Source of the DNA: Thelephora terrestris
Taxonomy: Eukaryota > Basidiomycota > Agaricomycetes > Thelephorales > Thelephoraceae
Direction: 5' to 3'
DNA length: 64,000 bases
Assembly: GCA_015956445.1 (NCBI GenBank)
Contig: WIUZ02000006.1
Coordinates: 1,612,001 to 1,676,000, forward strand
Shown: positions 1-64,000 of the stretch, in pieces
How positions within the stretch are numbered: the first letter of the stretch is position 1
Layout of the letters: every line of letters starts with the position of its first letter
Program-made: the position numbers and the translations under genes
The notes under the pieces: generated by a model
The model's database searches: none
What the model saw: only the letters and a program-made list of their open reading frames with translations
What the model was told of the DNA's origin: nothing

Positions 1-74
1 CTCTGAACCGAGGACCCGACCTTCTAACTGCCATCTCTGCCCTCTCGGACTCCGAAGGCTTTGTGGCTAGTTCA
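1..74 (+). repeat. 3' end of the 5' LTR
   Basis: These 74 bases match 9616-9689 base for base and end in ...GCTAGTTCA, the same terminus as the downstream LTR. The rest of this LTR lies to the left of the window. Confidence 0.95.
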
Positions 75-76
75 TC

Positions 77-94
77 TGGAACCCACGCCGGGAC
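77..94 (+). promoter_or_regulatory. candidate primer-binding site
   Basis: TGGAACCCACGCCGGGAC starts two bases after the LTR end, the usual place and the usual TGG start of a tRNA primer-binding site. I did not match it to a particular tRNA. Confidence 0.5.
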
Positions 95-273
95 CGGTTT
101 TTCCGCTCCTTTGACTCATTAAGTCTTCCATCATTCCCTCTACTCGCGCAGAGAAGCGTCTCTCTGACCTTCGGGATTATCTGTCTGAGACAGTCCCACC
201 CTTCCCACCCACTTTTAGTGATCCTTTCGTTGAAGGTTTCTCTCCCCCTTATCCCGCTGTTCCCGATAATTCT

Positions 274-591
274 TTGGACGTTCCCGACGATTTTGATCTT
301 TTAGATTCCAGTTCCCTTACTTCCCTGATAGATTCATCGCGATCCCCGTTTCATATTCCCTCTTCCACGGTCTCTTCTCTTTCGTCCATAGCTTCACTTT
401 CTCCCAGCCCTCCACCCACACAGCAGACCATGGCAGCACCTCCCTTCTACATGCCTCTCTCGCACACTCGCGACGCTCCCAAGTTCCGAGAGGATGAGCG
501 AGGCTTCAAGGCCTTCTTCAAGAATGTCTCGGAGCTCGCGAAGCGTGCGGGACTCACAGACGCTGATGCTATTGAGTGGGCGATCTCCTAT
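274..591 (+). pseudogene. Gypsy Gag, N-terminal part (split by an inserted element)
   Basis: Open reading frame beginning MDVPDDFDLL, Ser/Pro-rich at first and then with a short motif AFFKNVSELAKRAGLTD typical of a Gag N-terminal helical region. The Gag reading is interrupted at 591 where the palindromic element begins. Described as a fossil part of the retrotransposon only. Confidence 0.7.
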
Positions 592-1261
592 CACTGGGGG
601 CAGGGGTTGGTTTACTGAGTCAGTAAACTGTGAGTAAATCACAAGGAAATGGAAAAAGAACCTAGCGAGATACTTGCCTGGCAAGCGCAAAGCAAATACA
701 CAATTTACTGAGCCAATTTACCTGCAATTTACTGGGTTCAGTATGTGCTCAGTATGTTTACAGTTTACTGAGTCATGTGACCACAGTTTTCCCATTAGGC
801 AAACCTTGGAAAAATTCACAATTTACTGAATAAATTTACCTGCAATTTACTGAGCCACTTGCCCAATCAGTATGTTTTTAATTTGCTGAGTGGTTTGATC
901 ACGGTTTACTGGACCCAGTAAACTGGAAAAAAACCAAACTGGTTTACTGACAACGTCCCTGATTGGTCAATTCTAAAAATAACCGAAAATTTACCTGGAC
1001 GTGTCATTGTCAGTAAACTGCAAGTTTTCTTTCAGTAAATTGGAAATACACGTCAGGTAAACTGGGAAAACACGTAATGATTTGATCGTGGTTTACTGGA
1101 CTCAGTAAATCAGAAAAAAACCTAACCAGTTTACCAACAATGTACCTGATTGGCTAATTTGAAAAAAACTCGAAAATTTACCAGGACGTGTCTTTATCAG
1201 TAAACTGCAAGTTTTCTTTCAGTAAATCGCAAGTACACGTAAAGTAAACCAGAAAACACGT
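592..1261 (+). repeat. left arm of the 670-bp perfect inverted repeat
   Basis: Pairs with 1288-1957 without a gap: the coordinates of paired bases always sum to 2549. Confidence 0.97.
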
Positions 1262-1262
1262 G
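894..1262 (+). repeat. two ~185-bp tandem repeats inside the left palindrome arm
   Basis: 894-1080 and 1081-1262 are diverged direct repeats. Each starts TTTGATC..GGTTTACTGGAC, contains GATTGG(T/C)..AATT and AAATTTACC..GGACGTGTC, and ends in GAAAACACG. The mirror copies lie in the right arm. The palindrome was therefore made after an internal tandem duplication of a diverged unit. Confidence 0.85.
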
Positions 1263-1287
1263 TAAACTGTAAGTAAATCCAAAGTTT

Positions 1288-1957
1288 ACGTGTTTTCTGG
1301 TTTACTTTACGTGTACTTGCGATTTACTGAAAGAAAACTTGCAGTTTACTGATAAAGACACGTCCTGGTAAATTTTCGAGTTTTTTTCAAATTAGCCAAT
1401 CAGGTACATTGTTGGTAAACTGGTTAGGTTTTTTTCTGATTTACTGAGTCCAGTAAACCACGATCAAATCATTACGTGTTTTCCCAGTTTACCTGACGTG
1501 TATTTCCAATTTACTGAAAGAAAACTTGCAGTTTACTGACAATGACACGTCCAGGTAAATTTTCGGTTATTTTTAGAATTGACCAATCAGGGACGTTGTC
1601 AGTAAACCAGTTTGGTTTTTTTCCAGTTTACTGGGTCCAGTAAACCGTGATCAAACCACTCAGCAAATTAAAAACATACTGATTGGGCAAGTGGCTCAGT
1701 AAATTGCAGGTAAATTTATTCAGTAAATTGTGAATTTTTCCAAGGTTTGCCTAATGGGAAAACTGTGGTCACATGACTCAGTAAACTGTAAACATACTGA
1801 GCACATACTGAACCCAGTAAATTGCAGGTAAATTGGCTCAGTAAATTGTGTATTTGCTTTGCGCTTGCCAGGCAAGTATCTCGCTAGGTTCTTTTTCCAT
1901 TTCCTTGTGATTTACTCACAGTTTACTGACTCAGTAAACCAACCCCTGCCCCCAGTG
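1288..1957 (-). repeat. right arm of the 670-bp perfect inverted repeat
   Basis: Reverse complement of 592-1261 with no mismatch seen. Confidence 0.97.
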
Positions 1958-1960
1958 TAT

Positions 1961-3964
1961 GGTGGCGACGAGAGCGAAAACTGGGAGAATGTCGCTTGCA
2001 TGGCTCCTGGTCGCGTTCCCCCTCCTACCCTCGACGAATTTAGGGAGGAAGTACGTCTGCGCTACCCCCACCTACTCAGCGATCGTCGCTACAGCATCAT
2101 GGACCTCCACAGACACATGGAGGCCACCCAGTGCTTCCGCACAATGTCTCAGGACGAAGTAGGCGCATACTATCGGAAGTTCACCACGATCTCGGACTAT
2201 CTTATCGCGCAGGATCGTCTCTCCACTCGCGAGCGGAATGCCTTCTACTTAAAGGGTTTCCCGCAGTTCATCCGCACCTTGATGAAGCAGAGGCTCGCGA
2301 TAAAGAAGCCCGACGTTCGTCCCGCTGACGGCTATAGCTTGGAGGACCTCCACGAGGCCGCTATCTTTGCTGTGGATTCCCGAGATCCCGACAGCGAGAT
2401 AAAGGTCGAACCGGAGATCAAGGTCGAGAAGAATGGACAGATGGAGGAACTGCTGAAGATGATGGGCACCCTTCTCGCTCAGACTCAGCGCAACTCAGCC
2501 CCTCCCGTCGCGACGCAGCAGTATCCCAGGACGGATGGTTACCCTACTCCGGGAGGAGTAGCACAAAACCCCCCCCAGTGGGAGCCCCAGCCTCGTCCTC
2601 AGAGCTACTGCATGTTCTGCAACGCTCCCGACCACTTCCTCCGTGTCTGTCCCATCGTCGGGCAGTACCTCCAGCAGGGAAAGATCATTAGGAACAGCGA
2701 TAACAAGATCACTCTTCCCGATGGTCGATTCCTCCCTCGAACGGTTCCTGGCAGTTGCATGCGCGAACGTCTTGACAACTACGCCGACTGGAAACGTCGC
2801 AACCCCCAGAGGAACCAGTACGAGCCCGCCGCGACCAACTTCTTCGAGAGCAACGACGAGTACGCCTTTGAGGTCGAGGTCTCTTCCTTTGAGCCCAATG
2901 AGACCGACGACGAGATCCAGGTTATGCACGCAAAGATAAACTCTCTTCTCGAAGCTCAGAAGGCTCGTCGCGAACAGTTCGATGGCGTTGAGGTCCCTCC
3001 TCGCAAGACTGGGTTCCCTTCCCGCCAGAAGGCCCCAGCTCCTCCTCCCGCTTCCTCTCCTGCTCCCGCTCCCCCTCAGCCGAATATCCACGGCCAGCGA
3101 GTTCCCCTAAAGCCATTCCCTCATCGGGATACCCCTCCTCACCTCGCTGGGAAGCCTGGAGCACCTGTAGATCCTCCCGCTCGTCCCCAAGGTCCTATGA
3201 AGCCTCTCGACATGCCCCCCAAGCCTTCTGCTGATGACTCGAAGCATCGCTACCACTCTGCGATTGAGTCCTCTGTCAACGTCAACGATGTCATTGACAG
3301 GGCTCTAGATGCTAAAGTCCAGATCTCAGCTCGCGAGATCCTGGCTGTCTCGACAGATGCGCGCAAGCATGTCAAGGACTTGGTCTCGACGCGAAAGGTT
3401 GCGGCAAACCTTATCGCGAAGGATTCTACGGATTCCTACCTTACCTCCTTCTTGGAGCCCGATTCTCCCGCAGTTTATCTCGACGTCCACAAATATGATC
3501 CGACGACTTCCTCTGCTGCTCCCTCCCTCCCGCTACGAGTTATCTATCCTACCTTCGCGCCAGGAGTCGAACCTGAGTGCATTCTGGACAGTGGAGCGCA
3601 AATCGTCGTGATGCGGAAGGATATCTGGGAGAAACTTCGGTCTCCTATCACTGCCAACAAGGCGATGGCTATGGAGTCTGCGAACAGTGGTACTACTCTG
3701 ACCCTCGGGATGGTCGAGCAGCAACCTGTCACTCTAGGACAGATCACTGTTTTCTTGCAGATCCAGGTCGTTGAGGACGCTCCTTTTGAGGTTCTTCTTG
3801 GTAGACCCTTCTTTGACGTCCTATCTTGCATGGATATCAGCCACGCTGGCGGTATTCACAAGATTCATGTCAGAGATCCCAAGACTGGAACTCCTTACGT
3901 CTTCTCGACATGCCCTCGTCCGCCCAAGCCTTCGCGAGGACCTGCCGTAAATTTTCGTTTGTAG
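1961..3964 (+). CDS. Gypsy Gag C-terminal part and aspartic protease
   Basis: Frame continuing to the right of the inserted palindrome. It holds a CCHC zinc knuckle ([14 protein letters not shown], near 2610-2655), a Pro-rich linker with PPAP-like runs (3030-3230), and a retropepsin-like segment with the catalytic DSGA (near 3588) and the LLGRPFF motif (near 3797). Gag and protease share one frame, and the pol frame overlaps its end in the -1 direction, an arrangement for which Ty3/Gypsy elements are known to use ribosomal frameshifting. The frame is also open leftwards into the palindrome arm from 1859, but that upstream start is an accident of the insertion. Treated as a fossil part. Confidence 0.85.
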
Positions 3965-6900
3965 GCGATTCTACGAGCCCCTCCCGACCACGTTTCAGTC
4001 ATAGCGAAGCGTCTGGTCCCCTCCTAGAATCGTCGCGATCTTTCGGCTTCCTGCAGGCTCTCGATAGCAGAACTCCTCCCTCCTCTCAGCGATCATATAA
4101 TCAGTTTTCATGCATGTCTCCCACGTTGCCTCTCTCCTCATATGCACCACCATCGGCATTGTTTTCTGGCTCTTGTCTCCCTTTCTTTCCCGACCCTGTT
4201 CCTTCGTTTTCTTCAGATGTCTTGCCTTCGCCTCCCGGTCCTTCCCCTACCTCCCGTTCCTTTTCGCGACTTGTTCCCGACCCTTTTGACTGTACTAATA
4301 TTTCTTTGGACTCTTGTACTTCTTCGGACTTGGCACTTACTTTAGATTCTGACAATCAATCGTTTTCCTCTTATTCTGCGCATGACTTAAGTTCTCCCTC
4401 TTCGTTCTCCACAAGTCAGTTTGTTTCTCCCAACTTCTACTCCACTTCTTCTTGCTTTTCATTCTACGAACAGCCTTCTTTCGATATCTCCCCTCCCTCT
4501 TCTCCCGACATTATTTCTACTCCCATTGGCTCATTCCCTATTGTACCTTCACCCTCCCGCACTATTCCCCTTCCTTCTCGACAGGTTCCCGATTTTAGAT
4601 CTAGATTCCCTTCTCCATCTTCTCTTCATAGTACTGGTCCTATTGTTTCCTCCACATCTTCCACTTCAGTAGATTTCTATAGTTCTCTCACCTCCTTCTT
4701 CACCTCCTTCCCCTCCATGGATCGTCGCGACGCCTTCCTGTCTTTTGCCGCCCTCCATAACGCCATCCCGCCATCCCCTACGAATCCCTACACACCTCTC
4801 CAGCTTGCTAGCGTCTGGCTTACTGAGCACTTCACTCAGAGCCCCTTCCTGGATCTAGGTTCCGATGGCGACTTCGAATCCCTTCTCTACAAGAAGGTGG
4901 CAAACAAGACTAGGCCGGTAGCGACGACCCTGCCAGAGAACTTCCGGATTGTCCGTCACGAGCATCCCGATCCCCTCGCGAATCTCCTCCCTCTCCCTTC
5001 TCATCCTCCCGACTTCATCCCGACGGGGAGATTCACTCGCGAGCGCCGTGACAAGATGGACATCGGGAAGGATCTTCTCTGGCCTGAAGAGATCAAACTA
5101 GCTGAGTGGATTGTTGCCCAGCATCACGCAGCTTTCGCCTGGACTGACGAGGAACGAGGTGCCTTTGATCCCCAGTACTTCGCGCCCATCGAGATCCCTC
5201 ATATCTCGCATGTTCCGTGGGTTCTGAAGCAAGGCCCTATTCCTCGTGGCATCCTTCAGGAAGTCATCAGGATCATCGAGGACAAGTGGCGGTCGGGTGT
5301 CTATGAACCCTCCTCTTCGTCCTACAATTCCCGATGGTTTTGTGTCTTCAAGAAGGATGGCAAGTCCCTCCGCCTAGTTCACTCTCTGGAGCCGTTGAAT
5401 GCAGTCACTGTTCGCAATGCCGCGATGCCTCCCTACACCGAGATCGTTGCAGAGGACTTTGCTGCGCGATCTATCTACACCACTCTCGACCTCTATGTTT
5501 CCTTCGATCAACGCCAGCTTCACGAGAGGTCTCGCGACATGACTACCTTCAACACTCCTCTGGGTTCCTTCAGGCTCACTGTTCTCCCGATGGGCTGGAC
5601 GAACTCTCCCGCTGTTCTTCAGGGTGACGTCACTCACATCCTACGACCCGAGATTCCTCACTGGACTCAACCCTTCGCTGATGATGTCCCTATCAAAGGT
5701 CCTAAGTCTCGCTACGAGCTTCCCGACGGTTCCTACGAGACCGTTCCCGACAATCCCGATATTCGGCGATTTGTCTGGGAGCATCTCGAGGCTGTCCATC
5801 GTATCATCCAGCGAGTAGAGTCCTACGGAGCTACGTTCAGCGGGAAGAAGGCCTTTATTGGTGTCCCTCGTGCTGATATCCTCGGACATGTTTGTACTTA
5901 CGAAGGCCGAGTTGCAGATCCTTCGCGCGTGCAGGCTATCCAGGACTGGCCCATCCCGAAGAGTGTCTCAGAGGTTCGCGCATTTTTGGGCACTTGTGGA
6001 GTTCTCAGGATCTTCATCAAGGGCTACACGCTCGTCGCGAGGCCTCTGATTCATCTCACTCGGAAGGGTATCACCTTCGAGATTGGCCCCCAGCAGCTAG
6101 AGTCTATGGCGAAACTCAAGGCTACCATCCTCTCCTCTCCTGCCTTGCGCCCCATCGAGTATGAGTCCGACAGGCCAGTTATCCTCGCTGTCGACTCTTG
6201 CGCGAACGGTGTAGGGTACATTCTCTTCCAGATCGGAGAGAATGGGAAGCGCTATCCCAGCAGGTTCGGTTCTATCACCTTCAACGATCGCGAGTCTCGC
6301 TACTCCCAGGCTAAGCTCGAGCTCTACGGCCTCTTTCGCGCCCTCAAGCACACTCAGATCTTCACCATCGGTGTGCAGAAGCTGGTTGTAGAGATGGACG
6401 CGAAGTTTGTCAAAGGCATGATCAACTCCCCCACCTTGCATCCTAACGACGCCGTGAACCGCTGGATCTCGGCGATCCTCTTGTTTGACTTCGAGCTTGT
6501 CCATGTTCCCGCAGAGAGGCACACAGGAGCTGATGGACTGTCCAGACGTCCTCGCGCTCCTGAGGATCCTCCTCGCGACGATGGCGACGAGCTCGAGGAC
6601 TGGATTGACTCGAACACTGGTTTCTATATTGACCTTCACACTCCCTCTTTTCATGACCCTCTTCTTTCCATAGTGCATTCCTATATTTCGGACTCACCCA
6701 CTATTCCTTCGTCTGTAGTTCCCGCTTTCATGCTTCCCTCTTGCTCTCCTACTTCGCTTGCTTCTTCTTATTCCACTTCACATGTTCCTTCCCCTTCTAT
6801 TCGCTCTCCTTCCCCTCTATCCTCTCCCCCTCTCGAGATTCCTCGCTCGGTGAAGGCCCTTCGTCGCGATGACAGAGTTTCCCTTATTCGCCAGTTTTTG

Positions 6901-8250
6901 ACCGATCTTTCGCGACCTCCCGATCTTTCTGACGAGCAGTACAGACTCTTCATCCGACAAGCCACTGATTACTTTCTTTACGAAGGTAGCCTCTTTCGGA
7001 AGCGTCAGTCGGGATCCCCTCAGCTTGTCCCGAAGCCTAGTGAACGCCTCGAGCTTGTTCGCTATGCTCACGATGTTCTAGGACACAAGGGTATCTTCGC
7101 GACGACTCAGTCTCTCTCAGTCCGATTCTGGTGGCCCGAGCTTGCCAAGGATGTCCGCTGGTATACTAGGACTTGCCACGAGTGTCAGGTGCGACAGACC
7201 AAGTACTTTCACATCCCACCTATCGTCCCGCCTGTCCCCTCGCTCTTCCGCAAGGCTCACATGGATACCTTCCTCATGCCTCGCGTCGGGAACTATCGCT
7301 ACGTGGTCCACGCCCGCTGCGCGATGAGTTCTTGGCCTGAGGGACGTGCTACTACTGCGGACTCTGCTAAGGTCATCTCGACGTTCATCTTCCAGGACAT
7401 CCTCTGCCGTTGGGGTGGTCTCGATGAGATTGTCACCGACAATGCTGCTCCCTACATTGCCGCTGTTGATATGCTTGGAGAACAGTATGGGATCCGACAC
7501 ATTAGGATCTCAGGCTACAACTCTCAGGCTAATGGGATCGTTGAGTCGAAGCATTTCGACGTTCGCGAGGCTATCATGAAGACTTGTCAGGGCAACGAGG
7601 CCAAGTGGCGCGAGGTTCTCCCGCAGGTTTTCTGGGCCGAGCGCGTTACTATCCGCAAGGCGACTGGCTACTCCCCCTACTTCCTGGCTCACGGTGTCCA
7701 CCCCCTCCTACCATTTGACATCACCGAAGCCACCTACCTAGCCCCTACCCAAGACTTTGGCATCACTACTGAGGAGTTAGTCGCACTTCGTGCCCAGCAG
7801 CTCGCGAAACGTCCCGAAGATCTCGAAGACATGCGTCAGAGGGTTGCGAAGTCTCGTCGGAAGAATCTGGAGCAGTTCGAACTGCGCCATGGTTCCCGCA
7901 TCGTTGATTTTGACTTCGAGTCCGGAGCTTTGGTTCTGGTGCGCAACACTCGCGTTGAGGAGTCCTTGAATAGGAAAACCAAGCCTCGCTACCTCGGTCC
8001 AATGGTCGTTGTGCGCAAGACAAAGGGGACATCATATATCGTGGCCGAACTCGATGGAGCACAGTCTCAGCTTCGCGTTGCAGGCTTCCGACTCATCCCC
8101 TACTTCCCGCGCACGGCTACCGATATCCCGCTGATCTCTGATCTGGACGATGACGAGGACTTCACTTGGGACGATCCCGAGGATGTCCGCTACCTTTCTT
8201 CCCTTCCCGACGACCATTCCTATGTTTCCCTATCCCCTCCTTCCCTTTGA
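3826..8250 (+). CDS. Gypsy Pol: reverse transcriptase, RNase H, integrase
   Basis: One long frame of 1474 codons. The first ~290 residues are a Ser/Pro/Phe-rich linker without a recognised fold. Reverse transcriptase follows ([11 protein letters not shown] near 5370; catalytic FADD near 5680). RNase H comes next ([14 protein letters not shown] near 6190; a later conserved Glu and Asp). The integrase has an HHCC zinc module (HDVLGHKG ... CHECQ, 7069-7190), a DDE core (MDTF, TDNAAPY, VESKH) and a GPY/F-like module (RYLGPMVVV near 7990). This domain order is diagnostic of Ty3/Gypsy. Listed as part of the retrotransposon fossil. Confidence 0.92.
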
Positions 8251-9138
8251 TTATCACATCCCATCCCTATGTTACGCTATTCCCCTTCCATCCCTCCCGA
8301 CTCACTGCTATGCCTTTATATCATCCACTTCTACGTCCCGCCCATATTGTTCCTGACCACGGACTATCCCTCATTGTTTCTTGCTCCATTTATTCGTTCA
8401 CTCTTCCTATCTACACGACTTTACTCTTTCATTTGGACCTTACTATCGGACACTTTCTATATCCACAAAGCACCTCTTCTAGTTAGATTTCCTTTCGTTC
8501 CACACTCCCTCTATCCCGACTTTTCCCTATTTCTCGCTATCCCTTTCTCTCGGCCCCCCGAGTTTCTATCAGAAGTCCCAAGGAGACTCCTCTTGCGCCT
8601 CAAGACAACCGAGGACGGTTGCTCTCTGAAGTCCCAAGGAGATGTCGTGACCGTATTTCGGACACTATCCGGAATCGCGACCTTCTCTCGACTATCGACA
8701 ACCGCTGCGCGAGGTCTGGATGACCTCCCTCAGCATTCTCGACTGTCCCGACGAGGATTTGCCTGTCCCTTCACTTCGCCACACGTCCCTCTCTCCCTAT
8801 TCTCCCTCGCGACTTCCCGACGTTTTCCCTTTCGACCTGCGACTTAGACCTGCGACCTGCGACCTGCGCCCTTCGACCTTAGACCTGCGACCCGCGTTCT
8901 CTAGTAGATAGTTTCTCTCAGACTCTTATTCCTTCACACCTCGTCCCGATTACGTCCCGACCAGTCCCGATCCTCCATCACGGCTCTTACCTTTAGCTTT
9001 CCTTTCCCTATCTCCGTTTCCTGCGTCCCGATCACGTCTCGATCGATCGCTTCGCTCTCGACTCTAGGCCTCCCTCTGGTTCGTTTTCCAACCACATTCT
9101 TTTCCCTCGCTGTTCCCTTCGATCCCTTGCCTTCCCTA
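8251..9138. other. non-coding 3' internal region of the Gypsy element
   Basis: About 890 bases of pyrimidine-rich sequence between pol and the 3' LTR with no supportable gene. The hexamer TCCCGA recurs many times, and 8838-8893 holds imperfect repeats of GACCTGCGAC. Confidence 0.7.
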
Positions 9139-9221
9139 TGTCATAGACGCGTCATTAGGTCTTTTGACATCACTTTGGTTCGTTTCCTTTGGTCCCTTCG
9201 TTCTCAGAGCCCCCAGTATTG

Positions 9222-9229
9222 TATATAAA
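9222..9229 (+). promoter_or_regulatory. LTR TATA box
   Basis: TATATAAA about 85 bases into the LTR, the expected place for the promoter of the element; transcription would start about 30 bases downstream. Confidence 0.6.
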
Positions 9230-9269
9230 GGCCCCTGTATTCGATAGACTCCAGCAATCATTCAGCAGC

Positions 9270-9306
9270 GTTCCCTCTCTCTCTCTTCCTCTCTCTCTCT
9301 CTCTCT
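9270..9306. repeat. CT microsatellite in the LTR
   Basis: A run of CTCTCT interrupted once by TTC. Confidence 0.9.
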
Positions 9307-9347
9307 TCTGAGGCCTAGCAGCGTTGCTACGGTCCTCCCTTCGGTTC

Positions 9348-9415
9348 CCTCGTCGTCTCGCCCTCGTTCTCGTCGTCTCGCCCTCATTCTCGTCGTCTCG
9401 CCCTCGTTCTCGTTG
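9348..9415. repeat. ~22-bp tandem repeat in the LTR
   Basis: Three copies of CGTCGTCTCGCCCTC(G/A)TTCT in a row. Confidence 0.85.
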
Positions 9416-9689
9416 TCCCTCTGGTCTCTCGTGTCCCGCTGGTGTCCCGATTTCTGACTCTGTTGTCCCGACGTATCCCGACGTTTCCCTTTGTCTGTTA
9501 TTGGTAGTTTCGTTCTCTGGCTTTCTCGTCGTCCTCTGCCTCGTTCTCCCGTTCTCTTCCCGACTTTCTCTCTCACCTTTCATTCGCTTCCCGCAGATTC
9601 CCTAGAGGCTCGCGCCTCTGAACCGAGGACCCGACCTTCTAACTGCCATCTCTGCCCTCTCGGACTCCGAAGGCTTTGTGGCTAGTTCA

Positions 9690-11775
9690 CCGGCCAAAGG
9701 AAGTGGGGAGATGTTTTGCGGCCCGTGCGACGGTCGCGCCGTGCCTCTTCCAAGTGTCCCCGACGAGCACAGCCCAAGGCCAATCACTAGTTCGGTCGAA
9801 TTTTCGGGCATCCGGTCGCGCACACCACAGGTCGAATAGAAGGGTAGCTATGTTAATTAAGGGCTGGTGCATAAGATCACCTGCAAAACACGTCGGAAGA
9901 TCTAAAATACGGGGAAGGCCGTCAAAGATACTGGGCTTCCCGATACCCGATTCCCATCGGCGCCTCGCTAACTCAGTCTCGTGTGGGGAGGAAATGATGG
10001 AATCGAGACCTTGCCGATATTTAGCGGGATCAGGTTCCGGAAGCTCGTTGACGTCAACATCCGGATGCTTCGACGTTGGGTGGTCCTCAAAGCCATCAGG
10101 TCGAAAGAGCGCCGGGTAATAATGAGATCCCTGAGCCTTGTTCCGCCCAGCGAATCCACAGAGCAGGCGGCAACCTTTCCGGCCATGGTGGCCAACGGAT
10201 CCGCTGACATCGGCCATCGCAACCGCGTCCGCCAAGACCAAGAGCAAGAAGATGAAGGCGACCACGCGCAGGTGATTGTATGCGTCCCAGATAGGTAGTC
10301 CCTCCCGTTGAAGCGCAGAGACGTGAGCTACACCCGGAAACAGAAATGAGTCCATGTTCTTGGGGTGGTCCGGACCGGGAAGAATACTTCGTATCTTGTA
10401 TCGTTCGTCCGGGCCCAGATCTAGAATAATCCAAATATACATCCAGCAATTTGATTGATTGTTCCGATGAAGTTGCGCGCCATCAATTGACATCATGAGC
10501 ACAGTGTCGTATTTTTTGATGCCCCCAGAAGCGTCCGAAGCGGCGTCAAGATAGGCTTGCCCGGATAAGATGTCGTCATAGATCTCGGGGCCAATACCAG
10601 ATGCCTCACATTCCTCACGAATATCTTGCGTTTTTTCCCAGCGGTAAAACATTTTCTTGGCGGTCTCGGGGTTCTTCCAACGTGCCTGGAGTTGCGGGCC
10701 GACGGGAAAGGTCGTAAAGACTTTGCGGGGGATTTTTTCGTCAGTGGGATCGGGAGTTTCCTCCGGAGTTGGTCGAGCCATGCCGCATTCGGGACAGTAC
10801 CGGAGTTGCTCGAACGGACCAGTGAATCCGACGCAAGATTTAACGCACATGTCGTGCTCCCAGGTGACGATGCCGGAGAGTTGCCGTGCCCTCCGCTCAA
10901 CCCGGTAATAGGATAACATATTGATGCCGGGGTCCCGAGCCTGCGTGATAAGACGCATCTGTTCGTAGCTACTCTGAGTACATCCCAAGAACCAGATAAA
11001 CGCCCGAAGTGATAACATAAGATCGGGGTCGTCCAGAGGGGTGGTTTCGTGTTCCTGGGGATCCAGGAAGTCCGCAAGATCCTCGGGAATAAATTGATCC
11101 GCGAGCCTAGCCGCCTGGACATGTTTGATAAAATCGACGGCAACCTGGATTCGTTCGACACTAGCTGGTGGATAAAGGTGGTCCACTGGCGTACTGCGTC
11201 CAGAACTAGCCGGTGAGTTGTCTTGATCAAAGTCCAATGGAGGGGGAGGGGGAGGGGGAGGAGGAGGAGGTGGTGGTGATGGGGGCGGAATAGGTGGTGG
11301 AGAACGAGACAGAGGAGGTGACAAGGGCTGGGAACGAGGAGGAGAATACATGCCCTGGTCCGACAGAGGCGTATGCATGCGCGACGGAGGTCCACCGGGA
11401 GGCTAGACATACATTCCACAGGATCGATGCGATCAATATGATGAATAGATAAGATTACGGGTATATACGTACAGAACCCGATCTCGCTACGCGCTTAGCT
11501 CCCTCTGGAGGATCTTCGCCTTCTTCCGCAGGCCGTTTTCCCAAGAGAGGGGAAGTCCCAGATCCGGAATTATCTCGGGAGAGATCATTATCACGACGGA
11601 TGGCGTCGATACGACTCTGGCGTTCGGCAAGCCGGGTAGCTTTTTTCCCTCCTGGGTTGTGCGTATACCAGGTGGATCTCGCTACAACCTGCGGAGTCCC
11701 GAAACGTCTAACGCACATATTGCAGCGACACACCTCGGACATCGTTGCGGGATCCGAGGGATGGTCTTGGTACAA
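9690..11775 (-). CDS. Tnp2-family (CACTA/EnSpm) transposase, copy A, cut by the Gypsy insertion
   Basis: Two exons on the minus strand. Exon 1 is 11473-11775 (101 codons) with a CRCNMC zinc-like start and a WYTHNPGGKK motif. A 70-bp intron (donor gtacgt, acceptor tctag, 11403-11472) is followed by exon 2 from 11402; the phase fits. Exon 2 has a long poly-Pro run, then CVGFTGPFEQLRYCPECG and the Tnp2 core: MMSIDGAQLHRNN, YIWIILDLGPDERYKI, PKNMDSFLFPG, ADAVAMADVSGSVGHHGRKG, GDLMHQP. These match the complete copy at 15215-18484 throughout. The frame is open until the LTR edge at 9689, where the gene stops at residue-equivalent TSFGR; the missing C-terminus should lie beyond the left window edge. 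I could not find the terminal repeat of this element. Confidence 0.85.
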
Positions 11776-12344
11776 GTGACGTGGACTTAGAGATTTTTTT
11801 CCATACCATAAAATTTATTCCCACATTTTAGGGTCTCGTGAATTATTTGAGACCACCAGAACAAGGCGGTGTGACGTCAATTTTGTTCATTATTCTACTT
11901 GTACAAAATCTAATATGAGTCTCGGTGGCCACAAGTCGCCATCAATCGATCCAGTCGCTTCGAACCGCCGCGCGTCGCCACCAATTTTCAAACTTTTCAC
12001 TGGGTTTCACGGGCTGCGCTGCGCTGCCATGTTCTAGGTCTCGATGTCGAACCAATCTAATTTACTCTCCCCGCTGCCCCCTCATTTTGAGTCGTTGTGG
12101 ATTTTTCTTTTACCATTATTATATTAGGCCGGAATCCCCCCACAGCAGTCCCCCCCTCGCATCTTCCTCCCCTGCTCTGAATTTGAGGCTGGATTCCAGC
12201 CTATCGTGTTTGGGTGCGAACTAGACAACAACAACCTTAGCTCTTCCTCGTTCGATGCCATCCAGTTCGGCAGCCATACCGAAGCTCTCATCCGACATCC
12301 TCTAGCAGCCTAAGTAACCCGCCTTCCCCACACGAGGCCTCAAG
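11776..12344. other. 5' flank of transposase A and left half of a split repeat
   Basis: 11776 to about 12030 is presumably the upstream part of element A; no terminal repeat was found. About 12030-12344 resembles 22300-22490 (for example GTCGTTGTGGATTTTTC against TTCGTTGAGGATTCTTC, then a shared CGAGGCC stretch) and is the left half of the repeat split by the next element. No gene. Confidence 0.5.
12338..12344 (+). repeat. target-site duplication, left copy (CCTCAAG)
   Basis: The same 7 bases follow the right terminal repeat at 18763-18769. Confidence 0.8.
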
Positions 12345-12379
12345 CCCGGACAGAATTTGATCCAGCAGGAGCTAGCGGG
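12345..12379 (+). repeat. left terminal inverted repeat of element B
   Basis: Reverse complement of 18728-18762, 35 of 35 bases. Beyond it the ends share only short patches such as CGGAGCGA. Confidence 0.93.
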
Positions 12380-12767
12380 TTCAAACCGGAGCGATCCGTA
12401 GACCAGGGTCGATCCGGGTTGATGCGAGTTGCAAAAACGGCCAGAAAGTCGCACCCGCCCCATGCAGATCGACAAGGAGCGAGAGGGAGCGTGGACTGGT
12501 AACCCGACGTCCGACCGTAGCGCAGGGTAGATTTAGATAGATCTTAATATAATTACGGTTCTATGCGTATCGAGCGGGAGCAACAGGAAATCTATTGGTA
12601 TCGATTCTAGTCGACGGACAGCAACACTGATCTATTTTTAAAATGGGGTCATCCCCTCGCTTATTCCCACCCACACCACAGCCGTCCCGGTATATTGGTA
12701 CCCTTTCTGGGGGGCCGCAGGCACGCCTCCAAGACAGACGAGAGAGCCTCAGGTGGACGGACTCTCC

Positions 12768-15062
12768 TCAGAAACCGGAACCTGTAGAAGCGACATTAGC
12801 GAATAAAAGGAAGCTGTCGTAACAGTGACGTACGGGCTTCTTGGCCTGGAGTGTGTATTTCTGACAGGATTACGAAGTGAGATAAGATGAAGGGAAGAGG
12901 AGATAAGAGACTTACCCTCTTGGTTGCAGCAGGAACGGTTTTCCAGTACTCTGCGAAGGCGTCTTCGGTGGCACCGGCATTTGTTTTCTGCCATTCTTTG
13001 TAGCACAGTATTCTAGACCGTATGTTATTATAGCCGTAGAGCAGAGCAAACAAATAAAAACTTACTGTGACGCGGTCAACTCCTTGGGCTGTTTGTCCTT
13101 TTTGGGAGCCGACTTGCGAGATTTTTTACTGCGAGCCTGGGTTTGGGGAACTGTTGGAGTCGGCGCGGCGTCGTTCCTAGATCCAGATGTGTCGCCAAGA
13201 TCGATAGCCGAGGTTTCTCCGGACGTAGGCGGCTCGACAAGATCGAAGGACGTGGGGGCAGGAGCAGTCGAGGGAAGGGTCAAAGCGGTAGAGGAAGCAG
13301 CCTGAGACTCTGTAGCACCAGTAGGAGGAACAAGATTATTAATTTGAGGACGAGGAATAGCTTGGGGTTCCACTTCGCCCGGAGTCGAAGTCGAGGGGGT
13401 GATGAGCTCCAGGATAGCAGCGGAGGCAGAGACAGAGGGGGCCACAGAGACGTCAAGAGAGTTCGGAGCACTAGAAGAAGAGCCGGAAGTCGATGCAACA
13501 GGAGCAGTTTCTGCAGAGACAGCAGCCGGAGGGAGGGAGGGCGGAACACCGGAACCAGAGGCGGGGCTCTCGCCTTCCAAAGTCGTCGGATTGACCTGGG
13601 AAGATAGGAAATTAAAGAATACATTGAGACGACCCAGAAACTACGCACCTGAGCTACAGGAGCCGGTATAATTCCCGCAAGTACACGAACACCCGCGCTA
13701 TAGGGGGAGGGTTAGTTGGCTGATCTTGAGGTACATATAACCGGGAGCTTCGCACAGTATGTTGGGCTAGATACCTTTAGTGATGTGTACAATGGGATTG
13801 AATAAAAAAAACATACCTTGGTTCGCAGTACGAGAGGACGACGAGAAGCAGGAGGCTTAGAGGTGTCCTCCTCCACTCGGGGACGCTTCTGGGGGTCGTT
13901 CGCATCGTTGTGGACCACACGACGTTTGAGAGTCCTTTTTGGGGGCTCCTGGGCGCCGTCGTCGTCCATGTCGACGTCAATAACCTCACCTGTAACAGTC
14001 TTGTACCAATTGGGGTAGTGGTTACTCCATATCTTATCGGCCTTCCAGTGGCTTTCGCAATAGCGAAGCCAAGGGTAAGCGTCCTCCATCAGCAAGACGA
14101 ACTCTTCCCTGATGTCGAGGTCGACCTTCTGCCCACTGGAGGGGAGCTTCAGGGGAGCCCCAGACTCTGTCTTCCTCTTCAAGAGTCCGTTCCAGAAGAG
14201 CTTCACCGTGTGGCGAGCAGCCTTCCTCTGGGACTCGGGGATCGCTTGGCCGTACTCGTCCTCCATGTAACAGGAGAGAGTAGATGTCTTCCCTTTGGAC
14301 GACTCAGAAAACGACGAGAGATCGTCGTTTTCTAAGTCGTCCTCGTCCTCCTTCTTCTGCTTGCCCTTGCGCAAGCCGTTGTACTCGCCTGGGGTCCAGT
14401 GAGCGACGCCTGGGTATTTTGACCGTTCGAGCTGGGGGAGGAGGGGAACCCGGGCCTTGGGGGCAGGCTTGGACGACGGAGTGGGCGGCAGGACATCTGC
14501 GAGGGATTTGGCGATGCTGGAGGGGAGATCGGCAATCCCATTCGCGATTGCGGCGAGTTGCTGGTTTGTCTGAGCAAAAAACTTGCTGTATGATAGATTA
14601 GATATGTAATTCAGCTAAATCATCGCGCATATAGGCGCATATATTCACGAAAAAAATACGTACCTCATAGATTGCACGTGTGAAAACAATTGCTCGTTTT
14701 CGTGCTTCAGCCGATTGTAGTCCTCGTGAATCTTCCGCGCGCGGGAAGCTGCAGAGGGATCAAAGGATTGTGTTTCGGGGAAGGGGCCGTAGGGAGTCGA
14801 CCGCTTTTGACGTGGTCAAGTCAGATTTTTTTCGAGGTTTTTGAGAACATACCGAGGAACTGGGGTACATTCCCAACGACCCCTCTGGACGCGTGCTAGT
14901 AGGCCCAAAAAACCTATCAGGGTCGTATGACTGTGAGGACGACCCCATATCCGCGTGGGGTCGACGAAAATCCTGATTTTGAACCAGGGGGGACCGAGAC
15001 GCGAATGAGAACGGGTCTGAGCCGTCTGAGTCGCTAGACAAGGCGAAGGGATTTGAGGACAT
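12768..15062 (-). CDS. accessory protein of the Tnp2 element (unknown function)
   Basis: Multi-exon gene on the same strand as the transposase and 152 bp downstream of its stop. Start MSSNPFALSSDSDGSD at 15062 (exon 1 14853-15062). Then come a short charged helix (RKIHEDYNRLKHENEQLFSH), exon 3 from 14585 (SKFFAQTNQQLAAIANGIAD ... LFWNGLLKRKTESG ... EDAYPWLRYCESHWKADKIW), a Lys/Arg-rich nuclear-localisation-like stretch (KRTLKRRVVHN), a Ser/Pro/Ala-rich exon 13066-13595 ending in a basic run, exon 12916-13012 (EWQKTNAGATEDAFAEYW) and a last exon 12768-12860. Phases of the last three exons agree. The exon 1-2 junction and the junctions between 13649 and 13830, possibly with an 11-nt exon, are unresolved. 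CACTA elements often carry a second DNA-binding protein; that role here is inference. Confidence 0.65.
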
Positions 15063-15214
15063 TTTATGGAGAGGTGGTGGTGGTGAAGAGAGGAGTCGGG
15101 TAAAAGAGGAAAGAGAGAAATTAATGGGGGACCCCAAGGAAAGAAGGTGTGCGCGATTGCATTAATCTAATCTATGCGGAACGAGATGCGTCGACTCCGA
15201 TCAATATATTCGGA

Positions 15215-18200
15215 TCACGCGTCTACATCATCCAAAGTATCCGACGTACCCGTGTCTACTACGCCTAATGCAAATTTTTCTACCAAAAAAAAATCTTGAG
15301 TCCCTTCGCCCTGCTCACCGAATGGTATCATAGCTACGACCGAAATAATAGTATTTACACGAACTACAACTAACTCGGACTGTCCATTGTAAGTACATAC
15401 ATTAAGCGCGTTGTTTGAATAAGTTCTGATATTTTCCTCGATTGGGGAATATAGCGAACAGAGGGCGAGGGTTTCGTTGACTCCCTCGGAAGCGATCTGG
15501 AAGTAGAACTGGATTTCCGCTAGGCGAAGGGCTCCTTGATATGAGATCTAAATCAATGTCAGCCGTAAAATTAAGGTTAGACGTAAGAATCAGATCGCGT
15601 ACCTTAACGTTGCGATCAGTCCGAGCGCCGTTCGTGGTACGGATAGCCTCCTTCCAAAAGGAACGGGCGATTTGTCCGTTAGGAATCTGGAGTCTTGCCC
15701 ATCGGTAGATAGTCTCTCTTGAGGTAGACCTTAAATTAGGGAAAAAAACATCGATTGAATTTTTTTCGGCCGCAGAAAGAGGATAGGGCCGAGTGTCTTT
15801 GGGTCCAAGTAAAATATATCCCGAGCCGAGATCAAGAGAACCCCTCGGATCCTTCTTCACCCGCTCGAGAGACGGCCACATAGAGACCAGGGCGTTGACC
15901 TCCGCGACCTTTTTGACCTGTTCCGCAAGATTGGCGAAGGGATTTGATGGCTGTTTGATCAGGGAGCCAAATATCCCAATCATCCGTTCCATAGTCCACT
16001 GAGCCGAAAGCGAAGGTGGTCCGAGGCGAAGGGCCTCGGGAGCGAGGTGTACAAGCGAGTGGACGCACTGCCGGACGAAGTGGAGACGTTCCGTCTTCCG
16101 TCGGTAATAGAGAAGCTCGAACTCGATCACCCACTCGAGAAGGAGTTGGTGGGCGAGTTTGAGCTGTTCCGCCGTAAACTCACGTTGGTACATTATCCGG
16201 ATGCCGACCACTAGTTTACAGTAGTGCTTGTAGTATTGTTCCGGGAGTATTTTGTAGAAAAGTCCCGGTCCTAGGCCGTAGAAATACAAGAGCAGCTCCC
16301 AGGCTTTGTATCCGCTTGAGAGTTTTTTGGCGGGATTCCGAGGAGTTCGGTCAAAAGAACGAGGGAAATAGGTGGAGGACGATGCAACGACCTTGCCGTG
16401 AGCCTTCCAGACGTTCCCCTTCAGAACCGCCCAGTCCCAGACCTCACAAGAATCATCGCCCTTCCTACAGTTCCCCTTCTCACACCACAACTCGAGCATT
16501 AGGCCCGTCAGATTGATCACGGGCTGGTGCATAAGATCTCCAGGGAAGCAGGTCGGCAGAGGTAGAATCCGAGGGAGGCCGCCAAAGATGCTTTTCTTCC
16601 TGATTCCGGTTTCAAGTCGGTTAGATTTGTAGTCGGCTTCTGTCGAGGAAGCCATCACTTTCCGGAGATCTCTTCTATAATTTGATGGGTTCGCGTCGGG
16701 TAATTTGTTGATGTCGATATCTGCGTGATCTGAGGCCGGGTTATCGCAATCCAGGGGACGTAGTAAGGCAGGGTAATAATGAGGACCACCAGGCTTGTTT
16801 CGTCCGGCGAGCCCACAAAACACCCGGCAGCCCTTTTTTCCGTGGTGACCAACAGCGCCGCTCACATCAGCAGCGGCAACGGCATCCATGAGCACGAGAA
16901 GAACGTAGATAAAAGACTCGAAAGCTGTATTATTGAGGCCGTCCCAGATGTGTAACCCTTCCTTTTGAAGGGCAGAGACGTGTGCCAGACCCGGGAAGAG
17001 GAAAGAGTCAAGGTGCTTGGGATTTTTCGGGCCGGGGATGACACCGCCCGGAAGAATGTGCCGTATCTTGTAACGTTGGTCGGGAGCAAGGTCGAGGATG
17101 ACCCAGATGTAGATCCAGCAATCAGATTTTTTATTGCGAAATAATTGCGCGCCGTCCAGAGAAAGTGTGACGACCATATCGTGCTCGTTGATGGTACCTT
17201 CCTGCGCGGCCTTGAGATAATCCTCGCCGCAGAATATGTCGTCATAGTCAAATTCCTCACCACGGCCAAGCTTCTCCAATAGATCCTGAGTTTTTTTTCG
17301 CCGATAGGACATTTTTTCGGCGGTCTCCGGATTTTTCCAGCAAGCCTGGAGCTGTGGGCCGAGGGGTATCGTCGTGCAGGATTTCAGAGGTACCTTATCT
17401 TTTCCGCCAGACGTCTGGAGTTTCTCTTGGTCGTATCGCGGCTTGCCACATCGAGGACAGTTTTCCAGAGGAGCGAATGGACCCGTGAATGCGGCACAAG
17501 AGTCGACACACATGTCGTGTTTCCAAGTAAGGACCCCAGATAGATTAGATACGAGTCGCTTAACCCGGTCGTAAGATAGCATCCCTGAATCGGGATAACG
17601 ATCTAGTATGTCTTCACGGGCCTCGGTGTAAGCCTTTTGCGATGTGAGGTGGTCCAGGGTCGACATAAAGAACTTGATAGATAACAGGAGATCTTTGTCG
17701 TCAGAAGGGGCGAACTTAGAGTCTTCAGGATTCCGGAGGGACTGGAGCTCAGCCGGAGTGAACTGAGCCTCTAGGGTTGCTTCCCGTACCATCTGGAGGA
17801 ACGCGAAGTTTTCTTTCATGCTATCCAGCGTGATGTGAGAGTCATCTTCATCATCACTGGGAGGAGTTTCGCCGGAATCGCCATCCTGAGGGGGATCGGG
17901 ACCTGTGTCCAAGCCAGAAGGAGGAGGATCAAGGGCTCTGTCATGGGATTCTTCGAGTGGAGGGGAGGGTGGAGGAGGATCTTGGCCAGTATCTTCAATG
18001 GGGCGGCTTGAGATCAGAGGAGGAGGGAGACTCTCGGGCTCAGGCTCAGGCAGAGGAAAAACTGGGCCCGTTTCTGGGGACGTTTCACGCTCAGGAATAA
18101 CTTCTATAAGAGTCTGAGTACCCTACATGAATTGTTTTATGAGTATCGTACTTTTGAGGCGCATATATGCAGTGTGGGCGTGCTTACCGAGCCCGACCCC

Positions 18201-18484
18201 GCGGCTCGCTTAGCTGGATGCGGGGTAACTTCGACTTCTTCGACTTCCAGACGACGTCGCTTCCGTGTATTGCTTCTAGGACGAGGGAGAGAGTCCTGGA
18301 TTGCGGCTATCCTATCAAATGCTAGGGTCTGTTCGGCCGTGAGGGGGGCGTATTTGGATTTCTTTCCACCAGGGTTATGCCGATACCACGTCCTTTGCGG
18401 GACGACCTTTCCTTCAGGTAAATATTGCGTACACCTTGCACACATACAAGTGAGCCGAGGGGGGTCGGATTTGGGAGGATCCAT
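15215..18484 (-). CDS. Tnp2-family (CACTA/EnSpm) transposase, copy B, intact
   Basis: Three exons: 18188-18484, 15603-18122 and 15215-15547. The introns are 65 bp (gtaagc...gtag) and 55 bp (gtacgc...ttag), both in phase, giving a 1049-aa protein. Exon 1 carries CMCARC plus a second Cys and WYRHNPGGKK. Exon 2 has an acidic/Pro-rich linker, CAAFTGPFAPLENCPRCG, then the transposase core: TLSLDGAQLFRNKKSDCW (first candidate acidic residue), YIWVILDLAPDQRYKI, VIPGPKNPKHLDSFLFPG, LMDAVAAADVSGAVGHHGKK, CRVFCGLAG, PTCFPGDLMHQP, LVGIRIMYQREF, SLVHLAPEALRLGPP. Exon 3 adds a C-terminal module (AEIQFYFQ, LALCSLYSP, VVVRVNTIISVVAMIPF). The third exon is missed if the second intron is read through. No break was seen. 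Assignment to Transposase_21/tnp2 is from motif layout, not a search. Confidence 0.88.
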
Positions 18485-18727
18485 TGGGGGGAACAGGCCG
18501 GATCACGCGTAAGTGCAAGGTCGTCGGAGGACTTGAGAGAAAAAAACTTGAACAAATTTTACATTGATTCATACGAGCTACGACAACGACGTGGACACAT
18601 GCTATCTACTCTGTTAATCTATGTTGAACTTGACGCGGACTCATTAAGGACTCGCGATCTGGCTTGAGCCGGATCGCGCGGCCTAGACCTTCTCACGTGA
18701 GATAGATCCGGCTCGCTCCGCGTCACT
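18485..18727. other. subterminal and promoter region of element B
   Basis: 243 bases between the transposase start and the right terminal repeat. It contains CACGTGAG and CCGGATC...GATCCGG inverted motifs near 18655-18715 that could serve as subterminal binding sites; no gene. Confidence 0.5.
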
Positions 18728-18762
18728 CCCGCTAGCTCCTGCTGGATCAAATTCTGTCCGGG
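18728..18762 (-). repeat. right terminal inverted repeat of element B
   Basis: Reverse complement of 12345-12379. Confidence 0.93.
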
Positions 18763-18769
18763 CCTCAAG
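18763..18769 (+). repeat. target-site duplication, right copy (CCTCAAG)
   Basis: The same 7 bases precede the left terminal repeat at 12338-12344. Confidence 0.8.
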
Positions 18770-19310
18770 ATCCAGTTCAAACACCCCTACTTCAAGAACG
18801 GTTTGAACCCCAACGAGACCCACGTCCTGTCCCAACTGACCGCGTGGCCCCCAACATCATACCAACTTCCGCGCTACCATCAAAAGCCCCCAGAGTTCAC
18901 ACGGAACTTCTTACCTAAGCCTTTTCCGTGACTCTACGGATCGCTCACGATGTTTTTCTGGGGTCGCTTCTGACACCGGCGGCTTCGTTCGTACTCACAC
19001 CCGTTCAGTGTCGAGATGAAGACCCAAGAACGGACGGGTTCTCGGAGCGTCGAGTTCATGGAGGCTCACGCCTGTAAGCGTATCGCGCACAATGCCGATC
19101 GCTCGCGGCTCACCCGAGGGCATCCACAACTCGCGAAATCCCTGACCGGGAAAAGATCAAGACGTCCAAAGGCGGAGCTGAGAATAAGACCCCAAGGAGG
19201 GTACGCCCGAGGTCAAGACCACGATGTCCGCGCTCGTTGTCGCGGTGCCGCTCAGATACGGGTATGGACGTCCGGTTGTATCCTCACAAAATCCGGGGTT
19301 GTGCGCTGCC
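18763..19310 (+). repeat. right half of a dispersed repeat split by element B
   Basis: Similar to about 22480-22760 (shared CGTCC(T/C)GTC.CAACTGACC, TTCCGTGACTCT and TCACACGGA-like words) and, further on, to 23460-23530 (GAGCTGAGAA..AA, then GGTCAAGACCACGA against GGTAAAGACCACGA). The left half is at about 12030-12344. It contains no gene. Confidence 0.6.
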
Positions 19311-19598
19311 GTTAAAATAAATAACCTGTTATAATTTCACGAAAGAACCAGGGACACCCTTTTTCGATTCTCCCCAATTCCTAGTTGAGAGATCGACGAG
19401 TTCGAACTAGCTAGCTTCACATGTGCCAGCGAAACACTAATCGCATATAAACTTACGTTGAAACGGCGCAATCTCATATCGAAGCGATAATTTAGAAGAA
19501 AGTCTGTGCTGAACATGGATCGGACGATATTTGCGAACGCTCTCCCAAGCGTTTCCCGCCTGTAGAACGAACCCTTCGTCCTCGTGCCTCCTCTCTAG

Positions 19599-21860
19599 CT
19601 ACCCCGCGATGAGCGAGAGGGCATGCGCGGATCGTGGTTTGATGTCAGACCTAAAAGGCAGCGGTTGACTAGAATATCTTCAGAACAAAGCCCATTCGCT
19701 ACGATCCCGCTCACAGGGTACTCACGTGATTATCCCTGAGGTGAATTTTCCATCCGGAGTGATAGGGTTCCCATCCTCATCCAAACACTTCGAAATGTCG
19801 AACACCGCGAGAGTGCGGGCGATCGTCAAAAACATGATTCGTAAAGCAAAGTGTCGTCCGGGACAGATCCTAATAATATTCGAGTACCGTGAGCGGGTAT
19901 AGGATCAGGCGTTTGTCGTGAATAAAAGAAATACCTTCTACCCCAACCGAACAGTTGAAGCTCGGGGTCCTTCACGTTGGGGTCGATCTGACCATCTTTT
20001 AAGAAACGGCCGGGATTGAAGGTGTGTGCATCAGGATAATCTGACTCGTTGCGGAACATCGCCCTTCTCGATGTTCAACCAGCGGCCAAAAGAGCTTACG
20101 AAGCGGGTAACGTACCATACATTGTCCATGACCGTGGTGCCGGCGGGGAGGAGTTGGCCCTTGTACACATCATCCTCCATCACGCGATGCGCGGAAGCTA
20201 AATCTTCTTCAGCGCGATCCACGTACAATAAGCTTTACAGAAGGACCGTACTGAGAGGGACCGGAGGTCCCCATCGCAAGACCTCCTTCACAAAGGCAGT
20301 GATGTAGGGCAGCTGAGGCTTGTCGGAGAGGTCTGGCAAACGATCCCCACCGATGACTTCGTCCAACTCTTTTTGAGCCATACGAACCATCTCGGGATGG
20401 AGTGTCGCCGCCAGGAAGAACGACTGGAGGGAGGACGCCGTCTTCAAAGAAGGATGGTCAGCAGGGAATGTGAGGCAGACGTGGTTCCACCCACCGTCTC
20501 TTCAGCACCTTGACATGGATCGAGCGTGTTTAATACCGGTTTTCCATGCTCCACGTAATAACAACGCTCACCGAGATATACTGTCCCAGCCACATCACGG
20601 ATCGTCTTTTCATCCACTCCGTCTTCACTGAGCTCTGGAAGTTCCTCAAGGCACGCCGCCGCAAACGAAGGAGTGGTAATAGTGTTCGCCTAGAGTTTGT
20701 TTCAATATAACGCTCGCGAGACAAACGCAGTTCGCGAACGACCTTGAAAGATTCTTTGACGTGTTGAAAAGGAAGGATGATGGATTTTTCGATATTCTCC
20801 TTCGCCTCCCTCGCAAACTTCTGGAAACCAGCCCCAGGGAACCACTCCGGAACGTATTTCACTGCGAAGAAGCAAACGTTGTAAGATCCGTTGAGGATCA
20901 TCACGACCGAGGACACGTACGGATGGGGAGAACATCGACGAGAAAGGCGCCAGGCGCCAGGCCGATATCGATAGCACTCATCGCATCCTCGGAAGCAGAA
21001 TAGAATTTGTCACTCTCAGACTCCACGTTCAACCCGTAAGCAACTGACAGAGCGAGCGACCCATTAAGGCTTCCCGACAGAAGAGGGTGTGGTGAGTCCA
21101 TGACGATGCGAGGGATGAAAGATGGACCAAACGTACAAATGCACATGTTTCAAGAAGCGCTCCGGGGATTCAGAAAGCCGTCGAAGGAAGGCGTTTACCG
21201 CTTTGTCTATATTTTCATCGTATTTGTCTGCGATTGCGACGTTGAAAAACCGGTGGAAGAGTTTGCGGTGGATACGCCAGGTTTCTCCGTAGGGCATCAA
21301 AGTGAAGGACCAGGAGACTCCCATCCTGAAATCAATCGTCGTATATTGCTGCAGTGATTGAAGATATAAAACCCATACAGTTCCGTTACCATAGGAAGTC
21401 GGGGCTGGCAACAGGCGCAGATAAGCACGAAAGTCGAGGAGAGGGCGATCGAAACGCTTGCGTACCCTATCGGCATATATAATTGAGCGCTGTTCCGCCA
21501 GGTCTGCGGCCACGTCACTGTTGCTCAACACGACGAGGTGCGAGCCCATCATATCCAAATGCAAGATGTCCGTATCTGCGATTCCCTCGTGTGAATTAGA
21601 TGCCCCCAAAGCACAACCGCATCTCCTGAAAGTACCGGTCACTCACTGTGCTCTTTAGCCATCTTCGCGAGTCCCTCCCAGATCGGATTCCCCGGGAAGC
21701 CAAGCACGTTTCCTATAATTGGGTACCCTTTCGGACCGGGAGGGTATGGGAGACGCCTCGAAGTCCACTTTCTCCTTGCCAGAGCAAGAGCAATAGCAGT
21801 CGCGACCGCAGCGAAAACTGAAACCGGAAATGGGCCAAGATACTTCACCAGCGTTGACAT
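19599..21860 (-). CDS. cytochrome P450 monooxygenase
   Basis: All 13 exons can be placed with matching phases and GT-AG ends (first 21647-21860, last 19599-19650), giving 511 aa, the normal length. The N-terminus has a membrane anchor ([18 protein letters not shown]) followed by the Pro hinge [14 protein letters not shown]. The C-helix motif is [12 protein letters not shown], the I-helix GGAEETTAS, the K-helix ExxR is KEVLRWGPP, and the PERF-like motif is FNPGRFL. The haem loop FGWGRRICPG, with the ligand Cys, is split by an intron between the two Arg codons. Exon 8 is only 14 nt (20495-20508). The style is that of multicopy basidiomycete P450s acting on small hydrophobic molecules at the ER; the substrate cannot be read. 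No biosynthetic cluster partners are seen nearby. Confidence 0.95.
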
Positions 21861-24800
21861 GGTGGGTAGTCTGAGCAGAGGGTAGATGGCAACGGACAGG
21901 TGATCCCCAGAGCCCGGTTAAGACCCCAGAAGTACCCCGAAATAAGACCGAACAACTGACCACGATTGAGAAGAACCGATGCCTAAACCAGAGGAGAAGC
22001 GTGAAGGGGTGACGATGATCATGACCAAAGAATGCACTCACCCTCGTCGTGCCCTCTCCCTCGAACCAAAAATATACACCGAAACACATTTCATGTACCA
22101 GATATCATTGGTCATTTTGCACGGGTATCATATACATCCCTCGCAAGCATCGCTCCAACTCGGCATGCGAACACTTCCCGAGAAATTGTGCCGACGTTCT
22201 GCAGCCAGAGTCTGTACCCTGCATGCGTTTATCGTTCGGACGCCAGACCGGGGACCCCGGACACTCAGGCGCGTCGAGTCGCGGATTGTGCTGGTTGGTG
22301 TCGACCAGCCACGTTCAAGGTCCTTATGCCGAATCGATCTACTAGATTTAGTCTTCCTGCTCGCCCCCCAGTGATTTCGATTCGTTGAGGATTCTTCTCC
22401 TACCATCATTATCGCGCCTGAACGCCCTCCGACCGCGAAACGCACAACGATCTCAACGCTTCCGCATTCGAGGCCAAGCTTGAATGCCTCTGCTCTCATG
22501 GACAGTTTGAACGCCGGCAAGGCCCATATCCTGTCGCAACTGACCATGTGCCTCCCACATCGGACCAACCTCTGCGTTACTAAGTACTAGAAGCCACGGA
22601 GCCCACACGGAGCACTCTACCTATGCGATTCCGTGACTCTGCAGATGGCTCACAATGTGCTTCTGTGCTCACTTCTGCACACCAGCTTCCTTCATACTTA
22701 CGTTTGTGCAGTGCCAAGATGGAGACTCACCATCCCGCTTCAAGAACCCAGAAAATCACCGGAGGTGATGACTTCGCTCCGCGTTCAATGTGGAAACCGC
22801 TGTTCACCGGTCTTGCGAGAGACACTGAGCATTGGTTAACTTGTAGCTGTCGCGCAGGTTTTCTCTCTCTCGTTGTTCAAGCGGCTCAAGGCGATGAGAC
22901 AAACCAGGTTCACTGACAAAATGGGCCACCCAAGGTGGCTAAACTCTGGGTGCTGTGATGACCGTGAAAGTGCTTGTTGTACGGTACCACTTGTGGGCCC
23001 TACTAAGGTACCCTGTACGGCCCGTCTCTGATATGATAACTTCAAAGGTTTCTGACGATGACCACCTCCAGCAGACACCAGCTCCCTCCGAGAGCGCATA
23101 AGAAGGCATGCAGTCCGTATGTTGGTAGATTTTTCGATCAGTGCCAGGTCGCAACCCTATCATCTAGCGATCGAGCGACACGCTGACCGCGAGAGATTCT
23201 AGCGATGGTCGGGTCGAAGAGAGTTTCTCCTTGGCGTGTCCCCACGTGGGAAGTGAGACTGCTGGACCTGCGGAAGCCGCCATGTCTGTTTCTTGAGCTT
23301 CTTCATTCCCGATTCTGTGTCCCATACGCGCGTTGCAGGCGTCTCTTTCCTGTGTGTACGATAGCAAAAGAATAGATTCAATCTTTCGACCGATCTACAT
23401 GATACAGAGGGGACTATAGCATTGGCCAGAGGCCCACCCGGTGCGGAAACTTAGGTGAGAATGTAGACGGGGCTGAGAACAAAAGCCTCGAGGAAAGGCA
23501 TGCTCGGGGGTAAAGACCACGACCGTCTGGGGGCAGACTTTGATAGAAATAACTCACTGAGCTCTCCGCCGTTTACTGCAAAGAATATGGACCAAAATCG
23601 AAACGAGGCATCTAGGATGGGGATAAACGGAACGGCAAGCGGAGGCCTCGGGCTCTCACAACCGCCGGTTTTGTATCTCTTTGAGCGCATCCTGCCCGTC
23701 GAGATTGACTAGGTGAACAATAAGTAGCCTCGGGCCGATGGGTACCTTCCGCAACTCTCCAGAACTTTGCGGCGTGGCCAGATATCTTTTCGGTGGCTGG
23801 CCGCATCGCTGACCGTGCCAATCGACTTGGTTCCGAGAACCCGACCACAAATTGGGATACTACGCGCAACGCCGTCCATAAGAAGTACTTGAGAATCAAC
23901 CAACCACAAGCCGTTTGACAAACAGTCGGTTAAAAATGACTTAGCCGTTTCTACAGCGTGAGATCCAGCTGAGGGCAACTCGTGGTATGACCGGTGGAGC
24001 TAAACCTGGCGGAACCCGGCCAATTACATGTACACCTCAACGATGTCGAAGAACGCCTATTATAATTCAATCAAAATCTCGGATCTTTCCGACGCGTTTT
24101 TGGAGTGGTGCGCAAAAGTAAGACCAGGCACCTCGGCAGGAGTGTTGAACTTGAGGCGTCGACCGCGAGAACTACATTTTCGAACAACTGAGGGTGCGGA
24201 CAAGCCTGCAGTTCTAAACCTGGGTCTTGGGAGAATACAAGTGGATGTGGTCAGGCCGCCGTCAAGGCTTTGCCGTTTCCAAGCTGTAAGCTGATAACAC
24301 CGTGCAGTCGATGCCGAGTTCGAACGTAAATGGAAAATCCTGTGTTTTTCAAAAAATGAGCCATCGAAGTCCATCAGGAAAGGGAAATCCACTTACTCGA
24401 GCTAAGTTAGCTCGAGGGAAACCAATTCACAGCTGTCATGATTGTACTTAGATCGGGGTTCCGGCGCGATGTGCCAATCATCCGAGTCACAATACTGACT
24501 CGAGGATTTTCTCCCGTCGCGGTACCTTTGACACGCCTCAAGCTTCTTTAATCTCTAGGACTTCCAAATGGTATGCGGTAGCTGTGCCACAATGCCTGTT
24601 GCGTTGTTGGTGGTCTGTAGCAGCCAGAATGAAGTTTGTCATCACTGTGCATGCACTCACAGATCTGGGGCGGATGCAACACGGGTTCGCGAGGCTGGGT
24701 TGACACGTAGGTGCCTTGAGGAAGGTCTCTTCCTGCCCTAAGAATTATTGCGGCTACCGTGGGGTCATAATCATAAACGAAACGTCGAGGTTCACCGGTC

Positions 24801-26271
24801 ACCATCGAGTATCGACGTGGCAATGTAAGCTGTAAACCTCGAGATTTGAGTTGTGGCTCGGTATCCGGCCGGGGGGACTGGGGCTCTAGGCCACCGTTTT
24901 GTTGCAGCGCAGTGTCACCGCAAATGCGAGATTTAATGCTGCGGCTGACGTCACAGGCCATTTTCGAGTCAACAGACCGTTTTCCACAGTCGTTTCGATG
25001 GTATCGTGGCACGGCACCCAACGGTTTGTGGATTGGCCTCCGAATGTATCCAGTTCCTTCGATTTCCGGTCTTTGAGGCCGGCTGTTGGTTAATGGTAGG
25101 GACGCGTTGCAGTTTTCCTGCAAAGGGGGAGGAGTTACGTCGTCACCGGTCACCGTGCATCGTGATGGGATGCCAGTGAGCTCCAACCCCATCAAAATAT
25201 GGACAAAAAACTGAGGTTGTGCCCCGCAGAAAACGGTCTATCGATTTGAAAACAGCTGTGCATTTCACAACTTGAATGAATATTTACAGATATACAAAAA
25301 AGACACAGAGAACCCGACCGCCAGGAACGCCGCGAATTTCGGCCAACTGGGGTCCTGGAGTTGCGGGTATCCATCCAATCATCACCGATCAATTTCCTCC
25401 TTTCCCTCACACAAAACTTTGGTCTTTGACAGACTGCAAGAATTTACGGAGATGTCGCCATATATACCAGGAATGCACACATCTCTGTGACCCCTCCCCT
25501 CTTCCTCTTCCTCCGTCACCCCCTTCTGGCTCCTGCCCCGAACCTCCTCCCTTCCTTCCTCTATGGTCCAAGGCCCTCCGTTTCTGTCCACAGCGCACCC
25601 GTGGATACATTCCTCTAACTCAGAATCTGTCGCATATCCGAGTGTGGTCTGTCCGAACGATGTCCACACCTTGCGCCTCACCATGTGGCGCGTTACTCTC
25701 ATTCGGCCGTCCCCGACGCGGCACCCGCGGATATAGGTGATGGCCGTGATGTTGCTTCTGGGAGGCGGGTAAAATCTCCGGATGACGCTAGTTTACGGCC
25801 GTGGACTCCCTGATTTTTGTCCGGACGGGACCGCAAATTCCATTTTTTTATTCCAGGCCCCCAGGGTCTAGGCGCTAAAATTTGCCGTTGGCGGGACCCA
25901 ACGTTTGTCCGGGCGGCAGGATCAAGCTCACCCCCTATATTCGGGGGTCCTGGAGGTGCAGCAGCCCCGTGTCGCGACTCGTGACCAAGGGCGTGCCCTG
26001 TCCCCCCGAACACTCAGTTCGTTGATGGCTTGCGTGGTTCGACAGATGGCCGGTTTGCAGACACTCGCAGAACCGAACGGGTCCACAGCCTGCGCGCGCT
26101 TTACGTCCCTCTTCGGGCCGTGAGCTCTATGAGGTTTTTCAGCAGACCTGCAGCTTCTTTGGAGGCCCCACCGGCGTCAAGAAAAGAGCAGAAAATAATG
26201 GAACTTGACGAATATAAATTCACCCTTGGAACGAGCACTAGTATCGCTACCCCAAAGCTCAACTTATCAGG
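21861..26271. other. 4.4-kb region without a supportable gene
   Basis: P450 upstream region, then a decayed dispersed repeat (about 22260-23760). The rest (23760-26271) shows only short or antisense open frames. The longest, 24548-25195 on the minus strand (215 codons), has no motif I know. 25740-26010 repeats TTTGTCCGG(A/G)CGG twice. Confidence 0.5.
22260..23760 (+). repeat. second copy of the dispersed repeat hit by element B
   Basis: Left part (22300-22490) resembles 12050-12340, the middle (22490-22760) resembles 18770-19010, and 23460-23530 resembles 19150-19240. It is the uninterrupted counterpart of the site split by element B: CGAGGCC-AAGCTTGAATG stands where copy 1 has CGAGGCCTCAAG and then the element. 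Boundaries are approximate. Confidence 0.55.
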
Positions 26272-27316
26272 ATGACCGTGGAACCTGCTTCTGCAAACTT
26301 TGACGACTGCACTCCCACTCAGTGGTTCATGGTGAGTGTTTTAACCATCTATCCACTTGGCTTTCGTCCTTAGAGTGTAGTATTTGCTCGATTCGGACCC
26401 CATCTCCCCCGAGCAGATGCCCCTCTACGATCCCACCCTCGATTCAGCCCTTTTCTCCACTTCACTCGGCCCCTCACATCTCTACGAAATATTTTCCACG
26501 GAGACTCAGCTGGGTGCGCGATCAACCCATGTCAATAACAGGGGAAAAACCTGCGTCGTTAGTTTCTCACCAAACTCTCCGCCGCCGTCGCCACCCCCAC
26601 CTTCTCCTCAACCCGTAACGTTTGAGCCCCCCAAGTGGCAGGAAATACCACAGCGGCGTTATAATTATGGACGGAAGCAGTGGGATTACAAACCGTCGGA
26701 ACCCATTCTCTTCCAGGTGAACGGTTTTCCGGGAGTGAACGTGGGGGACGCTCTTCGCAACGAGTTTACAGGTCTCGAGGGCCGGGACGACTTGGTGCTA
26801 CGAGATGCGAAAATGGCTTTTTCCTGCCGTATATTGGTACGATTCTCGGGTTGACTTCACTACACGTTGAGAACGATCTGACCACATCTACGTTTTTCAA
26901 GTTCCCCGGATATCCGGGCAACGAATCGCACCAGGTAAGCACGGGGGTTCGCCGGTCCCAGTTGCAAGGCACCGTACGTTGACTCCGATGAGAAAAGATC
27001 TTCACGACGCACTGGAACAAGGAGCGCGACCCGATAACGCGCAGCAAGCTTGCGCATCACGTCGCGAGGAAGCTCGAGCAGTACTTGAACTCGATAAGCG
27101 TGAGTTGGCGTATCCGTGGTGTGAAATCCGGCACTCGTGCGTCTCCTAACACTCGAACCGCAGAGTTCGCACTGCGTCTTGGAAGCGACCGCTGACGGGC
27201 GGTGGGAAATCGGAGAGGGGTTCATGCGCATCGAAAACATGTTCTTGGCGAAGCTCGAACCCGTCTCAAAGGGTTCGTTTCAGCCCCAGGTCTGGGTCAT
27301 CGATCCCGCGGTGTAA
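26272..27316 (+). CDS. hypothetical protein (five exons, ~270 aa)
   Basis: Start ATG at 26272 (MTVEPASANFDDCTPTQW), exon 1 26272-26331. Exon 2 is 26381-26836 (PISPEQMPLYDPTLDSALFS; Pro-rich SPPPPSPQP; ILFQVNGFPGVNVGDALRN). An exon ends at 26934 (FPGYPGNESHQ). Then come exon 26998-27099 (IFTTHWNKERDPITRSKLAH) and last exon 27164-27316 ending in FQPQVWVIDPAV. Junction phases agree. The third exon can start at 26872 or 26902; both keep phase. No membrane or catalytic motif. The last two exons resemble a hypothetical family I have seen in basidiomycete genomes, but I cannot name it. There is no functional context from the neighbours. Confidence 0.7.
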
Positions 27317-28140
27317 AAGATTATCGGGTCGGACCGAATAGATGTACGAATGGGAAACTTGCGTTTGGTGCTTGTGTGTATGTGTGTGTACTGCCGCAAT
27401 AGTCGTTATCTCGCTCCACGTGGTACTTGTACATGTACAAATACGAAGACAGTCTGTTTTCCTGAGATATCCTCGAAAGTTTCACAAGTGACGCCCAAAC
27501 GAGCAGCATGCTTTGGAGGTTTCCTCGTTGACATAGATAACGTGTACAGGACTCTGGCGTACAGGCTGCGAGAACTAGGGAGGTGCAGCCTCCGATTGTT
27601 GTAAATGAGGCCGTGCATATGGGAATGTCACCCAAGCCCTAGGCCGTTTTCCTTACGGCGCTCTATGGTTCGGATAGCCCCCATCTGTTACATATCACTG
27701 GTTCGGTCCGATTGTCGTTGGCCTAATATGCGCAAATGAAGTCCCCGCCTCGGCTCACGGAAAATTGACGGGTTGACCCTGTAACGACCACCGACAGCGA
27801 GACGGTGACCAAGAGAGCACTCGCAAGCGTGAGTTCGAACTCCTCAGTTATTACCAGCCTCGAGAGGCACTCCACCGGATAATCTGCGTTGGGCCGAGCC
27901 AGCCTCGGACCCGGTGAGTTACCAGGTGCATCAGAACAGGTCCGAGTTCTAGGGAAATGTCGCAGTAAAGGGTTGGGTTCCTGAGATTTTGATAGAGGAA
28001 GATTTAGCTAGCATACAATGGGATATAAATATACCTCGTGAAACATATCTGCTCCTGAGCTCTACCACTCCACGGACTACAAAGTGCACGCCTGATATCA
28101 CGGTGGTCAGCACCAGGTCGGAACTTCGATCGGAAAAAGG
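27317..28140. other. intergenic, no gene seen
   Basis: 3' sides of two convergent genes. A GAGTTCGAACTC word at 27832 recalls a tRNA T-arm, but no acceptor stem partner was found. Confidence 0.6.
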
Positions 28141-30382
28141 TCAGCCAGAATGCGCGGCCTTCCACCTTTCCCAACCATCAGGTCCAAATCCCCTCTCACC
28201 CAACGCATCGTCCACGACCTTCATCATCTCAACGACCTTCTCATCCTCCCACCTCTTGCCGACCAGCTGTATCCCAACCGGCAACCCCCCCATCGCATCA
28301 GCATCGTACGCCCACTTTCCCTTGTAAAGCATCTTATCGAGTTCTTTGGAAGAAGGCACGTTACTTCTGGTCGAGAGCCAGTCCTCAGGCAAGGCGTCGA
28401 GTTTCGGATCGACGCGAGTCACGGGTATACTCCCGACGGGACAGTCGAGAATGTTGTAGAAGAGGGCTGCTGTGGCAAGGGCTAGCAAGTATTTGGTAGC
28501 ACTAAATGCGTGAGATCAGTAAAGTCAAAAGGATGAGCCTCATCTAGTCTTACTTATGAATCAAAGCAGGTGAAGCCATCCCTGGACAAATGATTCCGTC
28601 GAAACCCTGAGCGTCCCAGACCTGCCCAAGGTTTTCATAGATTGCTTTGCATATATAAGGGCAACTTACCTTCTCGTGAAATTGGTGAATCCAGGCGTCT
28701 TTCTTGACCTCCCAATTGGTATACTCATACGCGCTCTTTTCAGTAGAAACCTTCCACACACGGGCCAAGACGGGATCTGCCCTCTTCAGGTACCACCACA
28801 CCATCGTATGCAAGAACCCTGTCGGTGCGGATGGGAGGGTGATTTGATTCTTCAACTCGAAAGATGGAACACAAGAAGCTCACCTGGAACGTAGGCAAGT
28901 GCCAGTTCTAGATTTGGGTCCTGGAGAATAAGGTCAGTGCAACTCAAGCAAGAAAAAGCCTTCCATACCGTTGGATCCGGGCCCTTATTCTTGAAGAAAT
29001 CCTTATTCCCAGATGCGGCCGTAAGAGCGATATAGATCTCAGATGCTTTCTCAGCTGCAGTATAAAAAAAGTGAGGACTCTTAGATACATAACGACAAGC
29101 GACCAACATACGCGAAGGGAGTTCGAATTCAATGCACTCGTGTCCCTGCCTTCTAAGCGCTTCAACTGTCTCAGACACAGCACGGCGGCAAGCAGGGGTG
29201 ATTCGAGCCATCCCATCATTGAAGTAATAACCGAACTTCAACTTCTGAGCTAGCTGGACCCCACGATAAAGGACGGGTGCTGAGGAATAGTCTGCAGATT
29301 TCCCGAACACCACACGAGAAGCAAGCTCGACGTCTTGAACGCTTCTTGCCATCGGCCCCAGTACCGTTGTGATACCTTTGAACCCCGGACTTGGGTCTAC
29401 GTCGGGTGCGAATAAGCTATGTGAGTTGAACTGACGTATAAATGGATTGCTTGCCTACTGTTCCCGATATGCTGATTCTACCGGAGCTCGGTTTGAGGCA
29501 ATACAGCCCACAGAAATGTGCTGGGATCCTGACGCTTCCTCCAACGTCGGATCCCCATCCAATAGCGGAACCGCCCATCGCGAGGAGCGCGCCTTCCCCT
29601 CCAGTAGATCCGCCGGGGATGAACTTCGCATTGTATGGATTCTTGGTCACCCCCCACAAGGGATTCGAACATTCGAAGTTCGCCAGTCCTTGGGAGACGT
29701 TGGTTTTGGCCATAGGAACGCCCCCAGCCTCACGTATGTGACGGACAAGCTGAGAGGGGATATGAGAACGACCAAAAGGGCACATTCCTCGACAAGCGCA
29801 CCTCTGCGTCAGCCTGAGCAGGTTTATTCGCCCACTGCGAGAACCCCATTGAAGAGTCGTAGCCTTTGATGTCAACTACCACGGCGTGTCAATGCGATAC
29901 CCAGAGCCTTAAAATCGAACTTCGAGCTCACTGAGATCCTTGAAAGTGATCGGGACACCGTGCAATGGGCCCTTGAGCTCGTTCGTCGCAGCGAAGTGGG
30001 CGTCGAGTTCTCCAGCAATCTTCAGCGCGTCTGCAAACAATACTAAGAAGCCTTCGTGTGAGCACAACATCGGAAAGAGGTAAGAAGGGTCACAGACCTT
30101 CGGTGATGCAATTCGTCTCGTCCTGAGCACGTATGGCCGACTTGATGTAGGCGGTCACAACCTTGGTAGACGTCCATTGACCGTTCTTGATTGCTTGAAC
30201 GATTTGACACGCTGCGATGACGCGTGAATTAAAGGCGAGGACGACGGAGATAGAGACGCACCACTCGACGACACGATGCGTTGGTCCTCTTCGGAGAGCT
30301 CTCTGGTTGTGATAGCGGCAGTCTCATTGATCGCTTCATCCCGCTGGGTGCGTTTCGCGTTGACGACGAGTCTGTAAGCCAT
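28141..30382 (-). CDS. acetamidase-type amidase (amidase signature family)
   Basis: Multi-exon gene on the minus strand, about ten short introns, apparently intact to the TGA at 28141. Start chosen at ATG 30382 (MAYRLVVNAKRTQRDEAI), the place where fungal acetamidases begin their first helix; ITTRELSEEDQ follows. Catalytic residues of the Ser-cisSer-Lys triad are visible: Lys in PMAKTNVSQ, the cis-Ser in GGSTGGEGA, and the nucleophile in GSDVGGSVRIPA (29520-29720). Later motifs are GPMARSV, GFDGIICPGMASPA and GLPVGIQLVGKRWEDEKV. The family hydrolyses small amides to acid and ammonia (AmdS of Aspergillus) in the cytosol; the substrate here is not known. An upstream ATG in another frame could encode a short extra exon. 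Confidence 0.9.
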
Positions 30383-30880
30383 CTCGCCCGGTGAGGACTG
30401 GAGAAGGGGAGACTGAGCCAAACGGCGCTTCTGCCATGCAGAGACAGCGGATGAAATGGACTAGACGCCCACCACCCGCGGCGCTTGTTCACTGCGTTCC
30501 CGGAAGTCTTCCACTTCCTTACAGCGGCTGAATACACTGTGGTCTTATCAGCCTAGGTCTCTCTTGGGCATCCTGCTTGGGAATTGCTTTTTGCTCTCAC
30601 TCTACTTTGGTACTATACAAATTCTCGAGAGCGATGCGACATTTGCTAGATGTCTTCTATGGCCGAAACCTGGGCTCTGGGATTACGGAGCAAAAAGACC
30701 TGCGTAGTCAACGCAGCGTCATGCCCCTCCGGCTTGAGGGGTACCCCTCCTGCAATCTCTCAGAGAGAACTCCTGTTTGCTCTCGAGGATATAAACCAGC
30801 CATCATCCCTCGGTTTTGTCCTCACTGTCTCTTCTGCAACTCTACCCAGCGTCCTCTAGCCGACCCACAACCCGGTCACC
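30383..30880. other. divergent promoter region of the amidase and RRM-like genes
   Basis: About 500 bases between two divergent genes, pyrimidine-rich near the start at 30881; no gene and no clear TATA box. Confidence 0.55.
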
Positions 30881-32764
30881 ATGAATATATTCAACGTCTT
30901 CACCGCGTTTATGGTCGTCCTCATCCAGCTTCTTAAGACCAACGACCACTTCGCCCTGGCTCCCCTGCTCGATGCTCCCGAGTTCGACACCACGTACTCG
31001 GTTTGCTACCTCCTCGTCGCCCCACCTGTCATCCTCACCATCGATCCGTCTCCCCCTGTTCTCGCCCTCCCCTTTGATCTCAACCTCGCACCCCTTCCTC
31101 CTCACACTTTCAAAGGCGCGACTTCGGCTGCTTATGCTTATGGCGAGAACAAATTTCCGGTAGACTGGATGTCCCACTTTTCAGTGGTAATTCTCTCTTT
31201 GCTTCTGGTCCATGTACGTATTTCATGCTCCTCCAACCTTCCACTCACTGACAACGCCATACCCACCAGGAGGCAGTTTCTTGTTTCGTCATCTACACCA
31301 GTGAGTCGAACAACGACATTCATACAACCATAACCTATGTCGCACTGCTAACTTTCTTCCCAGTCACCAGGTTCTATGACGACGCTTCGTCTGCCGCTCA
31401 ACGTTGCCCTCGATCGTGCCCCGTCTCCCCTTCCCCCGTCTCATCCCCGTCTCATCCCCCGTCCGTCACATTCTGGCTTTCTGCAGCCGGTAAGTGGCCT
31501 CCGCTTCATCTCATCCCACGCGGCTGACGAATATTTCACAACAGGCCTATCTCCCGAGTTTGAAGTCATATTCCCCACCATTGAAATCCCCCCCACTCCT
31601 CCGTGCGACTACTCAGACAGAGGTACGTCCCCATCCTCCAATTCCTGACAGTGATTGACCGCATATTGCCACACAGTTATTCTATCTTCCCGCAGTATTT
31701 GCGCTGCCCCAACATCACAACCCTTGGACACCGCCACTCGTTTACCCACTCCCGCCCCAGCCGACATTCCCCACACGCGCTCTACGTCCTCTCGACCGAG
31801 CTTCCACTCCTCCTCTCAGCCAGCATCTTCCACAAAAATCCCTAGATTTGCACCGACCTCCGTCTGGAAGAAGACAATCGGGGATCTCGTGACTAGTAAT
31901 GGAGGCAAGAAAAATGTCACTCGTTCTCCTCCTTCCCAGCCCCCTGCAGCCACCCCCGTCGATATTCCTGCCCCAGTCTCTACTCTGTCCACCACCTCTG
32001 TGGAACACGACACACCGAAGACAATCAAGAGGCTCGACTGGTCCGAAGATGTCGACCAAACTATCTTTGCTTCCGAGAAGTCGGCGGACGCAACGACCAG
32101 TGTGAACGACAGCGAACCGGCTCTCAAACCGACCAGGCCTCAGGTCTTCGAAGAATGCAACTGCCCCCTCGAAAATCCGCGCTTTGAACCCGACAACTGG
32201 AACAAGTTCAAGATCCCGACTTCTTGCCACTCCGGCCGTCCCCCGAACCACTTCTTCGCCCCCCGCGAAACTGACAGCTCCAACCCCTCCACCAGGCTCG
32301 TTGTCGACAACGTTAGCCCGTTCCGTCACCATTCCACGGGGCCGAACGTGGCTTACGCGAACAAAGACGTCGAAGGCCTGTTCTACCCCGCCGGTGCCAA
32401 GAACGTCCGCTGCTTCGACGGTCGGGTCGTCGGAGGTGTTGTCCGATACAACACCTCTTATGCGGTTGTAGACTTTGAGACGGCCGAGGACGCGATGGCC
32501 GCTCTCAAGACGTTCCAGGGTAGGAAGGCGTACCCCGGCAGCTACCACCTTCGCCTCAAGTTTGCCGACGTCAACGATCAGACGTTCGGTAGGAGGATGG
32601 CGGTGTCTATGGGACCTACGGAGAGGAGCGAGGAGGAGAGGAAGGGGCTCGCTGAGCTCTTGGAAGACCTGGACACGGTCGACGTCGACCTGACCAAGGT
32701 CGCTATGCCTCGCCGACCCGGGTTCCTCCTTCCCGCTCGTCCCGTTTTCTCTCCCAGGCCGTAG
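30881..32764 (+). CDS. RRM-like RNA-binding protein
   Basis: Five exons with consistent phases: first 30881 to about 31186; donors and acceptors follow around 31273-31312, 31364-31490, 31546-31621 and 31678-32764. The N-terminal half is Pro/Ser/Thr-rich with no fold. The C-terminal part has LVVDNVSPFRHH, a loop with GLFYPAGAKNVRCF, YNTSYAVVDFETAEDAMAAL and YHLRLKFAD. This is the beta-alpha-beta pattern of an RRM, with the RNP1-like YAVVDF and a shortened RNP2. It is a weak RRM by sequence, and the protein family is not one I can name. Strong antisense open frames across it (31742-32821) are shadows caused by codon composition. Confidence 0.65.
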
Positions 32765-32904
32765 AGTATTTCTTTTCATACCCCCATCTATTTTCATCTT
32801 TTGCTTCATTTCCATCGGCAATCACACTCTTCTCGCAGCACCGCCACATCGACGCGGTTTCGGACTCAGAACAGCTTTTTTCCTCCATCATTTCCTTCCC
32901 TCAT

Positions 32905-33425
32905 TGGACCTCTTGCAACGCGTAGTCTACTATACAGCATCTCCACTCCTTCCGATTCGCAGATACATTTTTTTGCTTCGTTCTTCCTCTCATCTGGGCC
33001 TCGTGCAACAGGCCGTGTAGTATAGCATACGATACCAACACCCCTTCCGAACTGTGGGTTACCTTTTCTTTTCCTTCGTGCAACGGGCCGTTTAGTATAG
33101 CATACGATATCGATACCACCACCCCTTCCTAACTGTGGGCTACCTTTTCTTTTCCTTCGTTTCTCTCTCACATTTGGGCCTCGTGCAACGGGCCGTGTAG
33201 TATAGCATACGATACCAACACCCCTTCCGTCGAACTGTGGGTTATCTTTTCTTTTCTTTCGTTTGTTTCTCTAATTTGGGCCTCATGCAACACGTAGTTT
33301 AGCATACAACACCGCCAATCCTTCCGGTCATAGAGTAGTTTCTTTCTTTCCCTTCGTTTCTGTCTCGTCTGGATCTTGTGCAACGCGTGTAGTGTATACA
33401 GTAGATACAATACCCCCTCATACCT
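32905..33425. repeat. array of ~90-130-bp degenerate tandem repeats
   Basis: About five units sharing TTGGGCCTCGTGCAAC(G/A)G, then GCCGT(G/T)TAGTATAGCATACGA, a run like ACCCCTTCC, and GAACTGTGGGTTACC followed by TTTTCTTTTCCTTCG. The units at 33000-33240 are closest; the outer ones are more diverged. It lies in the 3' flank of the RRM-like gene; no gene within. Confidence 0.85.
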
Positions 33426-33715
33426 AGTTCTACATCTCATTACTTAGTAGCTCTTGTATTGTCTCATAACTGTATCCATATCTACTCGTTAAACGTTGTC
33501 GGGCTGTACTTCCTCAGCAACCGTGAAAATCACTCAAAAAGCCTCGGCAACCAAGCATTGGATTGGAAAGCAAGGATCAAAGCGCGTGTATTCTGCTAAG
33601 CTTCAGTCATCAATTGCACGCACCATCATAAAGTTAGATCACAAGAGAAAAGAGAAAAGACAATCCTAAGCAAATCAGGTAGCCACAGCACGTTACTCAG
33701 ACCCACGTCAATCCT

Positions 33716-35925
<2,210 letters not shown>

Positions 35926-36053
35926 GGTTGTCCAACAATGTGTTTTTCAAGTGATGGGAAGGTGGAGAGAACCGCGCGGGTCGATCACTGCGCCGGCCGC
36001 GATTCCTCATCACCCTCTTCCCACTTCCACCACCACCAACCCATCACTCAAAT
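35926..36053. promoter_or_regulatory. shared divergent promoter, U2AF and FIS1
   Basis: Only 128 bp separate the two start codons, if the U2AF start is right. It contains CCGCGCGG and GCGCCGGCCGCG-like GC-rich words and a run of CCACC near the FIS1 start; no TATA box. Confidence 0.5.
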
Positions 36054-36728
36054 ATGCCTACAGAACTCCCGTACGCTGCCGACGCTGAGGATTCCTTGTC
36101 CTACGACGAACTTCAGGTACAGTTTTGCACGTCAAAGCGTCTCTTGGGGCTGCGCTCACACTCGCTCATTCAGGTGCTTCGCCTTCAATATCAGAAGGAG
36201 GTATCCCAGTCGCACATAACAGTGCAGACCAAGTTCAACTACGCTTGGGGTCTCATAAAAAGCCCGAAGAGAGAACACCAAGTCGAGGGTGTCGGCCTTC
36301 TACAAGGTATACAGCTCCCCTTTATCTCGCTGCGCACCCAACTAAACCCTCCCGCAGACATATACCGCAATGAGGCGGTTCGTAGGAGAGAGTGCCTTTA
36401 CTATCTCGCTTTAGGCTACTACAAAATGGGGAACTACGAGGAAGCTAAGAGCTTCGTCGGTAAGCGCTTTTGTCTACCTCTCCTTCCAACCAGTCTGATT
36501 CCGCCCAAGATCGACTATTGGAGAAAGAACCTACAAATCTTCAAGCCCAGAGCCTGAACAATCTTATCGAGGACAAGGCTACACGAGGTGAATCACCTCC
36601 AAATACTTGCAGACACCTGCTGATACGTTCTCCTAGACGGATATATCGGAATGGCCATCGCGGGCGGCGCCGCAGCGGTCGGTGCTCTACTCCTCACGAG
36701 CTTAGTAAGGCGGGCAGTGCGCAAATGA
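36054..36728 (+). CDS. FIS1: mitochondrial fission protein Fis1
   Basis: Five exons (36054-36116, 36174-36306, 36358-36459, 36510-36587, 36637-36728), all in phase, 155 aa, the family's usual length. The TPR-like core shows [39 protein letters not shown] and [21 protein letters not shown]-terminal membrane anchor ([20 protein letters not shown]) is followed by a short basic tail (RRAVRK), the signal for insertion in the mitochondrial/peroxisomal outer membrane. It recruits the dynamin-related GTPase for organelle division. Intact. Confidence 0.97.
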
Positions 36729-36970
36729 TCTCAAATCCACAGCCGCTCCCCTAACGCCATTGCTTTCGTCATGCTTTCACGCTGCTCACGAACCGAACGT
36801 CTCCTCATAAACGTTTTCGACTTCCCCTCGACATTTGTCCCTCTACTGTACGAATCTTAGGTTGGCTCAGGTACTCTCTAATGAATCTCTTCTCATGTTG
36901 CACGCAAGATGAGCCAGCACTTTTAAGTTTTTGAATTACAGGAAAGTGAGCATTAATCTGTGAGAGTCCG

Positions 36971-39107
36971 CTACTTCCTTCCGCTTTTCTTCTTCTTGGG
37001 ATCTGGACGAACCTCTATTGACCCACCCGCAAGCTCTGAGCCTTCGCCTGCAATCTTTGACTGGGCCTCCATATAAAACATAATATCCTTCACTTGATCC
37101 TGCAATTCTTCGATCCGAGCCTGAGATTCTCGCTTCTGTTGTTCAGCTCCCTCTAGCTTCCCTTTCAAGTTCTGCAGGTTCTGCATCAGCCCTTCACCGC
37201 ACGCCCTCTCTTCCTTGAGCTCCTTTTCCAGCCTCCTCGACAACGCCGTCAGCCTTTCCGCCTTCTTCTCCGCCTTTTCCTTGTCCCTCTCCAGCTCGGC
37301 GATTCTTGCCTCCTCTTCCGCCTTCCTCTTCTTCGCCTCCTCCGCCCCTCTCTTCTTTGCCTCTTCCGCTTCGGTCGAAAACCGAGTAACAAGACCTTTA
37401 AGCTCGTTCACGGCCGCGGCAAGCTCATTAACGCGGTCCTCGTAAAACGATCGCTGAGAATCCAGTTGCGACGTCAACAAGTAGGAGTACTCGATCCCAA
37501 TCGCCTCGATCTTCTCTGCGGTGAGAGTATCCGAAGGTCCAGGACCCATCCCGCTCCCTTCTCTCCCTCCGGCCGCAGAGGAAGTTGCAGCTGAAGGCAA
37601 CTCCACCAATTTCCCGTCCGCTTTGTTCTGAATCAAACGGTGGACGTAACCGTCTCCGGCGTAATCCCACACCCGCTGCGTCTCCAACTCGAGCGCATAC
37701 AGATGGGTCGTACTCTGGTAATGAGCCTGCGCATGTGCTCTACCGTACCTCCCACACCCAATGTTCCCGCAAATGAGACAGATCCACAGGTTGCTGTTCG
37801 AACCGCAATCGGCACATCTGCTAAGCTGCGGAGAAGAAGAAGGGTTGGGGTTCGAGAAGGGTACAGCCAGGGATGATGGACGAGCGGTGTTGGATGATGT
37901 CGGGTGGGATGAGAGGAGGGTCTGAGAATATCTGCAGACTGGACATCGGCTGTCCCCCCACTTGCTTAGGCACATGCAATGGAATGTGTGCGAACAGGGA
38001 ACGGTTACCAGTCCGGTGACGGCTGAGTCCATTCGCTCCAAGCACACTGGGCAAGTAGGGAGTTCGTAAACCATTGATTCATAAGATGTCGCAAATCGAG
38101 CGATGGAGGTAGAAGCAGCGTCCTCGGTGTCGATCGTTATGGACAGAACGCGGACGACATGGCATATCTCAGGCTAGCCACACGCATGAGAGGGTTCGCA
38201 TATGGTGGAACGTCAGACGATGGCTTACCTCTAGAGAGTTGAACGCCTTTCCGTTGTACGCCTCAACGAATTCCCCGGGGCTTGTCGAGTCGCGAAATCG
38301 GATGAAGACCATTGACCGATTAGGCACTGAATCTCTGAAGACTCATAGTGCTTATGAGCACCGTAGTCATACCAGAAGAAAAGGCACAGTAGCTCACCTT
38401 ATCATCCTAAGATGTACGATACTATCTGCAGCTGGTTCGACGAACGACAAAAAATCAGCAGGCGTCATCCACGACGGAACGGCAAGCACCGCCAAAGTGT
38501 TGTCGTCAGCGCCGAGCTCCGTATTGTTCTCATCGTTCGTGAGGCTTTCATCTTGCGTCCCGACGTTCGCCCTGGGAGGCGGATCCCGGAAAATGTGAAC
38601 GATGCCCTCGGGGAGATTGGTGGATCCATGAGGCTGATCAGGACAGTCCTCGACCTTTGTTTTGTCAGGTTTCGGCACAAACTTGCCAACGATTGGACCG
38701 CCTAGGGAAAGTGTCAGCCCAAGAAAACCAGGTCTACATATTCCCTCACTTCGATTGCGTGTATCTTTCTCCTTTCCGTTTCCACTGGCGCTCATTGTGG
38801 GTGCGTTATCCATTGTGACCCTCTCAATACCGCCCTTCGGCTTCTTGAGTGGCTTCTCGATAGATGAAGTCGTGGGAGGGGAACTCTTCAAATCCAGCCA
38901 ATCAATACGAATGGGACCGTATCTATAATCCCTTCTCTTCGAACCAAGAATGGCGTTATTCCTCGAGGTCTCCCTCGGAGTGTGCGCAGGTAGGTTTTCG
39001 AAAACCGATTTCGGTATGAAAGTGTCGGCCGCCCAAGTTGTGGCCTTGGCGGGAGACTTGGTGGCAGGTTTGACTGTGACTCGGATTCTGATGTGGTAGC
39101 CTCGCAT
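36971..39107 (-). CDS. BRAP2/ETP1-type RING and UBP zinc-finger protein
   Basis: Start at MRGYHIRIRVTVKP (39107) because the BRAP2 family begins close before a Tyr-Gly-Pro-Ile-Arg-Ile block, here YRYGPIRIDWLD. Then come the BRAP2 RRM-like domain (AVLAVPSWMTPADFLSFV ... RSMVFIRFRD ... YNGKAFNSLE ... ICHVVRV) split by introns, a RING-H2 (CPVCLERMDS ... CSHTFHCMC ... CPVCR), a UBP-type zinc finger (CADCGSNSNLWICLICGNIG ... HYQSTTHLYALEL ... DGYVHRL) and a long coiled coil (37000-37450). A basic tail KKKKSGRK ends it. The human relative is a ubiquitin ligase and MAPK scaffold modulator; yeast Etp1 acts in ethanol tolerance and transporter turnover. Looks complete, about 600 aa. Confidence 0.92.
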
Positions 39108-39391
39108 GATACGTCTGGAGTTCAAGACATTCTTGAGTACGAGAATGTAAACGAGAACGAGGAAGCAAGGTACAAGTGATCGCCAAGCGCCAGGCGCCGA
39201 AATCCGTGACAAGTCGATCTTATCTTCTGCCACCACATACTTTTCACCAAAACCGTTTATTTCTTTGGTGGTTAAGTGACGTCTACCTAGAGGCAAAGCC
39301 TCTTGATACGTAGTTTCATAGAAAGGAGAGGATACAGAAGGGAAGGACAAAGTATAACAAAAAAAAGGCATACACCGCAAAAAAAAAAAAA

Positions 39392-40157
39392 TCAAACCCT
39401 TTTGGCCTTTTTTACCTCTTTTACCTCTTTTGCAGGGTTCGCTCGACATCTTTTGGAAAGATGTACTGACACATGATCAGTTCGTAGCCGCAGCTTACAG
39501 TACGGGCAACTCGTCTTAAAATCCAAGTGGTTCATCAACACATGTCGATTCAAAGATCGACCACCCATCGTGACTCGGCACCCATGCCACCCACACCTCT
39601 GCGGAGTGCCGTCATCTAGCAACCCGTGCTTCTTCATGAGGTGCCGTCGCCATAAGGCCTTGTTCTTAGGCAAGATTTCTGTGCAGTCGTGCGTCGGGTA
39701 CGCGCATTTGATCATTACCTTCGGAAGTGGCGGGATTTCTTTTACGGTCATCCAGGGATATAACTTGAGCGGAGGATTCTGGGGCTTTGGCAGATGGCCT
39801 TGTCTAGTCGGTCCCTGGTCTGGAGGTTTGTCCTTTACTTCGATTTCTGGCGCCGAAAAGCGCCTCGAAATCTTCACATTCGCTGACGCGGGATCGAATG
39901 TCTGGCTACCAGCGATCGAAACTCGCCTATGGAAGGGTGTGGATAGAGCCGGCTGGGTCTGCTGATTTTCCAGCGCTGGAGTGCTGTAACGTGACGACCA
40001 GGCATCGGAATAGTCTGTCGGAGGACTAGGTGGCCTGAATTCGTAGTCAGCACACGTTGACGAGAGAGGCCATTGGTTCACCTTACCGCTGGACACTTGG
40101 AGCAATGCTTGCCTCATCCCCACTCTCGCAGTCGGACGAGTCTAAATTATCACCCAT
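39392..40157 (-). CDS. small C2H2 zinc-finger protein
   Basis: Two exons with an intron of about 51 bp near 40036-40086. The start MGDNLDSSDCESGDEAS at about 40157 gives an acidic N-terminus, then PPSPPTDYSDAW and a Pro-rich linker. Three zinc-finger-like units follow: CAYPTHDC...HLMKKH, CGWHGCRVTMGGRSLNRHVL, and CPYCKLRLRTDHVSVH...C. The protein ends in a basic run KEVKEVKKAKRV, about 238 aa. The layout suggests a DNA-binding regulator, but the specific family is not recognised. It lies 285 bp upstream of the BRAP2 start on the same strand, downstream of which is an A-rich stretch (39359-39390). Confidence 0.75.
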
Positions 40158-43100
40158 CTCCGAGGAACTGCAAGGGACAGATCACATCCGGTCAGAGTAT
40201 TGAAAGAGTCCACCTAGATGAGGCTTGCCTATCGTCAGTAGAACCATCTATCTCGTCTTCGATTGCCTCAATTAGGGGCAGAGAACTGTCCCGCTTGCTG
40301 CATCATTTGACGTTGTGAGTAGTCAACGGACACCGGAGAGTTCAGGAATGTCCTACCGTCGGGACGTAGACCTCTCATGACTGATGCGTACCGGAAGCTC
40401 GTTAAGTGGCCTTTGGTACGAATGGGTGTAACTTTCAGACCGATATGATGGCATTATTGGCAGTATTCAGGATGTGAAGTCAAGGGAGGAGAAGGTCGGT
40501 CATGAGTCTCCACAATCCACCCTGCCCTCTTAAATACGGCCGCGTCCACACGCTCTCCACCGCACGGCCCAGTGGTCATGGCTGCAAATGCAGCAATGCG
40601 TCGAAGGACAATGGCAAGGGGATGTGTGTCCCCCAGTGGCTCAACAGGTCAGATGGACAATAGGAAGGAGGCCGATCGGTAGAACATCCGGAGCCAGACA
40701 TAATTGGAAGGAACCTTGGCGGTGGCCGTGTTGCCCTCGTGGCGGCGTCTCGCTTTGGGGGCTACGCGGATGGTGGGACGGGGATGGGAGAACTACCTTC
40801 CATTAATCCGTACAAAGGAGAGTCCACCAGGTCTATGAGGGGGCCTCTTTCGAAGTTGTAAAGAGTAAGCGGTCAACGTTCAACCATAAAGTCCTTTGTG
40901 GATCGATTCGGACGGCGCAGCAACGTACGACCGTGTAGGATCTGCCGATAAGATAGAGATCTAGCCCTTCCTCGGCGCAACGGGCTATCCACTAGTCGAC
41001 AGACCGTGGCCCCCGGAGCCTGTCTGGCCCATATGAGTGACGTCAGATCCCAAGGTCCAAGTTTGAGATTGAGATGTTGCAAGCGTGAGAAAGCACTGAT
41101 GTTCCCAAAGGACACCTCCGAGTTCGCGGATGCACGACCACACGCCCTGCCAGGATCCTACTCCATGGTGGTGCGTAATCTGCTGAACCGATGTCCGTCT
41201 TGACCCATCTTTTGTTGAGGAAAGGACGCGTTTGCTCTCTAAGTGACTGGTTTTGAGCCCGTTCCGGACCTCCTCGCTCGGGCCTCCTGTCATTTCACAT
41301 TTTAACACACCAGCGATTCTGCCAGGTCATGTCCACCTCTTGCGCTGTAATGGCAAGGATCACAACAATCACAGCGGAAAAACGGTGGACTTACCAGGCG
41401 CCTTCTCAGATGGGATGGATCCGCTTAACAGCTTGCAGCAAATGGCCCCGGCCACCCACCGTGGACAACTGTAACTAAGTACATTTGGGCCGCACCCCAG
41501 CGGCGCAGTTCCGAATTCACCGCCGGATTCACCCACATTTCACTGCACCTTCTGCCGTACCTTGGGTGTCTCTAGGGATCCTCAGCCACGGAAGCACAGA
41601 ATGGCTCAAGGAGGATAAAGTATCTCACCGACTGTGATAACGACCCCAACGAGGACCTCGGAGATCGAGGTAGGGCTCGTTCCAGAGTGTTTTTTTTGCA
41701 ACATACAAGAAATTAGTTTCAAAGCCGGGGCAAATTTCCTGGTCCATATTCACACAAGTCCCTTAGATCGATGCCTTAGTATCGCCCAAACAACTCCATC
41801 TTTTACAAGCATAGCAAGCATCAAGTCTACATCATTCACCACGTTCTTTGAAAACCGACACCTGTTGGTTGCAAGGATCCGACTCTTATGTTGGACACTG
41901 GTAACACGCATCGAATGCCCCCGGTTATACAGAGCACGAGGTCAGGGTTACCGCCCCCAACTGAGTTCTTGGGTTGCCGCTGGAGTGGGACCAAAACAAT
42001 CATGGTCTTCTCTTGGGTTTTGGGTTTTGGGCTCTGGATTAAATTGTGGCCCTTTCTGGGTGCGTGTCTACCCGTTCTGAGGTGAACGAATCATGCATAC
42101 CAAGGAAAATCTGACGGGAATCACGGAAAAGTGGTGCGCATGCGGTCACGACCTGTATTATACTGTTGGTCTCTGTTCGGTTCTAACTCTCTCAACCTAC
42201 TGCAGAAGGGTCGCGTCGCCCCACCTCAAGACTGTCCTCCCACGCAGGTTGGATGCAGGGGTCCGTCGGCTCAGGTTGATCACCGAGCGATTTCTGACTT
42301 CATCTGAGCATCATCCAAGCCGCAGATTGGTCTCACTTTTCAGTGTGGTCCCTGGAAGCACTTGACGTTCGTTTTATTTCCCGCGTTGGCCAGAGGTACT
42401 CCCTTTCTTCCCGTCAGGGCGCTGAATCCATGGCTTCCATCGTCCTCATGGAATCGACGTCGGAGTATCTCCGGATATTTACGCGTCTTGTACCTTGGAC
42501 ACGAGCAGAATGGCCGTCATCTCCGTCATGTTCTCAGTCGCCCACTTGGAACAGAGCACCTGGAAACCTAAAATTTACACGTAAGATTCACAACATGAAC
42601 GTTGGACGTTGAGCGCTGACACGTTGACGTTGGGTTTCCGATGGTCGTGCTTGTCATGCCGATTGAACGTTTGAAGCATTCGACCGGGAAATTGAGGATG
42701 AGCGATACCATGTTGCCTTGGAAAACACGGCCCGGTCGGCCTGTGGGATTATGTATTCGGTAGTAAGACGGTCAAAAGGCTCACCCCTGGTTGTTCGTTT
42801 TCCAGCGAAAGGCGCCACTCTGACAATTGCCACGCCTGCGAAACTTCCCTGGCATAAACTCCGAGGCGATTTGTTCCTGAACGTCCTGGAAGGCGGACGG
42901 AAGCCTGGGACTACAGGATCGGAGCCTCGGATTTCTGTCCCGCCTGTAAGAAAAGTTGCCGGACGGGATCCCACCCCGTCATCCGAAAGCGCGTTTTCCA
43001 TACCACGTTCCGTACTCAATCCCCCAAGCACGGAAGAACGCCTCCCGAACCCATGCCGCGATCTCTCAAAACCGACCGCTCAAATTCCGCTGCATCAAAG

Positions 43101-45469
43101 TTCAGGCTGGTTCTGGAAGCCCCCTTGAACACCAGAACGGTTACGGCAATCGTAAGCGACGATTGTCTTCTTGAACGATGATCTCTCTCGCCTATCGGTG
43201 GGTGAGGGAGGTTGCCCACTGACGTATACTATCACTTCGCCTTGTGATGGCAATTTATACGGGGTTCTTTCGGTTACAGATCGCCGGTCGTGCTATCGGT
43301 AAGGCTCAGTGGCAGTTGGTCGCCTGTAACGACGTTAGCTTCCACCGCGGATATTTTGGGGCCTGGAGATCCCTTTGACATTTACGGGGGTCTTGTTGCG
43401 CGACGGCGGCCGTGGGAATTCCCAGTAGCATGACGTGTACCTGGCCCTAGGTGTTGTACGTGGCACCATAGCACATGGGTCGCATTGATGTTTTGTGTGG
43501 CACACAGTGATAACCCCGATATCCCCCAACTGCCCCCTTCGGACCGGACAATCGTTATAACAGAGCCAAAAGAAGGAATCGCCAAAAGCTTCAGGTTATT
43601 TCCGAAACATGCGCCCTCGTATACCGTACGTACATGCGACACTCGTGATCGCCTCGAATTTGAATCTGGTCATTGTATCACTGCCTTTTGAAAATAACGG
43701 AATTTCAATCAGAGAGAGCATGCTGTTCGATCGAATGAACGTGCAATGGAAATCACCATTCGCGAGACTTCGAAGTTCAAAAGTTCAATTGCCCAACCGG
43801 TTGTCGGTCGCCGGTCACCACTAGGACTAACAGACGATTTTGATAAAGTTGGTGGGGATACGACGTCTGCTTGTTGAGTAGTACGCGACTAATTCCCCCA
43901 TTTTGGTTGTTGCCGTCGCATTATCGGCGTCATGGCTGACTCAACGCCTTCACACCCACTGAGCTTCTCCGTGAGAAAAGCCAGCCAGCTATTGCGGGAA
44001 GAGACTAAGAGCGCTGTAGACGCTATCGGCGGACATCTCCAAACGTCGCACCACTGTCACCAGCGGCGCTGATCTCCTGGCCACTCACGGTCAATCAGTT
44101 CCGCCCGGCCCAGTAGGGCAAACCGACAGCTCACGCGTTGGGCGGGGGTAACACCAGCCAACTATGTAGGACCACGGCTTGGGTCAGGCTCGGGCCTCGG
44201 CCTGCGGAGGTATATACATTGAAAGGCAAGTTCGCACGCTTGCAGGGCCAATCAATATCCAATCGTCACGAGCACGGAAGTTTCGTGTCACCGCGTAGAC
44301 GCTGATGGAATGGATTCCCAGAATGTGCCCCCATTGACGAATTTGAGATCACCGGCCGGTAATCAAGTGCTCGTTCGATCTCCTCGCGCTCACGAGTCGA
44401 GAGGAGATGGTCTGACAAGCGATGGCGCAGGATCGTACCCGATGTGCGCTGCGAGGATGCAGAGTCATGCTTTTTTCCTTGTTTCATTCGATGATTCAGC
44501 CACCAAAGCGGTCCATGCCGCTCATCATAACTGGGGGTGGGGCTTGAATATGTTAGGATCGATCCCGTCGTGGTCTGACTTGTTTCAGGCTCGGCTACAT
44601 GTGGCAGAAGGGTCAACAGAGCGGCACCCCCCATTTGGGAACTTACACATAGACAATTGAGGATTCCCGTGGGAGGGTGATGGTCTCGGAAGGTTCTCAT
44701 CACGCTTTACAGGGATACCTTCCTCAGATAGACTAGTCCAAGGCTATGGCCGAATGCGTAGAGTTCGAGCCTTCCTATATGGAACAAAGTTGAACCCCCA
44801 TCTCGGAGCGCGTATTAATGAAAAGTTAATCGCAGGTGGTGGGTCAAGGGTCTCATTTGAAGAGGACTGTCCCGCACCCGTCAAAGCATATCACAACATG
44901 TGATGGTATGTGGTTCGACTGGCACAAGCTCTCATGAGACGACCCTTCGAAAGAAGGACGGAGCGCTGTCAGTCGAGCTAGCAGCCGCACGACTCCGCAA
45001 ATAGGTCGGTGGTGGCGTCGCGCGCAATGTGTTGGCAGGGATAAATGTTGCAAATGAGTAGGCGGTGGCATGGAGACAGAAGTTAGGGACGAGAGCTGTG
45101 ACGGCGCATGTATGGCTTCTAGGGGCCATATGATGAATGTCCTTGCTCAGCTAGCGGGATTCTATGTTTCAAATTGCAAACTCGAGGCAGAGAAGGGATC
45201 AAATTTGGACGCTTATCTCTATTCAACGGGAGGCTGTTTCCTCGTGGCAATCCAATCAGGACAAGGAGATCCGTCTTTGTGTCCTCAAAGTTCAGTTGGC
45301 TGGATGTGCGGCACCTCTTGCTCCGATGCTCGGGGCTGATGCCAACAAACTAGACTTAATTGCCGGATACAAGACTTACAAGACTGTGTGCCAAAAGATT
45401 TGGCTATGTTTACGGGATACAGGCGGAGAAAACGTGAAGGGGGTTGGGAGGGGGTGTGATAGAACCCCC
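40158..45469. other. 5.3-kb region without a supportable gene
   Basis: Both strands carry only short open frames (up to about 148 codons) without family motifs or a coherent exon series. There are no terminal repeats and no long internal repeat that I could see. It may hold decayed repeats or long non-coding sequence. Confidence 0.5.
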
Positions 45470-46108
45470 TAGAGGTAGAACTCCGGCTTCCGTGCATTGA
45501 TGCCATACTCCGACAATGCAGCGCTGAGATCGTCCATTGTTAGAGTTGTCCGTGTCTTGTCCTGCAGCGGGTAGAAAGCCCGGTGAGTTTATCTGAGTGG
45601 ACGGCGGCGAATAAGAACGTACGCGAGACGCTGCAGGTCCCAATGTTTGGTTCGATCTGGCTCGACCCCCGGCGGCGTTGGTGCGGATGCGGGCGTGTTG
45701 GTAAGCATCAGCAGCAATGTCGGAGACAAACTTCTGTGCTGCCAATGACAAAAGACGCTTGCTGTATTCAATGGACCGCGCGGACAGAATGAGCGTAAGC
45801 ATGGGTAGGTGAATGGATAAAACCTACAGGCGGACATCATCGCACTCGAAGCCGACGCGTTGAAGATAATAATCGGTAACCTCGTTCGGAATCTTAGGGC
45901 AGGTTGAATCTGTGGTGAAACACGGACGTCAAGGGGTAGTTACCAGGGGCTCGTAATCATCAAGCATCAACAGAAACTCTGCGAGAGTGCGGTCTTTCCT
46001 GGCCTCCTCAGTATTTTGGCCAGGTCGCAGCTGAGTCGAGCCAGACGACGTCGAAGACTCGGCATTGGACGTTGGCTGGGTCTGAGGATTACTGGGTGGC
46101 GTCGACAT
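45470..46108 (-). CDS. TAF10: transcription initiation factor TFIID subunit 10 (TAF10)
   Basis: Four exons (45944-46108, 45828-45892, 45623-45761, and a last exon starting 45561) with agreeing phases, about 154 aa; the stop position is good to one base. A Ser/Thr/Gln-rich N-terminus is followed by the TAF10 histone-fold signature: DRTLAEFLLMLDDYEPL, IPNEVTDYYLQRVGF, RLLSLAAQKFVSDIAADAYQ, an inserted loop NAAGGRARSNQ, then TLTMDDLSAALSEYGINARK and the C-terminal PEFYL. TAF10 is a shared subunit of TFIID and SAGA. Intact. An Sgf73-like (SAGA) fragment occurs further right in the window, but there is no evidence the two are linked. Confidence 0.95.
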
Positions 46109-47081
46109 CCTTGAGATGACAGCGAGCGGAGTGAACGATGAAAGCAGGTGTGCGGAACTCTTCGGAATTTGCCGTTGAATCCTGCCGAAGACCACAATCA
46201 TCGCAATTTTTTTTCTCCTCCGCAGAGGGTGAGTTCGCGTTCTATTCTCAAACTTTTCGTGCACTCTCTTTTGTGTTCTGTACATGATGTTTGAGGCATT
46301 TGGCATGAGCGGGAGAAATGGTTCTCCTGGATGCTGAACACTATCTCAGCTACCTTCGGGCGAGCCGCTTTGGCGGTTTCGTCTGTTTTGACTGAATTTT
46401 TCACCCTTGACCCTGTTTTGGTCATGTTACCGTTGTCCACGATGCTGACCCTCAACGCCCCCCTACCAGGTCTTGTGACGGCGAGGCCAGTGTGTGGACG
46501 CTCCGGATTTTTTATTGGTTCACATGAAATCGTGATTCATCTGAGGGTGATCACCGTTCCATGTCGAGGGCTCGATTAACTGTTGGTGATCGCTGATGTT
46601 TCTGGGCCTTAGAGTCTCCCGCTGTTGGGGCGCCGGGGGGAGCCATTAGTATTTGTGTCTGTGCTTTGAGGGCTGCGCGAGTCGGGTAGATGCACAGGCA
46701 CGACGGGGGTTATAGTGAAGAGTTATGGCACTCTTCCCTTTGTACTAGGAAACCATACGTACACCGGTAGACAAGGAATATTACGCTCGATTTTTCTGAC
46801 ATTGGAAGTGAACCGTTTTTCATTGCACGCAAGTGATCTTAGACTTCGATCATCGCTTCGGCTGCTGTACAGCGTATATGTTCACATCACCATCCACCTC
46901 CCTCTTCTTCCCATTCCCCCCGCACCGTTCATCTACTCTCCCACCTCTTCCATCCTCTTGCTCTCCGCCTCCATAACCCCTATCCCGCTATCGCATCCGC
47001 CATCCCCCTCAACCCTCGTCTTCTCTGTGCTTCGCCACCCACCCTGCTCGCTGATCACTCAACGTCGTCGTCGCTCTTGTC
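46109..47081. other. divergent promoter region, TAF10 and the Zn2Cys6 factor
   Basis: About 970 bases. 46860-47070 is strongly CT-rich, as in fungal promoters and 5' leaders; no gene is supported. Confidence 0.6.
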
Positions 47082-50000
47082 ATGAATCCAAAATCAGAAC
47101 CGCAGTCTCCAACCTCTATCCTCTCCCCCACAAGTCCGGTCAGAACAAGCATGGGGGACCGTCGAGGCGCTTTGTCATGCGCGGAATGTCGCAGGTTTGC
47201 TGATCTCCTTCCCTACCACCACAGGGGTAGCTGATACACAAATCCCCAGGTCCAAGTTGAAGTGCGACAGGTGAATTCCAAGCCCCTGTCCCCCTCAAAG
47301 CGTTCCAGCTGATCCCCGGTTCACAGGGCAGTTCCTTGTAGTTCGTGCGTCCGTAGGGGATGCTCGGAACTGTGTCCGGACAGTGAGTCCCTCCCGGCCC
47401 GTTCTATTTCTCTTCAATGAGCTGATGAAATTTCTCGCAGGAACCCTTACGGCAACAAAGGGCAACAAGTAGGTGTCTTGTGGCGCTTCCCGCGTCATTA
47501 CGTTTGACAATGTCTTGTTCTTTGCTCGCTAGAGTCCTCATGGCGCATGCTCAACGACTAGAAGTCGAAGTAAAGATGATGAGGTCTAAAGTTAAGCACC
47601 TAGAGGAAGCGCTCGCCAATGCCCGAGCCAGCGGCAGCAGAGATGACACCGATATCTTCAGTCCCTCCTCGCCCACCATGCCAGGCGCATTCGAAGACGT
47701 GGAGGAAGTGGCTGAATCCATTGGCTCCTTCTCCATCGGCTCTGATGGTGCCGGAAAATATCACGGTAGATTCGCTGGATCAGAGGTTCGTTACCTCATG
47801 TCTTGACACCCCACTCGCTGATCACCGGTTTACCCGCTCTTGTCCGCCTCTAGTACCTCTCCCGTCTTGTATGGGTAAGATTTGGTTCGCAATTGACTTA
47901 ACTCCACACTGAATCCGATCGTTCCCTTTAGTCCGACGAAGACAAGCACGAAAATCGGTTACCGAAATCCCTCAGATCTCACCTACTCGGCCTGTCGCCA
48001 GAAATCGCGGAGCTGGCGATCGCCGCTCCTTACGGCGTCAAGGGCTGTGGATATGAGAAGTCGATATTCGTACCATATATCCCGCCCTACCAACGCGCCC
48101 AACGACTTGTACAGCTGTATTATGAAAAGGCTGCCTGGATGTATGACACTCCGATCTCTGCCAAACTTACCTAACCATTATCTTTCTGACGACATTAGGT
48201 ACCGCCCAATATTGCGCCCAGAGTTTGATAGCGCTATCCTCAACACGCTGTATGATCAAGAAGGCCGTCCATGCGTGGAAAGTCTGCATCCTCACAGGAT
48301 CTCCACTTTCTTCATCGCGCTCTCTCTCGGTGCCCACTACGAACAAGAAAGTGCGGTGGGAGAATCCGATTCTGAAATATACAACCTGCTTGCGCTAGCC
48401 GCACTCTCTCTTTCATCAATCATTCACGAAGTCACCTGCTCAGCTCTACAAGCCTTATTCTTGATAATCCAGTATCACTACTTTACCGATCCTGGAACCG
48501 ATGAAACCAGGTGGCTGCTTTTTGGCGCTTTGTGTAGAGCAGCTCAAATCGTGAGTTCACTTCCTTATCTCCCTCCCTAATTCAAACACACTCATGTACG
48601 CTTACAACTGAATCTTTCTCTTTCTTTAGGTGGGACTCCGTGCGTAACCCCTTCATTCATGGCACTTATGGAACCGCACATCTGATTTCGTCCTCTCCTC
48701 TAACCCTGGATCTCGTACTTTGATTTGAACAGAACGGGATAGCGCACCCTGGAACCTGGATCCTCAAGAGGTTCAGCGGAGAAGGACACTGTTCTGGGAA
48801 ATGTACACATGGGACAGCTGGGCGGTGGGTTTTTTTGTTTGGTCATCATTCGTTCTTTTCGCAATTTTGGGGAACCCTTGGGCTTCTACCGTCCCTCGTT
48901 TGTGAGGTTCAGAATCAGCTGACATTGTTCCTGTTTTGGCTCGGTCCTATTTGTCCCGACTTGGATTAACCCATCTCGTCACTCGTTCGTGACGCTGGCG
49001 TGCCTCGATCACAGAGTTTCGTCAATGCCCGACCTGGCGCTTTTCGCCTGGAGGACACGGATTGCAAATTCCCAGACGACGACGGATTCGTTCACCCAGA
49101 TGGACAGGTTGAGCACAGCTGTGAGTCTTTCCTTTACGATTCTAAGCTTCCGGCTCCTCTTCCAGTTTGGGTTTGGGGGGTTTTTCTTTCAAATATGTAA
49201 TCGGGTGGTGCTAATTGTTCCCGCTTACGCTTGTGGCGTTGTCTCCCCTGTGATACAGATCATGGATGGAAGTTCAGATATTCAGCGGCCTGTCTTGCTC
49301 CGACCGTCAAATTTGCCAGTTCGCTCAAGACCCCCGAATATGCTCAGTTCCTCGAACTCGATCGGAGGATTCGAACCTTCCCACTACCAAATCACCTCCA
49401 GTCACCGCTGGACGAGTCCCCGGAAGGATGGGCTGACGATCCGTCGCTAGCGATGCAACAATACGGTGTGGTTTGCGAGCGGGAATCGAGTAAGCACTTT
49501 GGGGACATTCGATGATTTGGGGTTCGGCTGATCGGTGTTTCTAGATTTATTGTACCTTCATCGGGCGTACTTCGTGAAAGCGATCCGGCACCCCTCAAGG
49601 AACCCACTTGGTCACAAGTATTCTCCTTCAGTACGAGCTGCTTATGGGAGTGCCAGGAGGTTGATTTCGAGTTTGAGGGGCGTGTATGCCAAGCATCCGC
49701 AACTTACTGCTACCATCTGGTTTGTCATTCAATTGCGATCTGCTTGTACGCCCACTGAGACATCGGCAATCTTCAGGTTCTTTTGGTCCGCTGTCTTCTC
49801 GGCATGTTACATTCTCGGAGGGATTGTCGTCGAAAGTCCGGGATGTCCACTGGCCCCAGCAGCCTTGGCGGAGTTAGAACGTGCAATTACGTTCTACGAG
49901 GAGGGCAGTACGACTAGGATCCCCTCCACCACGGTAGTGTGCCATGCCGCTTCACTGCCCAGCTGCAGTCACTAACTCTCGATTAAACAGACTATGCTGG

Positions 50001-50801
50001 AAAGACTGCGAGACCGCGCGAAGATCGCTTTTGCTCAATGTCAGAGCGGTCATGGCCCGCAAACCGCGGTTGACGAGTCTGAGTTCCCGGATGACGTCGC
50101 TGTCATAAGTGGACGTGCCAGCGTCATAAACAGGGCCGGATCTTCCCAGTCTCCCAATTCGACTTCGAGACTGTCCGAATCGCCTCAGTCGATGCCCATG
50201 GGTATCTCTACGACTTCTCCGAACACGTCACCGGTGGTATCCGACGCAAGAGTTTACAACTCGCACGGGAACGTAAATATGAGTGATGTGATGCAAGACT
50301 TCGGTCTGGATTATTACAACCCGACCCACAATTCGTCGCACCCGCACCAGCATCCACAGTACATGAATGGAGCGAACAATGTGAATGGGGTCGGTGGGGT
50401 GAATGGGACTAACGGCGTGGGAGTGAATGGGATAGGGGGAATGAACATGAATGGTATGGATGGGGTTATGAGTCATGGAAGTGGAGGGATGCTTCAGTCC
50501 CCTCCGCCCCATTTGAGCCTGGATCAGATGTATAACGACCCTCATTCACAACAGCTGTACACGATGGTACGTGTGTTTTGCTGTCGCTCCTGGGAACTTG
50601 ACGTGAATCGGTTGTCGGCTATAGGACACACATCCGCAATATCACCAACAGGATTACGGACACTCTCAGGTCGCTGCCTTGCCGCTGCATGGGCCTGGAG
50701 GTCGCGAAGAGATCTGGATGAACTTCATGCATCAGTTGACGACACCTGACGGGCACGCTCAACATAATGGCTACCAGCCCCAGATGGGTCATCTCGCTTG
50801 A
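47082..50801 (+). CDS. Zn2Cys6 transcription factor with fungal-specific middle homology domain
   Basis: Starts MNPKSEPQSPTS at 47082. The Zn2Cys6 cluster is spread over small exons: CAECR, then RSKLKCDR, then VPCSSCVRRGCSELC (C-x2-C-x6-C-x5-C-x2-C-x4-C pattern). A coiled-coil dimer element follows (LEVEVKMMRSKVKHLEEALA). The fungal transcription-factor domain runs from about 47940 to 49900 (LFGALCRAAQIVGLRRD, FWEMYTWDSW, LYLHRAYFVKAI, WFFWSAVFSACYILGGIV). The tail has SPNSTSRLSESPQSMPM, an Asn/Gly repeat (50366-50465) and ends QPQMGHLA. About 13 introns, apparently intact. Nuclear regulator; targets unknown. Relics resembling the tail are found after both kinases at 58180-58416 and 63190-63659. 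Confidence 0.92.
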
Positions 50802-51805
50802 AGTCTTTCTGGCCTTTCTTTCCTTCGCCCTAGGACCAGGCCCATACCCCCCACTTTCGTGGGCTTAGTTCTTGGGCTTCCCCGGTTTCATGACAGTTCT
50901 CCGCCTCTCTTTCCAGATTTTTTTTCCCACCCGCTGCATCCACCCTCTGCTCCTCCGCTCGTGAATAGCTATTAATATGTACATCCATGTCAAAGTCTCC
51001 TTCCCTCGTTTTTCCGCCGGAGCGGTTCAATCCCCGGCCTTTTCCCGCTACTTTCCTCCCCACTTCATCGTTTCTTCCCATCTCCTGTCTTTGTGGGACA
51101 GTGTATGTAAAACAGTCAAAACGTGCTTTCGTTTGCTATTGCCGTATGGGTAGTTTTCCCGTGAATGGATACATAATCCACGTCATTTCCATTCACTGCT
51201 GCAGCGAGTTTCGATCCCGGTGACTTGCGGCGGTGAGCGAGGAGGTAACCGGTAAAAGATACCGTAAATTACATGTGCCTCGCGGGGACCTCGTGCAGGT
51301 CAGCTGCTCCTTCTTCGCCCACGCCAACCTGAGCCTAGAGACCAGCCTCTAGTGCCACGACTTCGACATCGTGGACCCGCGTACGGTCATACGGCCTCGG
51401 ATTTTCCTTCAAACCCCCGATTCTCCAGGGCCTATCACACCTTGATCTTGGACTTCCCTGGCCTACTATCGCATCCTTTCTACCCCTATCCTCCGTTCCG
51501 TTAAACCCTTTTTTTGCGCCTTCCTGCCTTGTTGATCGCTGTCAAGACGTCGCAACCATCTGTTGATTTCGTCCCCTTGACCATTGTTTTCTTAGTGCTT
51601 TCCGTCACTTCCGGCTCGCTTAGGATACCGGACGGGCGATATACCCTCCCTCGGGCGCAAAAAAGTGACGACACTTCAATCGACGGGAACTCGAGCCTTC
51701 GCGCGACTCATTCCGCAAACCAATACACCGTCTGACGGTCTTCCTTTTTGATCACTGAACGAGAAAAAAACTTCAAAAACGACCGAGAGGAGGGAAAAGC
51801 ATTCG
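50802..51805. other. intergenic between the transcription factor and MAP kinase
   Basis: Holds the 3' flank of the factor and the promoter of the MAP kinase. 50940-51000 (GCTATTAATATGTACATCC) resembles 59020-59055 (GTCATTAATGCGCACATCT) in the second duplication unit. No gene. Confidence 0.6.
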
Positions 51806-54974
<3,169 letters not shown>

Positions 54975-55189
54975 TAGGTGGGGTGGTTGTTGCGGTGTTC
55001 AGTTCATTCCGTGATCACTCATGAGCACAGCACGTAGAAGCAGGTTATGTGGCGCATTTTCTTTTGGTCGCGGGAGGGGTGGGTAGAAGGAATCCGATGC
55101 TGGGTGAGTAGATACATATAGACGCTCAAGCCATATAGAAGTCAGACTAGAATTATCGTCGACGTGCTTTCATTTCTTGCTATCTCTTT

Positions 55190-55998
55190 TTACTTGTCTG
55201 CTTTAGAATAACCCTCAATCCTATAGACACACGCATTAGACTCACGTTCTTTCGTGCCGGGAGAATGTCGGAGATTACTCACGGGGTCGACCATATTCGG
55301 GTCTGCGCATGCTTCTTGGGCTGAGATATCCGGATGTCCATCCAGAAAACTTACCTCGTAGTCGGTGCTTTTACCCATCCTCGGGTCAAACGGAACGGTG
55401 CTGAGCAGCTCCAACCCAGCTTCCTCGGCCAGTCTTTTGCCCTACCGGTCGTGGGCTTGAATATCTGACTATCTGTTTTGCACCCGGTCATCTTCCCAAG
55501 ATCAAGGATGGGGATGCCTACTTTTTGGCAAAAGTCGATTTCCCTCCGAACGTCCTGTAGAGCGAATTCTTCTGGGGTCGTAATGAGTACGGCCCTAGCG
55601 CATCCGACGATATCCTTGACGACGCGAAGGTGTCCGTCTGACGTGCCCGGTGGAGGGTCTACTAGCATCCAATCTAGCTCTCCTCAATCAACATCCCGAA
55701 GGAATTGAGAGATTATCCCGTTCTTCCTGAAACCACACCAGAGATGACGGCGAGAGTCCGGGAAGGAACTTGGGGCCAGAATAGATATCGCGGTTGGACG
55801 TAGACCAGGGACAAGCCTGATGAAAAGGAATGATTTCGATCCATTTGGAATACCGAGGATTGGGAATTGAAGCTTGAGGGGTCGTGTGAACTTAGTAGCT
55901 GTGATGGATTGCGAGGATTGCGTTGTGAGGCATTCGGATACCGCGGACTGTGGTGTCGCCCGGGTGCGGTACTGGCCCTTGGTAGCGTAGATTATCAT
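55190..55998 (-). pseudogene. relic of an NBP35/CFD1-type Fe-S scaffold ATPase
   Basis: Mrp/NBP35-family blocks are recognisable on the minus strand: FRKNGIISQFLRDVD, then LDWMLVDPPPGTSDGHLRVV, ITTPEEFALQDVRREIDFC, KVGIPILDLG, SQIFKPTTGRAK, and DPRMGKSTDYEVSFLD. The N-terminal P-loop (GKGGVGKS type) and N-terminal Cys motif are absent, the CxxC-containing segment is disrupted (only one Cys near GCKTDSQ), and pieces sit in different frames. It is a truncated, decayed gene, not a functional cytosolic Fe-S assembly factor. A second, more decayed relic lies in unit 2. Confidence 0.8.
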
Positions 55999-56427
55999 GA
56001 CTATGTAGCATCCCCCAGAGCCACCCCCCGCCCCCGCTCTGAATTTGAGGCTGGATTCCAGCTTAATTATGTAGGTTGAGAGCCAACGCGTGATGATCGA
56101 GGAAAGAACGACCGTCCCTTCTCTGCGGCAAGCTCTTACGATTCGCTACAAAGTGCTACAGTGCCGACGTGAGGAGCGATTCTAAGCTTGTTGTTTTCTG
56201 TGACCCGGCCCTAGTATTTTGACCACCATGGTGCCTCGTGGCATCCTCGTGGGCTTCGCCTGGTTTTCCCGACGGACGCCGTCACTGAATTGAACTCAAG
56301 AAACTTCGGTTACCCACCCCTGTCCACAACAACTTTGGACAACGCCATCTCCGAACCCACTGACGTCCCTCTCACTCAAATCGCGTCCCTCCCATCCCCG
56401 CTCACAGCATTGCTTGCCGCGTAAAAC
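55999..56427. other. upstream region of chimeric kinase 1
   Basis: Contains TCTGAATTTGAGGCTGGATT (from 56038), also found at 12177 and, with changes, at 61313. 56340-56427 resembles the start of the unit 2 kinase gene (CCGAACCCACTGACGTCCCT against CCGAACCCACAGACATCCCT), but its first in-frame ATG is replaced and a TAA follows, so the gene must start later. Confidence 0.6.
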
Positions 56428-58430
56428 ATGAAGGCCTTTGGCTCAACTCCCATCAAAGAGCAGATTGCCCTCGTCAGGTGTAAACGATGTGACATACCCG
56501 TCCTTCGTCCCTCGTTTGCGGACCATCTTGGTAAGTTAAGCCATATGTGTCTTTGGGAGAATGGGGGTTGACCTGTGTGGAATCAGCCAACTGTGCTGCC
56601 ATGCCCGCGGCGCTAGTCAAGAAGAGCGGCAAGGGCCTTAAAGGTACACTACTGTATCCTTCGCGACAGATATCTATCCTAATTCTCTCAAGATTTTAAC
56701 AAGGGCCAACCAGCTCCGGGTTCATCCATTCCTACTGGCTTGAACGCACCCACCTGGAAACGTTTAATCGGTCACGCCTTCCCCCCGCATGAAGTCATCT
56801 CTATTATTGAGGAAATATTCGCGAGTGAGAATGAGGTCAAGACGGTCTGCAAACTCCTTGGAGACGTCGCTCAGGCTTTCATCGATGTGATACATGAGGT
56901 TTGCTCCGCCCTTCTTCCCTGCCGAGGCACAGTCTTATTGCCTTTGTTCTCGGCTCCTTTGCCCTGGATATTTCAATTCGTGCTGTCCAGGCTCTAGATC
57001 TCCGAGATCTCCCACCCCGCCTCCGAGAGAAGTGTCTGGCTGTGTTGTGCCGGATATGCGGTCGCCAGGGTTTGCTCCCGACAGCATTGCAAATCCCGAT
57101 CCGCTACAATCGATCGGATGCTCCGCTATATCGCGGGGGGTTCGCCGACGTGTGGAAGGGAACATTCCAAAATCGCCAGGTCGCAGTCAAGGTGTTGAGG
57201 ATTTACTCAACCACCGATTCTGCCAAGATTTCGAGTGTGAGCCATTGTAATCCTATTCCTATTGAAGAGAGACATTGATGTCGATCTGTGCAGAGGTTCT
57301 GCAAGGAGGTTGTCACATGGAACGCCCTTCGCCACCCGAATGTGTTGTCCCTTATAGGTGTTACAATGACCAAAGGTGAATTCGTAATGGCTTCGGAATG
57401 GATGGCGAATGGGAACATCAACGAGTTCGTAGAGGCGCATTGGGAAGTGAATCGGTTTGAGCTTGTGGGGCCCTGCTTCTTCCGCTTTCCGCAATGATCA
57501 CTGACAGATATTATTTGATAGCTAGAAGATGTTGCCAGGGGGTTAATATACATCCACAGTCAGGCAATGATCTATGGGGATTTGAAGGGGGTATGACTTT
57601 GAATCTCCATTCTCGCCCCGTGTTCTCATGTGCTTCCTGTGAAGGCGAACATTTTGATTGATAGAAACGGACGTGCACGTATTGCGGACTTCGGACTTCT
57701 CACAATCGTCTCAGACCCCACGTATTTCACAGCCTCAACTTCTGCCGCTACAGGTGGGACTACACGATGGATGAGTCCAGAGCTCCTTCACCCAGAGCAT
57801 TTTGGTCTCGTTCACAGTAACCCAACCGGGGAATCGGATTGCTATGCGTTAGGGATGGTTATCTATGAGGTGCTCACCGGCCAGGTTCCTTTTCCTCAGT
57901 GCAAGGATTATGTTATTATACGGAAGGTTGTTGATGGCGAACGCCCGGCAAGGCCGGAAGGGCCAAACAAGGTCTGGTTTACGGACGACCTGTGGAAGAC
58001 AATGGGTCTGTGCTGGGAGAGCCAAGCCTGGAACCGGCCAAGTATTGGCCATGTCCTTGAATGCTTGAAAAGGGCCTCCAGCACTTGGAAGCCGCTCCCT
58101 CCGCAAGTGAACAAGGGTGTACAAAATGACAAAAGTGATTGGGATCTCACGGCCTTGCGGTATGTTTCCTTGTCTCGAAGCATCTTCCCAGTGGCTCAAT
58201 TCAACTTCGAGACTGTCAAAATCGCCTCAGTCGACGCGCATGGTGGGTGGGGGTCAAGTATCGCAGAACGTGGGGTGCCCGTACGCGATGTATCCCACGA
58301 ACCCACAATGCAAGGGCGTGAGTGCGGCGAATTGGTACAATGCCCTGCCCACCAACCCCGCACCGTTACCTCCCCAGCGTGCACACCCGCGCCACCACAA
58401 CGCCATATCTCAGTAGGGACGTTTCGATAG
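56428..58430 (+). CDS. chimeric kinase 1: Sgf73-like zinc segment + TKL-type protein kinase
   Basis: Starts MKAFGSTPIKEQIALVRCKR at 56428. The first two exons (56428-56530, 56587-56643) carry C-x2-C and H-x3-C (RCKRCDIP ... DHLANC) like the N-terminal zinc segment of SAGA subunit Sgf73. A helical region follows (WKRLIGHAFPPHEVISII ... LREKCLAVLCRICGRQGLLP), then a kinase domain: YRGGFADVWKG, VAVKVLR, SEWMANGNINEF, YGDLKGANILID, DFGLLTI, RWMSPELL, SDCYALGMVIYEVLTGQVPF. Family members have HGD in the catalytic loop; here the His is Tyr, while the Asp, VAVK Lys and DFG are kept. Frames stay open. The 3' end runs into transcription-factor-like tail sequence, so the exact stop (58416 with one more intron, or 58430) is open. 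Confidence 0.8.
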
Positions 58431-59078
58431 AGGACGTTCTCTTGTCATTTTGACAGACACCCCAGACTCTTTGTTTGCTGAGATGAGTGCTGGCGGTTAT
58501 TGTTATTGCTCTCTCTCCCGTCTTCCATCTTGAATTTATCGAGTTTTCTTCTGGTTTAGGCCAATGTTAATTTCTGAATGACCGACGGAGTTTTCTACGG
58601 CCAATCAAGCTGTCGCCAACACGGTCCATCAGCTACACGTTTCTTCAACGTCACACGTGCGGATCACCTCGATGTCCAGCTTAGTTGACGGTCCAACCCA
58701 TGCGGGGGTTGCTACTCAGCCCTCTGTTTTCTCGCAAGAGAATGAATAGGGGTCCCGGATGATGAGATTACAGTCCTTATGAACCCAGAGCACCTGGCAA
58801 CTCATGCGCATGCTCCTCCGGCAGCCACAGGGGTAGGCCGTGCAGCTCGCTGCCTTCCCGTTCTTGATCGACTGGCGGCGCTTGTCTTGCGAGTTCTTCT
58901 CACTCTCACGGACTTAGACCTTGGGATTGCATGTCAGCTCTCCACCCCTCTTTTCATGTATAAGCTTGTCCACTAGGTACGTCCACGTTTTTGCCCATCT
59001 ACCCTTCCTCTACACTCCCCCGACCAGTCATTAATGCGCACATCTATGTCAAGTCTCCCCCCTCCCCGGCCACCACTG
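58431..59078. other. junction between duplication units
   Basis: 58431-58775 resembles 63660-64000 (shared TTGCTCTCTCTCCCGTCTT, TTTCT(T/C)CTGGTTTAG, CCTCGATGTCCAGCT). 58980-59060 resembles the 3' flank of the transcription factor (50940-51000). Unit 2 MAP kinase homology starts abruptly at 59079. No gene. Confidence 0.7.
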
Positions 59079-60258
59079 ATGCGCAAAGCCACACCTTTCG
59101 AGGGATTGCTCCCAGATGCTAATGCACAAGGTGAGTAAAAGTGTTTGTTATGGTAGAAGATGACTATTGGTGTTCCTGCCCCTGATAGTCGCTTTTGAGC
59201 CTACGACCGAATTTCGGTTGCATGGGCTCCGAGACATCCCTAGCTTTTGATGTATCACACCCCTGACGGCAACCCAGACAATGTGGAAAGTCGGCAGCGA
59301 CGGAATGGTGTTGAGGAGAGGAACGAGGCCCCAAACTACCGCATGGAAGTCCGAGGGTCGACATCTTCAGGTGAATCCCCCGTGAGGATGAGGGGGACGT
59401 CGTTTACGTCATCCTATTCTTTGGCAGACCCTAAGACTCGACCCCCAGCGACAACAACTGGATTGGGCCAGATGTAGCGGGAGACTGCGGCTGATTTGAA
59501 GACCTGCATCACGAGATCTTCAAGTTCAGCGTCTTCACACTGAAAGGGAGGACCAACGATAACGCCTCCATCTGCTGAGATTGAACCCTCCCAAGCACGG
59601 TCGGAGGCGCAGTCGACGCTCCCACCGTCTGAACCCCTCCCCCTCTTCCTCCACAGGACCAACCAACAGCCACGCCCGATTTCAAGAACAAACAGTAAAG
59701 GGGGCGAGAGACGTCCTAGCTCCGACAAACTTCAGCGAGCACGGTCCATACCGACCCCGTTCTGACATACGCAACCCGCTATTTGTTCCTACAACCTCAA
59801 CAACTGCCCCCACCAAACTCGGGGACTCCGAATTCGCCAGTTCATCCGTACCATGCGAACGGCCACACCCCACGGAAACCTATTCCCAACTTTGGGGAAG
59901 GGGGGTACTTTGACGAAGCCGCAAGTCTGAGCGAACAAGATGGACATGGGAAGCACTTGGGTTGGGACACTGTGAGCTTTTTGGGGAAGCCTTTATCGTA
60001 TCCGCACAGACAAGGTCTGGACCTTGCCTTCTGGTGTTCCCTTCCCTGCAAGGATGGAAATTTTTGACTGCATGGCCGGGCTGGGTACCGTAAGTTGTAG
60101 CCTGTTGAGGACGCTCTCGACTGTGTCTATCATACGAGAGCGGACAAAGGTTTAAGGGAGGGCTTGCGGATATCACGCCGATTGGGAAGTTTATTTGTTG
60201 GGAGGGGTAAGGACGCGATAGAAAGGAAAAGGGTATGGGTCTGTCTAATCCATACTAG
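59079..60258 (+). pseudogene. relic of the MAP kinase 3' half (unit 2)
   Basis: Starts inside an exon of the parent (ATGCGCAAAGCCACACC, parent position 53581) and follows it through the Ser/Pro-rich tail (PSKHGRRR..., NFGEGGYFDEAASLSEQDGH) to the parent's end. The catalytic half is missing, the frame is broken by several stops and indels, and the end LFNL region is rearranged. Host gene relic, not functional. Confidence 0.88.
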
Positions 60259-60449
60259 GTGGGAGTAGTGGTTGCAGTTCCGTTCCATTCCGTAATACCT
60301 CATGAGTACTGCATGTAGAAGCAGATTAGGTGGCGCAGTTTTTTCGGTCAGGGGGGTGGGCAGAAGGTCACGGATATAGACTCCCCCGAATAGACCCTCA
60401 AACCGTAGAAGCCAGATGAGGATATATTCGACGTGCTTTCATTTCTTGC

Positions 60450-61020
60450 ACTATCTCTTTCTACTTGTCTCCTAGTCGGAATATCCCTCAATCCTACAGA
60501 CACGCATTAGATTCATGGCCCTCTAGTGCCGGGCGGATTTCGGAGATCACTCAATACTCATTATAATTCAAGTACGCTTCTGCGGCTGGGAATCGGGATA
60601 TACTTATCCAGATTTTCATCCAGAAAACTTGTCCCGTAGTCGGTGCTTTTAGCGATCTTCGGGTCAACCCTTGGGTCAACCGGAACGGTACCGAGCAGCA
60701 GCTCAAGCGCTCAACGCCAACTTCCTCGGCCAGTCTTTTCGCCCTGCCGGTCGTGGGCTTGAATATCGGCTCTCTGTCTTGCACCCTGGACATACAAACC
60801 CGTCATATTCTTCACAAGACCAAGGATGGGGATGCCTACCTTTCGGCAAAAGTCGATTTCCAGCTTACGGACGTCCTGCAGAGCGACTTCTTCTGGGGTC
60901 GTAATGGGTACAGCCCTATCAACTGCGACGGAATCCTCCGCGAAGACGTGCCCGGTGGAAGCCGGTGGAGTGTCTACTAGTATCCAATCTAAGTTACCTT
61001 TTGTTTTCTGTGACCCGGCT
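60450..61020 (-). pseudogene. second relic of the NBP35/CFD1-type ATPase (unit 2)
   Basis: Minus-strand blocks LDWILVDTPPA, ITTPEEVALQDVRKLEIDFC, KVGIPILGLVKNMTGLY and IFKPTTGRAK(R) match the relic at 55190-55998. Here the NMTG block is kept but the PPGTSD motif is damaged and frames change. The two relics decayed differently after duplication. Confidence 0.8.
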
Positions 61021-61140
61021 GTGCTGTGACTACTATCATGATGGTGCCCCGTAGCATCCTCCTGAGTTGTACTTGGGTTTCCCTCCCAACTCAAGAGACT
61101 TCAGTCTCCCACCCCTGTGCTCAATTACTTGCACAACGCC

Positions 61141-63184
61141 ATGTCCGAACCCACAGACATCCCTCGTACCCACAAAGCGTTTATCCGGCGGCCATCCGCG
61201 CCCGTAGCAGCATGGCTTTCCGCGCAAAAAACGCAACCCTTTGGCTCAAATCACGTCGAAGAGCAGATCGCCCGAAACTATAACTATCGAAGCTATGACC
61301 ATCCTCCCACCGTTGGGAATTTGAGGCTGGATTACAGCCTAGCCAAGGAGAGCGGCGGGGGCACTGAAGGTACCTTGCTGTCTCCTCCACCATAAACATT
61401 CATCCTTATACTCTCAAGATATCAAAAAGGGCAAGAAACGAAAGGCAGAGGGCGAGGTTGAGGACCCAGCCCAAACCAAGAAGAAGGCGCAGGCGGCCAC
61501 CAAAGTCACCAAGCCCCGGTATGACTTCGAAGTACTCTTGTCCGAGTGGGACCGCATTACCAAACCCAAATCCGCCTTTGACAACTCTGGGAGGCGATTG
61601 TCGGAACCAGTGGGGGATGAGATGCTGGCGGCGGAGGCTGGTGTAGCTGCAGGAGACTATCTTACCAGCTCTCTCCCGCCAGTGGAACCCGACGAGCAAT
61701 CAGAGAAGAAGGGCAAACTAAGTTCATCCATTCCTGCCAGCTCAAACGCAGAGTCCGCTTGGAAACGTTTGATCGGTCACTCCTTCCCCCCGCATGAAGT
61801 CTTACCTGTTCTTGGGGAAATGTTCGCGAGTAAGGATGAGGTCAAGACGGTCTGTAACCTCTTTGGAGACGTCGCCCAGGCTTTCATGAACGTGATGCAT
61901 GAGGTTTGCTCCGCCCTTCTTACCTCCAGAGGCACAGTCTTATTGCCTTTTTCTCGGCTCCTTCGCCCTGGATATTTCAATTTGTACCGTCCAGGCTCTA
62001 GATCTCCAAACTCTCCCACCCCGCCTCCGAGAGAAGTGTCTGGCTGTGTTGTGCCGGATATGCGGTCGCCAGGGTTTGCTTCCGAACGCATTGCAAATCC
62101 CGATTTGCTACGATCGATCGGATACTCCGCTATATCGTGGGGGGTTCGCCGACGTGTGGAAGGGACAACTCCAAAGTCGCCATGTCGCAGTCAAGGTATT
62201 AAGGATTTACTCAACTACGGACTCTGCCAAAACGACCAGTGTGAGCTGTTGCGATTCTACTAAAGAGATACATCGAACCACTGATGCTGACCTGTGTAGA
62301 GGTTCTGCAGGGAGGTCGTCACATGGAACACTCTTCGCCACCCGAATGTGCTGTCCCTTATAGGTGTTACAATGAATAAAGGTGAATTCGCAATGGCATC
62401 GGAGTGGATGGCGAATGGGAACATCAACGAGTTCGTAAAGGTGCATTGGGAAGTGAATCGGTTCGAGCTTGTGGGGCCCTGTTTCTTCCGCCTTCCGCAA
62501 CTATTACTGACGGATAATGTCTGATAGCTCGAAGATGCCGCTAGGGGGTTGATACATATCCACAGCCAGGGAATGATCCATGGGGATTTAAAGGGGGTAT
62601 GACTCTGAATCTCATTTTCAGCCCTGTGTTCTCACGTGCTTTCCACGAAGGCGAACATTTTGATTGATCAAAACCAACGTGCACGCCTTGCGGACTTCGG
62701 ACTTCTCACAATCGTCTCAGACCCCACCTACTTCACAGCCTCAACTTCCGCTGCTGCAGGTGGGACGACGCGATGGATGAGCCCAGAGCTCCTTCACCCA
62801 GAGCATTTTGGCCTTGATCATAGTCGCCCAAACAAGGAATCGGATTGCTATGCTCTAGGGATGGTCATCTATGAAGTGCTCAGCGGCCAGGTTCCGTTCC
62901 CTCGGTGCAAAGATTATATTATCATACGGAAGGTTGTTGATGGCGAACGCCCGGCAAGGCCGGAAGGGGCAAAGGAGGTATGGTTTACGGATGATCTGTG
63001 GAAGACCCTGAGTCTATGCTGGGAGACACAAGCCCGGGACCGACCAGGTATCGAGGCTGTACTTGAATGCTTAAAGCGGGCCTCTACCACCTGGAAGCCG
63101 CTCCCTCCACAAGTGAACGAGGGTGTACGAAATGACGAGAGTGATTGGGATCTCACGGCCTTGCAGTATGTTTCCTTGTCTTGA
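61141..63184 (+). CDS. chimeric kinase 2: Sgf73-like segments + TKL-type protein kinase
   Basis: Starts MSEPTDIPRTHKAF at 61141. The first exon ends near 61369; the next carries KKGKKRKAEGEVEDP, KKKAQAATKVTK and YDFEVLLSEWDRITKPK. These resemble the basic linker of Sgf73 and the segment after its SCA7 domain; the SCA7 domain itself is absent. Kinase region: WKRLIGHSFPPHEV, LREKCLAVLCRICGRQGLLP, YRGGFADVWKG, VAVKVLR, IHGDLKGANILID with the usual His, DFGLLTI, RWMSPELL, ETQARDRPGIEAV. The exon layout equals that of kinase 1, which lacks about 100 residues of the linker but keeps the zinc segment. Reads open to TGA at 63182-63184; an alternative splice could continue into 63190-63659. Active-site residues are intact. 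Confidence 0.8.
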
Positions 63185-63659
63185 AGGATCCTCCCGGGTG
63201 CTCAACTCAACTTTCAGACCGTCAAAATCGCCCCAGTTGACGCCCATGGTGCGTGGGGGTCAAGTGTCGCAGAACTTGGGGCCCCCATACTCGCCTTCTG
63301 GCCCACGCGATACTGGTTCGCCCGGCTTGAGCAGGAGGGGCGGCAGCCTCCCGCCACATCCTGTGGACAGCTCCAGGAGATTCTGGTTTTCAAGAGACTC
63401 CGACTCCGACTCCGACTCCCGGCCTATGGCAGTCACTCGTAGACTCGTGACCAGTCCGCCACGTGCGCTATTGGATTTATCTGGTAATACTAATAGTATC
63501 GACGCGCAGGTCACTCAGCCTATACATGCCTCGCCGGTTTTCAACAGTGACATGTCACTGTATGAATACCCTCCGCAACAGGCTTCACCGTTATATGGCG
63601 ACCCCCACGCTCATTGGGAGGATTTGTTTGCTGAGTTCAACGCTGGAGAGTATTTTTAA
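63185..63659 (+). pseudogene. transcription-factor-like C-terminal tail after kinase 2
   Basis: The frame from about 63200 reads LNSTFRPSKSPQLTPM, in the same frame as STSRLSESPQSMPM of the Zn2Cys6 factor. It continues with an Asp/Ser repeat (near 63400) and ends DPHAHWEDLFAEFNAGEYF with TAA at 63657. It is either a relic of a paralogous factor or a real last exon of kinase 2. No Zn2Cys6 or middle domain is present. Confidence 0.5.
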
Positions 63660-64000
63660 CGGTCTCCCGTGTTTAAATCTCAGATCTTCTCTCCTTATCT
63701 TCTGCGCTGTGTTATCCAGTTTGATTTGTATTGCTCTCTCTCCCGTCTTTCATCTCTAATTTACCGAGCTTTCTCCTGGTTTAGCCAATATTGATTTTCG
63801 AATGACCAACGAGGTTCTCGATGGCCAATAAATTTGTCGCCGACACAGTCGATCAACTACACCTTGGCTCTAAACATCACCGGATCTCCGTCACTCTGTC
63901 AGTGAATAGGTCGTGGCGGCGACAGAGTTAGTGCCTCCCTCGATGTCCAGCTCAGCTGAGAGTCAAACTCCTACTCCGCCCTCTATTTTATCACAAGAGA
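63660..64000. other. 3' flank of unit 2
   Basis: Aligns with 58431-58775; no gene. Confidence 0.7.

Follow-up and report, generated by a model that had tools for sequence, protein, structure and literature searches.

Structure of the Palindromic Element and Its Insertion Site

The analyzed window, a 64,000-nt stretch of the Thelephora terrestris genome, carries at positions 592–1957 an element of 1366 bp (no strand assigned) that forms one palindrome. The left arm (592–1261, plus strand) and the right arm (1288–1957, minus strand), 670 bp each, pair with zero mismatches. The symmetry is broken only at eight positions of 1262–1273 and at their mirrors, all of them within the asymmetric 26-nt loop (1262–1287, plus strand). 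An exact inverted repeat of 670 bp is far beyond chance, and the whole 1366-bp element folded as single-stranded DNA gives one hairpin. The termini are CACTG and CAGTG, and TAT adjoins both sides (589–591 and 1958–1960, plus strand); among the next 40 flanking pairs outside the element, 10 match, which is the chance level. This symmetry check confirmed the first-pass annotation, which had described a palindrome with 670-base arms, a 26-base loop, CACTG/CAGTG ends and flanking TAT.

Each arm contains a direct duplication with a spacing of 187 bp, the units of which are 82% identical. Units 1 and 2 of the left arm occupy 891–1069 and 1078–1256 (plus strand); the mirrors of unit 2 (1293–1471) and unit 1 (1480–1658) in the right arm (minus strand) follow from the palindrome symmetry. 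The motif WTTACTG/CAGTAAW occurs 16 times per arm, compared with a mean of 0.28 and a maximum of 3 in 2000 mononucleotide shuffles. An ORF search detected no frame longer than 63 codons anywhere in the 1366 bp, and nothing was found by Rfam and promoter scans. The outer 100 bp of the left arm (592–691, plus strand) and of the right arm (1858–1957, minus strand) are matched here; in other copies they lag in matching or escape it.

The host of the insertion is a retroelement. Its ORFs downstream gave matches to DUF4100, aspartyl protease and reverse transcriptase, as well as to the RNase H and integrase zinc-binding families. In all 13 other places holding both flanks (paralogues of the host retroelement), the flanks abut without the insert. 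At six of these 13 empty sites the overlap of the two flank matches is exactly 3 bases, and at another six it is 2 bases, the left match having ended one base early; at the remaining site both flank matches were trimmed. The proposed target duplication of TAT was thereby verified. The three nearest copies of the host retroelement show at most about one difference per 200 bases on either flank, hence the insertion in the window is recent.

Two observations were made in passing. At G000:C37:196-1178, the left flank of the host retroelement is interrupted by ~780 bp with 4 bases repeated on either side, perhaps by another transposon. Further along the window (36971–39449, minus strand), two ORFs match BRAP2, RING and the UBP zinc finger and probably represent one BRAP2-like gene with an intron.

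A Family of Palindromic Copies

The search for other copies proposed in the first-pass annotation was conducted in the 40.6-Mb assembly of 60 contigs and revealed that the window element is one of dozens. The Plavaka, KDZ and tnp2 content of this assembly suggests a basidiomycete-like fungus. A one-arm query gave at least 92 matches (the best 40 of 90 first-look candidates were scored). The 19-base end was found in 96 + 93 occurrences at up to two mismatches, a count that takes in a second palindromic family as well, and in none for the reversed control. The duplicated triplet varies among the copies; the annotation had tied its reading to the existence of other TAT-flanked copies, and two were found. 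The asymmetric loop also recurs in other copies.

The analyzed set of 42 near-full copies comprised 33 single copies, two from locus L045 and seven of 20 further loci. Six of the first 40 loci (L022, L030, L046, L052, L053 and L055) were dropped as nested, deleted or interrupted. The loop region served to orient the 42 copies; the orientation score for L067 was not decisive, and this copy, being too diverged, was excluded from the tree and the position counts. Dropping the second members of near-identical pairs left 35 representatives. The position counts were taken from the full-element alignment, as the half-arm alignments were cut near the loop.

Exact 3-bp target duplications flank 39 of the 42 near-full copies and include 19 different triplets, the commonest being TCA (8/39). 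Insertion with a 3-bp target duplication is thus shown for the window element as for most copies. L047 (C14:685726) and L048 (C13:754711) hold one element with flanks alike across 1 kb on both sides, i.e., one insertion counted twice through a recent segmental duplication or an uncollapsed haplotype; with this locus counted once, the figure becomes 38/41. Unmatched triplets were found in L024, L029 and L059, all three of which rank among the eight highest in arm divergence, a pattern expected for hybrids arising from inter-copy exchange. Among the unused loci, triplets match in L063–L066 and in the first element of L074, and do not match in L072 and in the first element of L061.

Locus L022 (G000:C3:157876-160609) contains a palindromic element seemingly lying inside the right arm of another element of the same family, with arm positions 548–550 present on either side of the insert. 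The inserts that split arms elsewhere were tried as the autonomous partner and rejected: since their 10 tested ORFs (L061–L065, L074 and L079) have no Pfam match, we read them as nested insertions.

The Arms of a Copy Resemble Each Other

The arms of one copy differ by a median of 0.97%, compared with 5.3% between copies (42 copies). In 22 of the 42, no arm from a different copy comes as near as the partner arm. The window copy has seven private variants, each present on both arms, and none confined to one arm; over the 35 groups (positions 1–640), 54 private variants were shared by both arms and 56 were confined to one. In a tree built from positions 101–640, a copy's own arms form a clade in 25/41 copies, and in a tree built from positions 1–100 only in 10/41, near-identical sister insertions being judged as a group in both counts. 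Twenty-nine of the 35 representatives are homogenized and six are not matched. As judged by the grouping of their arms with different lineages, some copies are shown to be hybrids; one arm of L027, for example, groups with L026 and the other with L042.

The direct repeats provided an internal control. Divergence between the two units of one arm is 17.3% within a copy (41 copies) and 16.9% across copies, and the median difference between a unit and its inverted partner is 0. It is therefore the inverted layout that gets matched, and mere proximity does not suffice.

Transposition and Matching Are Separate Events

Eleven sister pairs, hand-picked from nearest neighbors, were used to set transposition apart from matching. 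The flanks of L038 and L039 are dissimilar and their triplets differ; the two copies have nine arm mismatches in common (10 by the half-arm count). Arm mismatches are also shared, again without flank similarity, by L027/L029 (28), L042/L044 (10) and L054/L057 (3). Because copies with different flanks have the same arm mismatches, jumping does not reset the arms; as read from these alignments, existing mismatches are shown to be carried by the copies to new sites.

Paired changes, i.e., those introduced on both arms after the sisters separated, numbered nine in L025/L031, eight each in L073/L075 and L050/L056, seven in L023/L068, five each in L036/L051, L028/L032 and L042/L044, and one in L054/L057. 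None was found in L038/L039, L027/L029 and L040/L041. Arm differences present in one copy only amounted to 16 in L028/L032, eight in L073/L075, six in both L023/L068 and L050/L056, two in both L025/L031 and L027/L029, one in both L042/L044 and L040/L041, and zero in L036/L051, L054/L057 and L038/L039. All 48 paired changes in the 11 pairs lie at arm position 111 or beyond, a placement that would have a chance of 3e-5 had they followed the between-copy differences. The arm differences common to both sisters lie at positions 8–96 in six listed pairs (23/23); in L027/L029 and L038/L039, two of the pairs without paired changes, they are spread along the arm. On the evidence of the sister pairs, the middle of the arms (~100–640) is shown to have been made alike repeatedly and apart from transposition, with new changes appearing on both arms.

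Matching Fails at the Tips and beside the Loop

Among the 29 homogenized copies, the ratio of within-copy to between-copy divergence is 0.77 at positions 1–25, then 0.42, 0.24, 0.21 and finally 0.13 at 101–150; past position 150 it stays mostly at 0.03–0.10. The outliers of 0.29 (401–450) and 0.19 (601–620) fall where few sites vary. Near the loop the ratio climbs again, to 0.39 at 641–655 and 1.51 at 656–670; the 30 bp beside the loop thus also lag (20 of 870 sites are mismatched). Over the terminal ~20 bp, the two arms disagree as often as independent ends would, with nine mismatches seen and 8.0 expected at position 9, and 19 seen and 18.1 expected at position 12. The G/A variant of position 12, present in 27 of 82 arms (41 copies), occurs at one end of a copy independently of the other, which variants of the interior do not. 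By these position counts the outermost ~20 bp is shown not to be made alike across the family. The alignments thus present a matched body, whereas the tips and a short segment adjoining the loop are unmatched.

The positions of changes in the sister pairs, together with the independence of the tips, therefore point to an arm-to-arm conversion that is still going on and does not extend to the tips. Matching that runs purely from the loop outward was considered and dropped: the 30 bp by the loop lag, and the copy L086 of the second family, described below, shows the reverse.

A Second Family and Its Long Relatives

A second palindromic family, with the end CACTGGGGGCAAGGGGTGG, has 45 exact ends in the assembly and is 63.5% alike to the first over a 233-column alignment at the ends. 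All six fetched copies (in G000: L081, C12:1625194; L082, C23:2486972; L083, C60:1043923; L084, C16:506156; L085, C1:1330506; L086, C4:63151) are palindromes of 865–876 bp with 3-bp duplications. In four of them the own arms differ at 0, 0, 0 and 1 of ~430 positions, and the median divergence between copies is 7.7%. The other two, L084 and L086, are not matched. The 33 arm differences of L084 all lie within positions 23–255, and the 32 of L086 all within 170–408, with positions 1–169 matching. L086 shows that matching need not touch the loop. In the sequences compared, the second family shows the same arm matching, with sharp-edged unmatched blocks in two copies.

Long terminal pairs of the second family were found on C3 (10.9 kb), C10 (5.0 kb) and C59 (3.1 kb). 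Because the triplets match in all three, each pair represents a single insertion. The two ends show no difference over the outer 100 bp on C59 and 27 on C10, where inserts interrupt. The C3 element (G000:C3:985719-996621, with ends in L087, L097, L098 and L088; triplets GGA) has ends that are inverted copies throughout the 582 bp read and that follow the second family for the first 276 bp. Its ends mismatch at five positions in the outer 100 bp and at two in the next 482, so that a matched body with less matched tips also occurs with arms ~9.7 kb or more apart. It could represent either an autonomous relative or a palindrome that has received nested insertions.

Classification and a Candidate Transposase Partner

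The first-pass annotation had called the element a CACTA derivative, to which its ends and 3-bp duplication conform. Elements of the En/Spm type carry, in their subterminal regions, a short motif that recurs in both orientations. The palindromic copies combine CAC..GTG termini (CACTG..CAGTG), a 3-bp target duplication (39/42 near-full copies, and the empty sites) and a subterminal bidirectional short motif (WTTACTG/CAGTAAW), as in CACTA/EnSpm. They also consist almost wholly of long, internally repetitive inverted repeats without coding capacity, as do foldback elements or palindromic MITEs. PIF/Harbinger elements use a TWA/TA-type target triplet, and the 19 different triplets found here do not agree with that superfamily. 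Neither does the duplication of 3 bp agree with the 7 bp of Galileo and the P superfamily. For fungal EnSpm elements, CAC..GTG ends and 3-bp duplications are described (PMC12730594), and for Plavaka the same source gives TGT..ACA or CATCA..TGATG. Plavaka, with at least 132 gene matches in the genome (123 of 261 candidates scored for PF18759), was rejected both as class and as partner, since these published ends differ from CACTG..CAGTG.

For the transposase partner only a candidate, tnp2 (PF02992), emerged from the comparison of ends. A non-palindromic end on C10 is 72–74% alike over 143 bp; three relatives of it were found at 83%. In three of the four places with an end of this type, PF02992 is matched on the inner side at a distance of up to 7.5 kb (a limit chosen post hoc), compared with a match near one of 53 palindromic elements, either side counted. 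On C16 and C23 the gene is in the same orientation, ~7.4–7.5 kb from the end, and on C10 in the opposite one; identity between the C10 and C16 fragments is only 22% over 141 aa. The other (left) end of the C10 candidate was not found in the 621 bases read. The 10.9-kb element on C3 has no PF02992, PF18759 or PF18758 (tnp2, Plavaka, KDZ) match among those listed (for PF18759, among 123 scored candidates of 261).

The window itself has two tnp2 (PF02992) genes on the minus strand, at 9687–11378 (below the family cut-off) and 15402–17912. Around neither gene did the search find CACTA/CACTG termini that combine a matching triplet with similar ends, and these genes were rejected as the partner. A very abundant repeat of ~820 bp, L093:57-875 (C10:279356-280174), gave 629 first-look candidates, the best 40 of which were scored and proved about 79–85% alike; it is apparently another non-autonomous family.

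Discussion

Rapid loss is the expected fate of long perfect palindromes. We conclude, with a probability of roughly 85%, that the window element is a non-autonomous, full-length palindromic (foldback) copy of CACTA/EnSpm type, whose arms appear from the sequence comparisons to be kept alike by arm-to-arm conversion. Conversion was read here from one assembly. The first-pass annotation had offered youth, hairpin-mediated gene conversion or an assembly artefact as the source of the symmetry. Youth stands for the insertion in the window and fails as the cause of the pattern, because transposition carries arm mismatches unchanged. Conversion between arms has held up as the general cause in the analyzed copies; the hairpin is one of the routes by which it may proceed.

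Pairing of the two arms would lead to arm-to-arm conversion. In one possible route, a hairpin at the replication fork would permit a template switch: the nascent strand would snap back past the loop, use ~30 bp as a primer, copy the other arm and return to its template before the tip, leaving both edges to lag. In the other, a break would be repaired through inverted pairing within a copy or between sister copies, and the homology lost at the edges would again leave both edges lagging. Conversion tracts that stop short of where homology ends may thus account for the failure of matching near the tips. Lagging edges would be expected of either route, and break repair would better fit the C3 element. 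Its arms, ~9.7 kb apart yet alike, speak against the need for a tight hairpin, although this is one case. The hybrids and the blocks of arm mismatch suggest that exchange with other copies puts arm differences in and arm pairing takes them out; the blocks could have been put in by such exchange. For its movement the element would rely on a CACTA-type transposase supplied by a gene at another place in the genome, perhaps tnp2 (PF02992).

A stricter proposal is that of a self-correcting palindrome, in which every passage of a fork, or every break, could let one arm be rewritten from the other; a template switch in the hairpin would use the ~30 bp by the loop as the primer and run outward, leaving the last ~20–100 bp unmatched. 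We regard it as tentative and rather doubtful, its odds having been lowered by the finding that arms ~9.7 kb apart are matched in the C3 relative as well. If it were true, the tips would evolve as independent ends and the body would stay a perfect mirror, and dozens of long palindromes would be kept beyond the lifetime of one family.

Four other explanations were weighed against arm-to-arm conversion. Ectopic exchange with other copies in the genome, instead of pairing of a copy's own arms, might match the arms. The existence of hybrids such as L027 speaks for it, as does the presence of the unmatched-triplet copies L024, L029 and L059 among the eight most arm-diverged ones. Such exchange would, however, homogenize copies and not the two arms of one copy, and the seven of seven both-arm private variants of the window copy have no donor among the compared part of the family, which makes it an unlikely cause. 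Still less probable is that each transposition rebuilds the palindrome from one arm, in the manner of LTRs, mismatches then counting the time since insertion. Near-zero arm divergence in many copies and the recent insertion in the window would suit this idea, but the same arm mismatches recur in copies without flank similarity (28 in L027/L029), and L042/L044 and seven other pairs changed on both arms after their separation.

The palindrome might instead be maintained by selection acting through compensatory change, for instance if a perfect hairpin served as transposase substrate or gave rise to small RNA, and both families do keep the palindrome though only 63.5% alike over the aligned ends. 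We give this explanation marginally less credit than rebuilding at transposition. Diverged and hybrid copies persist, the hybrid L027/L029 at two sites; zero mismatches over 430–670 bp of non-coding DNA would seem too exact for compensation; and the tips, where the transposase should act, are the least matched part. Fold-back artefacts do exist in long-read data, and a read folded back on itself during assembly would produce a palindrome. This source is very unlikely, and the least probable of all, in view of the matched triplets in 39/42 copies, the 13/13 empty sites and an asymmetric loop that recurs among the copies.

One practical consequence is that such elements must not be dated by arm identity. 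Together with the replicated copies, the direct-repeat control and the visible limit at the tips make the relative rate, tract length and edge effect of conversion measurable from sequence.

Comparison with Known Systems

Parts of this behavior are already described. In Galileo, of the P superfamily in Drosophila, the ends of one copy are 98–100% identical and the between-copy means in five subfamilies are 92–97% (PMC3573991). The passages cited also describe hybrids with ends from different subfamilies and unmatched flanking sequences, as well as 7-bp duplications, and discuss recombination and conversion as the cause of the end dynamics (PMC3573991). The palindromic copies resemble Galileo, as portrayed there, in the long, internally repetitive inverted ends, the within-copy identity and the hybrids with unmatched flanks. 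They differ from it in that the whole element is palindromic, in the 3-bp duplication and CACTG ends, and in the tip-exempt matching resolved here. With the fungal CACTA/EnSpm (CMC) elements of the cited account they share the ends and the 3-bp duplication, but here there is no coding capacity.

The Tm1 Mutator/foldback elements of root-knot nematodes have repeated end motifs and 9-bp duplications, and many are described as lacking coding capacity; the ends of one element average 93.15% identity and are identical in 5/61 (PMC3169594). The likeness to our copies lies in the foldback form with repeated end motifs; by these figures, matching in Tm1 is much weaker or absent. In yeast, template switching homogenizes short inverted repeats, sometimes with inversion of the loop (PMC8604942). 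There, too, the arms are identical, one having been copied from the other, but the arms reported are 7–16 bp long, compared with 430–670 bp here (PMC8604942).

Within-copy identity of ends and hybrids (Galileo) and template-switch homogenization of short arms (yeast) are thus known from the cited accounts. Our search of open-access articles found no palindromic fungal CACTA elements with matched arms. As far as searched, whole-palindrome CACTA-like elements, the direct-repeat control, the separation of transposition from matching, and the exempt tips are new. Arm-to-arm conversion takes place in the palindromes of the human Y chromosome. In the palindromes of willow sex chromosomes, arm-to-arm conversion is likewise described, the arms evolving in concert (PMC7023750). 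Those are palindromes of a sex chromosome, whereas the dozens of mobile copies found here offer replicated outcomes of arm-to-arm conversion inside one genome.
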